A DNA stretch of 64,000 nt, taken from NCBI GenBank assembly GCA_905250025.1, contig CAJNOJ010000015.1, forward strand, positions 620,001-684,000, written 5' to 3'. The notes below the pieces were generated by a model, which had not been told where the DNA came from, searched no databases, and worked only from the letters and a program-made list of their open reading frames with translations. The DNA is from Adineta ricciae (Eukaryota; Rotifera; Eurotatoria; Adinetida; Adinetidae). A program made the translations under genes and the position numbers. Below, one piece after another: positions 1 to 64,000 of the stretch (its first letter is position 1; each line of letters begins with the position of its first letter).

Positions 1-362
1 GATTGTTGTTTCAGACTATTATTGATACGATTAGCCAATTCGATTGAATCGATAGTTTGTATACAATACAGATTTGGTACACGAGTTAAAACACGACTAA
101 CTTTGTTACTTTGTAGATGACCAACAAGATGCCAGCGTATCTCGGAACACTCGGTGAGAATTACGTTATCGTTTGCTTTGGTTTCTAATTCATCAACATA
201 ATTTTCTCCAAAGTCACGTTGGCCTGCTTTATATAGTTCAATAATATTTTCGACAGGTTTGGTTTTAGAGATTGCTATCAATCGAACAGGCTTTTGATTG
301 GCGGGTGTTGCTTCTCGAATACGTTGAAGAACGGTTTTGAAGTTCTCGACTAGATCGCTCAT
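1..362 (-). CDS. PLPBP: Pyridoxal phosphate homeostasis protein, N-terminal part (runs off the left edge)
   Basis: PLP-binding protein of the YggS/PROSC family, which buffers free pyridoxal 5'-phosphate in cytosol and mitochondria. The reading frame opens at 362 on the minus strand (MSDLVENFKTVLQRI) and stays open to base 1, so about 120 residues are seen and the C-terminal half lies outside. The family's PLP-lysine segment is present near residue 31 (LIAISKTKP), followed by the signature GQRDFGENYVDE and then EIRWHLVGHLQSNKV, all in the expected order for the start of the TIM-barrel fold. No intron is seen in this part. The start codon fits the usual short N-terminus of the family. The gene points away from the ID-like gene, leaving about 1.6 kb between them. 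Confidence 0.9.
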   Translation of the reverse strand, partial: MSDLVENFKTVLQRIREATPANQKPVRLIAISKTKPVENIIELYKAGQRDFGENYVDELETKANDNVILTECSEIRWHLVGHLQSNKVSRVLTRVPNLYCIQTIDSIELANRINNSLKQQ

Positions 363-1978
363 GATTGAACTTTGACTGTGAAATAAATCTGAAAGTAGAG
401 ACACGGATGATTGAGTATGATCCGTATGCTTTTACCACTGATACTTGACGGCGAGAATATCGTCTTTCGTATTTGAAAATATATGTGTATGTTTGCATCT
501 CATTCTTATCTATTTGAAGCTATCTATCGTTTTTCTTTCTTTTCTTTCGTTTATTATTGAATGCTGTCGAGAAGCTATTGCAGGTGCAGTATGCTATGGG
601 CAATTTACATGTTAATGCTTGCACGATGATTCTAATATAAACAAAGAGCAAGAGACCGGTAGCACCTGATGAAATAAAGACAAAAAGAATAAGAGAAAAA
701 AGTAAATTGGTCTTCAATCGAGCATGAAATCTCCCTCCGATTATGAGAAAAAGAGGGCATGAAGAGAAGAAGAGAGAAACAACGATGGAAGGAGACGCTC
801 ATCATCTGTCCCAATGAAATTGTGAAGGAGAAGGAGAAAAAGAGAGAAAAAAGAAAGAAAAAGAAAGCAACGCGATAGCAGCAACAGATAAATCATCCTG
901 TTTACATAGATTTATTCTTTCAATGTACGATACTACGATCCAACATAAACGATAGATCACTTGTAACGATATTAGGTTAGTATTCTGTTTCTTTTATTTT
1001 CAGTTAAACATAAACCAGTATTATCCAAATGCCCATACAGGCCCACACATGTCAGATAGAAAGATGGATACGTTGCACAGTTGCGCGCACACACACACAT
1101 CCCATCTTTTCAATGTCGGAAGCAAAAACAGCAACAGTTAACTCGCACACACACGCGCGCGTATGGTGTCTGCATCGTATCAACTGTCTTCTCCTTCTTC
1201 TCGTCTCCTTTTTTTCATACGCATATATAACTTAGGCGAAAAAAAGCTTATACGGCTGTTCAAAACTTCGTCCTCATCATCGTCATACAACGAAGTATGG
1301 TTACATATTTCGAAAATTTTCAATGCACAGTGTAAGTGTCCATCTGGTCACTAGTTCAGATTCGGATTTGTGTGGGTAAGAAAAAAGCAGAACGTATACA
1401 TATTCATGTTGTCTCAAGAGAATCAAAAGACAACTTATGACCAAATATAGAAACATATGCTATGCAATGAGATAATTTTTAACTCATGTCATGCGCCTGT
1501 GCACATAAACAGATGTCCATTTTCGAGTCATTTAGTAAATATATATGTATACATCTATGTTGAGAAGAAAAACGACACGAGTGATACAGAAAAACAACTT
1601 CTACATTTCGTTTGTTCGTCCCTCCGCACTGTACAAGTAAAGTCCATTCTTCTATTTATCTGTTTTGTCACATTGTAAGACATCGCGATTGAATAGAAAG
1701 ATGATCTTCTATACAAAAGCAAACGTGCTTATAATAAAGAATAATAATAATGATAGATTAGATAGCATATAATGTGTATGTGTTTTCTCTTCTTCTTCTC
1801 TTTTCCGACGATCGACAGACATCCAGATAGAATAGATATACAGCTGGACAAGAAGAAAGACGACGTCGAGAGACACGATTCTATTGAATGTTGTTGTAAC
1901 TTGAGTATGCGATACAAAAATGATCGACAATTTCCTTACTATGTATTTCTTTTTGTCTTTTAGATTAATACTCACAGT
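363..1978. other. Non-coding spacer between PLPBP and the ID-like gene
   Basis: Only short, low-complexity reading frames occur here. The stretch is rich in A/G runs (about 820-870) and has two CA/CG microsatellite-like tracts (about 1086-1103 and 1143-1162). It must hold both divergent promoters. A polypyrimidine tract ending in TTTTAG at about 1963, 16 nt before the ATG at 1979, could be the acceptor of a 5'-UTR intron of the downstream gene. No RNA gene was recognised. Confidence 0.5.
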
Positions 1979-2305
1979 ATGACTTCTTCCCCTAATTTGT
2001 ATAATGATGATAACGAACTGGACGAAGAATTCCAGAAACTAGCATCACTCGTTCCAACGATTCCGAAAAACGAATGTTTAACCGAATTAGAATTTCTCGA
2101 ATTTGTTATTGCGTATATTCAACAACTGCAGCAACTACTCTCTCATGATCAATGGAACGAATGTCTTGCTCATTTGACAACCTCGATGAAAAATTCTTTT
2201 CTTTCATCTTCAACGAATGTGAAACTCTTCATCAAAAATGATAAATATTCGCATCGAAATCCATTATCAACAATTAATCTTGATACGAATATTCCTTATC
2301 ATTAA
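1979..2305 (+). CDS. ID: ID / extramacrochaetae-like HLH protein (no basic region)
   Basis: Single-exon protein of 108 residues. A helix-loop-helix core lies at about residues 13-50: ELDEEFQKLASLVPTIPKN is helix 1 and start of loop, and LEFLEFVIAYIQQLQ is helix 2. The VPTIPKN loop is typical of ID proteins (compare VPTLPQN). There is no cluster of basic residues in front of helix 1, so it should dimerise with bHLH factors and keep them off DNA, which is the ID mode of action. Near the C-terminus NPLSTINLDTNI resembles the TPLTTLNTDI segment of vertebrate ID proteins, a second independent match. Length agrees with the family (about 110-165). A splice acceptor 16 nt upstream suggests a 5'-UTR intron. 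Identity as ID is an inference from these two motifs. Confidence 0.8.
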   Translation: MTSSPNLYNDDNELDEEFQKLASLVPTIPKNECLTELEFLEFVIAYIQQLQQLLSHDQWNECLAHLTTSMKNSFLSSSTNVKLFIKNDKYSHRNPLSTINLDTNIPYH

Positions 2306-2872
2306 TGGAACAGTTGGCAATCTATTAAACTAAACATTATTCGTTCGTATTTCGTTTGCTTCTATGAATTATATGTATCTTATTTTTTTCATCTACAATC
2401 GTCAAACTTCATAGAATGAAGACTTATCGAAATAATGTTCAATTTCTACACATGTATCTCTTTTCATTATCGATCGAAACCGAAATGATAAGAAATTCTT
2501 CGTGCGTTTGTGTTTGCTTATGAAATAAAATGATATTCATCAGTTTGAAAACGAAACTAACATACCTGAGTGAAATCAAATTAGTTCACTGCCGGAACTA
2601 ACAGGAGCTAGGAATTTTCTATTTGAAGTAAAACATTTCAGTTAATCATACTGTCAATAACATCGAATACGATCACATTGAGAACATATTTATATATGCA
2701 ATAAACACTATTCGTTTTTTTACATTAGCAAACGAGAAAATAACAGAAGCGACATCTATAAGACAATGTCCAACCATTCAGATGTTATTACTAAGGCCAA
2801 TCTTTACCATCGCATAGCCATGTTTTAATCTCCAGGATAGTAGTTCTTAAAGATCATATCATCAAGATCACT
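2306..2872. other. Spacer, 3' UTR of the ID-like gene and promoter of MKS1
   Basis: About 570 nt of AT-rich sequence without a credible reading frame. Candidate AATAAA signals for the upstream gene occur at about 2524 and 2700. No other structure was recognised. Confidence 0.5.
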
Positions 2873-5586
2873 ATGTCCAATTCAGTTGATAATGATATAA
2901 TCTCTGCTATTTATCGTTCTCACGATCCAATAAACAATTTCAAGATTAGGTAAAGGAAAAGATGGATGGGATTCTTACTTTGAGGATGTGAATTTAATGG
3001 ATTTTGATTTAGAGTTAAATTAGAACGATTAACATCCAATGCGTTATTACCCAGTCTACATCGATTAAAAATCGAAGATGATTTGTCACGTTTACTTGGC
3101 GATGATGGTAAAAAGCTGGAAAAAGCGAAAGCCAGTCGGACAGAAACGGCTCAAGCATTGAATGAAACGAAAAGATCCGAATACGAAGAAGCTGTCATTG
3201 GTTGGCAACAGAAACTATTCAGTCGGGTATGGATGTTCTTCGTCTTATGCTTTCTTCTTTGAAAAACCTAAAGTTTTTCTTCGTGTGATGTTAGTTCGAA
3301 TTCGATACATATGGTAAAGGTGTTGGCGAAGGAAGTACTGCATTGGAACGAAAGTATTATGATGATATACAAAAGATGAAGTAAATAATGATGTGACTAT
3401 GAAGAACATGCATGAATTCTGTTTTTAGAGCGAATCACAAACAACCTGGCCGTATTTTCACTTACATCGAAGGCGATCCTCACTGTTTTGCCAATGATGT
3501 AATTATTCTCCATTTCTTATGTAAATTTCTAATTTTTTATTACAATTTAGTTGGAATATTTCGTTACTGATTCACCAAACGATGACCCAAGTCAACTAGC
3601 ATTGGCAGTAGATAATCTTCGTACGTATTTCTAAACTATAAAGCACTACTAACATCTATTTTTTGTTTTTTTTTGTAGGACGACGTGGAACCAATCGATC
3701 ACGTTTACAAAAAAACAATCTGATTAATGAAAAACCAACACCTTCCGAACTTCGCGAAGAGCATTATGCTACTGTCCCACATCAAACGATGTACATCATG
3801 GCAGATTTAAGTGACCGAATCGAAGGCGCATCAGCACAACTCGTTGTGATACCTCAGCCACCAAACGAACATGTTCTATGTACGATTCGTGTTTATTCCA
3901 ACGGCACACTTATCTTAGAACCTGATTTTAACAATGGTAAAATGGCATATATTGTTGAAACGGGGAATGTAAATAATGAAGTCTATCATTATTATTTGGA
4001 ACATGGCTCTACACCGATCAATATGGAAGATTTGATCAAAGAACGCAAATTATTTCGTGAAGTTTGCTTACGACAACAAACTCATCTTGCGCAAATTGTT
4101 GGTAATGAATTCGATTCGGTAAATTTTCTCTCCGAACTGTTTACGAGACTACCTCTACGGTTTTTTCGTTTAGCCACCACCAGCTGTGCTGAAATTGAAT
4201 GTTTTTGGAGAAATTGTTAGTGGCAAAAATTTTGAGTATGACGATATTTACGTTTATTACTGTTTGGATTTGCCCGATAGTAAGTTCAGACAATTTTCTC
4301 AGCCGTTAAAGGTATCGCATGGTTTTAGATTGGTATGCTGAACCAACAATGATATTCTCAGGTTATACTCATACAGCAAGTGCAACGAAATCAACCAAAC
4401 ATGTAAGAAACACGACGAAAGAAGAGAATAAACTATGTTCTATTTAGAATTGACTTAGATATAAGTCTAATGAAAAAGAGTAATTGAAAAGCAAAGCTCG
4501 CTGATGTTTATAAGTGAATCGAAGCCTTAGTCTATTATTATCGCTGCGTGATTTTGATGCAGCGAATTCATTCATAAGATGTACTTTGATTCGCTAGTAG
4601 TAATGCGCTGTTTAGCTTTTGAAAAACACGGTGATTTTCATTATAGGATGATGTAGTGTATTATGCACATCCATTTGAATTCGAGCTTTGGTATAAACCG
4701 TCGCCGGGTTCAGCTGACCATGGTTCGTATGTTATATTCAATTTGTGCTTTGAATATTCGTTCTTTTTTTCATATAGAACTTCCTCGCATGCCGAAGATT
4801 TTCTTTCAAGTGGCTTCACAAGATTCGTGGAGTCGCCATCGAACCGAAGGATACACATATATAGACATTCCTAGTTTACCAGGTACGTTATCAAGTGATA
4901 GCTATTCATGACAGAGGAAGTTTCTTTCTTTTTAGGATTTTATGACGAGGAGGTCAGATGTTGGCGACCACGTGGAGATTCGATATTTAACGAACTTCGA
5001 CGGTTTTACATAGGTGGATCAAATGAATTAGAAGATATTAGTTACGTATCAATTCCGAAACAGTTTGAGAGTGAAAAGGTATAGAATAAGCATTTCTTCA
5101 TATAAATTCCAGATGATCTACCTAGTTTTGTATAGAGCAACACTCCATTGAGTCGATATGGCTTTCGTACGGTAACAACGGGATCGTTGAATGTTCGCTT
5201 GAACGTTGTTTTTCAATCACAGTACGTTCTTTTTTCACACAAACTGAATGATTCGAATCTGGTTATGCTTTGTTAGAAGTATTGCTGTTGAACATGCCAA
5301 ACATCGCACGGCGTATGCCGCAAATCGTTATGGGTATGGAATGTCGAAGGAAATAAAATAAGCACTTTTCACGCGATTCTATTCTTTAGATTTGATGCGT
5401 TCATGTCCAATATCAACAGTGTTATTGGTACGTATTCGATCAGAATAAACGAATTAGTACGATATGACAAAGGAAATTATTCTTTGTTTACCTTTAGATG
5501 CATTCCAACAAGCGAAAAAACGTGCACTAGAAGTCCGAGAATCAACATTACAATTATTGACGCCGAAAGCACCTGCATTCGAATAA
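2873..5586 (+). CDS. MKS1: Meckel syndrome type 1 protein (B9 domain, ciliary transition zone)
   Basis: Fifteen exons joined by short GT-AG introns: 2873-2949, 3013-3226, 3295-3380, 3429-3498, 3551-3620, 3679-4118, 4175-4279, 4329-4402, 4647-4722, 4778-4882, 4936-5078, 5136-5221, 5277-5333, 5390-5427, 5498-5586. The product follows MKS1 from end to end: N-terminal AIYRSHDPINNFKIRVKLER, then VIGWQQKLFSRFEFDTY, HQTMYIMADL, and the B9 domain in the second half (GEIVSGKNFEYDDIYVYYC ... FYIGGSNELEDISYV). MKS1 works with the B9D1/B9D2 proteins in the transition-zone complex that gates the cilium. TRAP1 starts 225 nt downstream on the same strand. The most distinctive blocks are all present; nothing looks truncated. 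Confidence 0.93.
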
Positions 5587-5811
5587 TTCAGTAGTAAATT
5601 TGAATTGTTAGTCAGATGACTCTATTCATACTAAATGACAACAAACAATGCCGTCCACAATGAACTTTTTCTTTTCTATGTTTATGCTATAGTATTGTGT
5701 TTTACTAATCTACAATTAATCTTCGTTTATTTGTATCGAAAACAATTTACATTATAATGTATAAGGGAATGAATATTTCTTTGTTTTTTTTTGTAGATTT
5801 GAAAGTAAACA

Positions 5812-8647
5812 ATGCATCTTCGATCGATTGTTCGACATCGAACTGTCTTGTCAACATCTTTGCGGATCTTGCAAAGTTATACACCAACTGTTGCGAGTAT
5901 GTTCAGACATCCTAATCTCCTAATATCGAAAACGAACATTTAGATCAAGCGCATTATCATCAACGGATTTTGCCAAAACCGATTACTCGTACATCTATAC
6001 CAATTCGACGTTACTTGGCGACGAATGCTGAACAAGCGACAGCCGAATCGGTACCGCGTAAGTTCAGTTGGGATACGGATTGTGAAAAAAGTGTCTTATT
6101 GCTTTGATTAGGTGTGGAAAAGCATCAGTTTCAAGCAGAAACTCAACAATTGCTGCATATTGTTGCCAAGTCGCTCTATTCCGATAAAGAAATTTTCATT
6201 CGTGAATTGATTTCCAACGCAAATGATGCTTTGGAAAAACTACGTTACGTGCAACTCTCGGCCGGTGGCGAACAAGTTGGAGACGATAAACGAGAAATTT
6301 ATCTCTATGTTGATGATATCAATAAAACAATAACAATCAAGGTTCGTTCGTCGAAAGAGATTGTGATGTTGAAAAGAACGTTTTCTTTTCAGGATACCGG
6401 TATTGGTATGACAAAGAAAGAAGCAATTGATAACTTAGGTACCATTGCTCGGTCTGGTTCAAAATTGTTCATAGAAGAACTAAAAAAGGACAAGACTAAT
6501 ACCGACGATGGAAAAATTATTGGTCAATTTGGTGTTGGCTTTTATTCAGCATTTATGGTAGATTGATTTGAATCTTTTCCTGTTTAAAATTTATGGATTA
6601 CATCTTTTGATTTAGGTATCGAATTCCGTTGAAGTCGTAACTCGTTCGTATAAAAAAGATGAACCAGGTTATCGATGGACATCCGATGGGTATGTTTGGA
6701 AATTCTTAAGAACTCAGTTGAGAATATTTGTTTTAAAGATCGGGTTCGTATGAAATCGAAACATTACTCGACGATGTTGAACGGGGAACAAGCATTCGCT
6801 GCCATTTACGAGATGATTGTGCAGAGTTTAGTAAAGAAGAAACAGTGAAACGTAAGAAACGATAATTAGATTTCACTCATTCTTATTTTCTTAATTGGCA
6901 GAAATCGTGAAGAAGTATAGTAATTTCGTTTCGGCACCCATTTATATCAACGATGTTCGTGTCAACAATCTCCGTGTAAATATTTTCCGTTTTGATCTGC
7001 CACTTTTGATTACCTAATATCTATTCGGTAGGCTTTATGGATGGAAGATGCCAAGTCGATCAAAGAAGATGAGCATACTGAATTCTATCGATTCGTTTCC
7101 GGTCAATATGATAAACCACGTTACACATTGCAATACAAAATCGATGTTCCAATCAATTTGCGAGCACTGATCTACATACCGCAATACAAACCGAGTATGT
7201 TTATAGTCGAGCGAAGATTTCGATTGCAATTGGTTTTGTTTTTCAACAGATATATTCGATGTGACTCAGGAAAGTGATGTCGGTGTTGCTTTATACAGTC
7301 GAAAAGTTTTGATTCAGCCGAAAGCGAATCAACTCTTACCGCGATGGCTCCGATTTGTCAAAGGTAAATCAAACCCACGATAACATTTCCTAAGATTCAT
7401 CTGTTTACTGCTTAGGTGTTGTGGACAGCGAAGACATCCCATTGAATTTAAGTCGAGAACTGTTACAAGACAGTAATCTGATTCGGTTAGTTTGATTGAT
7501 TTTACGATATATACTCGAAGATGAGATAAATTTGTCTTCTAGGAAGATTCGTTTATTGTTATCTCAACGAATCATTCGATTTCTTCAAGAACAATCGAAG
7601 AAAGATAAAGCTAAATACCAAGAATTTTACGAAGATTACAAGTTATTCTTTAAAGAAGGCATTGTTCGAACAGCTGATCAAGGCGAGAAAGAAGACATCG
7701 CCAAACTGTTACGTTTTGATTCATCACGTGAAGAACAAGGCAATTTAATCAGTCTCGAAGAATATATCGATCGTATGGTACCCGAACAAAAACATATTTA
7801 CTACTTAGCTGGACCGTCAAGAGAATTGTGCGAAAATTCACCGTATTACGAAGCAATTCGACAAAAAGGCTATGAAGTTTTGTTTGTTTACGAATCGCAT
7901 GATGAAGTTTTATTAATGCAATTGGCAGAATTCGATAAGAAGAAATTAAAATCTGTCGAATCTGAATTGGAAACTGATACGAAAAAAGATGATACAATCC
8001 TTGAAGGAGGTAAGATCGATTATCCATGTCATTGAAGGTGATTCGATACGACATATAAATTTAACCTTCAAGCATCTCAAACACCAATTCAACATACTTT
8101 TTTTCGAATAACAATTTTTGTTTAGATGCTCGTAGTCTATCTCAAGATGAAGCCAATCAATTGAAACAATGGATTCTCAAACAATTCGGTGACAAGATTA
8201 AGAATGTTAAAGTAATTTGTTTTCAATGGTTCAAATAATTGTACATGAATGTAATTATTCTTTTTGAAAGATCAATACCAAACTTGATCAACACCCATGC
8301 ATCATTACTACGAATGAAATGGGCGCTGTTCGTCATTTCTTGAAGACGAATTTACTTCAACGCAATAAACAACAGGAAATCTATAAAGTTCTTCAGCTTA
8401 ATTTTGATATCAATCCGAAACATACTCTCATCAAGAAACTCTACACGATCCAAAAGTCCAACAATACCGAATTAGCCAATATGCTTTGCCAACAAGTAGT
8501 TTATTCGATGAAATCCTTTTAAGTATAACTCTTTGTCTGTTCTAGTTGATTGACAATGCAATGGTCACCGCCGGTCTTGTGGAAGATTCCCGTTTAGTTC
8601 TAACTGGTTTAAATAAACTATTAGAAAAAGTTTTGGAGAAATATTAA
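5812..8647 (+). CDS. TRAP1: TRAP1, mitochondrial HSP90-family chaperone
   Basis: Multi-exon gene; first exons 5812-5896, 5944-6057, 6112-6342, 6393-6557, 6616-6689, 6739-6851, 6902-6975, 7032-7194, then from 7250 onward to the stop at 8645-8647. The N-terminus ([20 protein letters not shown]) is rich in Arg and Ser without acids, as expected of a mitochondrial import sequence. The HSP90 ATPase signature follows: [20 protein letters not shown], then [19 protein letters not shown] and [11 protein letters not shown]. Middle-domain blocks ([29 protein letters not shown]) and the C-terminal dimerisation domain are complete. It ends in LEKY without the cytosolic MEEVD tail, which fits TRAP1 rather than cytosolic HSP90. 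It is an ATP-dependent chaperone of the mitochondrial matrix. Confidence 0.95.
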
Positions 8648-8817
8648 CCAACGAAGATAATAAAAAAAAAGATCAAAATCGTGTGTTTTTGTATCTTTTG
8701 TTCTCAAATAAATAAAAAGAAAGAAAGTAAATTAAACAATCCTATCAGACAAATGTTTCTTTTTTCGGAAAGACATCAAACAGAGTAGAAAAAAAAGAAG
8801 GAAAAACATTCGTTTGT

Positions 8818-10136
8818 TCATGAAGCTTTGTCATTTCGATGTATAGTTTCATCCCAGCTAAATGAAAGTAACTCAACACGTGTTGGAAATTTATGCTTTT
8901 GCATCGTGAGTATCCGACGCCAAATTTCACGCATATTATTCATCGATCCAGGCTAGAAACAAAACCGAATTAGGTATGGATCGTTTCTCTCGAGCAATCT
9001 CATCTTACGAAATGTCCAAACATGATCGTATAGAACGACTTCGATGACATAAAGCGCGTGTGTGCTAATTGTTGAGGTATTGTATAGAGCGAACCAAGTT
9101 GAGCATAGGTGACATTCGCAGCAGTGGCGACAGCGCCGGTTATATAATAATCGTCAACCCAAAAGAACGGTACATAAAGACTGGCGTTGTACCTAATGAG
9201 AAAATGGAGTCTTTAGCGAACGAATTCAAACAAATTAAATTACATTTTCGCTGGCATATCTCCGGTGAGTATAAAGGCTGAAAAGAAGGAAAAGAAACGT
9301 GCTATTTTTCTATGAAAATAGAGAATTAATTATAAGTCGGCAAACTTCCTTCGAGATTTTGTCGAGAGAACATTCGTACGTACCTGAACCACTACAATAA
9401 GGTGGAAATTTATCCAATGGAAAATCTTCTCGACTCAAATACCATTTTGATTTACTGAAGCAACAAATGTTACGGTTTGTTTTGATTGATATGCCGATTC
9501 TTACCTATCTCGCATAACGCCCATTGCTTGCCATAATAAACAAAGTATCGTGCTATGTTTATTTGGATTATGTTTGTCGAGAAATTTCAGATGATTGATC
9601 AATGTAAATGTGTTGACAACAATATCATCGTCAACCTTTAAAACATATTTCGTTTGTGGACAATATGTGGAAATCCATTTCAAAGCCATAACTCCTTTGT
9701 AGGACAGATTTTTATAGGCATCAATAAAATCCTCTTGAACGATATCTTGATAGATTTCATTTTCATATTCAATAGCTTTCATAATACTCTTGTCGAGAGT
9801 TTGTCCGATCATGAAGACGAGACGTAGATCGGGAAATAATGTTCGTGTCGACCATGTTTCACGTATGACCATCCGACGTTGGTAATTCGTTGGACCCGAA
9901 TGGACGTAAACTAAGAGATAAACAGATGAATTACTATTATCACACACAGAATGTCCTGGATTAAGTATATAGGAGAAATTGTGTGGATTAACGATATGAT
10001 CGCGTGGATGATAAGGATTAATTACAGGTGCCGGCGTTGATCCTGGCTTCGATGTGACATTTTCCTGTTTATTTGAGCTGGTCGATGAGTTAATTTGACG
10101 AGATAGAAGTAGAAGTAATATATAATAGTATTGCAT
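8818..10136 (-). CDS. Beta-1,3-galactosyltransferase-like glycosyltransferase (GT31)
   Basis: Five exons on the minus strand: 10136-9505, 9454-9384, 9277-9244, 9192-9009, 8952-8818; together 1056 nt, 351 residues. A hydrophobic N-terminal stretch (YYYILLLLL) suits a type II Golgi membrane anchor. GT31 motifs in order: MVIRETW, YKNLSYKGVMALKW, the metal-binding acidic triad VLKVDDDIVVN, SKWYLSREDFP, FPPYCSGSAFILTG, and FWVDDYYITG. It should transfer galactose (or GlcNAc/GalNAc) from a UDP-sugar to a glycan in the Golgi; acceptor specificity cannot be read from the sequence. The exons at 9277-9244 (34 nt) and 9454-9384 (71 nt) are very small. It is convergent with TRAP1, with only about 170 nt between the stop codons. 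Confidence 0.88.
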
Positions 10137-11774
10137 GTGTTATTCGATCTAAAACAGAGATAGAAATATGTTATTAGCGATCGGGCTTGTCATTTTTTTT
10201 TCAATGCTTTGAGTTCCCACATGCTACCCGACACCAGTCGAATTGTGTATGACCGATTTTTCATTCAAGTGGAAAATTTCTCTCACTGCATGTCTGATCG
10301 TGGTTTTTTTTGTTCTTAGTTTTTCATCATCTGGTTAGCTCGAAGAAGCTGACAGATAGACATCTATCTTTCGTCATTATTCTATTAAGAATGGACGAGT
10401 AGCGAGAAGAAAAAAAAAATGCACAGAGAACACAACGCATGGAAAAAGAAGAAAAGATCTGCTCCCATATCAAAAAAGATTTTGCTCTCGATTTCTCTTT
10501 CTCTTGCACGTCAAATCTTTTCTTTTCATCGCACATTCAATAGTCTAATGTGTGCACTTATTTCTTTCGTTGTTATTATTACCTTTTATGTTCTCTGTGT
10601 TGTCATAAAATTAAAAGAGGAAAGAATGAAAGAAAAAAGGTCCAGATAGAACAGAAAGTTATTTCATTTCTGTTGCCGGCATCTATTAGTGTATATAGAA
10701 GTGTGTATTTGTATACGAATACGTAAGCATTTATTTGTTGTGAGGCCTTTTTCTTCTTCCCACCATACATCGAGCAGCAACGTAGAGGTGTTAATGTTTA
10801 AAAGATAAAAACGTTGAAAGAAGTACTGCAGAAATGGATACACATTCCGAATCGCAAAGAAGAGTCAATAGTGGGAGTAGACGGAAACTATCATGTTCAA
10901 ACTGATCGGATAGGCATTATTAAGGGAAAAAAATTGAGTCAGGAAATGGAATCTTTCGAGCATAGTTGAGATCTAAGTTGCTTGTTCCCTGATGACGAGC
11001 GAAAGAAAAGCATTAACTGGAAACTTATGTATATGGACGAACGACATTGATAGTATATACCCGTACCGTTCTCGCCTCCACCTCCTTTCTTTTCTAGTTC
11101 TTTTCTTAGCAGCTGGCGAAATAATATGAAATGCTTGTTGTTATTATTATCTCTCGATAGAGAGAGAGAGAGAGGGAGAAAAAGAAGAAGATGTCTTGCT
11201 ATTCTTATGCTGTTATATATCCAGAAGAAAAACAACGACGGATGTCGATCTCTTATTGTTTTGTTCTTGGCATCTACGGAGAAAAACTATTATTTGATCA
11301 GTCATGGAAATGAGAGAAAGAAAAACTTCAGAATAGAGTTATGCAAAGGAAGATTTCCTTTTCTTTCATATATACATATACTCGATCGAATGACATGCAC
11401 AATTAGGTGTACCGGTGATGCTGCTTGCATAATAATTTCGGCACTGAAACGTTTTTTTTGTACGCAAATGATTTCTCAATTAGTTTCTACTGAGAAGATA
11501 ACAAATTATATGTAAATATTGAGTCTTCGATAATGAAAAAGTGTTTAAAGTGTGTTGTCAATCATTTAATGGCAAAGAAGAATAGTGAAAACGAACGATG
11601 TGGATCAGGATGAAGGTTAGATATCACACTCATGCTCAAACTGTTGTCATATTATATCAACAATGATGATAAAAGGCAAAAAAAGAGAGAAGACTTTCAT
11701 AACATACTACTAACTGATTTTGTTTGCATATCTCCAACGTTCATTTGTACACATACGTCATTATACATCGAACG
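10137..11774. other. Non-coding spacer with purine/pyrimidine-rich tracts
   Basis: Divergent intergenic region between the galactosyltransferase and the fibulin-like gene. Open frames here are short, low in complexity and match nothing I recognise. There are A-rich and GA-rich tracts, including a GAGAGA run at about 11158-11176. Promoters for both neighbours are expected. No RNA gene was seen. Confidence 0.45.
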
Positions 11775-14700
11775 ATGTATATGTTTTGTAAGATGATCTT
11801 CATTCTTCTCATACATTTGAGTATTTATCTATCGCATTCAGGTAATAGTAATAATTATTATAAGGGATAACAGGAACTGGATTTAGTACCGAGAGTATTT
11901 GTAGTGGATACATTTCGTAATTATGCTGAAGAATGCTGTCAACTTGGTTATCTACAAGCGGAACGGATGAAAACATGTAGTATAGCATCGCAAGTGTTTC
12001 TTTTTGAAAATAAGATGCATTTGTCTACTCACTGTCGATATTTGACACATATCTGTTGTTTGACGAATTTACGCGGCTACTTTTGCGAGGAAGGCTTAAA
12101 CACCGCGCTTCGATTGTTACCATGCAATGAGACAAAACTCGAATCGAAAGATTCTTATCAGGTCTTTAGGAAGATATTATCAATAAAGTGAATAACGAAT
12201 CACTTAGTTTCTTTTGTTGTACCTAGATTTGTTGCAAATGTTGTGAATTAGGTGTTCGAGCAGGTCGAGAGCAAGAAGATTGTCAACCGTTGACTGTACT
12301 TGATGAAAGATGCAGTGAACAATTTCATAATTGTTGTAAGAAGGCAAAATCACGTATGCGGATGAAACAGAGTTCAACTTATCGCTTGAGAATTTTGCTA
12401 TTTTCTAGTGAATTGTGCTGTTGGTTTTCAAATGAGTGAGGATCATCAATGTCGAGGTATGTATGCGTACTTTACATATTATTAACAATATTTCTAATGT
12501 AGATGTCAATGAATGTCTCTCGAATCCATGTCCAAGCAGAATGTTGTGTGAAAACACACCCGGCAGCTTTCGTTGCATCGAAGGATGTCAAATTGGTTAT
12601 ACTTGGTCAATAAAACACGGACAATGCCGAGGTAAGTTAACATTCATCTCATGATTGTCATATTGATTTATGTTAGACATTGATGAATGCGCGATTCATA
12701 AGCATAACTGTAGTTTTGGACATCGCTGTGAAAATATGCCGGGATCATTTAGGTAATTGGGATAATAACCTGATGAATAGCTATGGAATTCTTTGTAGAT
12801 GTATCCGAGAAAGAAATTGTGGAACGGGATATCAAGTTGATCCGACGACACAAACATGTGTAGGTAGGGAATATGATACAAAAGAATGTTTCCGTTTATT
12901 TCTGGGTATGTTAGATGTTGATGAATGTGAGCAAGATATCCACGAATGTCGGTAAGTAAACTGTTTTGAATTAGTTTGATCATCGTTTTTCTTTGCTTTC
13001 CGCTAGACCTGGTTATATTTGTAAAAACGTTCCAGGAACATACAAGTAATGTGCGATCAAATTCACAGCGATTGGAAATTCAAAGTGTTTATAGATGTGT
13101 GCCACAAACTTGTGCGTCGGGCGAAAAATTCAATGCTTTCTATGGTCGCTGTGAAAAAATTCAGTGTCGTGAAGGTTTCAATGTTACACTGACAGGAAAA
13201 TGTCTTGGTAGAGAACATTCTCATCATTCAATGTAGGACATATTTCGAATTTCACATAGACATCAACGAATGTAGTCAAAAACCAAGTCCATGCAAGCTT
13301 GGCGAACGTTGTGATAATACGCCTGGATCTTATCGTTGTGTACAAACATTTACGTGTTCAAGTGGCTTGGAGATAAAAGATCTCGAATGTCTAGGTAGAT
13401 TCGAAAACTTCTGATTCGAATTGTTTTATTGAGAAAATTCTCCGCAGATATTGACGAATGTGCTATTGGAAACCATACATGTCCTTCGTTAGCAACATGT
13501 CAAAATACGTATGGATCGTTCTCTGTAAGATGCCACTTACTTCTGCTCTGTTCATGTTTTTAATCGTTCTATTTTTCAGTGTCAATGTCCACCTGGATTT
13601 GTCTATCAGGACGGCGCTTGTATCGGTACGTACTGAACTCAACGTGGGCTATCATAGGAAGACAATTGTTGATTAGATGATGATGAGTGTTCAACAGGAA
13701 ATCCAATTTGTCCAACACATTCAGTTTGTCGAAACACGGTTGGATCGTATATCGTACGTAATATGATATTTGGAGTTTTACGAAAACAGTTCTTCTGTTT
13801 ATCTTAGTGTGACTGTCCGTCTGGTTATAGAATGTCAAATAAAGGACACTTCTGCGAAGGTAAATCTGATCCTTAGTTCTACTGTGCTTCGATCTTTCTG
13901 TTATATAAGACATTAATGAGTGTGAACTTTCACCCAATGTGTGTGAACAAAAATGTGTCAATGTTCAAGGTTCATACTATGTAAGTTTCACACAAATTAA
14001 AGATTCAAACTTATTATTCGTCACTTAGTGCCTATGTAAAGAAGGTTACCGGCTGAACAGCGACAAACATACATGCCGAGGTAGAAGGAATGCTTGACTA
14101 ATTTACCCCACACTTCACTGTATGATTTCTTTAGATCTGGATGAATGCTCTATGATCGCAAGATTATGTCAACATGAATGTGTGAATACACTTGGATCAT
14201 ATAAATGTGCATGTCCATCCGGATTCTCACTGGAGCGTAACCGTCAATGTCAAGATATGGATGAATGTCAGCTTGACACACATAATTGTTCTGCAGATCA
14301 GATGTGCGTGAATACTCGCGGTGACTTTCGCTGTTTTCACATCGATTGTCCTAGCGGTTACGACAAAATTGGAAATTAGTAAAAGCAGTCATTTCTTTGT
14401 CTCGTAATGCAATCTAATGAACTGAGTTTTTTGTTCTATAGTCGGTGTCAATTGAATGCACAATGGTGTATTGAACACCAAAATGACAACAATTTGCGTT
14501 GTACACGTTACAAACCTGTCAAATACGTATATTCTTTCATTTCATTACCAGGTAATTAACAAAGTAACCGAGTCTACATGCAATTTTTCTCGAATTTTAG
14601 CGCACATATCTATCCCAACTGAAATCTTTCGCATACGGAATAGTCAGTTGAATAAAGATCAACATGTCGAATTTGAATTACAATACATACCAAAAGATCG

Positions 14701-14914
14701 TTCGCAAACGAGTTCTGCTGAGCGAATGCTCGATAAATTTCAATTGAAAACCTACTCAGCGCATCATGCACATTTATATCTTATTCAAGAATTGAATTCA
14801 TTCGACGAAATCGAGCTACATATTCAAATGAAAACGTTTACCAATAAATTCTCCTCGTCGATTGCTGTTATGAAACTTTTCATTCATGTTAGTCAATATG
14901 CTTTTTACCCTTAG
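11775..14914 (+). CDS. FBLN1: Fibulin-1-like extracellular matrix protein
   Basis: Secreted multi-exon protein. Exon 1 (11775-11841) encodes a signal peptide ([19 protein letters not shown]); exon 2 starts best at 11887 for frame continuity and ends at 12161. The next exons carry Cys-Cys modules resembling the anaphylatoxin-like repeats of fibulin-1/2 ([34 protein letters not shown]). Then come nine EGF-like modules, each opened by a calcium-binding D-x-D/N-E-C start (DVNEC, DIDEC, DVDEC, DINEC, DIDEC, DDDEC, DINEC, DLDEC, DMDEC), with N-x-x-G-S-Y/F hydroxylation/Ca-type segments. The last exon starts at 14601 and gives the fibulin C-terminal module ending in [10 protein letters not shown], like the family's AKLFIFVS. 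Nine EGF modules agree with fibulin-1. The small internal exons follow module borders. Confidence 0.85.
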
Positions 14915-16805
14915 TTCTATGTGCTTTTTTTAATTTTTTTTAATAAAAACAATTATGAAATTGGCCCAAAACGATTTCCTCTCATTTCGACAGATGCCGG
15001 CGCCAAAATCGCGTTTCGGCTACTCGCAGACATGCTCATGAAAGGGAAATGTCGGTGTCTTAAGATTATCCCTATCTTCTTCGCTTTCGGAGACGAACAT
15101 ATAGGAACATTTTACAAAATTAGCTGAAGTATGACTTAGCACATGAATGACGCCTTTTCTTCTAAATCGATCTGAATAGACTGAAATCTTCTCTACACGC
15201 ATCGCTCGCCGTACTGTGCAGAATGGAATACAAAACTAAAGTAAGTCTTTCCTGACCAATGTCTCTTGAAAAGTTCTAATGAATTTCAATTAGTAAATAA
15301 ATGTTTGCACTGTTTATCTCAATTAACTAGAAAAAAAAAAAGAAATCGATTTTTTCAGTCACGAAGGCCAATCCAAACAAATTTGATTAAGAAAACAATA
15401 AGTCCAACAGATGGAAATAATCAGAAAGATTTTCTTTTCTTGTTCTCATTTGATCACTAACTTCGACGAAAAACGGGAATATCTCAGGATGTCATTACAA
15501 CGGAAATGTCTACAAATTGCATACATTCAACGTTTATGAATCACGACTTCGAAGAGATAAGAAAGCAACGGAAGGAAGACGATACAGCATCTATTGATTG
15601 TTTTTTCTGCTTTATCGGCAAAGTTTTCACCTATTCAACAAATGAGAAATTCCCCTGAAACTAAACAAGAGACAATAGGTAGCAACTTATCACTATGCTC
15701 TCAAAAATTAGAACACCCACGTTCTCATATAAAGTAATAAATTATGTGAACACATGCATTTTTTTCTACAGAGAGAGACAACGTCAGTTAATTTTTGTTC
15801 TCGACTCGATAAACCAAATCAATTGAATTTTGCAGATTGTTAGACATAGGCGTACTCGATTGAATAATCAAACGGGTGTCCTACTAAGCGGAAAGATTTA
15901 ACTAACAAATTTGATTAGATCGACAACTAGAATTAGACACGTCCTGAGCACTCAGATGTCTTCCAAGCAGATTTCAATCGTTGTAGTCGGATCGAACTAT
16001 TTTAACCTTTAGACCGAAAGGGGAAAATCGATCTCCCAATCTTCTCCTCTGGAGACATTCCTGACTAGAACAGATTCAAGTGTAATAGTGCATCTTGTAA
16101 CTACGAACGAACATATTTTCTCACTGTGTTGTTTTCTCTTTCTTCTCAACGAAGTTTTTTCTTTTCTATCTCGTAAAGTATGCTGTAGAAAAAAAAAACT
16201 GTAGTCTTTCCAAAGGCTTGTGTTGCCCCTGTCATTTGCTTTTTGCTTTTGCAATCGATTGTTAATTGCAAGAGATGGATGTTGTGAGTCGCCTTTCAGA
16301 ATTTAACATGCATTTGCTCTTCGTTCTTCTCTTTTGTCGCTCTAATCATTCGATTTTACGAATTGTTTTTGATGGCATCCGATCCTCTCCCTCCCTCCCT
16401 CTCTCTCATTCTTTTGTTTTCCTATATGCATCAAAATAAGATAAGATTTATCATCTTTTGCTTCACTCTTCATTCATATCGGAAACTTTCTTTTCCTAAG
16501 AAAAGAGTGGCTTGAGATGGAATATTGCATTCAATATTAGATTTGTCAATACAATAAATCTACTCTTATACAACCGAATGCCTTCATTTGTCAAAAGTGG
16601 ACGCTATTACAAGCAGCAAGAGGAAAATATACGCGAGTACGAGAAGCAAAACAGGAAAAGTGGAATAAGTGTGTAGCAATATTGGACACGAATGAAACAT
16701 TTTCTGGCTGAATTCCTTCACCGTTTTCTATCTCTTTTTTTCGTTCCAGATTAATATTTCCTCGTCATCGTCAAATCAACATTTGTCTGTAAATTAGCTA
16801 ACGAT
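14915..16805. other. Non-coding spacer upstream of the neuropeptide gene
   Basis: About 1.9 kb without a recognisable gene. A short frame at 14921-15127 and one at 15266-15460 match nothing and lack composition or splice support. A CCCTCCCTCCCTCTCTCTC tract lies at about 16388-16407. A stretch of pyrimidine-rich DNA near 16380-16430 could be promoter-proximal to the neuropeptide gene. No RNA gene was seen. Confidence 0.4.
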
Positions 16806-17147
16806 ATGCATCCGATCAATATTCTGCTCGTGTTCTTCGTCGGTTATTTAACTTTATTGACAATGACTTATGCACTTTCGATTAATACTCATCAGGTAAT
16901 GAGACATTCATTGGAGAAAGTAAACGAGTACAGTTTGTTTTAGCAACGACCATCGTCACTTGCTGACACGCGTGTTAAACGTTCATTAGAACACAAACGT
17001 TTCTACGATTTTGGCGCTCGCTCAGTTCATAATGATGAATTGGAAGAAGTCAACGATGCGTTCAATCGCCTTCGACGTTTCTATGATTTCGGCGCAAAGA
17101 AACGTTTTTATGATTTTGGTTCCAAAAAGAAGCGTTCAAATGAATAA
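16806..17147 (+). CDS. Candidate neuropeptide precursor with three FYDFG(A/S) cores
   Basis: Two exons, 16806-16895 and 16944-17147 (48-nt intron), give 97 residues. Residues 1-24 are a signal peptide (MHPINILLVFFVGYLTLLTM, cut likely after YA). The mature part has dibasic sites at VKR, HKR, LRR, AKKR and KKKR. Between them lie three copies of one core: RFYDFGARS, RFYDFGAKKR and RFYDFGSKKKR. This is the layout of a peptide prohormone cleaved by KR-type convertases and trimmed by carboxypeptidase, giving FYDFGA and FYDFGS. The Y-x-F-G core recalls allatostatin-A/buccalin (YxFGL-amide), but here Gly is followed by Ala or Ser and no Gly precedes the dibasic site, so C-terminal amidation is not predicted. 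An acidic linker (DELEEVNDAF) separates copies one and two. I do not recognise a named family. Confidence 0.8.
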
Positions 17148-19487
17148 ATTGATCTAATGAACTTCAAAACAACAATCGTTTCTCTCTCTCTCTCTCTCAT
17201 CTTTTTTTTCTCTTTGTCATCTCTATATCTGTCATACATATAACATCTTCGTTTCCTAAACGGTTATTCTGAGATTTGCCAAGAACAGTTGCGTACCGAA
17301 TGGCTCTCATGCTGATCGAAACTCATCAACAATTGAATTATTTTCGTCATTGAACAGATCGAATAAAAGCAAATGATTATATCTTGTTTAATTCATTTCC
17401 TAGCAGATTAGATTATTACAAAAGTTCACTGTATCGCAAGTCAGATACATCATTCGTTGAAGTAATGACTCAAGTTTTCCTTGAGCGAGAGCTTGTATCA
17501 AGTTTTCATATACAAATATAAGAGCGAGAACGTCGACGTGTTTGTGTTGACCTCGAGCAAGGAGATAACAAGTATGATGGCTGCTTGGAAGTTCTCCAGA
17601 ACGTGATCGTTAGGGTTTGCATCGAATAAAATATGTACGCTATAGCCTCTGGTTATTAATTAACCTTCAGTTTCGTCACGTAGACAATAGCACTATTGTT
17701 TCCACTATGAAAAGTCAAAATTTACGGTGTGCATCTAGTGTTCGCTGGTAATTGATGTCAAATCTCGGTAAATCTTATTTATTTTGACAAGATAATCATA
17801 AATGAAATAAGAGCAAAAAAATCTTTTCTGTCATTTCTATTTATTCATATAAAGTTGACAGTTTAATTATCACCGATATTCGTATAGGAGATGTTAGCTC
17901 ATTTTTCTTCAATAACAATTTATTAATGACATCGAAGATTTATATATAGAAACAAAAAGCTTTCTTTCGGTTCAATGAACAATTCATTAATAATTAGGAT
18001 CGACAATAATGGAACACATGAGTACATATTTTCGATCCTAATTGAGTAATGTCTATAAATCTTCACTAGTAATTCTTTTCAACTGTCTCGAAACTTTTCT
18101 TTCTCTGACGAAGACTATTTTCAGATCAACAACGTCCTTACAAAGAAGTATGTTAATCACAATGACAGAAGTATCTATGCTGAATACTTCTAATCAATGT
18201 TAGCTACCCGTGGGAAAATAAATGCCATTCTGATATCTGGCAGAAAATTGCTAATTTGGTATTTGTTTCGAAGCTTCAATAAGCCTTTGATGAATACAGC
18301 TAATTATCGAAAGATAGTTCAATGATATCTACCACATTCACTTGTCAAACATTACAGTAAAGATAAACGAGTACGTGTTACTGCTGATCAATTTCTACTA
18401 TTCGTATCAGGAGAGTCGTTCTTTACACTTGTAGCAGATCAACGGATAAACTTCGTGCATATGACATTGAAATTTGCTTACGAGTCGTTTGAAATGAAAC
18501 CTAGCTGAACTAATTTAATTAGGATTATGGTTGAAAAGATTTGTTCTCTAGACGTCGCACCTTAATAATCGATAATGACGTTGGCAGTTCTCGTTTACCT
18601 CATTGTCGTGCAAAACGATACAACGTTCGAGTTTTTGCTGAAGAGTTATCCTTTAGAAAAAAAGAACATGTAGATATATATTTTTTCTTATCAACAAATA
18701 TTAATCATCTTCGTGAGATTTTTTTGTATCAAGTATCGTCAATGTGCGTGTTGTACTTGTCTTTTCTTTTCTTTTGATGAAAAAAATTTCATGCTTTTTT
18801 GATTATCACATCGACTAGTATAAGCAAAGATTTGCAATCAAAGGTGAAGATCTATCATGCAATCATTTCCTGTTTGTTTATCTTTGAGGAGCAAAATAGG
18901 ACGCGCGCACACAGAATGTACATCGATCAGCGTCTTGAGATAATGACTTGATAAGTGAATAAAAAAAAGAATCAGGATGGGTGCGCTTGAAATGTTTGCC
19001 ATTCAATAGAGAAAGTCGAGTAGCAGATCGTCAGATACACGGTTTTCTCTCTCTCTCCATGTGTTTTGCTCGCGTGCTTAATTCCTTTTCTTCTTTTCTT
19101 TAGTAAGAAGGCTCATTTAACGAGTACAGAGATCCGGTCTGTTTACCTCATCATTATCAGCAGAGAAAAAGAGAACGGATAGCAGAAGAGCATATATGTA
19201 AGGAAAGAAGTATGGCGAACAAAACCGACAAGAAGGAAAAGGTACACATATAATACGTCTGTTTCATCTCTGTCGTTACCCATCGGATAGAGAAACTGAA
19301 ACGAATAAGGAAGAAAGAAAGAAAAACTATCTATCGAAGAAAAGAAAATGTATTAGCTTAATCGTTACATTAAATTATTGCTTTTTGAAGTAAGCTTCAC
19401 ACAGTGTTACTATTCAATTATCTCTTTAAAAGTACATGCAGGTGTCATAACATACAGTTCGTTTTCTTTAGATTGTTGAGTGCAAAC
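17148..19487. other. Non-coding spacer between neuropeptide and synaptotagmin genes
   Basis: About 2.3 kb. It holds a CT microsatellite right after the neuropeptide stop (about 17180-17198), a 12-bp inverted repeat at 17992-18003 / 18032-18043, and several A/T-rich tracts. The frame at 18541-18777 has no recognisable similarity and starts without context. TTTCTTTAG at about 19471, close to the ATG at 19488, could be the acceptor of a 5'-UTR intron of the synaptotagmin gene. Confidence 0.4.
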
Positions 19488-21043
19488 ATGTCGACGCATG
19501 TACCTGATCGAGATCTGAAAGCGATCTTATTTGTATCGATAGCAACTGTTTTAATCATTCTCATCATTGTTAGTCGATGGCTCAATTTCCATTTTTGTAA
19601 GTGCTGTTTCCATTGGATGCGAATTAGAAAAACTTCAATAACCACGCCAAATACTTCCGCTCGCGAGCATTCAACTCAAGTAAAATTAGTTTTTCAACAG
19701 GAAAAATCTGAATTAGTTACTTAAGGAGCCGCGAACGTCATTCATTGACCTAAATACAATTGACGACGTAGTTAAAAATGTAAGTTTATCGACACCAGCT
19801 TTTGGTTCGGTCTCATCCTTGGTCACCAACGACACAACGCATGATGTGACATTGATGCGTACGTTAATTTGTTTCTTTTCTCTTATCTTTTCTCTTCTCA
19901 AATCTAGCGAATAGTAACAGTGCATATGATATTGTTTCCTTTGCGAACAATATCAAATCAACGCTAAAACAAACCGTTCTATGCGAATCTGATGAAGAAT
20001 CGATTGGCAATGATTTAACTGAAGAGAATCTCGGATGTGGCAAATTACAAATAACAATTAATTACAATGCGTAATTTGTTGAGTTGTTCTGATAACTAGT
20101 CATATATCGTTTTTCTATAGTTTGGAAGAATATTTCGAAATATTGTTTCTGCAAGCGCGATATATTAGCATAAGCAATGAAAAGCGAGAACAAATCAAAC
20201 TTTATATAAGTGCATACTTAGATCATGAACGACGGCAAAGTCAACAGACACAAGTTCGACTAATTGATTTGTTGTCTGTAGAAATCATTAGTATTTGCTT
20301 TGTAGTTAATTACCTATCATCCAAATCAACCGTTAGTCTTTCATTCATCAATGAGATGGAAAGTCGATGACGGCCGGTTACCAAGTACAGTTCTACACAC
20401 AAGTCTACACGCTCAGCAGGAGAATCAAACGGAAACTCTCGTTGGAGAATGTTCGTTTACAATCGGTGAAATTTACATTTATCAACCATTAACAACATGG
20501 TTAAACCTGCATGACAGTGATAAAGTAAATGAAAGTAATAAATCAATCTTTTCTCGGCTAATTTTGACCTTATAGGCGTATTTATATCGCGGTGAAATTA
20601 GTATATCTCTTTGTTACCATCCTACAGCCGATCGCTTAACTTGTTCATTAATTCAAGCACGAAACTTGACCTTTTACAAATACGACCCTATCGTCAGTGG
20701 TATGATATCGAGAGAGTGTTATGCGACAATATCTTTGCTTCATCGTCATCAAGTGAAAAGAAAAACTCGAACAAGCTATCATCATGCTACGGACGCAAAT
20801 CCCGTCTTCAATGAAACATCTGTATTCAATGTTTCGAGTAATGATCTTCTTACTTCGTATATACGTATTGTGATCTATGAAATCGTACCATCGATATCGT
20901 CGACGACAACAACAACAAAAACACTCGAAATAGGTCATTGTCTCATCGGTAATCATGATCGTACACAGCATATGTCTCATTGGCAACAAATGTTACGTGT
21001 GCTTCAACGTCCTGTCATCGTATGGCATCCGCTGAAATTGTGA
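19488..21043 (+). CDS. Divergent synaptotagmin-like protein (TM + two C2 domains)
   Basis: Six exons: 19488-19679, 19726-19858, 19908-20070, 20121-20253, 20306-20524, 20576-21043; 1308 nt, 435 residues, in frame throughout. Topology is that of a synaptotagmin: short N-terminus, one membrane helix (about residues 11-30, LKAILFVSIATVLIILIIVS), a Cys-rich juxtamembrane segment (FHFCKCCFHW) for likely palmitoylation, a linker, then C2A (from CGKLQITINYN) and C2B (from RGEISISLCYHPTADRLTCS to QRPVIVWHPLKL, close to the family's PVAQWHxL end). C2 loops that normally carry calcium-binding Asp residues are degenerate in both domains, so calcium-dependent membrane binding is doubtful. It may act as a calcium-independent trafficking synaptotagmin. 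The paralogue class is not clear. Confidence 0.8.
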
Positions 21044-22055
21044 AAACATCTTCATCGATGATTGTTTAGACACGACTATCTTTGCCGTCAAGGAAATACG
21101 TTTCCTACAAGCTATTTGTCGTTATCAGATATCCTTATGAAAATAGATCAGTTCGAAAGATGGATAACTATATTAATCACGGTAAGTAGCACATTAAAGA
21201 AATAATTTCCTTTATTGATCTTTGTGTATGCATCTTTCAGATGAAAAAATGCTTATGTACAGATGGTTTGTGAATGACAGATCCTTTGCTGATATGTATA
21301 CATAGTATTGTTCTTATTTTTTTTATAAGATTATTATGAATAAAAAACGACTTTTCCATATGACGTGAAGGTGATCGATATGTGAGAAAATTACAGATAC
21401 GCTACCTGTTTTTTTGCTTGTTGTTTGTTTATTGTAAAGTACACTTTCGACCTACTCGTTTGTTTTGCGTGGGATACTGTTCGAAAAGAATGTTTTCCTC
21501 ACAATAACGCATAAACACGCAGGCACGGGCAAATTACGTACTTAGCTTGTAAATCGAATGTTAACATATCCTTCTAAAACAAGTTCAAGTTTTTTTTCGT
21601 ACTATTACGTACTGTAAATCAAGATATGACACACACGTGTATCGAATAAACATCATTCTAGCTTCTTTATAGATAGTTTATGCGTAGACGATTCTGTCGA
21701 GTTGTGCATAGATAAGGATGAGAGGGGGGGGGAGCATGCCTGGTGCAGTTTTATTGTGGCAAATTATCATTTAGTGAATAATTCATCGAAAATTTACCAA
21801 TCCTTCGTGTTTATGTGTATGTGATGAATGTCTTTTACGCCTTTGGCAGATAACGTACAATAACTTAACGCACGAATCGAACAGTACGCGATTACCTTGT
21901 TGCAGAAGGATGCGTAATCCCTGTATTTACGCTTGATTTACCAAGCGATACGATAAATAGAATGATGATAGTTTAAAATCAAATGTAAACAGTGTTATTA
22001 TTATTAAATATCGCTAAGGTAAACTTGTGATTATTTTTATCGTCGAAATAACAAA
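21044..22055. other. Non-coding spacer between synaptotagmin and EF-hand genes
   Basis: About 1 kb, AT-rich, with a run of nine G at 21724-21732 in an otherwise G-poor context. No reading frame or RNA gene was recognised. It should contain the 3' UTR of the synaptotagmin-like gene and the promoter of the EF-hand gene. Confidence 0.45.
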
Positions 22056-22822
22056 ATGGCTACGGATCCTGTTGTTGCTCAACTAAGACCTGATCAGGTC
22101 CAAGAAATAACAACAGCTTTTATGGAATTTGACTGCAATCGCAATGGTGCTATAACCGCTCCAGAAATGAAGGAATGTCTTCGCCGGTCAAACATTCAAT
22201 ACCAAGACGCCGAAGTTGATCGTGTCATATCAAATATGGATTTGAATCATGATGGAAATGTTACATATGATGAATACATGAAGTTTATGGCTCGTGTTTA
22301 TACCGGACAATTCGATCAATTCCAACGAAATCCACCATCAGGTCCAGTACCTCCATATAATAATCAACCACCTTACAACAACCCACCACCACCTCAAAAC
22401 CAACCACCTTATAACAACCCACCGCCACAAAATCAGCCACCCTATAACAATCCACCACCACAAAATCAACCACCTTACAATCAAAACCCCGCTCCATACA
22501 ACCAGGGACCTCCAGGTCAAGCGCCTTACAATCAAAATCCTGCTCCATACAATCAAGGACCTCCAGGTCAAGCACCTTACAATCAAAACCCTGCTCCATA
22601 CAACCAAAATCCTGCTCCATATAACCAAGGACCTCCAGGCCAAGCACCATATAACCAAAATCCCGCTCCATACAATCAGGGACCACCTGGTCAAGCACCA
22701 TACAATCAAAATCAACCTCAGTCGTAAGCTTTCGATCGTCACATAAATTATATGCACTATCTTTTTGTTTTAGTAATTATCCGCCACCACCATCATCCAA
22801 TTATCCTCCACGTCCTTACTAA
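22056..22822 (+). CDS. EF-hand protein with Pro/Tyr/Asn/Gln-rich repetitive tail
   Basis: Exons 22056-22723 and 22774-22822 (50-nt intron) give 717 nt, 238 residues. The N-terminal 90 residues form a pair of EF-hands: loop 1 at residues 26-37 (DCNRNGAITAPE) and loop 2 at 62-73 (DLNHDGNVTYDE). Both end in Glu at position 12 and have Gly at position 6; loop 2 is fully canonical, and loop 1 has Cys at the non-ligand position 2. From about residue 95 the chain is a low-complexity tail of PPYNNPPPQNQ units followed by PYNQNPAPYNQGPPGQA units, ending in SNYPPRPY encoded by exon 2. Such tails occur in penta-EF and ALG-2-like proteins and in secretory-granule or matrix proteins. I do not recognise a specific orthologue. 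Confidence 0.85.
22350..22720 (+). repeat. Coding minisatellite (PYNQ / GPPGQA units)
   Basis: In-frame tandem repeat in the tail of the EF-hand gene. The early part repeats a CCACCTTACAACAA-like unit (PPYNN); the later part repeats PYNQNPAPYNQGPPGQA (17 residues, 51 nt) about three and a half times with mostly synonymous differences between copies. It also creates long open frames in other frames and on the other strand, which are artefacts of the repeat. Confidence 0.85.
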
Positions 22823-23529
22823 ATTCCATATATTTACTTTCGCGCACCTAGAACTTGTCTTTTATCTTTCTTCTTTACTCTTCTACTTTATCTCATTTTG
22901 TGAATTTACTGCGTCTGCCACCGTTTTTGTATGATGTTCTTTTTTTATCAAGAGAAATAGAAACGAAAACATGTCTTAGCTTATATATCGATTTTTGAAT
23001 GATGTTCGTCATCGAACATTTTTCCTGTAGTCAAAATCTACGCGATCGTTGCTTATTTTACTATGCGTAATCAAAACAGAGGAGAACATAAGCGATATTT
23101 ATTGCTTGATGAAGGCCCACGATTGTTTTTAACCTTCAATTATTGTTTACAAAACGTATCTCGCAGGTAAACAACATGTAAAGTATTTTTCTTGGATTAA
23201 ACGATTGTTTTTCACTCATTTAGTCATATACGTTTATAGAAGGAAAGATTTGAGAAACGCAATGACATTTTTGCGACTGTAATGCAAATGAATACCTTTT
23301 TTGTGTCGTATATAAAACCTAATGAGATATATCCTCACATGAAAACCGATCTCACCGACGAAATCAAATCTTTTATCTAATCGCATGTGCTATTTTAGTC
23401 ATAGAAAGAACGGAACAGAGACCAATTAATACTAAGAACAGTATATTTTATTCAGAAATATCAGCAGTATTTTGTTATCATATACACAAACAAAAGTAAG
23501 CAAACGAATAAGTTTGGAATGCGATATAA
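22823..23529. other. Convergent spacer between the EF-hand gene and the DNAH1 3' end
   Basis: About 700 nt of AT-rich 3'-flanking DNA shared by two convergent genes. No further reading frame or RNA gene recognised. Confidence 0.5.
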
Positions 23530-26500
23530 TCAATAATTCAAAGCGCATATGAGCGCAACACCGCGTTTAATCCAGTACTTTTGTGGTTTCGATGAAGGTA
23601 CTTCGATTGTAAACACGAAATTAGTCGAATGTCCTGTTGTTGATAATGTACCAGCACGTGTCAATGTTTTATACACAGGGCACATGTAAATACCCGACGT
23701 TGGAACTTGTCGATTTTGTTCTGGTTGTAACCATATCACTGGCATCTCAGTGAACAATTCCTTCGGTCGGGATTCTCCGAGAACGTGTGCTGCTTGATCC
23801 CATCGGGCACCTTCGACGTACAGACCTCGGATATAACAACCATCTGTCGGTGCGTGGGTGATATCTTTTACCGCTTGTTTCATTACCTAGAAGATAGAAA
23901 TGGTTTTTACTTGGTCACGAAAATTTTTTGTCTACATACTTGAAAACCGAAACTGACAGTATCAATTGAAACGACGAATTTTCGAGCATAATTTTGAAGT
24001 GTACCGGTAAGAAACGCCTGTGGAAAGAAGAATCCACTAATCCAAAATATTGGCGGAATGCCATTATCAACCCATGTCTGAACGAATTCCACACGTTGAA
24101 TCAAATCAGTGACCCATGATGCCAAAGGTTTCAAACTTGGATAAGCCTAAAATCTTTCGTTTTCTATCACCGAAGAAAAAACGCATGTCGAAACATACTG
24201 CTTTGCTCCACATGACCGGTACTGAATTGTTGAATAAACTTTTCGACATTTCTTCCAATGCTTGAGAAAGTACCACTAAACCTTTCATAGCTTTGAGCAG
24301 TTCTTGCAAAGATGTGTGAATAACATTCAACAATTTGTTGTATCTGAAATAAACAAGGAATGATTGAATGAAACTCAATGTTGGAATGTAGATTTTTTTG
24401 CTTACCGAATAATTTCTTGGGTTAACACAGTATTCATTGACTGAAATTCGGAAAAAATGATCGTTTAACACAATAAATAGTTAATTGAGAAAGGACTTCT
24501 TTTTCGAACTGCTTGACTCAGTGAAATGTGTTACACATGCTTTCTACTCAGATTTGTTGCTAAGCGTTACCTGTTCGTACAAGACCGGATATTTCTCCAT
24601 TACTGGTGCTAATGGTATCGGCTTTGGTACACGCGAAAGAACATCTTTAGCTAATTTTTCGATTACAACATCACGATTTTCACCCGCCGCCGCTGTTTTC
24701 GGTTGTAATTCAAGTAAATCATTCAATGTACGATACGTTTCATTTTGTGCAAAAGTAACTAAAAAGAGACTATTTTCAAGACAAATTTTCTTTATAATTA
24801 AGCCTTACTATTCGCATTATCATGTAAGCCAAAGATTTCTGGTGTATCGTTAATGGGTAAACTGCGAACATATGCAAGATATGCTGGATGCTCAGAAGTG
24901 GGTGGCAATTGATGGTAGATCTGTGATTCATCGTAACAATAATTCGAATCGAGTACCTTTGGAGCATAGAAATCATCGAGAACATTCATGACACAACGTC
25001 GATCCCAATCATCCGTAACACGACCACCTATATAAGAATAGAAAATGAGTCTTACCATCGTCTTTCTTATCGATTCCACTTACCATAGTTGATTTCACCA
25101 GCTGTATATTTTAAGACCTACGAAAGCGGAAAGATATAAACTTGAATTCAATAACGAAATTTCTATACTTTGTAAGCAATTTCTGTATATTCCATCAAAA
25201 ACATTCGTAATTGACTCATACATATACGTAGATCACCATCGGTGAATTCATACGGAATATTAAACCCGAGTGGACCTGAAAAAAATTGATCTATCCTAAA
25301 CTGAAATCAGTCGAATAACTTACCGAACTTTCGTCGTTCAAGTAGAACAGCGTGGAACAGACAGAGCGATAGAAGTAGATGTTTGAATTCATCAACCTAA
25401 GTTCAAAATGGGCAAATGACTTAGTGTGTGATCGAAGCATTTTCATACCTTTCCAGTGCATGATGTGAGAAAATCGTCGTTAAGCGTGACATATGATCGC
25501 AGAAGATTTGCTTTGATACCGCGAGGTGGTTCAACTGTCATCTTACTTCCATTTTGTAAGATCATCACAGGAAATTGAGGACTCGGCATACTTGTTAACC
25601 ATAATCGGAAATCTTTGTGCACCTGTCAAATGAGAAGTATAGTCAAATGAGATTTTCTCTCCTTTTTCTTCTGCTATCTTATGATTCTCTATACGATGGA
25701 ACGAGCGAGAAGAAATCATTATAAATCTCTTCTATTTCTATTTCTCGGATATTTGTCGCTTGATAGATCAAATGATTTAATAAGCTTCACTCGATAGGAA
25801 AATATCGATCGAATAGAATTCACTTCGCGACATCGACATATTTATCTTACATGGTCTGGATCGACTTGTTCGACTAATCGTTCTAAAGTTGGCATCCATG
25901 ATGGCGACAAGTGACAATTTTGAAAAAACACCCATTGTCCTTTTTCCATAGCTGCACGCATCATTGCTTCAGCTCTTGGGCCCTAACAAAAATCAATGTA
26001 TGTACGAAACTTTCTCGTTTTCTTTCGTGTTTTTTTTAAAAATAATCTCTTCGTACCTGCCCTTGACCAAGTGAAATGGTGTTGAGACGTTTAGCGAATT
26101 TCATTTCTTCAGCAAACTTGTACAGATCAGCAGCTGGATCTGTGCCGACAGATAAGACAAAGATCAAAGGAGTTGTGGCTGACGAATCACGAAAGACAAG
26201 ATGTAAATCCGCCGTCTATACATAAGAAGAAGAAAAAAATAGATTATTGATTGATATTATTCAGATACAATTGACACTATCAGCCAGTTTTGCATTTGCC
26301 TGAGAATTTCTGTCATTCGCAACAAGAAAAATCTCTTCATATATCAATGTAGTTTCAAGAGTGATATATCAGTTCGGTCGAAATCGATGTGTCGCTTTTG
26401 ATAGATCGATAGATCGATCAATAGATCGTGTACGTACTTGTGGCTCAATGAATTTTTGACCGAGATTATGAGACACGAAATCTTGCATTGCATTTGTCAC

Positions 26501-29500
26501 TTTGTCAGGACGAATACATTTGAGGAACATGATTTTTTGAAAGTCATCCAAACGATTAGTCCATTCTTGAGGTAGATGAGCTCTACGATAAGACACATCA
26601 ATAAATAGAAGAAAAACTAATAAGTTCATGTCAAATCATATGCCCATTTGGGATAGGCATAAGTAGCAATCGAAAAAGTAAATAGCTGCTCCCCGAGGAA
26701 GAATATCCGTTCTTATATCTGTCTTCTCGTTACTATTCCATTCTTTTTTTTTTGCTATATTATATAAAAATGATCTCATGATCATCGTCAAATACGACTA
26801 TAAAGCACGTCAAATATAGATGTCTGAGAATGCTAGGAACTCTTCTCTCCCTCTGTGTCTCTCTTTCCTCTATCGTTAGCATTTATGTGCATAAGCAACA
26901 ACATACTATATCTTATTCTCCTGATATATCTTCGAGTAGATCTGAGTAAAAAAACTTGTATTCGATATCGTATCGGCATGTTAACATCAATATCGATCTT
27001 GACAGGTAATAAAGTTTCTTCATCTTTTGCATTTAGAATAAACATCACTGATTCACTTTCCGTTTTCTCCGGTCACGCTCGTCTTGCTCATTATAAAATT
27101 CAATAAAGATATCTAGACACATATATATATTCTCTTCACATAGTTCATCATTGGCATAATTATTATATTAGACTTCTTGTCAATTGCCAATGAGAACAAG
27201 TATATGAGAAATACTATCACGATAGACAACGCACGATAATATTAACCATCCACACAATCGCAGTCCTGGTTTATCCATTGACTCAATGAACTAATCTTTG
27301 CGAGCGTTGTCTATTGATTGAGTCGACGAAGAAATAAAGGAAAAGAATTTTGTGATTCCACATAGTACGGTCTATTCTATTTGTTTTCAAATATATTGTT
27401 TCTTCCTCCTACACATACACATCTCGAGATTACCTTTGAAGAAGTCAATTGATTTTCACATTGACAATTTCTCATCTAATCTCGCAGATTTTTTTCATCT
27501 AACGCTAAAGAATTAGAACATTAACAGGCAATAGGTTTTTTTTTCTTAAGAAAACAAATATGCCCTGTAGGCTAAATGTAGTTGATGTGTTCAACATTAC
27601 ATCTACTGACAACCAACTGATTTCTTTTCTTCTTCATCAATAGGCAAGATGAGGTAGGAGATTCGTACTGTTCTTAATGCATCTTCCATTACAAATTAGA
27701 TAATGTCGACTAACCCCCACTGAATTGAGTAGTGCACATCTTTTGCCTAGATCTTCTTTTTATTCGAATTTCACTTATTTTTCTCATAAATTTAACAAAC
27801 AGACGAAGAAGGCTACTCGTTGACTGAGTAGTTCGCTCGAAGCTGTTTTCTGAGTTATTAGTTTTTCTCTTCGAATCTGCGCTCTTTCGATTGATAAATG
27901 ATTTGACTGATCATCCGTACGAACGAATAAAAGTATCTTTATATATATATATATATATATGCTTGTACTTACTTTTCAGGCTCACTACTGTCGAATATTT
28001 GCTTGTAATCTTTGATATAGGTTTGGAAATTTTGTGCAAAACCTTTGAACGCATTTATTGATTCAAGCGTAAGTATTTCTGACCAAATACGTTCCGTTAT
28101 CCACTTGGGAGCGGGATTGGGTACATCGACAGGACGCGTTGAGCCACCAGCCAAGAAGAATCGATATTCGCTCTAAATAGAACATTCATAATTATTAGTT
28201 TTAGATAAACAAACAGGAATATTATCATCATGTATAAACCTTCTTGTTTATTAAACGTCAATGGATCGATCCGTTCGAATGCACTACATGATATCGAAGT
28301 CGCTGGTTACCGTTATGTGATGTTAACAATTTGTATATTCGGCGTCGTATGTAACATACTTAATCTATGTGTTCTCGTTCAACGTCGTCTCAAAGAATCT
28401 CCCTATACTTATCTCACAGGCTTAGCATTAGCTGATATGTTAACATTAATTTCCTTTTCACCTGTGTCAGTCGTGCGCGGTGATTACATTCGGCATGAAG
28501 ACATCTTCTTTACTTTAACGCGTCTCGAAGCGCGACTATTCGTACCCATGGCAAATTACCTCGGTCAAGTTAGTATAATGATTACCGTTGCATTGACCGT
28601 TGAACGTTATTTATTCACAACCTATCCATTACGTACACAAAGTTTTTGTAAACCAAGTTATGCACGTCGCGTTATTGCTATTATCATGGTTCTATGCGGC
28701 CTGTTAAATCTTCCGAGATTTCTAACTGAAACAGTTGAGAAGAAGATTGATACCGAAACGAACTTCAATTCATCAAATTGCGTCATGCATCCATTTCAAA
28801 TCCGATACTCGTCAACGAATACTTCTCATATTGGTCAATGTTTTTGCGTAGTCGGTCACACAAAAGAAAGTTTCCTTCCATTGAAAAATTATTATTACTA
28901 TACTATGTTAGGTATCAATCAAATAATTCCATTCGCCATATTACTTTGTTTGAATTTAAGTTTAATCGCACGTGTACAATCATCAAATCGTTACACGTTA
29001 GCAGAATTGATCGCCCGACAACAACGGAATCTCAATTCAACAACCGCTGGTGTGAGTGCTGCGGCACAAAAACGTCTTCGCGATGAACATCGCTTAACAA
29101 AAACTCTCGTGGCTGTTGTGATCGTCTTTCTCATATGTAACACATTTACCATCATCTCTTACCCTGGCCTCGTACGGTTCTTAACCAAAAAGAAATATCC
29201 AAATTATTTCTACGTTGGTTTTCGTATACAAAAGTTAATCACGAACATTATGCTGTTATTAAACTATTCGATCAATTTCTTTTTCTATTGCGCATTTAAC
29301 GAAAAATTTTTGTCAACGTTAAAGAAAACCTTTCGATACGAGAAATTATTCTGTGGTCTCATCTCGTCGCCACGTCGAACATTACCCTCCGCTATGTCAT
29401 CAGCAACATTACAATCGACCATAACTCAAACCAATCAATGTATTTCCACGTATCACTTACGCACAGAAGAATCAAGTCGACGACGAGGAAAACAAGAATA

Positions 29501-32500
29501 TAAGCCGATCTCGGAAAATGATCTGATAACAAATAACGATTTATAAATCGAAATTGTCAGTCATTATTGAATAGTCAAACGTTGAGATGATATAGAACAG
29601 TTCTTATTACGAAATGCATCAAATTAGACTAGCATAATCATCATGTCAAGTTCAATTTACATATGAAAAGACAAATATTCTCTGTTGTTTGCTCGTTCTT
29701 GCCTTGATGAAAGAAAACAGAATCGAACTTACCATTTGGATTTTCTTTTGATTCATTAATATTCGTACAGTTAATAAGAATGCAAATAATAATTTATGTT
29801 TTTCAAATAAACTTCGACAGACATTGCAATAAAGACTAAACGTGAAATAATCGTTGATGTTCTTGATGCGATTTTCCAAATTATCTAGAAATTAGCAAAA
29901 ATTTTTGTTGAGAAATAGCAATCGAAAGAGAAAAACATTCTACCTGCTCGTGGTGCACTTTGAATGCTGGTTAAGAAGATGTTTGTGAACCATTCTAATG
30001 AGTACTGATACATTGGATCAACATTTGCTAAGTCAGACACACAGAAGAACAAGATTTGTGTATTCACGGCGACAGGAACATATTCAGCGCGAGTTATATC
30101 AATATCCTTTTCTGTCTGTTCGGCCGCTTGCATTTTCGTCTAAGTAAAACGACCGAAATAAATCTTTGTGCTACTCAAACAATAACCACAAACTTTGATT
30201 TCTGTAGATTTAGCTTTTGATGCCTCCAGAGCTGTGATTAATTCGATATCATCGACCGGATTATCACTTGTACTTAATTTTTCCAAAATCGTATCTTCTA
30301 ACGCTTTCAGTTCATTGCGCATAGTGGCATTGGATATAATCAATGTATTTTTCATTTCTTCCAAATCAGGACGCTCTTCAGCAACAACACGTGCTAACAT
30401 TTGATCTTCCAAACCACTGAAAACAAACAAATGATATTATTTTAGGGAAAATGATCTTTATTTTCACCTTGGGGATAACGTGAAGTTCACCAATGTTACT
30501 TTAACCGATATTTCTGGCGTATAGTGTGGATTCGGCAGTTTGGTGGTAATATAAAAACGAAAATCATCATGGTACGGTATAGTAGCATCACCCAGCTTGA
30601 TTACGGTGCTGCCCGATTGGCGGAAAGTCTGTTTAAATGAAAAAGAGTAATGACTTTAAACGTGTTATTTAAAAGATTTACTTGTCGTAGTAGAACAGGT
30701 TCGAGTGCTAAATAGAAAACACAAGTTTCTCTCAAACTTTATGAAACTGCGTAAGACGTACCAGGATCTATATCTGTTCCTACGTTTTCTAGTAGACATG
30801 GTTTACCGAATCGAATCGAATTTTCTAATGTTCGTAAATAATCACGATCCGACAGTTTCATCACGTCTAGGCCAGTATTTTTTTCCTAAAAGTTCAATAC
30901 AACAACAATGAATTTCATCTCTCATTCATAGTTTCACTTATACCATATTTTTAATCCATTTATTTGCTTGTCCCTGTGGATCGATGAATAGTGGCCAACG
31001 ATTTGAATATTGAACGATCACACCGTTTTGTACGGATAAGTTATCCTTTGGTAAGCCAGCTAATTGCCAATTACGAATCTTGACAGCATCACCCAAAACT
31101 CGAACTAATTCTGGATTGTCGGAATGTGGTACGTTGTATGCAGTTAACTTTGTAATCCATTCTCGGACCATATTTTCACGGTATTCAGCCTAGAATGAGA
31201 GAGTGGGCTTTGGATAGAGGAGAAAAACGATTTTTGTTTAAATATTTACAGTAAACGGACCAAGATATGCAATAAATCCCGAACAAACGAGCACATCGCC
31301 GATGACATTTCCTAGAAAATTGTCCAACATCGCAACATTTTCCTGCCAACGAATTTTTTCATCGCCCAAACCAGTTGTTAACTAATCAATATCGGAAACG
31401 TCTACATATTCATATCCATATGAAGAAAAGTCAAACTTACTCGTTCTGCCCGCGCAATTCGTTGATTACATTCGTCAACTTTAGTTTCATATTCTGTTTT
31501 CTTTCGTACAGCATCTTCATATTTGACTTGTAATGTTCTTAAACCTTCTTCCAATTTTTTCAATTCACGTTTCTTTGTCGCCAATACTTCTTTAACAATA
31601 GCTAATTCAGCTTCAGCGTTTGCTAGCGCTTCTTTACGTGGTGCGACTTCTTTGTTAATCATATAGAACGCGTACATTGCTCGACACCACATGCATAGCG
31701 ATTTGCACGCTTTCGACGTTTTCTCAATCTTAATCGGATCAAAGTCAGGACTATCAATATGTTTTTGTAGTTTCTGTATAACAATTTCCGGAATATTTTC
31801 TTTATCGAACTCTCGCAGTGATAGAAGAAATTTACCGGCGTCAGCTAATAAACCACGACCAGGTTCCCAATAATCATCTTCTTTCTTGCCTGGCTTATTT
31901 GGTACAGGCACCTTCAGTGGTTCAACTTGTTTTAGAATACACACGGCTTCCATTGTTAATTTGACACCTTGCGGAGGTCGTTGTAGAGCACGTACTTCGT
32001 TGATATCATTTTTCGATAGAACTTCAAGACTTTGTAATGCAGCTTCGAGTGCAGGCATAGCTTCTGCAAGCCGTTCTGATGCTTCGCTGGCGATAGCACG
32101 AGTTTCTTTGACTTTCTTCTGTACTTCTTCTTCTTCGCTGGCTACTTTAGTTTTGATTTCTTCCGTGCTTGACGTATCTTCGGCGATTTTCGCCATGGTT
32201 TCGTTCGTTTCTTGTACAGCTTGATCAAGTAAGGGTAGCATTTCATTTAATTCAACACGCAATTTCGCCACGTCTTTCTCCGTTGATAACAATTTGTCCA
32301 AACCTGTTTTCGTACGTCGTTTAGCTAACACTAGTTCATCTTTTTTCTTGCCGAAGATTTTCGAAAAGATATTCAACAGTTCAAGATAAGATGTCGGTGT
32401 AACATAGTTATGTCGACTCATTTCTTCACGATATTTTGTTGTCATCAAAGCTGCAGATTGATGGATCTCTTGACACAACTTGACTAGACCTTGGACAACT

Positions 32501-35500
32501 TTTGCATCAGCCTCTAACGTTGGCATATTGTTCAAGTAAGTCTCTGAGACAGCTTCCAAAGCATCTTTTGGCCATTCAGAATACCAATCGATTGTACAGC
32601 AACTAGAAAAAAAGATACACGCTGAGGTATTACACAAATCTTCTGCTGTTAACCTACTTCACCAAAGCCGGAAATTGACGAAGTCGAGCACGAAAAATTT
32701 CACCAATAGGACTAAAACAAAGCGATTGCTTCTTGTTTCGACGAAAAGATTTTTAATCTAGACTTTTACCTCATGCAAACGACAGTGTGCAGATTTTGTC
32801 GCACGCGTTTTGTATAAGCTGAATAAAGATTCGTTTTAGTTGGTGGTAGTCCAGCTTCGGATACAACCGGTTTCATAATAGTATAAATTTGTTCGAGTTC
32901 ATCAAATTGATAAATATTTGGCACATCACCACTATTTAGGATGTTGTTCAAATCTTCCAAAAACGATTCGCTTTTGATCTACCAAAGGAAAATCATTCAA
33001 AAGAAAGCGAACATATTCATTTATTTACTTGTGTATCCGAGAAGAGAAACACCGTTGGAGTGTTACGAAGACCAGCGTGTAGCATAAATTTTCTCAAGTC
33101 ATCTTTCCATTCCGTCATACCTATGATTGCAAAAAGTCTTTCCTGTATCAATCCATATATCATCATCGAATTAACTTACCATAACTTTTGGATAGTTGAA
33201 TTGAACGAAGCTCATATTCCGAACTGCAATTAAAAATGTTTTCTTTTTATCTATCGAACTCTTTCCAGTATAGACACCTACATGAATGTGGCAAGTCGTG
33301 TGAGTGATTGTCGACCAGAACCGCCTACACCTAACAGCAGTGCATTACCAAGCGGTTGTTTGATAACACGTATGATTCTTGAAATATGCTTCATGGCATC
33401 CATAAATAACACCAGATTCATTTTAGCAACATTGATTTGATTGTACTCTTCTAAGTATTCATCTAAACGTTTCTTCATCTACAGAGAAAGAGAAATATGA
33501 ACATTTTCTTTCTGATCTATTTACCAGTTTCACGTCGTTCAGTTCTTGATAAGATTTATCAGCTGTTTGAGCGACAAAGTCACCATAGAGTACAGGTTCT
33601 TGTACAACATTCTCGAAATTCATACTGAAATCCGATTTCATATGTTCAGCAAGTAAGTTACGGAACCAATCTCGATCTTCATCATTGATCAAGCGATCTT
33701 GAAACACACGACAGTTCTCATGGTACCATAAACGAAGTAGACTCTCGACATTCTACAAGACAAATCCTTATTTCAACAAATCCAACTTGACAATCTATCT
33801 CACATCAATTTTCTTCGCCTCCATCATCAACATTCCTTGAAAAACTTTGGACAAATCTCGCAGATTGAACGTGTAATGAGATTTGCTCGGTGTTGGAAGC
33901 AACGATGCACAAATTGTTTTATAAACTTCAATCGACGACATGACCAGTTTCTCGCTAAGACCCAAGACAAATTCGTTTTGTCTCGTCCACCAGTTGAATA
34001 TCGTTGAAAAGATCTTTCTCATGCTATCGTTTTCCAGTTCAGTAAATGATAAGAAATTGAAATGACGTGTCAACCGTGGTGTAACTGGATTACGACCACC
34101 ACTAAACAAAGAGGGAATTTTTGTCGTGAACAAAGACCTTTCTTATCAAATGATTAGATCCCCTTACCCTGGTGGACCCATCGCACAGATGAAATTAATG
34201 TCAACTAATGTACGGAATTCGCCGACAACTTTTCGATCGTACCAGCCTTTAAAGTCCATGTATTGTCGAATCAATTCGATTGGTGGTTGAGCACCGTACG
34301 TTTCCAGAGCTGGCATGTTCAAATCATCGATAAAGAACAGAAACACTTTGCCTAATGGTGGACCGTAAATACCACGACGTCTTCAAAGACGAAAAACACG
34401 TATGAAAACTTTCAAGAAATGCTCTTTAGTCAACAAACCTTTTATCTAATTTTGAATCGATTAAATCTTGCGTTTGATTTGCATTTGTTTTCGCTGAAAA
34501 GACAATAAACTCAGGACTGAATTCTTTTGGCATAGAACGCGTTAATTTATCAGCAACTGTTAATGTCTTGCTCGTTCCTGTCGGACCAACGCAGAGCACT
34601 GGTCGATCCATTCGAAGTAACATTTCGATAATATGTGCATTACGGATGTTATCAATAGTTGGCACAAGTATATCCGAAAATTTCGCATCGTTCGATATTT
34701 GAAATGGCGGCAAATCGGCTAACCAATGCTTCCATCGTGGTTGACGTTTCTTACTGTCGTCACTGCCTTCTTCTTCATTAGCTTTTTGTTCTTCTGTTGG
34801 CTGAACAATACCACCATCATCGAACACATAATCGTAAACGAGTCCCTCGGCAGGAATCGCAAGTTTTATCTATGAATAAACATTGAATAAAGAAAAACGG
34901 CAAGTTATCTGTGAGGGAACCTACCGGATTGTGTACGAGTTTTTGACGTAACCATTCGGAGAATTTTCGACGCGAGTCATTATCACATGACGCACCAACG
35001 GACCAGATAAGTGAGAAAATGAACCACGGTTCGATAAGTTCAGTAACACGTTCAGCTGCTTCGGGCGGAGCTGGTTTGTCGGACTAAACATGACAAGATA
35101 GAAGCATGGATACATATGAACTATCGAAAGATATGTCAAAGTCAATAAATAAGGACAAAGCATAATGCAGAAGCAAAAATCAAAAACAATTTAATTTGTT
35201 ACTAAGATAATTAATAAAGTAAAAAACGTAGCAAACTAATATGACTTACACGACCCTGACGTTGTCCTTTCTAATGAAATAAAAAGTGAGAAAAGATATT
35301 ATTTATGTGAATGTTTTCTTATTTTTGTAATAAGAACGTTTAAAAAATATCTAAATGAGATTTGATCTTTAGCTTACCTCTCGCGGTCGAAATGGTTGAA
35401 TGAAACAATCGAGCATTTTTATCAAACTAAATGTTAAATTACTATCATATGTCGGAATAATTTCTTTCACATTCTTTCGTATGAATTTCAAGGATGGCTA

Positions 35501-38500
35501 AAGAAAGATAGATCAGTAATTAATTTGATGGAGCGAAGATGAACTTGTTGATTTACTTCGAGAAAATTAGCGAATAGTTGATTGATTTGTTCGTAGTGTT
35601 TAAAGATTGCATCGGGTAACTTTTTCATCCAACATTCGATGAATGGTTGTAGACCGAGAATTGAAGGTTCTAAGTAGACCATACCACAACGAGATACAGT
35701 AGCAGGTGATGCTTGAGAGAGATCAGCAACTTCAAACATCATTGTCATCGCCTGAAAAGAAGTTGTTTGTTTTGTATATTAGGAGATTCACCTTTTCTTT
35801 CAAAAAAATCATACTTCAGTCATTTTGATAATTTCACCACTACTTAAACATAGTTTTTTGTTGTCGTCTAGTACTGTGTTCATATTTTCGATCCATACAG
35901 CATCGACAGGACCTAAAATTCGTGGAATATTCTCGATCTCCTCTCTACAAACAAAGCTTCAAATTTACCGTCAAATAGATACCATCGTTTATCATCATTT
36001 TCGGCAGCTACACCTTGTCGCATCAAAGTAGAAAGTATACCATCAGTCCTAAACGTCACTCATATGTTGCAAATGGCTGTTTATTGAAAAAAAATTACCA
36101 TTCATGAGTTAATTCATCGAATGCACCGTACAATTGACCCATAGTAATGGATTTTGGATTGAGAACATAGGTGTGCACGGGTTTGAACGGTGAGCCGGCC
36201 GGATTGATTTTTCCTTTCATATGTGTCATAGCTATTTGTAAAGATTCGTAACTCTTCGTTTTGCCAGAGCCTGTTGGACCGACAAGCATCAGACCTAGAC
36301 AAGCCAAATGTACTAAGTAACTTCTATGATCATGGCATTTGTAACTTACCGTGCCGGACAATGGTTGTTTCGAATAACTGGATACATTTGAGTAAAAATC
36401 CGTCAACATCTTTCAGATTAAGTTGACGACATGCATGACGTAAACCTTCTTCCAGTACTTTATAATCGATAGGTTCCTCTCTACAAACACATGCATTCTT
36501 TCAGTTACTATTACTTAATAACCCAGTAAGTTTTACTTAATCTTCGGGAACAGATCAGAAACGATACCAGTAAATAGTTTCAAATCATCTTGCAGAAATT
36601 TCGGAATGTTAACATCACGAATAGCTCGCAGACAAATTAAATCCTACGGAGTTATAGGAAGATTATCATACGAAAGAAATCGATCGATGACTAACTTCAT
36701 TCATGTTTGGATATTGTCGTTTGAGATTGCCAGCTGCTGAAATGACAGATTTGACGGCACGCATACCGAAATCGTAGTGATCTTGTGAACTCAATTGTTC
36801 GGATGATAATTTGAACGTTTGAACAATCTTTTTCGCTAAAGGTTTAGCATCGGAAAAGCCAAACGAAAACAGCGAATTCTCAGCAATAAGACCATAGTCA
36901 GGAACCATCATAGCTAAATGATAAGTAGTTGAATTCCGTAGAGGCGTACTACTGCGTCACTTACCGACTGGTCGAAATAAAGCTTTAAGATTGTCGGGTA
37001 ATTCAGTACTAAAATACATCATAGTTCAAGAGTAACCACGAGAATGTCTAACATACCGTCCAGCATAACCTGGATTCATTGTAATGAAAACAGCACATGA
37101 GGATTTGAGAACGATTTCTTTGCCTTCGAACATGAATCTCTCAGCCTAGACGAACAAAAACACATTTAGAACACTAGTTCGAATAAATCCTTCGAAACTA
37201 ATAATCAGCAAAAAGAAATCAAGTATGTTAGTAGCGTAATCACTATACACGAGTTCGAAGAGTTAGTTGAATCGTCAGCACCTGGTTTGCCACCACCGAT
37301 AGAACTTCAATGTTGATACGCTATCATAGATTACTAATCGTCATCGATGTTCACTTTCATTTAGTATACTAACGTTAAACTCATCCAAACAACACCAACA
37401 ACCACAACTGATAAGATGTATATATATATATTGAAATCGGTTATTATCATAAGAAAACAAATCACTTCACCACACCGATCATCAAATTACCTTTTGCATT
37501 AAAGCCTGATTAATCACTTGAATCTGTTGAGCAACTACCGAAAGTACTTCAATATCGATTCGATTAAATTCATCGAAGCAAGCCCATGCACCAGCACTGA
37601 AGGAAGAAAGAAAGAGCAGAAATACTTAAATCTGAGCTAAGAGATTCGAATCACAAGACAGCCCATCAGAATCACTCGATTATATCCCAAATGAATCACA
37701 AGAATAAAGAAGAAATCTACGTTTTTGTGTATGTGTTTATACCCGTAACTGACATGCACGAAGAATTGTTGAAACTTGGTTAGCAACAACACTCAAGACT
37801 TCAATATCTATACGATTGAACTCATCAAGACATGCAAATGCACCAGCACTTTACATGTTGTGATGATATACGAATAAAAATTCGTTGTGGATATACAATG
37901 CGTAACTGTACTCACCTTGCTAAACCGCAGAAAAACTTGGCCATAGCCTAGAATAATAGATAAGTATTCAACTAAGTTTGAATAGACATTACCATAAAAT
38001 CTAATTGATCAGAACAGTTAAACACGACACATTGAACAGCCATCGCTTTAGCTAAATCTTTAGTTGTTTCCGTTTTTCCTGTACCGGCGGGCCCAGCTAA
38101 AAAATAACTCGGCTATCAAGTCAATTCTACGGAAGTTTTGATTTTACCTGGTGCACCACCAAATTTCAGATGTAAAGCGCCAGTTAATGTCAGATAACAT
38201 CGATCGGTCAAAGGTGTAATAACTAAACGTGGTGTATTACCTAAATATTCATAACCATAACGAAATTCTGCGTTGACAGCACGAATGTAGAGATGATCTT
38301 CATTCCAATAATAACGTAGCTAAACAAATCGAAGTAGGATCGTAGTAAAGTTCGTTTTCTTGTATCTTACTTGTGAGATCCATTCAAAATCATTGACATT
38401 CATAACTTTTTCCTCGATGAGATTGATGACCACATCACGTGCGTGTACTTCAATAACAATCAATGCTTTCAATGTTTCACGTGCATTATCAGTTAATTCG

Positions 38501-41500
38501 CCGCGTACTAATTCTCTCAATTCATCCAGCTCGTGTAATTGTTGTTTGTGATATTTCATGATTTCTTTCTTTTCCAAGGCTTCCGAGACTTGTCTAGTCC
38601 AGAATGTTTGCGAACCAGCAACAACGATTTGGCCGGGCCAATACTGTACCCATTGCTTACGTGGTCGCTAAAATAGGATGGAAACACATAATGACAAGAT
38701 TCCATATCCTCTAATTATTTACTGATGTATAGTCGTCTAAAGCATCTCGAATAATTTGTCGCAATGTTTCACGCATGACACGTTCGATTTCACACATCCA
38801 GTCTTCGACATTACCAACAGGATAGATCTCTTTGCGAAAAGCGACTTCTTCTTGTTCAGCAGAATACATTCTCGATATACGCATATCGTCTTCGAATTTA
38901 ACCTACGTCGAAAATGACAAATCCGAATAATAATAACAGATTACGTTCGAAATCGAATTACTTTAGTGATATTTTCGAAACATTTACGTAAATGTGGCTG
39001 TACAGCTTTCGGATCTTTAGTTTGTGACAAAATTTGAAGAAGTTCATCGTCCGACAAGAAATAGAATCGTGGAAATGCCATACGTTTGGTTTCGAGGTAT
39101 TCGCTCAAACCTTTTTGTACTTGTTCAAGTAATTTATTTGCTTCACGTAGGTTGTCACGTAAACGTGCTTCAGGACATAACGAAATTACTTCGGGATTCT
39201 CCTTTGCCTGTTTCATAACTTTACGCCAGATACGTTCCATTGTTTGATATCGTTTCGATTCTACAGGCAACTGTCGTATGATATCTTCCGATGAAAAGAT
39301 TGGTTCGAGATACTAAAAACAAAAGCAATTAAAAGCAACCAGTCCAGGAAGATAACACTCACCAGCCATGAACGCTGACAGGCAAGCCATTCGTCCAGTA
39401 CTTCTTGTGTAATTTTCAATTTATTCTCCCATTGAGCAATACGCTCTTCGAATGCTTTCTTGAATGGCGAAAACGACATTGATTGTGTAGCAACGATATG
39501 ATCATCGAGCATTTGAGAAATTTCTTCGGATGCTTTGATAATATATGTACCAGTTTGTTTGTAGGGTAAAACTTCGAATCGAATAGGTTTCCATTCTTGT
39601 TCCATTTTGTCGAGTTGTTGTTCGATAGAAAATTCTTTGCCAGCTTTTTCTGCAACTTTCGATATCAAATCGATATGCTTTTGTAAGCCCATCTCGAGAC
39701 ATTTAGCAAAGGTTAGTTCTTTCTTTGGTCGAACAGCCATTTTGACTAATTCCGAAAGCTGAAACAATTCGAAATAAACTTTAGATGAAAATAATATATC
39801 GATCGAAAAACCTACCTCTTCCCAGTGGCGATTGCGCATACCAGGTGCACGTAATGCTTGAATGAGTGGAATTGAAGGTTTGAAATCTTCGATCTGGCCT
39901 TTGATTGTTAATGCTACCAACTGAATGCCTAAGAATAATAAACAAGAACGATGTTAGTCGTCATTGCTCGACAATTTCTTCAAAGTACACGAATACAATA
40001 TCATATATACACAACAATCATGCAATTCTTTACATTCATGCAATGTAGAGTATCAGAAGAGAGAGTCTTTTTCACTGAAAGGTTCTTGTGGTACAAAGAG
40101 CGATGTAAATAGAAAAACCTCGTATATCTGTTGTACCAGGGTCATCAATTTTAGCGAGTAGAACAAATTTCGCTGAAAACATGTATGTGTAACTGAGATA
40201 TTCTCGGAAAAGAAACGTTGCACACTGCATACCTTCATTGTCCGCAAAGGTTTTTATCGATCTGTGCGTGTTTTTGTACCTGAAACGATAATTTTAACGG
40301 ATTCAACAGGAGAATTCAACAGAGAACGTCATACATTTCAGTAACATTCTTTTCGATATCTTCGGCGTTGACTGAAATGATCGGATCGTTCATCCAACTG
40401 TCATATGAACGAAGCCAGTCGGACGTTGTTGACCAGAGGATACGATACGGTTCGAAATCTTTCACAAGTCGGGTTAATTTTTCGTACTAGCAAAGGCAAA
40501 CAAAGGAAATTACTCTTCAGTATTCAAGGTCATTCAATCTACTTACATTTGTAACAGCCAAACCGAGAAGACGTTCGCGATTGTTATATGTTTGTGACGC
40601 TTCGACACATTCTTTCAGTGCTTTGTTCAATTTACGACATTCATTCGCCACTTCATGTGCGCGATCCATACTCATATGTCCCGAAAGACCGGCAACAGAC
40701 ATCTAATTTTCAAAAACAAAGAAAACGTTTGAAAAAATGATGTTATGATAATGAGACGAACTATAAGTTGGTCGATCTTGTCGTTAAGTGTAGCTGTATC
40801 TTGAACTTGGAGCTTCTTAAAACGATCTTCATCTTCCTTATGCTGTTCTTCAACTTGTTCAAGCATAGTTCGAATTTTCCATGGCCATGCTAATACACCG
40901 TACCTTTAAAATGCATCAAAAGTAAGTATGGAAGAAGATTTCTTGCTGTATTCCCGCATGACATACTTCAATCCGAAATCTTCATTACTTAAATTGTACA
41001 TGAATTCATCAAGTACAACATACTCTTCAAGTACTTTTTGAATATCATCCTAGATCATCGAGTGTACATACAACCGGAAACAATGGCAAACAAAATTTAC
41101 TTTTTTATCATCAACTTGTTCGGGAACTGATTTCATCCATTCGCGATGCTCAGAGAGATCTTCTGCATTGTTTGCTTTTTCGTATAACTTTCTTTGAATG
41201 TCACGGAAAGTATCGTTGAGCTAAAGTCCACATTGAAAAAAAAATTCATGTTAGCCGAGTACAATTCATACTTCTTCTGTTTTCGTTCGTGCTTTTCGTG
41301 TTTGACTTGCCAACAAAGCTTCGACTAATGCTTTTCGTTTATTCGACAAAGCTTCTCGCAATTTGTGTGCGGAAATGAAATAAGGACCAATGATGATCGA
41401 AGTTGGAATACTCTTCTCTAATTTGTCTTTTTCGTGAATATGAACTAGAATTTCATTTCGATAATCTTCGATCGATTTTTCCGTTTTCTCAAAATCTCTA

Positions 41501-44485
41501 AAAAAAAAGCATCAACAAAACTCTCATCCTATCAACTTTGCAACGATCGTTTCACGTACTTGATATATTGATCGATGTTCAAATTCATCAATGGTGCATA
41601 TGACTCATAAGCTAAATGATTGACAGGTGAAAACTTTGTTCACAAATAAGATCTATTATTACCATCAGCATAAGCTTTCAACGGAACAAGCGATGCATAG
41701 ACAGCTTTCTGTAATGTTTCTCGCCATTCGATCACTTTCTTTTCTTGTAAAGCAACGGATTCTAACCGTAACATTTCACCACCCCAAAAGATATTTTCCA
41801 TCACATCCTAGAAAACAAGATATGCTCATTGACTTCATCATGATGCATGAGGCGCGCCAGCTACTTTTTCGATTTGTGGTATAGCATGAGTTTGTAAAAT
41901 CGCACGATCGAAGGCACCAAGGATTATGTTTGGAAAACTTTCGTAAGATGTTACGTAGCGTGGACCAGCTTGATCAATAGTTAAATCCAAATGAAATAAT
42001 GGATTCTTCGGTGGTCTAGAATAAGGAACGCAATAGTCAGAGAAGAAATATTGATGTGAATACATACTTATAAGGAGTTGTGATTAAGTCATCTTTGGGC
42101 CATTTGAAGCCTTCTTTCATATCTAAAACTGGCGTACAAGCGTCGACAATCATTCGAACATAGTTTTGGCATGAATCTTGAACAAGAAATCGAAGCGTAT
42201 CTTGCATCATGAACTTCACACGTTCGATAAACGTCTTCAATTTTGATACTTTATATATATGATAGTCTGACTCGTTGATATTGTACCTTCAATTCAAAGT
42301 CTTTCTCAGTAAAATGTGCAAATCTATATATCATTTACCATCCACGGCCAACATCGATGAATTGTGTCTTAATACCTTGTCGGAGATTGTTTTTCCATGT
42401 GTCAGTTAGATACATATGTGTCTAAGACGAGGTGTGCTTTTGTCAAAATCAATTAAACAAATATCGATGGAAACTTACGGTTGATGTTTGATTGACTTGC
42501 ATACTTTCGAATTCATCGAGTTTGACATGTTTTGGAAAATTCTTTTGCAATAAACTTAAATTGTTAACCACATAATCACATTCGGTTCGAACGAGTTTCA
42601 ACGCATCGATCGCTGATTTCGATGTTAACAAGGAAATAAACTAATGAAAAAAGAAGAATTTAAATGTGATGTGATAATTAGGAAAGTTGCCAACAAACTT
42701 TGAATTGATCGAACACTTCATTGAAAGAGTATTCTGGAATGCTAATACAACCCGAACGAGGTACAGGTCGACGTTGTTTGATTGGTAGAGTAATAAACGC
42801 AAAGGAAATCGGATCCGATTGTGTAACATTTTCGAATATCATCGAATTCATCGTACGTGCATAATCTAAATTGACTTCTTCGACAATTGGTGTAACGTAC
42901 TCGTCTTTGCTAAAGAGAAAGATCAGAGTGAGATAATTGAAAAACGTCTGATTTATTCGTACATTGTTTTCGAAATGGCACTTGTTTTAGTTAATTCAAT
43001 CATTCGTTTGATACGCTCGTCGTCAAGTTTACCGGTACCATCGGTGGGCATACAATCAATGAATAATGTTGAGCGAAGTTCAGCTTCAGTACGTTTTCGA
43101 TCATGATAGGCTTTTGCCACACGATCAGCAAATACACGTGGATCTTCAGCTAGAAAATGTAATTGAATACGAGGAACCCAGTAGCGACCATGGGTGCCAT
43201 CAGGTGAATAATTATGACGATGACCTGCAAACACTTTTAATGTGTACGAGAAATTCGAATAGATGTACAAACCGTTCGTAGCAGAGCTTGCGCCGGATCG
43301 TGAACCATTTTCAGCAGCTTCTATTTCTTTACGACTTCGTTTTGTTGAGCGATACATATCGAACACATCATGTTCTCGATCGTCCGGTGTTACAAGCCAC
43401 AATTGTTGTTCCGCATCGTAGTCATGGATACTAACATTATGCCAGTGGAAACGAAGATTACTATCTTTGATATCAGCTAAAATGTTACAGTAAATCATCG
43501 TTAAGAGTTGCTGAGAGAAGACGAGTGCTTACTAATTTGATCAGCAGGTATGTTCGGTAAAAGAGCAACACCGGGTAATGGTTTATTTAAGCCGGTAAAT
43601 GGATCATGGCCTAGCGCAAGCCATGATTCCGGTGTCCAAATTTCGAAATCGGTATCGTCAAAGTAATATAATGGCAAAAATGAATCGAATGGTGCTGGAT
43701 CCTAAAAAAGAAAGTATGTGACCATGATTGATAAATACGAGATCAATGTTTCAATTTTACTTCATTCGGAATATTCAATGTAACAACTTTATCAGCAGGT
43801 ACATATTTTGGCATCAATTTATCTGTATCAATATTTCGTTCCTCGAGTAAACTTGGTAGATCCAGTGATAGATACAGACGTTTTCGTCTACAAAATCAAA
43901 GAGACAGGATTACTCATCCATAACCTGTCGATTCGAATTACCGTTCGATTTCGACTTTTCTTGGTAGTTTATACGGTGCCGTATAGAACGGCATAAAAAC
44001 TTTTGGCTCGTATGTTTTTTCCAAATAGATATCACTGCGTTTGTATTCAGTAGTAAACTCTCCTTCTTTACTATTGGCCAAGATTTGTGCCACATCGATT
44101 CCTTGCAAATCGAAAATACTTGCTACAAATTACGGAAATTCCTTTCAAATTATTGAATTGAACATTTTGAAACGAGCATACCTCGAGCTGAATTCGATAG
44201 ACGAAACGTTTCACGTAGAACGTCATCATGTGCAATTGGAGCTTGTTGTGAAATCTATAGTTTCAAAAGTTTAATGATATCAACAAAGGAAAACATTCGC
44301 TGTTTTACTTGAAATCTGGTGTCGGGATCAATGGTTGCTAGTTCGGAATAATATCCGCGTTCTCGAAGCTCGCGATTTCGCCGACTGCGATCGATTCCAT
44401 CGTCATTTCCAGCCGTACTAGCACGGGAATGTATGGATCGACTAGAATTCTGTCGATTTCCATGATATCCGTTCTCTTGAGGCAT
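23530..44485 (-). CDS. DNAH1: Axonemal dynein heavy chain 1 (inner arm)
   Basis: One gene of about 21 kb with several dozen exons, read from 44485 down to the stop at 23532-23530. The N-terminal tail has DNAH1-type blocks ([65 protein letters not shown]). The motor follows: AAA1 P-loop [13 protein letters not shown] (about 38050-38090), Walker B DEFNRI in three alternative exons (37249-37848), AAA2 P-loop GPTGSGKTK (about 36255-36282), AAA3 P-loop GPTGTSKT (34564-34587, with Ser for the last Gly), AAA4 [13 protein letters not shown] (about 33320-33350), the coiled-coil stalk and microtubule-binding domain (31402-32637), AAA5/6 and the C-terminal domain. It ends in [14 protein letters not shown], nearly identical to vertebrate DNAH1. 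It powers the inner arms of motile cilia. Introns are mostly 50-150 nt; two are over 1.3 kb and one of these holds a GPCR gene. Confidence 0.93.
26592..27972. other. Large DNAH1 intron (about 1.4 kb) without a recognised gene
   Basis: Lies between the exon ending FDSSEPE and the exon starting [11 protein letters not shown]. It has a TA dinucleotide run at about 27942-27960 next to the donor, and no reading frame on either strand that I can identify. The frame at 26855-27106 is hydrophobic at its start but lacks any family resemblance. Confidence 0.45.
28230..29546 (+). CDS. Class A GPCR, FMRFamide-receptor-like, nested in a DNAH1 intron
   Basis: Intronless, 438 residues, on the strand opposite to DNAH1, inside its intron between the exons ending NQKKIQM (about 29732) and starting [10 protein letters not shown] (about 28173). 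Seven hydrophobic segments are visible: TM1 about 28-50 ([17 protein letters not shown]), TM2 with LALADM, TM3 ending in [14 protein letters not shown] (ERY for DRY), TM4, TM5 after [10 protein letters not shown]6 ([18 protein letters not shown]) and TM7 [15 protein letters not shown] (NYSINFFFY in place of NPxxY). An N-glycosylation site lies at NGS (residue 11). The TM7 motif and ERYLFTTYP resemble invertebrate FMRFamide/myosuppressin-type peptide receptors. The ligand cannot be named. The cytoplasmic tail is rich in Ser/Thr and Arg. Confidence 0.85.
   Translation: MYKPSCLLNVNGSIRSNALHDIEVAGYRYVMLTICIFGVVCNILNLCVLVQRRLKESPYTYLTGLALADMLTLISFSPVSVVRGDYIRHEDIFFTLTRLEARLFVPMANYLGQVSIMITVALTVERYLFTTYPLRTQSFCKPSYARRVIAIIMVLCGLLNLPRFLTETVEKKIDTETNFNSSNCVMHPFQIRYSSTNTSHIGQCFCVVGHTKESFLPLKNYYYYTMLGINQIIPFAILLCLNLSLIARVQSSNRYTLAELIARQQRNLNSTTAGVSAAAQKRLRDEHRLTKTLVAVVIVFLICNTFTIISYPGLVRFLTKKKYPNYFYVGFRIQKLITNIMLLLNYSINFFFYCAFNEKFLSTLKKTFRYEKLFCGLISSPRRTLPSAMSSATLQSTITQTNQCISTYHLRTEESSRRRGKQEYKPISENDLITNNDL
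35250..35270 (-). other. DNAH1: DNAH1 21-nt microexon (KGQRQGR)
   Basis: A 21-nt open segment flanked by CATTAG and GTAAGT lies between the exon ending FRPRE (donor GTAAGC at about 35378) and the exon starting [13 protein letters not shown]. Both neighbours are at phase 0, so the seven residues KGQRQGR can be included or skipped without changing frame. The position is just before the conserved [17 protein letters not shown] block. Confidence 0.6.
37249..37407 (-). other. DNAH1: DNAH1 AAA1 Walker B exon, version 3, split by its own 53-nt intron
   Basis: Two parts, 37407-37374 (34 nt) and 37320-37249 (72 nt), separated by a GT-AG intron (GTTAGT...GATAG); the coding sum is again 106 nt with the same phases. 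It encodes [11 protein letters not shown] | [20 protein letters not shown] followed by LRTR. Compared with version 2, three Ala are Cys and Asp after RI is Asn, but the Walker B DE and the NR pair are kept. Confidence 0.7.
37491..37596 (-). other. DNAH1: DNAH1 AAA1 Walker B exon, version 2 (closest to the canonical sequence)
   Basis: 106-nt exon, acceptor CTTCCTTCAG, donor GTAATT, same phases as version 1. It encodes [20 protein letters not shown], then [15 protein letters not shown]. The [12 protein letters not shown] core is what is normally seen in dynein AAA1, so this is probably the ancestral form. Confidence 0.85.
37743..37848 (-). other. DNAH1: DNAH1 AAA1 Walker B exon, version 1
   Basis: 106-nt exon following the exon that ends KFFCGLA-S (split codon AG|T). 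It encodes [20 protein letters not shown], then [15 protein letters not shown], and ends at phase 0 before a GTATAA donor. Its acceptor (ATGTAAAG) has a weak pyrimidine tract compared with that of version 2. Relative to version 2 it has Phe for Trp and Leu for Phe in the strand before DE. Confidence 0.8.
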
Positions 44486-44771
44486 GGCGAAACTTTATAA
44501 TGTTTCGTACAAAATATTTCTTTCTTCTGTTTATACCGTTGTTCAGTGCAAACTAATTTCTTGTTCTCGTTGATTCTATGCAGACATTTGCATTTATATG
44601 TAAATTACGTTGTCATAGTAATGAAATTCTCGTTTCTTCGTTCTCTCAACCAACAAAGATGTCGGTAGCTTTTTGAGTCTTACCCGTCGATTATGTAAAG
44701 GGCAAGAAGATTAAGGTATTGTGGTGTTGATAACATATAAATAAAGCTCGAAGCTGAGTTTTATCTTTTCA
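44486..44771. promoter_or_regulatory. Bidirectional promoter region (DNAH1 / amidohydrolase)
   Basis: 286 nt separate the two divergent start codons, so both promoters must lie here or overlap. No defined element was recognised beyond an AT-rich stretch (about 44735-44750, ATAACATATAAATAAAG) some 30 nt before the amidohydrolase start, which could act as a TATA-like box for that gene. Confidence 0.4.
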
Positions 44772-45788
44772 ATGCAAAAACAAAGCACCATGTTGATTCT
44801 TCTGCTCTGCTTATTGAATTTGGTTGTGTCCGATCCGTTTCTGTCGAAGTTTTATACTTATGGATACAAAAAATCGTTTAAAATGACACGACTTAATCTA
44901 GCAAATCTGAATCTTATTGTCTCATCACCCCATGCCGGTAGTGAAATACCAAATGGCATACCCGACCGTAGCCCTGGCGGATGCCGACATAATTCTACAA
45001 GCACATGCACATATTATTACAATGATACATGCGCCGATGGCGTTCGCTGTCCTGTCACAACCGTACAGGATTTTGGTAATTGGGATCCACTTGCTGAACT
45101 AATCGTCAAAGAATTGCATGAAACCTATGGCGTTTTACCATTTGCTGTTGTAGCTAATTGGAATCGTAAAAATATCGATTTCAACCGTGAAATCGTACAA
45201 GCAACATTTCAGCATCCGATAGCAATCAAAGCGTATCATGGATATCACGGCTATATCGAACGAGCAATCAAGAAGATCAATAAAAAGTTCGATGGAAAAG
45301 GTTTGCTGATTGATCTTCATCAGCATGCACAGGGAAAGTATGTTAAAAAGAACGCATGGATCTTTATTTAAAAAAGCATGTATCTCTGCTGTATTAGATA
45401 CACAATGGTTGGAATGAGTCTATCAGGAGTTCAGTTGAACACGAATAACTTATCTTGTAGTTCAATAGAACGTCTGATAGAACTTTCGTGTCCCGACGAT
45501 CGAAGTGACTGCATTTGCGGCTCGAAGGCATTTGGTACTTTCCTTGAATCAAACGGCTTAGGGACCGCCTATCCTTCATTGAACAATCCAAAACCTGAGA
45601 ATAAAACATTCTATCAAGGTGGGTATATCACCAATCATTATTCGTCGAAGATCAATGCTATCCAGACCGAACTCTCCTTTGTCGTACGCAATGAATTCGA
45701 ACCGAAAGTGTATGCGCAAAAATATGTTCAAGCTTTACTAGGTTTCATGAAAGTGAATCAACTGTTACAAAAGAATGATAGTGTCTAA
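44772..45788 (+). CDS. Secreted N-formylglutamate amidohydrolase-like protein
   Basis: Exons 44772-45337 and 45398-45788 (60-nt intron) give 957 nt, 318 residues. It has a signal peptide (STMLILLLCLLNLVVSDP). Blocks of the N-formylglutamate amidohydrolase (FGase) superfamily appear in order: LNLIVSSPHAGSEIP (the SPHAG metal-site motif), DFGNWDPLAELIVKELHE, NWNRKNIDFNREI, and LLIDLHQHAQG (as DLHGH in bacterial enzymes). The second exon completes the domain (QTELSFVVRNEF, then KYVQALLGFM). Bacterial relatives cleave N-formyl-glutamate in histidine breakdown; for this secreted form the substrate is unknown, a carboxy- or formyl-amide being a guess. Several Cys and N-glycosylation sites (NSTS, NDTC) fit an extracellular protein. 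The stop codon overlaps that of the gene on the other strand. Confidence 0.75.
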
Positions 45789-46501
45789 TACGCAGTTCGA
45801 TTGTCTCGACTATATTTAATAGCACCAGTTAAAATCGTTTTCCATATTGCCACTTCATTTTCATTCTGTGGCGCGTAAATCAAAATGTATGTATCTGGAA
45901 TAGTGATTCTATTGAATAAATTCATGCCGGCCAATGGAAATCGTTCAGCCCATTGTTTGTCAATTAGTAATTTTGCATCCGACGGATGAACCAGCATATG
46001 AAATGATCCATCATTGGAATGTAAATGCGCGATTTCGCCTCGCCCAAACGAGTTTTGATCCGCATTTGGTAGAAATAATCCATCAGCACCTGTATATTCA
46101 ACGATAGATTTGCCACGTAATAGTAGTTGATCGCCAGTTGTTACGCCACCATATCGCGGAATTGAAATTGATTCGATATATTGATGCATTAGGTACATAA
46201 TATCGTCGGGTGCCTGTTGAGATAATTGGCGATGTGGAAGAGCGCGCAGCATTTTTGGTCTCGATTGATTTCGCATGGGAATATCCTTCTCATTTAAATA
46301 TCCAGATTGATCATTTGATTTAAAATGAGCTGTAGAAAGACAGTAACTCTCTTTTGACCAACCTTGAAAGTTGACGACACATGTGAGAAACCAAAGGAAA
46401 TAACTGGGCTGTTCTCGTAAACCGTGTGCATATCTGTTATAATTTATCTTGATGAAGATCAATACCGCAATTAATAATGAAAGAATTACGTAAAAGATCA
46501 T
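45785..46501 (-). CDS. Membrane-anchored luciferase-like domain (DUF5519-type) protein
   Basis: Single exon, 238 residues. An N-terminal membrane helix (MIFYVILSLLIAVLIFIKI) is followed by a soluble domain. The second half contains GEIAHLHSNDGSFHMLVHPS, then DAKLLIDKQWAERFPLAG and ILIYAPQNENEVAIWKTIL, a pattern I know from the so-called luciferase-like domain found mainly in fungi, plants and bacteria. Its biochemical function is unknown; it is not firefly-type luciferase. It is convergent with the amidohydrolase gene, with stop codons TAG (45787-45785, minus) and TAA (45786-45788, plus) sharing two bases, so the mature 3' ends must be antisense to each other. Presence in an animal would fit acquisition from a fungus or bacterium, but this is an inference. 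Confidence 0.65.
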   Translation of the reverse strand: MIFYVILSLLIAVLIFIKINYNRYAHGLREQPSYFLWFLTCVVNFQGWSKESYCLSTAHFKSNDQSGYLNEKDIPMRNQSRPKMLRALPHRQLSQQAPDDIMYLMHQYIESISIPRYGGVTTGDQLLLRGKSIVEYTGADGLFLPNADQNSFGRGEIAHLHSNDGSFHMLVHPSDAKLLIDKQWAERFPLAGMNLFNRITIPDTYILIYAPQNENEVAIWKTILTGAIKYSRDNRTAY

Positions 46502-47620
46502 GTTTACTTCAACAAATGTTTTATACTCTATTTGCTTGTTTATATATACTATCGATGATCGTACAGTTTTAGTTCGTTCGATGGTGTCGATATGTCAAGC
46601 AGTACGTTACTGATAGTGACGCAGCCCACACTTCTAGGATGAAAATGAGTAGATCTCCAACCAAAGTTCGTTTACCAGATGTCATTCATATACGTGTATT
46701 ATTGTTGAAAAATGCAACTATTGCCAAAAAGAGAGCAGTGAGAACTTTCTCTACACGCAACGGAGCAAAGTCATACAAATTCAATTAACAACGATAAAGC
46801 ACTATTACTCACTAGCTAGAGCGAATTTCTACACACGCGAAGCATAAGTATCTGCAGCGCTGCTAAGCTTCTATTTCTTAAATTTTTTCGCCAAGCATTA
46901 AATTGTCGCACTCAGAAGAAAGAAATAACTGGCATTCTAGTTTTAGGTACATGAAAAAAGTGCATGTCATGGAAGAATGCTCTGCACTTTGCGTCCATTC
47001 TTCATCAATAACAATCTTATTTAAACATAAACTAAAATTATTGACTTTATGGTTGCCTAAAACATTTCTCCAAGGCAGAACAACTAAAAGAGGAAGTTGT
47101 TAATGAAAATGTTGTAATTTTAACAAGAAACATGTCACACGTGTTTTCTTCCGATCGGCGCATGAGCAAAACAACCGGTTGAAGTATTTATTAACAATAC
47201 TACGTCAGAGATTTTATTTTAAATCAACAAAACTATAAACAATCGTAGCAATCATGCTGTTCTTTTCCTTCTGTTTAACGTCCATTTTAGTTCTATTTTA
47301 AAATTTTCTGATTAAATAGAAAAAGAAGAAAATGTTTGACTCGAATGACACTCACATACCGTTCGATTAACCGAAGAGTAAGAAAACAAGAAAGCAATTG
47401 GCGTTCGTCCGTTTTGTTTTTATCTGTAAAGAAGAAAAGTCATAGCAACGAGAAGAATTGCTGATGTGTGCATGCTATTGCCATTATTATTGACGAGTCA
47501 TTCTCATGCATGCATAAAATTTCTCCGTTTTGTTTTCTTCTCAATTCAATATCTTGTTTGCATGACTAAACGAATGTAAAAATAAAATCTGCCGCACATT
47601 ACAATAGTTATTCGCAAAAC
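46502..47620. other. Non-coding spacer
   Basis: About 1.1 kb between two divergent genes. Short frames only; no family recognised and no RNA gene seen. A TATATATACT stretch about 35-40 nt upstream of the luciferase-like gene (about 46540-46552) could be part of its promoter. Confidence 0.4.
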
Positions 47621-48969
47621 ATGTATGCAAACCAGCCACCGCCCATTCTCAAAACACGACACCATAGTTATGATTATCCAATGAGTTCTAGGAGTAACTT
47701 CGATGTATCGTTACCTCAAAACCGCTTTTCCCTCTACACCGATCGATCGACTACTGGCCAACAATCATTAGCCGGTTCAGCAGCAAATAAGTAAATATAT
47801 GCTCATTTAGTTGTCAATCAATAGAAAGAAAAAAAAGGAAATAATTTTCTATTCGTATCGTGTTTAGTTATGTTCCACCAAATACTGGACGTTTCTCCAT
47901 CGTAAGCAATCATAGACGAACGAATAGTACAGGATCAACTAGTACTGGTGCTATTGAAAAGACAAATATGATGTCCAGTGAAAATCCATTTGTTGATCCA
48001 GCTCGTCCTTACGAACAACAATTCAGTGCAACACGTACAATAACTTCTATAACTTCTCCACGAAAATCAGATGGTGCTGTAAATAAATCATTGAATCTCT
48101 CTGATGAAAATCCATTCTTCGCTGTCTATGGAAACTATCGTTATCCTACACAAGTCGATCCATCGAAACGAATCACAACACAGAATTCATCAGCACGTTC
48201 TACGGACAGTAAATCATTGTATATGTCGGATGAAAATCCTTTTGCAGTTACGTATGAGCGTTATAAACCACCAACGATAACGACGACATCTCAATCGACT
48301 TTTCAAAAACGTCTTAGTGAACTCTCACCTATAAGGGATTCATCCTTCTCATCGAATGGTTTAGCGCATTCGAGTTCATTTAGTAGTTATAGCTATCGGC
48401 CATCATTAATACGTCAGTATTCAGCTGGTGAACTTGGAAATGAATTAAACCTTAGTACAGTCTCCACATCCATTGCTGATTGGACGCGAAATAATCCTGC
48501 GCCACTGTCCTATCGACCTATTCATGTTCAAAGGCCGCCAGCGGAATACTATAATCACAATGAGCCTTCCTATGTTCCACCACCAAGTTCTCCTCGTCAA
48601 CAACAGCAACCGCTACCACCTCCACCTTCACAGCAACAATCATTACCATCACCTCGACCAGCACCAACGATAAGTTCACAATCTTCGCCACGAAAATCGA
48701 ATGGATCACTTCCATTGGATAAAACGTCGTTAAATATGAGTCCTGATAATCCGTTTGCTGCGACGTATGGACGATATCATTATCCATCGCCCGACGAAAT
48801 CCGAACACAACGTCGAGAAAATGAACGCACAGTTCGTTTCGCCGATGAAGTTATGGTCAATGAAAGTCGACCATCAAATTCTAACAGCGATCACTCGGAC
48901 ACCGAAAAGAAAGAAACAACTTCCAACAAAGGAAAATCGAAATTTGCCCGTTTTGATATCACACTTTAA
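47621..48969 (+). CDS. Disordered protein with four NPF repeats (possible EH-domain ligand)
   Basis: Exons 47621-47790 and 47868-48969 (77-nt intron) give 1272 nt, 423 residues. The chain is rich in Ser, Pro, Gln, Thr and Asn, with no predicted fold. A unit of the form (M/L)S-(S/D/P)-(E/D)-NPF-x-(6-8)-Y-x-x-Y occurs four times, with NPF at about residues 96, 138, 180 and 351, each after a segment such as SITSPRKSDGAVNKS or SSPRKSNGSLPLDKT. NPF tripeptides are the classic ligands of EH domains (Eps15, EHD, intersectin), which suggests a role in endocytic or membrane trafficking. Close to the C-terminus RTVRFADE matches the R/K-x-V-x-F pattern of protein phosphatase 1 ligands. A poly-Pro/Gln stretch lies at about 48595-48670. 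No named family recognised. Confidence 0.75.
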
Positions 48970-49352
48970 ATCTGAAGATAATTGTTCATGAATGTTGCTT
49001 TTTCCTGCTGTTAAAAAAGTCTCGAAATTTATTGTTTTTACTTCATCAACTGTGAATAATCTTCCATGTTTTTCTACCTCTCGTTTCACAAATGTACTAG
49101 TACATTCAACAGCCAATCGTAGGTCGATAATACGGTAAAAACATACTTATGTTTACGCGTTTTAACAATAAATTACAAGGTCGAAAACTTATTTTTCAAA
49201 CCTTCGCCAGTATATTCAAGCAAGGTTTGCTTTCTATTCAAATAGCTAACGATGATTCAGTGTATTATCCTTGATTAGATCAACTCATCAATACACGATA
49301 AGATGTTAAAACTTTTACTAAACACAATTTATTTATATGAAAAAAAAGAGGA
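48970..49352. other. Convergent spacer
   Basis: About 380 nt between the stop codons of the NPF-repeat gene and the ART-TPR gene. It should hold both 3' UTRs. Nothing else was recognised. Confidence 0.5.
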
Positions 49353-51390
49353 TTAATTCTTTTGTTTAACTTTTGTCAAAACTCGTTGAATATTTTCTTC
49401 GATTTTGATTACATTTGGATGTGTGGATGGATAGATATTCCGATAGATTTTTGCGGCATCGGTATAGAAGCTCAACGCCTCGTTATATTTGCCTTGATCA
49501 TCATAAATCGCCCCGATATTATTACAAGTCGACGCGTACTTCGGATGGTGTGGCGGAAGTGTTTTCTTGTACAATTTTAAAGCTTCTTGATAGTAATAAA
49601 TCGCATCGGTATAAAGTTTTAATAGATAATACGCGTTGCCGATGTTATTGTACGACATGCCGAGAGATGTTTCATCGTGTGGAAAGTTTTTCCGGCGGAT
49701 TTCGTATGCTTTTCGGTAATAACTCAGTGCTTCTTTGTAAGCATGTTGTTCTTGACAAGCAATACCAATATTATTGAAACATATCGCTTGTTTTACTAAA
49801 CCTTTGCCCAATGGATATTCACCTAAAACATCTAATGCTTTTTCGTAATTCTCAATAGCTTTTTTAAAATATCCTTTCTTCTGTTGAATTTCTCCGATGT
49901 TGTTATAATTCGATGCGATGTCAAGCGAGCGTTTGCTTGGTTCAGATAGATTATTTCGTAGCGATTTCTCGTAGAAATGCAATGCCATGTCATAATCACA
50001 TTTTTCATCAGCTACATTGCCAAGTGCTTCGTAACAACGTGCCAGATCGGTGTGTTTGTTGGATTCGAAATCTTCTAACAGGCGTCGATAGTAGATTTCC
50101 GCCTCTTCGATCTTACCCATTGTCATTAGGACATGTCCGAATGAGAGCAATTGGTTTTCATCTTCAATCATATCCAACTGCCGACTACTATCCGAACAAA
50201 GTTTCAATTTGACTATCCAAATGCTTCGCTGATAAGTGAAAATGTCCATGATTTGGAAAATTGAGCCTAGCATGAAGAGAATTTCTTCATCACGATTCAA
50301 TGTTTGACCCTTGATATTTGCAAACGGCTTGTCCGTGCTTAGATTAGGCTCGGCATCGATTTCGAATAAGATCGGTACGAAGTTGTCAGTGTTCTCTATG
50401 CAAGCGATGGCACGATTTCGGTCTAAGGTGGCAGAGAAAAATGAATTGATGGAAACAAATTGTCCAGCGGATTGTTTCAATTTTTTCAATTCTTCGTTCG
50501 ACATCAACTGACTACGATAAGCGCGAATGGGCACGGATAAACGAAGCTTTTCTAATTGCCGTCGGATATCCACAATAAAAAATTGAAAAAGAAACAAAAC
50601 ATCGATATTCTGCGTTCGAAGTGCTTTGTTCAATAGCCGAGAGAGAAATGTATCTCTCGTATACCATGATATTGCAGTATCAGATGAATATTTCTGTTCG
50701 AATTCATTGATGATAGTCAATTCTGCACGGTTCTTTCGATAAATTTTCTTGCTAATCGAAATCAATTCATTCTTATCAGTTGTATCAGTTCGCATTTGTA
50801 GAAGACAATTGATCAATAATTGGCTATGAACGAGATGTCCTTGAAGATTGGTCGTTAATTTTGCATGGACAATTTTTGTGTCGAAGATACTGATAGGCAA
50901 GGGCTCATAAATTCGACTTTGTTGGCGTTTTTCTTGATCGATTTGTATTCGAACAATCAATTCTTTCGTGTCGGTGACGACAGCTTTGACCTAGAAGAGA
51001 AACACTTGATGCACATGTTCTGAGCAGATTTTCTTGTGGATCAATCACTTTCGGATATCGACTAGACCATTGTTCATTGGCAGTTTGATCTTGACAGTAG
51101 ACGTAGACGGAAAGAACTTGGTCAAGATTGTGAATACGAGGAACAATCGTTCGTCCTAATGAACCGCTGACAATCAAAACAATTCGATCGCCGTTACCTG
51201 TTGACAGAATATGTTTCAGACACCGTTCGGAATCTTCGAATGTTTTCAATTGATGAATCGTCGCTCGCAGTTCATCTTGAGTATGCTGATTATCATCTGT
51301 TTTATTCACAGATGCATCGAGCCAAATAAGAGAGAATGTTTCTAAATTATCATCGGCGGCCGTAATGATCTTATTGAGAATTTGTCCCAT
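49353..51390 (-). CDS. NAD:arginine ADP-ribosyltransferase fused to tetratricopeptide repeats
   Basis: Exons 51390-51049 and 50990-49353 (58-nt intron with GTGATT donor) give 1980 nt, 659 residues. The N-terminal 110 residues (FSLIWLDASVN ... HNLDQVLSVYVYC) resemble the small receiver-like domain often found in front of rotifer ART proteins. Then comes an R-S-E type ART domain: RAYRSQLMS with the first-motif Arg, NSFFSATLDRNRA with the F-x-S-T/A motif, and LNRDEEILFMLGSIF with the catalytic Glu (D-E-E for the usual E-x-E). The C-terminal half has about six TPR units of the kinesin-light-chain type (SYNNIGNAYYLLKLYTDAIY, TCNNIGAIYDDQGKYNEALS). Predicted role: mono-ADP-ribosylation of a protein bound by the TPRs. 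Target unknown. Such ART-TPR proteins are expanded in bdelloid rotifers. Confidence 0.85.
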
Positions 51391-51705
51391 ACTACAAGTG
51401 TTTTCAGAAACCGTCGATTAGTTGTTCTTATCGCTAGTCGAAGTATCATAATGTGCACGTGTGTGTACAATAGACAAGAAACAAAAGTATCAAAGGTATT
51501 ATCGTTGATACAGATGAGTGACATCATGTCAAGAAACGAATTTAATCAATCAAATAAGAAAAGAATTGACGCTTTTGTTTGCCTTTCGCACATCAAGACC
51601 AACACAAAACTGAGCGCCTATAGACGGAGAATACTCGATCGCGCAACAATAATCTTATACCGGGAAGAGAGAATGAGGAAAAACTGAAGGAAAAAACATC
51701 GAACA
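51391..51705. other. Short spacer between ART-TPR and CorA genes
   Basis: 315 nt between two genes on the same strand. It holds the CorA 3' UTR and the ART-TPR promoter. Nothing else recognised. Confidence 0.45.
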
Positions 51706-53117
51706 TTAAAACCAACGTTTACGTTTAAAACACGAAAGCATAAATATAGCCAGTGTAGCCATAACACCCAAAACAATATAATAACCATATTTGTACGTTA
51801 GTTCCGGCATATGTTGAAAGTTCTACAAGAAAATTCGATAAGTTTTTCAAATCCAAAACACAAAAAAAAACTTAGTTTACCATGCCATAAACGCCGCTAA
51901 TAAAAGTCAAGGGAATAAAGATCGTGGATATGATTGTCAATGTTTTGACTACTTCATTCATAGCATTGGAATTCAACATCATATAAAAATCAATAAACGA
52001 TGCTAGCATTTCACGATACGTGTCAATGGAGTCATTGACTTGCACTACGTGATCGAATAGGTCTTTTAAATAAATATTTGTACTCTCCTGCATGATCTGC
52101 GTTTCTTCTTCTTTTTGTAATTTAATGATAATTTCTTTCAATGGAGATATTATCGCACGAAGATATAACATATCACGTTTCATATCATAAATCGATTCTA
52201 ATGTATCACGTTTGAGTGTTTTCATTAGTTGATTATCAATCGATTCAACTTTCGTACCCATGGTATCTAACACGTCCATATAATGATCAACAATCACATC
52301 AACTAATGAATAGAAGAGGTAGTCAATTTTCGATTTTCTTATACGACCTTTGCCTTGTCGAATACGATCTTTAAGAATAAATAACAGATCTGGAGGAGAA
52401 GAAAAGAAAACTTATCTATACATACTTTTGATCGAATCGAATAGATCTTTCGGTGTTTCTTGAAATGTTATCAGAATATTATCTTTGATATAAAAACTAA
52501 TTTGTTCAATAACTGTATGTCCTGTTCGACCGATATCACGGAAAATTAATTTACATACAAGAAATAACGCATCGTCGAAAACATCTAATTTCGTACGTTG
52601 TTCGGTCGTTGTTATATCTGTTTGAACAAGAGCATGAATATCGTAGCGTGCACCTATTTGAGCAATGATATCATGTTGATGAACACCATCGACATCAATC
52701 CCTGACACAGAGAGCAAGTCCTTTCATACGTTAGAGAGAAGAATTTCAAATACATACATAACATAGGAGTGATTGGTACTAGGGGCACACTAGGAATGTC
52801 GTCGACTTTCTTATACTTTCCTTCGGTAAACGAATTTTCATCGTATGTGAAAACATTCAATTGAACAGTTGCTCTGAGGAGAAGAGAAGACATAGTGGTA
52901 CAAACGAATTAAATGCTTAGACTTACGTTGGGTCAGAAAAGTGCACTAGTGTGCCCGATGAACAGGCGCCGAATGCGAATTGTGTGAGATGTCGATTCGC
53001 TGATATTCGTCCATTACTTGTAGTATGGTTAGTTGGTCCAATACCAGGTTTCGTACGTCGAAATGGTATAAAACTTGTTTTACGTCCCGTAAAATTTTTC
53101 ACCATGATTAATAACAA
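51706..53117 (-). CDS. CorA-type magnesium channel, bacterial-like, with introns
   Basis: Five exons on the minus strand: 53117-52927, 52873-52758, 52701-52426, 52389-51881, 51822-51706; 1209 nt, 402 residues. Soluble part: GTLVHF, LNVFTYDENSFTEG, PMLWIDVDGVHQHDIIAQIG, then a long helical segment (IDYLFYSLVDVIVDHYMD). Two membrane helices follow: TLTIISTIFIPLTFISGVYGM and YGYYIVLGVMATLAIFMLSC, with the pore signature Y-G-M-N between them and a basic C-terminus (FKRKRWF). This is the classic CorA plan; WIDVDG, EQISFYI and ITFQETPKDLFDSI look like bacterial/archaeal CorA rather than mitochondrial MRS2. It should form a pentameric Mg2+ channel. The GMN signature is split between Met and Asn by the last intron. 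A start at 53105 (MVKNFTG) is also possible. Confidence 0.85.
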
Positions 53118-53899
53118 ACTAAAAACAAATCTCGTCTCGATCGACAGTCTTCGAAGGCGAGAAAGAGCCTTTGTCTCATCGATATGATCTTACCATTGAC
53201 TTTTGTAAGAGTGAGTTTTTCGACAAAAAGTGCTTAGTGGATAATTTCATGAGTAGCAACAGCAAAACGAATCGTCATGTGTCTCAATAGTTTATCCTTT
53301 CAATCCTACTAAAAACGAAACCGTACCCGGCAAACGAGATGACTTTCATTCTTTGTTCGTTCTTTTTCTTTTGAGTTTCACCTTTAAAATAAATGACTAG
53401 ATACATCAAAAAGAAATCTCTAATCGAAAATGTAAAGGAAGAAATCTCTTCGTTTACATATTTTTCCCTCAATCAACCGTGACCAATGTAAGACAAAAAC
53501 CAGATGATTTCAAAGAAGAATACAACACTATTTGACATATTCATCTCGAGGCACATATGCACACATACGTATATCTACCTTGGATGTCCTTATCGGATAG
53601 ATCAATCAGAGCAAAGAAGTTAATTAAATGAAGACAGATAATATTTAATGTTAGTTGCATTCAAACGTGCGTATCATCGTTCGTTGACCTATGAGTCAAC
53701 TGTTAAATGAATTTTGTTAAAGTATAATTCCAGTACGATTGGAAGCTTGATTGAAAAGAAAACACGTGCTTCATTGCATTCGAACGTCTTTGAATGACGT
53801 CTTTCGAAAGAAGATTGCTATTGGTCAATCATCTCGTTTCTAAGCAACAAGCTTAATCAATTGAAGAAGGAACGCTTTTGCTCTTCTCTTGTTTGCTCC
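53118..53899. other. Divergent spacer between CorA and the CCDC148-like gene
   Basis: About 780 nt, AT-rich, with promoters for two divergent genes. No reading frame or RNA gene was recognised. Confidence 0.45.
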
Positions 53900-56330
53900 A
53901 TGTCTGCTAGTAAAGATCTTCGATTGAATAAACTTCATCGAACACGAGAAAATAGTATGATAATCATTGCGAAAAGAAGCAAACTTCATTGTGTTTTGAA
54001 ATCATCTAGGTCTGACCGATGTCGTTCGCGTTACGGATGAAAATATTCCGAAATATCGGCAAGTTAATTACAATGCTATGAGACAGTTGATTCACGAGCG
54101 AAAACAAAGTGGACTAGAAGCCTTAGAACGAGGTAACCATTGAAAAGATTCATATACTTCTATCGACTCGTTCTATTTAGTTTCCAAATTACAAAACGAC
54201 AGTCATTTCATTCGCGAACAAGCAGAATTGAAGCTCTGCCGTGAACAATGGTTCAGTGAACAATATCGTTTAAATCAACAATATCGAAAGCACGATCAGG
54301 AACATCGGACATGGTTAACAGAAGCATTTCACGATCCAGATTTACTAACGCTCTTTCATGATATCACAAAATACCGTATCTGGTTAGATGAAAATACGAT
54401 CGAATTTCGCAAGGCAACAATCTTACCGATTGTCCAGTTGAAGTACGTTGTATAATTTCGAAAGATTTTCATGTAGGGAATACCATCATGATTGATATTT
54501 GATTTAGAGAAGAATTACAAACAAACCAAGTGAATCAAGATAACATTTCACATGTACTCGACGCACTCCGAATCGTGGGAAAAGAGCAGCAAGAATTAAT
54601 TGCTATACTCGGTCACGAACAGAAACAACTCGAAGAGGAATTGAAAGAATGTAAAAAAAAACCAACTAAATTCTCGTTCGGAATAGTCATTCATCGTATT
54701 ATACCTGTTTAGTTCAACAAATGATTGATGAAGATGAAGAAATCAATATGATTGAGGAAGGAATACCAGATTCAGTTATAGAATTGCCATGTCCAGATGA
54801 CGAGTTACGTGTGACAATACTTCAAGAATTTCTCATTATCGATCATCGATATCGAGAGAATCTCGTCGATTTAGATGCGAATTACCTGCCAATTGTCAGG
54901 TAAAAGATTTTTCTCCAAAAATATTTCTTTCCACAATGAGATTGTATTGTACCTAGTCAAGAGAACGGTGGATGGGATACGGATGAACATGAAATGTTGA
55001 TTCACTTGTATGAAACATATCCAACAGATTTGAAAAAACGACGAACGCATATCTACAATCATTTTCATCGCTATTTTCCTAATCGGTCGAGACAGGATAT
55101 GGTAGATATACGATTGAAACTCTTCATTGTATAGATCTAGACATTTCTTTAGTTGAACCACGAAGAATGGTATAATGCTCGAGTATATTACCAAAAACAC
55201 AAACGAATGATTCTTTATGAATGGTATTAAAACATGATGAATTCGTTCTTGAAGATAATTTTCGATCTGCCTAGGAAACAAGCTCGTAATGCATTGAAAT
55301 TAAGAGCACAATCAGTGTTTGAACAAGCTTTCGAACTGCAAGAACGTTTAGCTCAACAACACGAAGAGAAAATGAAACAGCGCGCACTATGTGAACAATT
55401 AGCCAATCAAGTAGAGAATGATTTTTGTTGGTATCGGTCTTATTTTATGTGAATAGGTGCAAAAATGGAGAGAAAAGCAATTGGAAGTATTCGAAATGAA
55501 GAAAAAATTAGAAGAATCGCGACGCGAAGTCGAACGTGAAAGAATTCAAGAAGAAAACGACCGATTACAAAAGCATCGACAACGAATGAAAGAAAAAGTC
55601 AGTTGCTTTCTTCTACCTTTTGACTCGAACACTTTGAAGAACTTATTTAGGTTGCAGAATACCATACAGAAAAAGAAGAAGCTCGATTAGTTGAATATGA
55701 AAGGGAGAAGAAACGTTTAGAAGAGATGCAAGTCATACTTGCTGAACAACAGCGCAAAGATTGGGAACGTATTAAATACCGTAAAGAAGAGTACGAACGA
55801 AAACAGCAAGAGTTGCGTGATCGAAATCAAAATGAAGAATACGAAGAGATTCAACGTGAGGAACGTCTTCAAGCTCTTGCCGATCGTGTTCGACCTCACG
55901 TTGAAATCGATCACGCACGTGTGTTAAAACCCACGAAGGTAAGTAACGTCCAAAGATCATCATTTCTTTCTGATGAAAAGCATACATTTAGGCATTCAAT
56001 GCACATCGTGGTTTACTAACAAGCGTCAATGATGACGTGAACATTCAACAAGAACTATTTCCTATAAATACATTTAATGATCGGAAATTATATGGAGATG
56101 TCCGTATTCGTCTTGAACAACGTTTACGTGATGCGGGATTGATTCAGACGGACTATGCTCGACAAGCTCTAGCTGCCTTGCAACAAGCACCTAAACGTAT
56201 TGATACACGTGAGAATCAAATGTGGTCGGGTTTCGCATTCAGAGCAAATGAAACTGACTCACGAAACGTTTCAAAGCCAGTCAAACGCGATTTTATTAGT
56301 CATCCGGTCTTCTATGGCATGGATAGTTAA
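53900..56330 (+). CDS. CCDC148: Coiled-coil protein, probably CCDC148
   Basis: Multi-exon gene starting MSASKDLRLNKLHRTRENS; first exons 53900-53954, 54010-54132, then from 54181 on; stop at 56328-56330. The early part contains IPKYRQVNYNAMRQLIHERK and a Trp-rich helical segment (REQWFSEQYRLNQQY, HRTWLTEAFHD). A central block (NGGWDTDEHEMLIHLYETYP, YNHFHRYFPNRSRQDM) resembles a SANT/Myb-like helix bundle. The third quarter is a long highly charged coiled coil (WREKQLEVFEMKKKLEESRR up to YERKQQELRDRN). The order of helical N-part, central WDTDEHE block and C-terminal coiled coil fits my recollection of CCDC148, a conserved protein of unknown function found mainly in ciliated organisms; trichoplein-type coiled-coil proteins are the main alternative. 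Confidence 0.6.
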
Positions 56331-56459
56331 TTACTCACGCATCAGATCGCTTTTATTTCTATAAAATTATATTTTTTACAAGATATGTAATTAGTCAAAA
56401 TATTTCATTGAATAAAAAAATGTTAGTACAAAACTCAGCGAGTATGAAAAAAAGAAGAT

Positions 56460-59400
56460 TTAGAGAAGACTATTTTCGTCAGTTTTTTCTTCTAAACGAA
56501 AGACTGATGCTGACGATGGTCTGATCGTAAATGGTAATAAAGTATGCGTTGGGATCAATGAACCATTGTCAGTGATGGATTGAGAGCTGTTTGTTGTCGA
56601 TGCATTGAGCACTGGTTCGAAAAATTTGTAGAATTGTTTGTATGTGATACTGTTTTCTTCTTGATCGTCCATTGTATCAATCGATGTTTCTTCATTCATA
56701 TGAGTTTTGAGTACGTCAGGCCGACATGGACATTCAAAATGTACACAATGAAAAACTTCGTTGGCAGTGTTATGTGTTCCACATATACGAATGTAGACGA
56801 CAATACGAGGAGAAAATGTCAGAATTTCCCATGAGCTAGATGAGATGAATGATAATCGAAGACAGAATTTGTGAGAAGGAAAGGTTTTGTACCTGCATTC
56901 AATTGTTTGTTTATCCACAGCCTTTGTCCACGTGATACTGTCATACGATGTTTCGATGTAATACGAATACGAACGATTATCGCAGTCCCAAAGCAACAAT
57001 CTAGAACGAACTTACATAGAAATTCTTCACTATCGCTTATACATCGATACTTACCTCATCGAACTGATCACATGTGGTTGACATAATTGAATTACAATAC
57101 CACCTGAGCCAAGTTGATGACATGTATAACCTAATTATCGAAATCGAACGTTAAATATCAACAGTAAATTTATTCATACCCGAATCCCAATCGTAGGACA
57201 GATAATCCCCGTTGATTAATGCATTTCGTACACGACTTACTCCTTCAGGTACGATCGCACTCGCTTCTAATGTTGCGACATTGTCGACTGGTGCTAAATG
57301 AAGAAAATGGCAATAAGAGAAATTGATCATCGCTTATTTTTGTTACCATATATATCTCCAACTAATGCAAATGATTTTTGAACATAATATACTTCTAATG
57401 AAACAAGATGAAAGACTTTATTTACAGTATTATGTGTTCCGACTACTCGAATAGACCTATTGGAGAAGAAAATCAAAAGAGAAGTTCTCCTCTTTGACGA
57501 TCTCTAACGTACGTTACAACTATCGGTGCAAAATATAACTTTTGCCATGAACGGCACAGGTACGCACGATAATCAATGATTCTCGTCCAATTCACATCGT
57601 CAACTGATACTTCGATATAATACGAATATGCACTTGAAGATCAATACAAATGAAAATCAACAAATTGAATAAAAGTATTCTTTTACCGAGTATCTTTATC
57701 CCATAGTAATAATTTGATATGATTGATAATTGATGGTCCATCTAATTTCACACAGATACAACGCATATCATCAATTGGATGTCTAGTAAAACCACGATCC
57801 TATGCAGACAGGCATTGAACATACTCATTCTAAACAATTTTCTATTTACCAAATCGTAATTTGTGACATCTCCATCTAGTAATGCATGTTTCATTTCTCC
57901 TTGAAAAACAAATCCTTATCCTTATCAGTAGCTTTACAGGAAAAAACGATTAATTTACCATCTGTTACTTGTGCATGGTATGTTTTTGTAGCGATATTCT
58001 CGTCTAATCCTAAATGAACAACAAAAATCGAATTGTTACTATTCTGAGCAACTAAATCATTTTACTTAATCTTCCTCGATAGTTTTTGCTGCGATTTAAG
58101 TATAAATCTTTATTATTTTCACTCTGATTGGTTGCTTCATCGCTCGTATTCGTATTATTAACCGATGTTTTCGTCTCATCATTAATCGAATCGATCGCGT
58201 CCATTAAATGATTTAAATCAAATAAATTCGAATATCGAACAATTTTTAGAAGTTCGTTCATGGTCATCAAGGTTAGACGCACCTTGGAAACGATATTTTC
58301 CAATGGTTTCCAGTTAGCATCCTGATCGCGGTAATGAAACTCATGCCACTTCTTCACTGCATAGAAGATTTCGATTTCAGGACAATAGAATGAGTCACGA
58401 GCGATAATTGATGAGAATGCATCCTGAAACATGACAAAGCATCATCGCTTCTTATCAGTCGAGTACTTAAATGACAGAAAGTAAAATGTATCAACATACT
58501 TTTTTACGATTATCCTTTTCAACATGACTTCGCAACGTTTATTTACTGCTATTCTCCTTACCACATGTATTTTCATCGCCAATGCGCAATATCCCGTACC
58601 AATGCCACCAGGTGGTCGAATGTCTGTTCACGGTTGGCTCATCTTACCATGGGATACAAATATGACTGATGGGCCTGTTCAAGCATGGTTTTCTCATCAC
58701 GTTCCTGAATTTTGGACTGATTCTCCTCATAATTTTCAAATTATTCTCAACGGATTGCTGACACCATTGGCGTGCTTCAATACAGAGCCTACTCCTCAAC
58801 CTATACCAATCCCATACCCTCCACGAGATAATCTCGTCGAATACGAATATACAATTACACCGCCACCGGAATTTTCTCTCAATGATCTTCTATTAGGAAC
58901 ATTAACTGAACTAAAAGGTGTCGTTTACAATGGATCATTTGATACTTCCTATGAACGTATTCCATTAGCATTAGCTACGCTAACTGTTCGTGAATTAACA
59001 ACTGCAGTTTACTTAAACGAATCGAAACTCATTCCAAACTATCCTGAACTACGTTATCTGTCATATCCACGTGACATGTCACCATCAGCAGATACCAAAC
59101 CCTTTCAACATGTCTACTTAGCGCATGAAATACATTCAGTGCCAGACTTTGATCATATTGTTCACGCGAGTATCGACACGACACGATGTCATTGCGAAAC
59201 CGGACTTCCGTCTCTGTGTAATACTGAACAAATACTCAAAGACATTCGCACACCTGGCGTTGAATGGGCATTTCCATCATTGATAAATAGTCTACAAAAT
59301 CGTTTACAACCTCCGATGGTTATTCGGGGTCGAATAACGAGTGGACCTGTACTCTGTCCCATAACTATACTGGAGTCCATACATTGTATGGTCGGACCAG

Positions 59401-60462
59401 GTTTTGATAAAAATTGTTGAAAAGAAACGTTTGAAATAAACTCACCGATGATAGAGTTAGAAATTGGTTTGTTTTGATGATTTCATTGGCATGATTATCG
59501 ATGAATTGAGCTGCATGCTGTCTGAGATTCTTCAAATTGTATAAACACGCCGTATCGTAGACGGTGCAAACATTTTTCAATGATAAGATTGATTTCAAAT
59601 ATGTGGATAAACTTGTTTCCAGTTGTTGAAACCCGTACTGGTGCACAAGTCCAAGTAAATCAAGCAGAATATCTTCCTTGTAGGATAATAAACGAAAAAG
59701 AAAACACGGTATTTAAAATCACAAATGCATTCTATCTACTTTTTCTTTGAGTAAATTAATACGTCCAGTGTAGATATACAGTAAGAGAATTCGGAATGCC
59801 GCTGATTTACATTCTTTAATTTCAATGGAACTATGAGTATGTTGAGATTCACGAAGGCCTCCGTAGAGTAATGCACGAAAGTATTCCGATCGTGCAGCTA
59901 AGACAATTCGATGTGCATAGAATTGTTCATATTCAACAATCAAGACAATATCACTGTAATCCGATTTATTAAAGAGATTTTCTAGGAGATAAACGGAAAC
60001 GATTAGATTTTTCTTCGATGAACAAGTTGATCAATTGAAAAAACATGTTACACAGATACAATTTCAGTTTACCGACTGATTACAGCCTTGTAAACTGTCA
60101 AGGACACATTGGCCTGATACATCCTTGATTAACAAGTAATTTCTGTCTCGTTTATTACTTTTTCGTTCCGTCCTATTGTTTAAAACACCGACTAAGTGAA
60201 AAAAAAAGTTTTTCCTTCGCGGCTTTCGCGGTGATATTTGTGATTTACAGTCTAGCGTGACGTGGGTTTATTTATTTTCCAACGATGAAAAATATCACGT
60301 ACCGAAGTCTCCTGAAAGTGTCGACGTGTGATTAATTTCTCCTAAATTATCATGTACTTCCACAGAATTTGTTCTACTATGTGTATTTGGATTATTCACA
60401 ATTTGACTGGAATTATTAAGTAAAGTTGTATTCGCCAGTGCGTGTTGTTGCCAAGTAGACAT
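56460..60462 (-). CDS. BTBD9: BTBD9: BTB/POZ-BACK protein with two discoidin-like (F5/8 C) domains
   Basis: Exon 1 60462-60303, exon 2 59981-59740, exon 3 59676-59446, exon 4 from 58423, and further small exons down to the stop at 56460. The BTB domain is clear: SDIVLIVEYEQFYAHRIVLA, ARSEYFRALLYGGLRESQ, LLLYIYTGRINL. BACK domain: VCTVYDTACLYNLKNLRQHA. Two F5/8 C-type blocks follow, each with the family's phrase: LLLWDKDTRSAYSYYIEVS ... VVGTHNTVNKVFH, and LLLWDCDNRSYSYYIETS ... CGTHNTANEVFHCVHFECP. The order and phrases match BTBD9, which acts as a substrate adaptor of cullin-3 ubiquitin ligase and is known for effects on sleep and iron in animals. The 1022-nt intron between exons 3 and 4 carries another gene on the opposite strand. 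Confidence 0.92.
58524..59420 (+). CDS. Secreted orphan protein nested in a BTBD9 intron
   Basis: Intronless, 298 residues, on the strand opposite to BTBD9. Residues 1-21 are a signal peptide (TSQRLFTAILLTTCIFIANA, cut before QYPVP). The mature part is rich in Pro, Leu, Thr and aromatic residues, with N-glycosylation sites (NMTD, NGSF, NESK) and a Cys-rich final third (CHCETGLPSLCN, GPVLCPITILESIHC, C-terminal NC). No membrane helix follows the signal, so the product should be secreted. I do not recognise a domain; HIVHASIDTTRCHC and the repeated HVYLAHEIHS do not recall any family. It fills 897 of the 1022 intron bases and stops 26 nt before the BTBD9 exon 3 border; an AATAAA lies at 59435-59440. 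Confidence 0.75.
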   Translation: MTSQRLFTAILLTTCIFIANAQYPVPMPPGGRMSVHGWLILPWDTNMTDGPVQAWFSHHVPEFWTDSPHNFQIILNGLLTPLACFNTEPTPQPIPIPYPPRDNLVEYEYTITPPPEFSLNDLLLGTLTELKGVVYNGSFDTSYERIPLALATLTVRELTTAVYLNESKLIPNYPELRYLSYPRDMSPSADTKPFQHVYLAHEIHSVPDFDHIVHASIDTTRCHCETGLPSLCNTEQILKDIRTPGVEWAFPSLINSLQNRLQPPMVIRGRITSGPVLCPITILESIHCMVGPGFDKNC

Positions 60463-61565
60463 AACTATCTATAATAAATATTGATATTAGTGTATACATG
60501 TAATCAAAGAACAAAAGTATTCTTGGTTTTTGTTCATCGCGTTTGATTCATGAATGAACTAACCTCCTGTTGTCGTCTCGTGGATACTCTTCGTCGGATC
60601 ATTATCCAATTGAATAGATAAATGAGTGACAGAAAGAAAGAGACGGCAAAAGACGTCATTCATACAAACCTTTCGACTAGATTTACATGTGACTTTTATA
60701 TGAAAACACGAAATATCCATATCACCTCTTTTTCTTTGTTTTTCAGTAATTCAATCTGAATAGTTCAACAAGATATTTGCATTCAGATGAATGACAACTG
60801 TCAATTGATTAGTGCCATGTCATCTATTTTCATACTGATCAGTCATTCATTGCACTTTTTCCTATCTTTACTCGAAGGTAAGGTGAAAATAGTGTCTAAC
60901 CAAACAAATCGAATACGTTCAGATGTCACTAGAACCTAGTTTAGTTCGTTATGGTCGAATGAGAGGCGTTCAAGTCTTTCGAACAAAAATAAGTCTTGAT
61001 TCTTGAATTACTCAAGAAGAAGAAAAGACAGTGTCTGGTTTCTCTTCCCGTCAAGACTAGCTCAAGATGAGAAATAGATCAAATAACAAACCGAAGACAC
61101 AATTTCGTTCATCAATAATCAAATAGAAGAGAGCTCTTCACATCTTGGTAAGAAAAGTCCGATTACTACGACAAGGCGCGCCATTCTTAGGTTCTGTTGA
61201 CCCATTCACGCGTTCCAATTACATAGATCTGTAGGGCCGACGCCAACATGAGTACTTCTCTCGATCGAACAATATTAACTTTTTTCTTCTTCTTCTTTTT
61301 CTTCTTCTCCATCTTCTTCTCGACAGCTTCTGCTATCGTGAAGACTAGAGACAGATGATCAAAATACAAAAACAAATTCATTGTATCATGAAGACGCAAG
61401 CACAGTCGAGACACATTCGACTGTCATAGAATAGAAAACTAGCTCGATCCATCAAATGTACTTAATTTGAATGAAGAAACCTCATCATTGAAATGAATAT
61501 TTGTCATGAAATGAAATATACTTAATTAACCACAAATAAGCAAAGAGAGTGGGAGAAGGAACAAA
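60463..61565. other. Non-coding spacer upstream of BTBD9
   Basis: About 1.1 kb. It should contain the BTBD9 promoter and possible 5'-UTR exons. A frame at 61187-61414 (minus) is driven by a poly-Lys (CTT repeat) tract at about 61278-61320 and is not credible. No RNA gene seen. Confidence 0.4.
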
Positions 61566-61627
61566 ACAGATACTTGTATAGATCACAAGGCTGTTATTTA
61601 TTTCTTTATTCTTTTCTGTCGAAAACA
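61566..61627 (+). repeat. 62-bp inverted repeat, left arm
   Basis: Starts ACAGATACTTGTATAGATCA and ends TTTTCTGTCGAAAACA. It is identical over 62 bases to the reverse complement of 61772-61833. The arms are separated by 144 bp. Confidence 0.9.
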
Positions 61628-61645
61628 AAACCGCCGAAAAATAAA

Positions 61646-61723
61646 CATCTCGAGCGGGAATCGAACCCAACAACCAGAGACTGACTTTCCGGGCCAGCAC
61701 TCAGACCACTGAGCTATCGAGAC
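61646..61723 (-). tRNA. tRNA-like sequence, possible tRNA-Ser (GGA) or tRNA pseudogene
   Basis: On the minus strand from 61723 to 61646, 78 nt. Acceptor stem GTCTCGA pairs with TCGAGAT (one G-T wobble). D-arm GCTC/GAGT, anticodon stem CTGGC/GTCAG with loop CCGGAAA, a variable region of 10 nt, T-arm loop TTCGATT. The polymerase III A box (TAGCTCAGTGG) and B box (GGTTCGATTCC) both match consensus. If the loop is read normally the anticodon is GGA (Ser, codon UCC), but position 33 is C instead of the nearly universal U, the variable region is intermediate between class I and class II, and the T-stem has a mismatch. A decayed tRNA or tRNA-derived element is therefore as likely as a working tRNA. 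It lies in the loop between 62-bp inverted arms. Confidence 0.6.
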
Positions 61724-61771
61724 GCACTCTTTTTCGATATCCATTCTTCGACGGTAGAATGTGTGTGTATG

Positions 61772-61833
61772 TGTTTTCGACAGAAAAGAATAAAGAAATA
61801 AATAACAGCCTTGTGATCTATACAAGTATCTGT
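61772..61833 (-). repeat. 62-bp inverted repeat, right arm
   Basis: Perfect reverse complement of 61566-61627. A transcript through both arms would form a 62-bp hairpin with the tRNA-like sequence in its loop. Confidence 0.9.
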
Positions 61834-61873
61834 CTTCTTTCCTGCATAGAACGAGAAAGAAGAAGGAACAAAA

Positions 61874-64000
61874 GGTTGTACTTTGTTTTACAATCAATCA
61901 TGAGAGAGTTGTAGATTTAATGGCTATTTTCGAAATTAATTTTCAATCAATTTCCTGAATACAGGAAAAATATAGAAATCAAATATCGTCATTTATACTC
62001 TAGATCGAATCCGGAAATGAACCAATGACTAATAATTAAATTTACTCTTTGCGAGATTCAATTGTGATCGAATTTCCTACAAACGCATACCTGACTTTCA
62101 AAATATTTCTTCGTTTCCGACTGACGTCAATTTTATTATGTATTTCCCTAGGCCAAGAACATAAATTAACACATTTATTGGATCTTCATTGAGCTAGAAA
62201 AATGATCAGAGACATGACATATCCACTGACGACGAAACAGTATCGTTATTCTTGTTATTGTTATTATTGAAAGATGCGATACTCTTCAGAGATTTTTCTA
62301 ATCAAATGAACTCTTCAATGTTCAAAAGAAGTTTCCGTCAGAAATCTGACAAAAAGTAATGTTGTTGTTATTCTCTCGCTCATCCGAGTTTGTTTCTTGA
62401 ACGAAAAATGACGAGTTAACTGATGATGTCTTGAGGAAAGAAAAAGAAAACTCGCTAGTTAGGGCACTTGTTTTTTTTTCTTCGCTTCTCAAGATACTCC
62501 AAGAAGCAAGTTGAGTGTACTCAATAGAGTAAGTCCTTTTTTCGGTTACTTTTTCTTCTGCCAATTAATGAACATGGCTACTTCAATATTTATACCGATC
62601 TTAACAATCTTAGATATAATAGACCTATGATTTGATTTGAGACAAAATGAAATATTCAACACTATAATCAACTATTGTGTGCCCGAAGACAAATACATCG
62701 TAGAATCTAATATAACCAAACGTTATGATCGCCTGCTGCTTTATCCAGACTTGACTGACTTCCGACTTAAATATTTCTTTCGTATTGACATATGTCTTCG
62801 AGTCTGCCGATTGCTAGCACATATAATTCTTCGTTCTCTCTAATAAATATAAATATAAATAAATATATATATGGGATGGTCTAGATTAGAGACGTTCATG
62901 ATTAAATAAACAAATCATCGAATGAAACCTTACGCACTATTTTCCATCTTCTTTGCTAGTAGTAGTCGATGTTTTTCTTTTTCTTTTCTTCATGTTTCTT
63001 AGAAAATCTATTGTTATTGAGTTATTATTTCTATATATGTGTATGACGAAGCAGAGAGGTTAACATTTCATGATTCAAGACATATAATTTCGCAGCTGCA
63101 AATATGATGATAGTTTACTCTAAGTTGTTTCGCTGTTTCATTCGCGTTTCTTTTTGGTGAGTACGTCTCTGGAGGAATTTGGAATCTACACAAAACATTG
63201 TTGGCAAAATGCGACATGGAGAAGAGAAATACTAGATGAATATGTGTAACTTAAGAAAAGAAAGAAAAGAAATATGAATATAAGGAAATGATAATTAAAA
63301 TGACAAAAGGAAACGACAGTCTTCTAGTAGAGCAAATCTAGTATAGAAAGTTAGCCAAGCAAGTGTGCTGTGAAAAAAAGTATGTTTTGTCTTCCTTTCC
63401 CTCCCATTCTCTGGTCATGACTTCTTCTGTTATGTCACGCATTACAATAAATCGGCCTGATCATGAGAAGATTACTCATGTTTGAAAGAGAAATTCATCG
63501 ACACGTCGACGAGACTTTGAATTTACGTTGTTGTCGCTGCGTCTTCCGATGTCTGATCAATTTATGAGTCAGGTCTTTTTCAAAAATGTGGAAGTACTTC
63601 CTATCTTATTAATGTATCGCATTTCTGCTCACTGTGTTCCGAGAAGAAAAGGATTAATTATCAACCCAGATAAGCAAGTACTTTAGTCTATTTTTTAGTA
63701 GCTACATCTCTTCCTCCTCTCCGATAAACTTTGAAAGTACCTCGAGTTCGTAAGGAAATCTAATTTTGGAAATCTATTCAATCAATTTTATTAAAAATTG
63801 CATCATTGGAATTCCGCTTTTGTTCTAATGAGAAAACACAAGCAATGTTCGGCGATTCTTTTCTTTCTTTCTCTCTTTCTCTCTATTCCTCTCTGTCTCT
63901 CTTTTCTCTCGACACGTCTCTCTATTGTTTCCGATTTCAGAGCATGAATGAGTAGTAAACCAGTTTTATTCTTATCATTTCTATTAACCCTCAACCAGTT
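61874..64000. other. Right-end region without a recognised gene
   Basis: About 2.1 kb of AT-rich sequence to the end of the window. Frames here (for instance 62322-62564 minus, 62637-62843 plus and 63803-63994 minus) are short, low in complexity or lack any family resemblance. A CT/TTCTCTC-rich tract lies at about 63862-63910. It may be flanking or intronic sequence of a gene outside the window. Confidence 0.4.

Follow-up and report, generated by a model that had tools for sequence, protein, structure and literature searches.

The window analyzed here is a stretch of 64,000 nucleotides (C15, positions 620,001 to 684,000) from the genome of the bdelloid rotifer Adineta ricciae, which comprises 130 Mb in 1033 contigs. 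Its minus strand carries a gene for DNAH1, an inner-arm axonemal dynein heavy chain, which was resolved as a single gene by a model based on codon usage and GT/AG splice sites. When compared with solved structures, the 549 residues of the AAA1–AAA2 part of this model recovered three DNAH1 chains first (9d2f, 8j07, and 9fqr, at 956–963 bits), followed by DHC2 of 8glv (813 bits) and DNAH12 (751 bits), which bears out the gene named in the original prediction. Matches to PF12774 were found for the gene in the window, and the scan for further dynein domains was made on its ortholog in Adineta steineri, P0123.

Three tandem segments of 106 nt lie within this gene, each a version (v1, v2, or v3) of one unit of 36 residues, which covers the Walker B strand and most of the next helix (Table 1). 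In the order of the transcript, v3 comes first, followed by v2, and then by v1, which is divided by an intron into v1a and v1b. In all three versions, the first T completes a serine codon (AG|T) and the 3' end is at phase 0, while all five introns of the array have GT..AG ends. Reading through the intron inside v1 is blocked by its length and by an in-frame TGA, as judged by eye. All of these borders had been placed correctly, to the base, in the original prediction, and its flanking exons, given as approximately 37916–37950 and near 37147, are close to the modelled 37916–37947 and 37145. Apart from the intron within v1, these are adjacent homologous exons of equal length and phase, the arrangement expected of a mutually exclusive array. 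No other duplicated exon was found in the gene using 65 exon queries of at least 18 residues; besides the array, these gave only two cross-matches of Walker A, linking AAA1 with AAA2, and two weak matches attributable to chance.

Table 1. Features of the DNAH1 gene and its exon array, in window positions.
Feature	Position	Strand	Remarks
DNAH1 gene model	23562..44492	-	4320 aa with v2; extent approximate, 29900-25800 less certain
Exon carrying the AAA1 Walker A motif	37993..38096	-	From the gene model
Exon preceding the array	37916..37947	-	Ends ..GCA AG, phase 2
Intron preceding v3	37849..37915	-	1/67 positions differ from C92
ATCACAA, post hoc candidate	37858..37864	-	Complementary to two TTGTGAT copies in the v3-v2 intron
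v3, Walker B exon, 106 nt	37743..37848	-	Ends ...ACQLR
v3-v2 intron	37597..37742	-	Differs from C92 at 4/146 aligned positions and in 3 gap columns
v2, 106 nt	37491..37596	-	Family-like through AQQI
v2-v1a intron	37408..37490	-	GT..AG
v1a, first exon of v1, 34 nt	37374..37407	-	From sequence and translation
Intron inside v1, 53 nt, between DEFN and RI	37321..37373	-	Read-through not open
v1b, second exon of v1, 72 nt	37249..37320	-	24 residues; in frame after v2 or v3
Intron following the array	37146..37248	-	Best complementarity with the v3-v2 intron
Exon following the array	37057..37145	-	Starts GCT; hairpin after the helix

The Unit in the Dynein Motor

In dynein, ATP is hydrolysed mainly at AAA1. 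The assignment of the array to the Walker B strand and the following helix of this domain, which had been proposed from the sequence, is supported by the structure matches and by the predicted model of protein P0010 of Didymodactylos (alignment of 28 sequences, mean pLDDT 81). In this model, the unit corresponds to residues 548–583, with the Walker B strand at 552–556 and the helix at 563–581, followed by a hairpin at 586–595. The versions differ most over their last ten residues, which form the C-terminal half of the helix after Walker B.

The relatives considered are the best 120 cluster representatives of the protein search, a list that excludes the remaining sequences clustered with Adineta (15) and with Rotaria (93). 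The W of the motif and both of its flanking alanines are invariant in 120 of these 120 DNAH1-like relatives, and the F before DE is replaced by L only in Brachionus, among the 120 listed. A broader count covered 336 DEFNR segments from 333 proteins, restricted to segments with EVLS in place; W is found in all 336, and the position before DE is occupied by F in 328, L in seven, and Y in one. Only one of these segments, that of Seison, has the ANQ of v1 and v3. Version v3 carries F in the place of the invariant W, while v1 carries C in the place of both flanking alanines. Relatives thus show L or N individually, while the F for W and the W-flanking cysteines of v1 are absent from the DNAH1 set. 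The catalytic DE is retained in every version, as previously claimed, but v1 and v3 alter residues that are otherwise invariant in the 120 listed relatives. The versions provide variants, produced naturally and kept by selection, of a motif that is invariant elsewhere (with W replaced by F, F by L, and Q by N), and may reveal the roles of these residues.

The Array in Other Rotifers and in the Same Genome

The 300 residues on each side of the unit are highly conserved in other rotifers, with an identity of 96% and 95% in A. steineri, 94% and 96% in Rotaria magnacalcarata, and 90% and 93% in Didymodactylos carnosus. In the A. steineri DNAH1 model (P0123), v2 is identical at 36 of 36 residues and is followed by v1b (20 of 24 identical) and then by AERFMF, with exact exon borders. 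The R. magnacalcarata model (P0170) also carries v2 with 36 of 36 residues. By contrast with the FFCGLA of the Adineta and Rotaria models, the Didymodactylos model P0010 has FFKGLA before the unit, which is family-like and ends in TVIQQAQFQR. Of the array, v2 and v1b are therefore present in the A. steineri model, while v3 was seen again only on contig C92, which bears a homologous copy of the locus.

Elsewhere in this genome, 19 further loci for dynein heavy chains were examined using v2, v3, and v1b as queries, out of at least some 33 other places with PF12774 matches, and no genuine second copy of Walker B was found at these 19. The exact DEFNRI pattern has 26 matches in the whole genome, with close pairs only on C15, C92, and C117, although this search would miss split exons such as v1. 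The second copy on C117 (1181–1572, L018), in the Walker B region of another dynein, was rejected as an assembly artefact, because it is a 98% identical tandem of 199 bases beside an N, and is single on the partner contig, C25.

In four other dynein genes of this genome (L006, L020, L021, and L022), the match to Walker B is interrupted close to DEFNR, as an intron would do, at positions slightly different from that of the intron in v1. Dynein AAA1 matches over 63–64 residues were also found at four loci in the prokaryote collection (L026, L027, and L028 of JAIYDP01, and L029 of JAGBLE01), in assemblies filed as Verrucomicrobiaceae and Bacilli MAGs. These matches are uninterrupted, and hence do not represent the DNAH1 gene, and the stretches are probably eukaryotic contamination. 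No relatives were found in viral contigs.

Reading Frame and Splice Sites

There are 12 combinations of the array exons other than one single version, of which nine shift the frame and three (v2 with v1b, v3 with v1b, and v1a alone) leave it open. When no version is included, a stop is reached after 23 codons, and when two or three whole versions are joined, it lies 44 codons downstream of the point where the first version begins. Messages containing two whole versions or none would thus be expected to be destroyed. The original argument that joining two versions shifts the frame, so that only one is usable, holds for two or three whole versions and for none, but not for the three open combinations. 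The frame enforces exclusivity incompletely, then, because the 72-nt v1b joins v2 or v3 in frame.

These in-frame joins are what would be expected if v1b were a cassette of 24 residues inserted behind v2 (or v3), with only v3 and v2 alternating, and the reading of v2 followed by v1b in P0123 agrees with this arrangement and counts against an exclusive choice. A gene finder forced to keep the frame could, however, have produced the join in P0123 in any case. A cassette would also have no use for v1a, which is intact on both copies, precedes v1b with the right phase, and restores with it the full 106-nt unit, while the insert would repeat a helix inside AAA1. For these reasons, the cassette is considered unlikely.

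The strength of the splice sites was ranked against the 76 donors (including those of the array) and 72 acceptors of the DNAH1 gene model. The sites of v2 are ordinary to strong, with the donor at the 87th percentile and the acceptor at the 46th, and the gene model, left to itself, picked this version. The corresponding values are 14th and 1st for v3, 18th and 11th for v1a, and 1st and 3rd for v1b. This pattern would fit a default v2 with regulated v1 and v3, but would also fit rarely used exons; the very weak v1b donor and v3 acceptor, both at the 1st percentile, count against regulated use, and could mean little or no use. Steric hindrance, which depends on an intron that is too short, was rejected as a means of exclusion, given that the introns between the versions are 146 and 83 nt long; introns of approximately 45–63 nt are common in the gene model.

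Selection on the Versions and Their Age

Contig C92 is 94% identical to the window over 1661 bases and holds all three versions with intact GT/AG sites. The exons of the two copies differ by five substitutions in v3, one in v2, and six in v1, and all 12 are synonymous. With the array found again on this contig and its exons changed in this way only, chance is rejected as an explanation. With the transition bias of the introns, a fraction of 0.26–0.30 of random changes would be synonymous, and the probability of finding only synonymous changes is 3.8e-7 for the three versions. Approximately seven nonsynonymous changes per version would be expected at the intron rate, and none was observed. These tests are based on two nearly allelic DNA copies, hence the few changes per version, and the exon substitutions were counted over a slightly shorter region than that of the introns, leaving out four codons with more than one change and the gapped codons. 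All three versions are under purifying selection as protein.

A recent gene conversion does not explain the absence of amino acid changes, given that synonymous divergence is higher in v1 (pS 0.186) and v3 (pS 0.160), both with a pN of 0, than in the rest of the aligned coding sequence (pS 0.108 upstream and 0.104 downstream, with a pN of 0.0082 and 0.0036, respectively). The versions share 24 of 36 residues between v3 and v2, 24 between v3 and v1, and 21 between v2 and v1, and the same codon is used at only 12, 10, and 11 of these conserved residues, respectively. The synonymous positions thus appear to be saturated, which indicates that the duplications are old.

The weak splice sites of v1 and v3, and their changes at otherwise invariant residues, might be taken as signs of dead duplicate exons, that is, relics of tandem duplication that are never spliced. 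In this case, however, the 11 substitutions in v1 and v3 would not all be expected to be synonymous (P 1.4e-6), nor would versions that are old by their synonymous divergence still be open in frame, or v1b be kept in the A. steineri model, and such an origin is very unlikely. The original prediction held that v1 and v3 would be dead copies if they were absent from close relatives and under relaxed selection; v1, by contrast, is constrained, and its second exon is kept in the A. steineri model.

The introns of the array are also unusually similar between the two copies, with differences at 22 of 446 positions, in comparison with 234 of 2484 aligned positions in the introns outside the array (P 3.2e-4). 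The two introns beside v3 differ at five of 213 positions (P 3.8e-5, for a pair picked after the table had been seen), while the intron inside v1 is not quiet (six of 53 positions). A conversion tract could lower the local divergence, yet v3, between its two quiet introns, has five synonymous changes. The quiet introns beside v3, together with the stop reached when two whole versions are joined, would suit poison exons, with the inclusion of v3 or v1 alongside v2 shifting the frame and lowering DNAH1 through nonsense-mediated decay. Poison exons require no coding constraint, however, and it is the encoded protein that is conserved here, which makes this the least probable of the alternatives.

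Complementarity Between Introns

The search for complementary intronic sequences that might act as selectors, which had been suggested as a check, produced a weak result. The best complementarity among 10 pairs of introns was found between the v3-v2 intron and the intron that follows the array (-40.2, z -3.0), with p 0.005 in 200 shuffles, or approximately 0.05 after correction for the 10 pairs, while the other nine pairs gave p values of 0.06 to 0.93. Two repeats in the v3-v2 intron were noted post hoc. The motif GTGATTC occurs three times, and 23 of 2000 shuffles hold any non-trivial 7-mer three times. The sequence TCTTGTGATTC is found twice in the window, both times in this intron (37648–37703, minus strand), and contains TTGTGAT, which is complementary to the candidate ATCACAA just before the v3 acceptor. 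Given the weakness of these tests, docking-selector structures are not claimed here as the mechanism of exclusion.

A Putative Splice Switch in DNAH1

The anatomy of this array, and the selection on its exons, point to mutually exclusive use as the most likely mechanism. We consider it likely that the three segments are regulated, mutually exclusive exons of DNAH1, with one used per mRNA, v2 as the default, and v1 and v3 under regulation. A single DNAH1 gene would thus probably be able to make three versions of the motor. This interpretation is supported by the gene, the site, the coding constraint, and the age of the versions, and weakened by the incomplete enforcement of exclusivity by the frame.

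The splicing of one version into each mRNA would complete AAA1, with differences in the surround of Walker B and in the C-terminal half of the helix that follows, immediately ahead of the beta hairpin. With its splice sites and family-like catalytic part, v2 would be the default, while the use of v3 and v1 may be regulated and confined to certain ciliated cells or conditions, where their weak sites would need activators. Cilia are usually diversified through different heavy chain genes. If the versions are used, a single gene would exchange 36 residues at the catalytic site while the DE stays untouched, and the kinetics of the motor may change as a result.

Possible Counterparts in Other Spiralia

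Candidate cases of the same kind were found in an annelid and in molluscs, all of them protein models. In the annelid Paralvinella palmiformis, the DNAH1 model P0242 has two tandem copies of the 36-residue unit, separated by a linker of 23 residues and followed by LDRFMFEG. A gene finder would be expected to insert such a linker in order to maintain the frame after a 106-nt exon. As in the rotifer array, the copies are in tandem and have the same borders, although there are two versions rather than three, known as a protein model with a linker.

In Octopus sinensis (P0163) and Octopus bimaculoides (P0297), the unit is identical at only 23 of 36 residues, in contrast with 96.3% over the next 602 aligned, in a comparison limited to the unit and the downstream sequence, as P0297 begins approximately 28 residues before the unit. 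The first 15 ungapped windows of 36 residues have 34, 25, 36, 36, 34, 35, 34, 35, 35, 34, 36, 36, 34, 34, and 35 identical residues, and the window with 25 sits on the unit.

The models of Haliotis (P0128, isoform X3) and Ruditapes (P0139, isoform X2) have AMQIMTITRAQ..K (type B), instead of the AQQ.TTI.KAQ found in 15 of the 20 mollusc models listed. The Haliotis unit is identical to that of Patella at 29 of 36 residues and to that of Lottia at 30 (79% over the 600 residues downstream), while the Ruditapes unit matches that of Sinanodonta at 28 of 36 (80% downstream). These units are no more different than the downstream flank, then, and differ only more than is usual for the unit, for which the identity is 35 of 36 between Patella and Lottia, and 34 of 36 between Tubulanus and Lineus. 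Type B in Haliotis and Ruditapes could stem from another gene, given that two DNAH1 models are present in both Babylonia and Pomacea. The repeats in the models of Exaiptasia (P0001) and Acipenser (P0241) were rejected, as the blocks repeated there, at spacings of 335 and 791 residues, are much larger than the Walker B unit.

In a tree of the versions, based on 36 columns and ultrafast bootstrap, v2 groups with Rotaria and A. steineri (97), the only node to reach 95, v1 with v3 (79), and these with Brachionus (60). Haliotis, Ruditapes, O. sinensis, and the second Paralvinella copy form a group (74), as do Biomphalaria and Mytilus (93). The tree does not separate one origin from several for the rotifer and mollusc arrays, and gives no support to a resemblance of v2 to the mollusc type B.

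A tentative proposal, somewhat short of probable, is that across the Spiralia (rotifers, annelids, and molluscs) this DNAH1 exon acts as a splice switch, either ancient or invented more than once, through which one gene would give motors of different kinetics to different cilia. To our knowledge, bdelloids have no sperm, so the switch, if real, must serve ciliary types such as those of the corona, gut, or flame cells. Should the cases in annelids and molluscs be borne out, such a switch would be a recurrent means of tuning inner-arm dynein.

Comparison with Known Systems

No account of alternative versions of the DNAH1 AAA1 Walker B exon was found among the titles and abstract openings listed from the open-access literature, which leaves most subscription journals outside. 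The statement that no such case had been described stands, within these limits, for this site, but not for dynein heavy chains in general, as a mutually exclusive exon has been reported in DHC1, a cytoplasmic dynein heavy chain, in Schistosoma mansoni (PMC3228551). A survey of the human genome mentions dynein once, in its reference list (PMC5740500), and a further paper does not mention it in its main text (PMC3303723).

The DHC1 case resembles the DNAH1 array in having homologous exons of equal length in a dynein heavy chain gene. It involves, however, a cytoplasmic dynein, in which a single candidate exon is paired with a single query exon, the codons are split at the two exon ends, and the exon is different from that of Walker B (PMC3228551). 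The DNAH1 array, by contrast, is axonemal, has three versions with a split codon at the 5' end only and a 3' end at phase 0, and lies at the AAA1 Walker B site.

Arrays of the docking-selector type, such as Dscam and similar genes, are alike in having tandem exons of which one is used, but differ in that the rotifer array shows no convincing competing RNA structures.

The exon clusters of the muscle myosin heavy chain (Mhc) of arthropods, named in the same source, are mutually exclusive, lie in the motor domain, and are said to fine-tune its mechanochemistry (PMC3228551). The Mhc system concerns a myosin, muscle types, and several clusters per gene, whereas in DNAH1 the motor is a dynein, and a single cluster was found.
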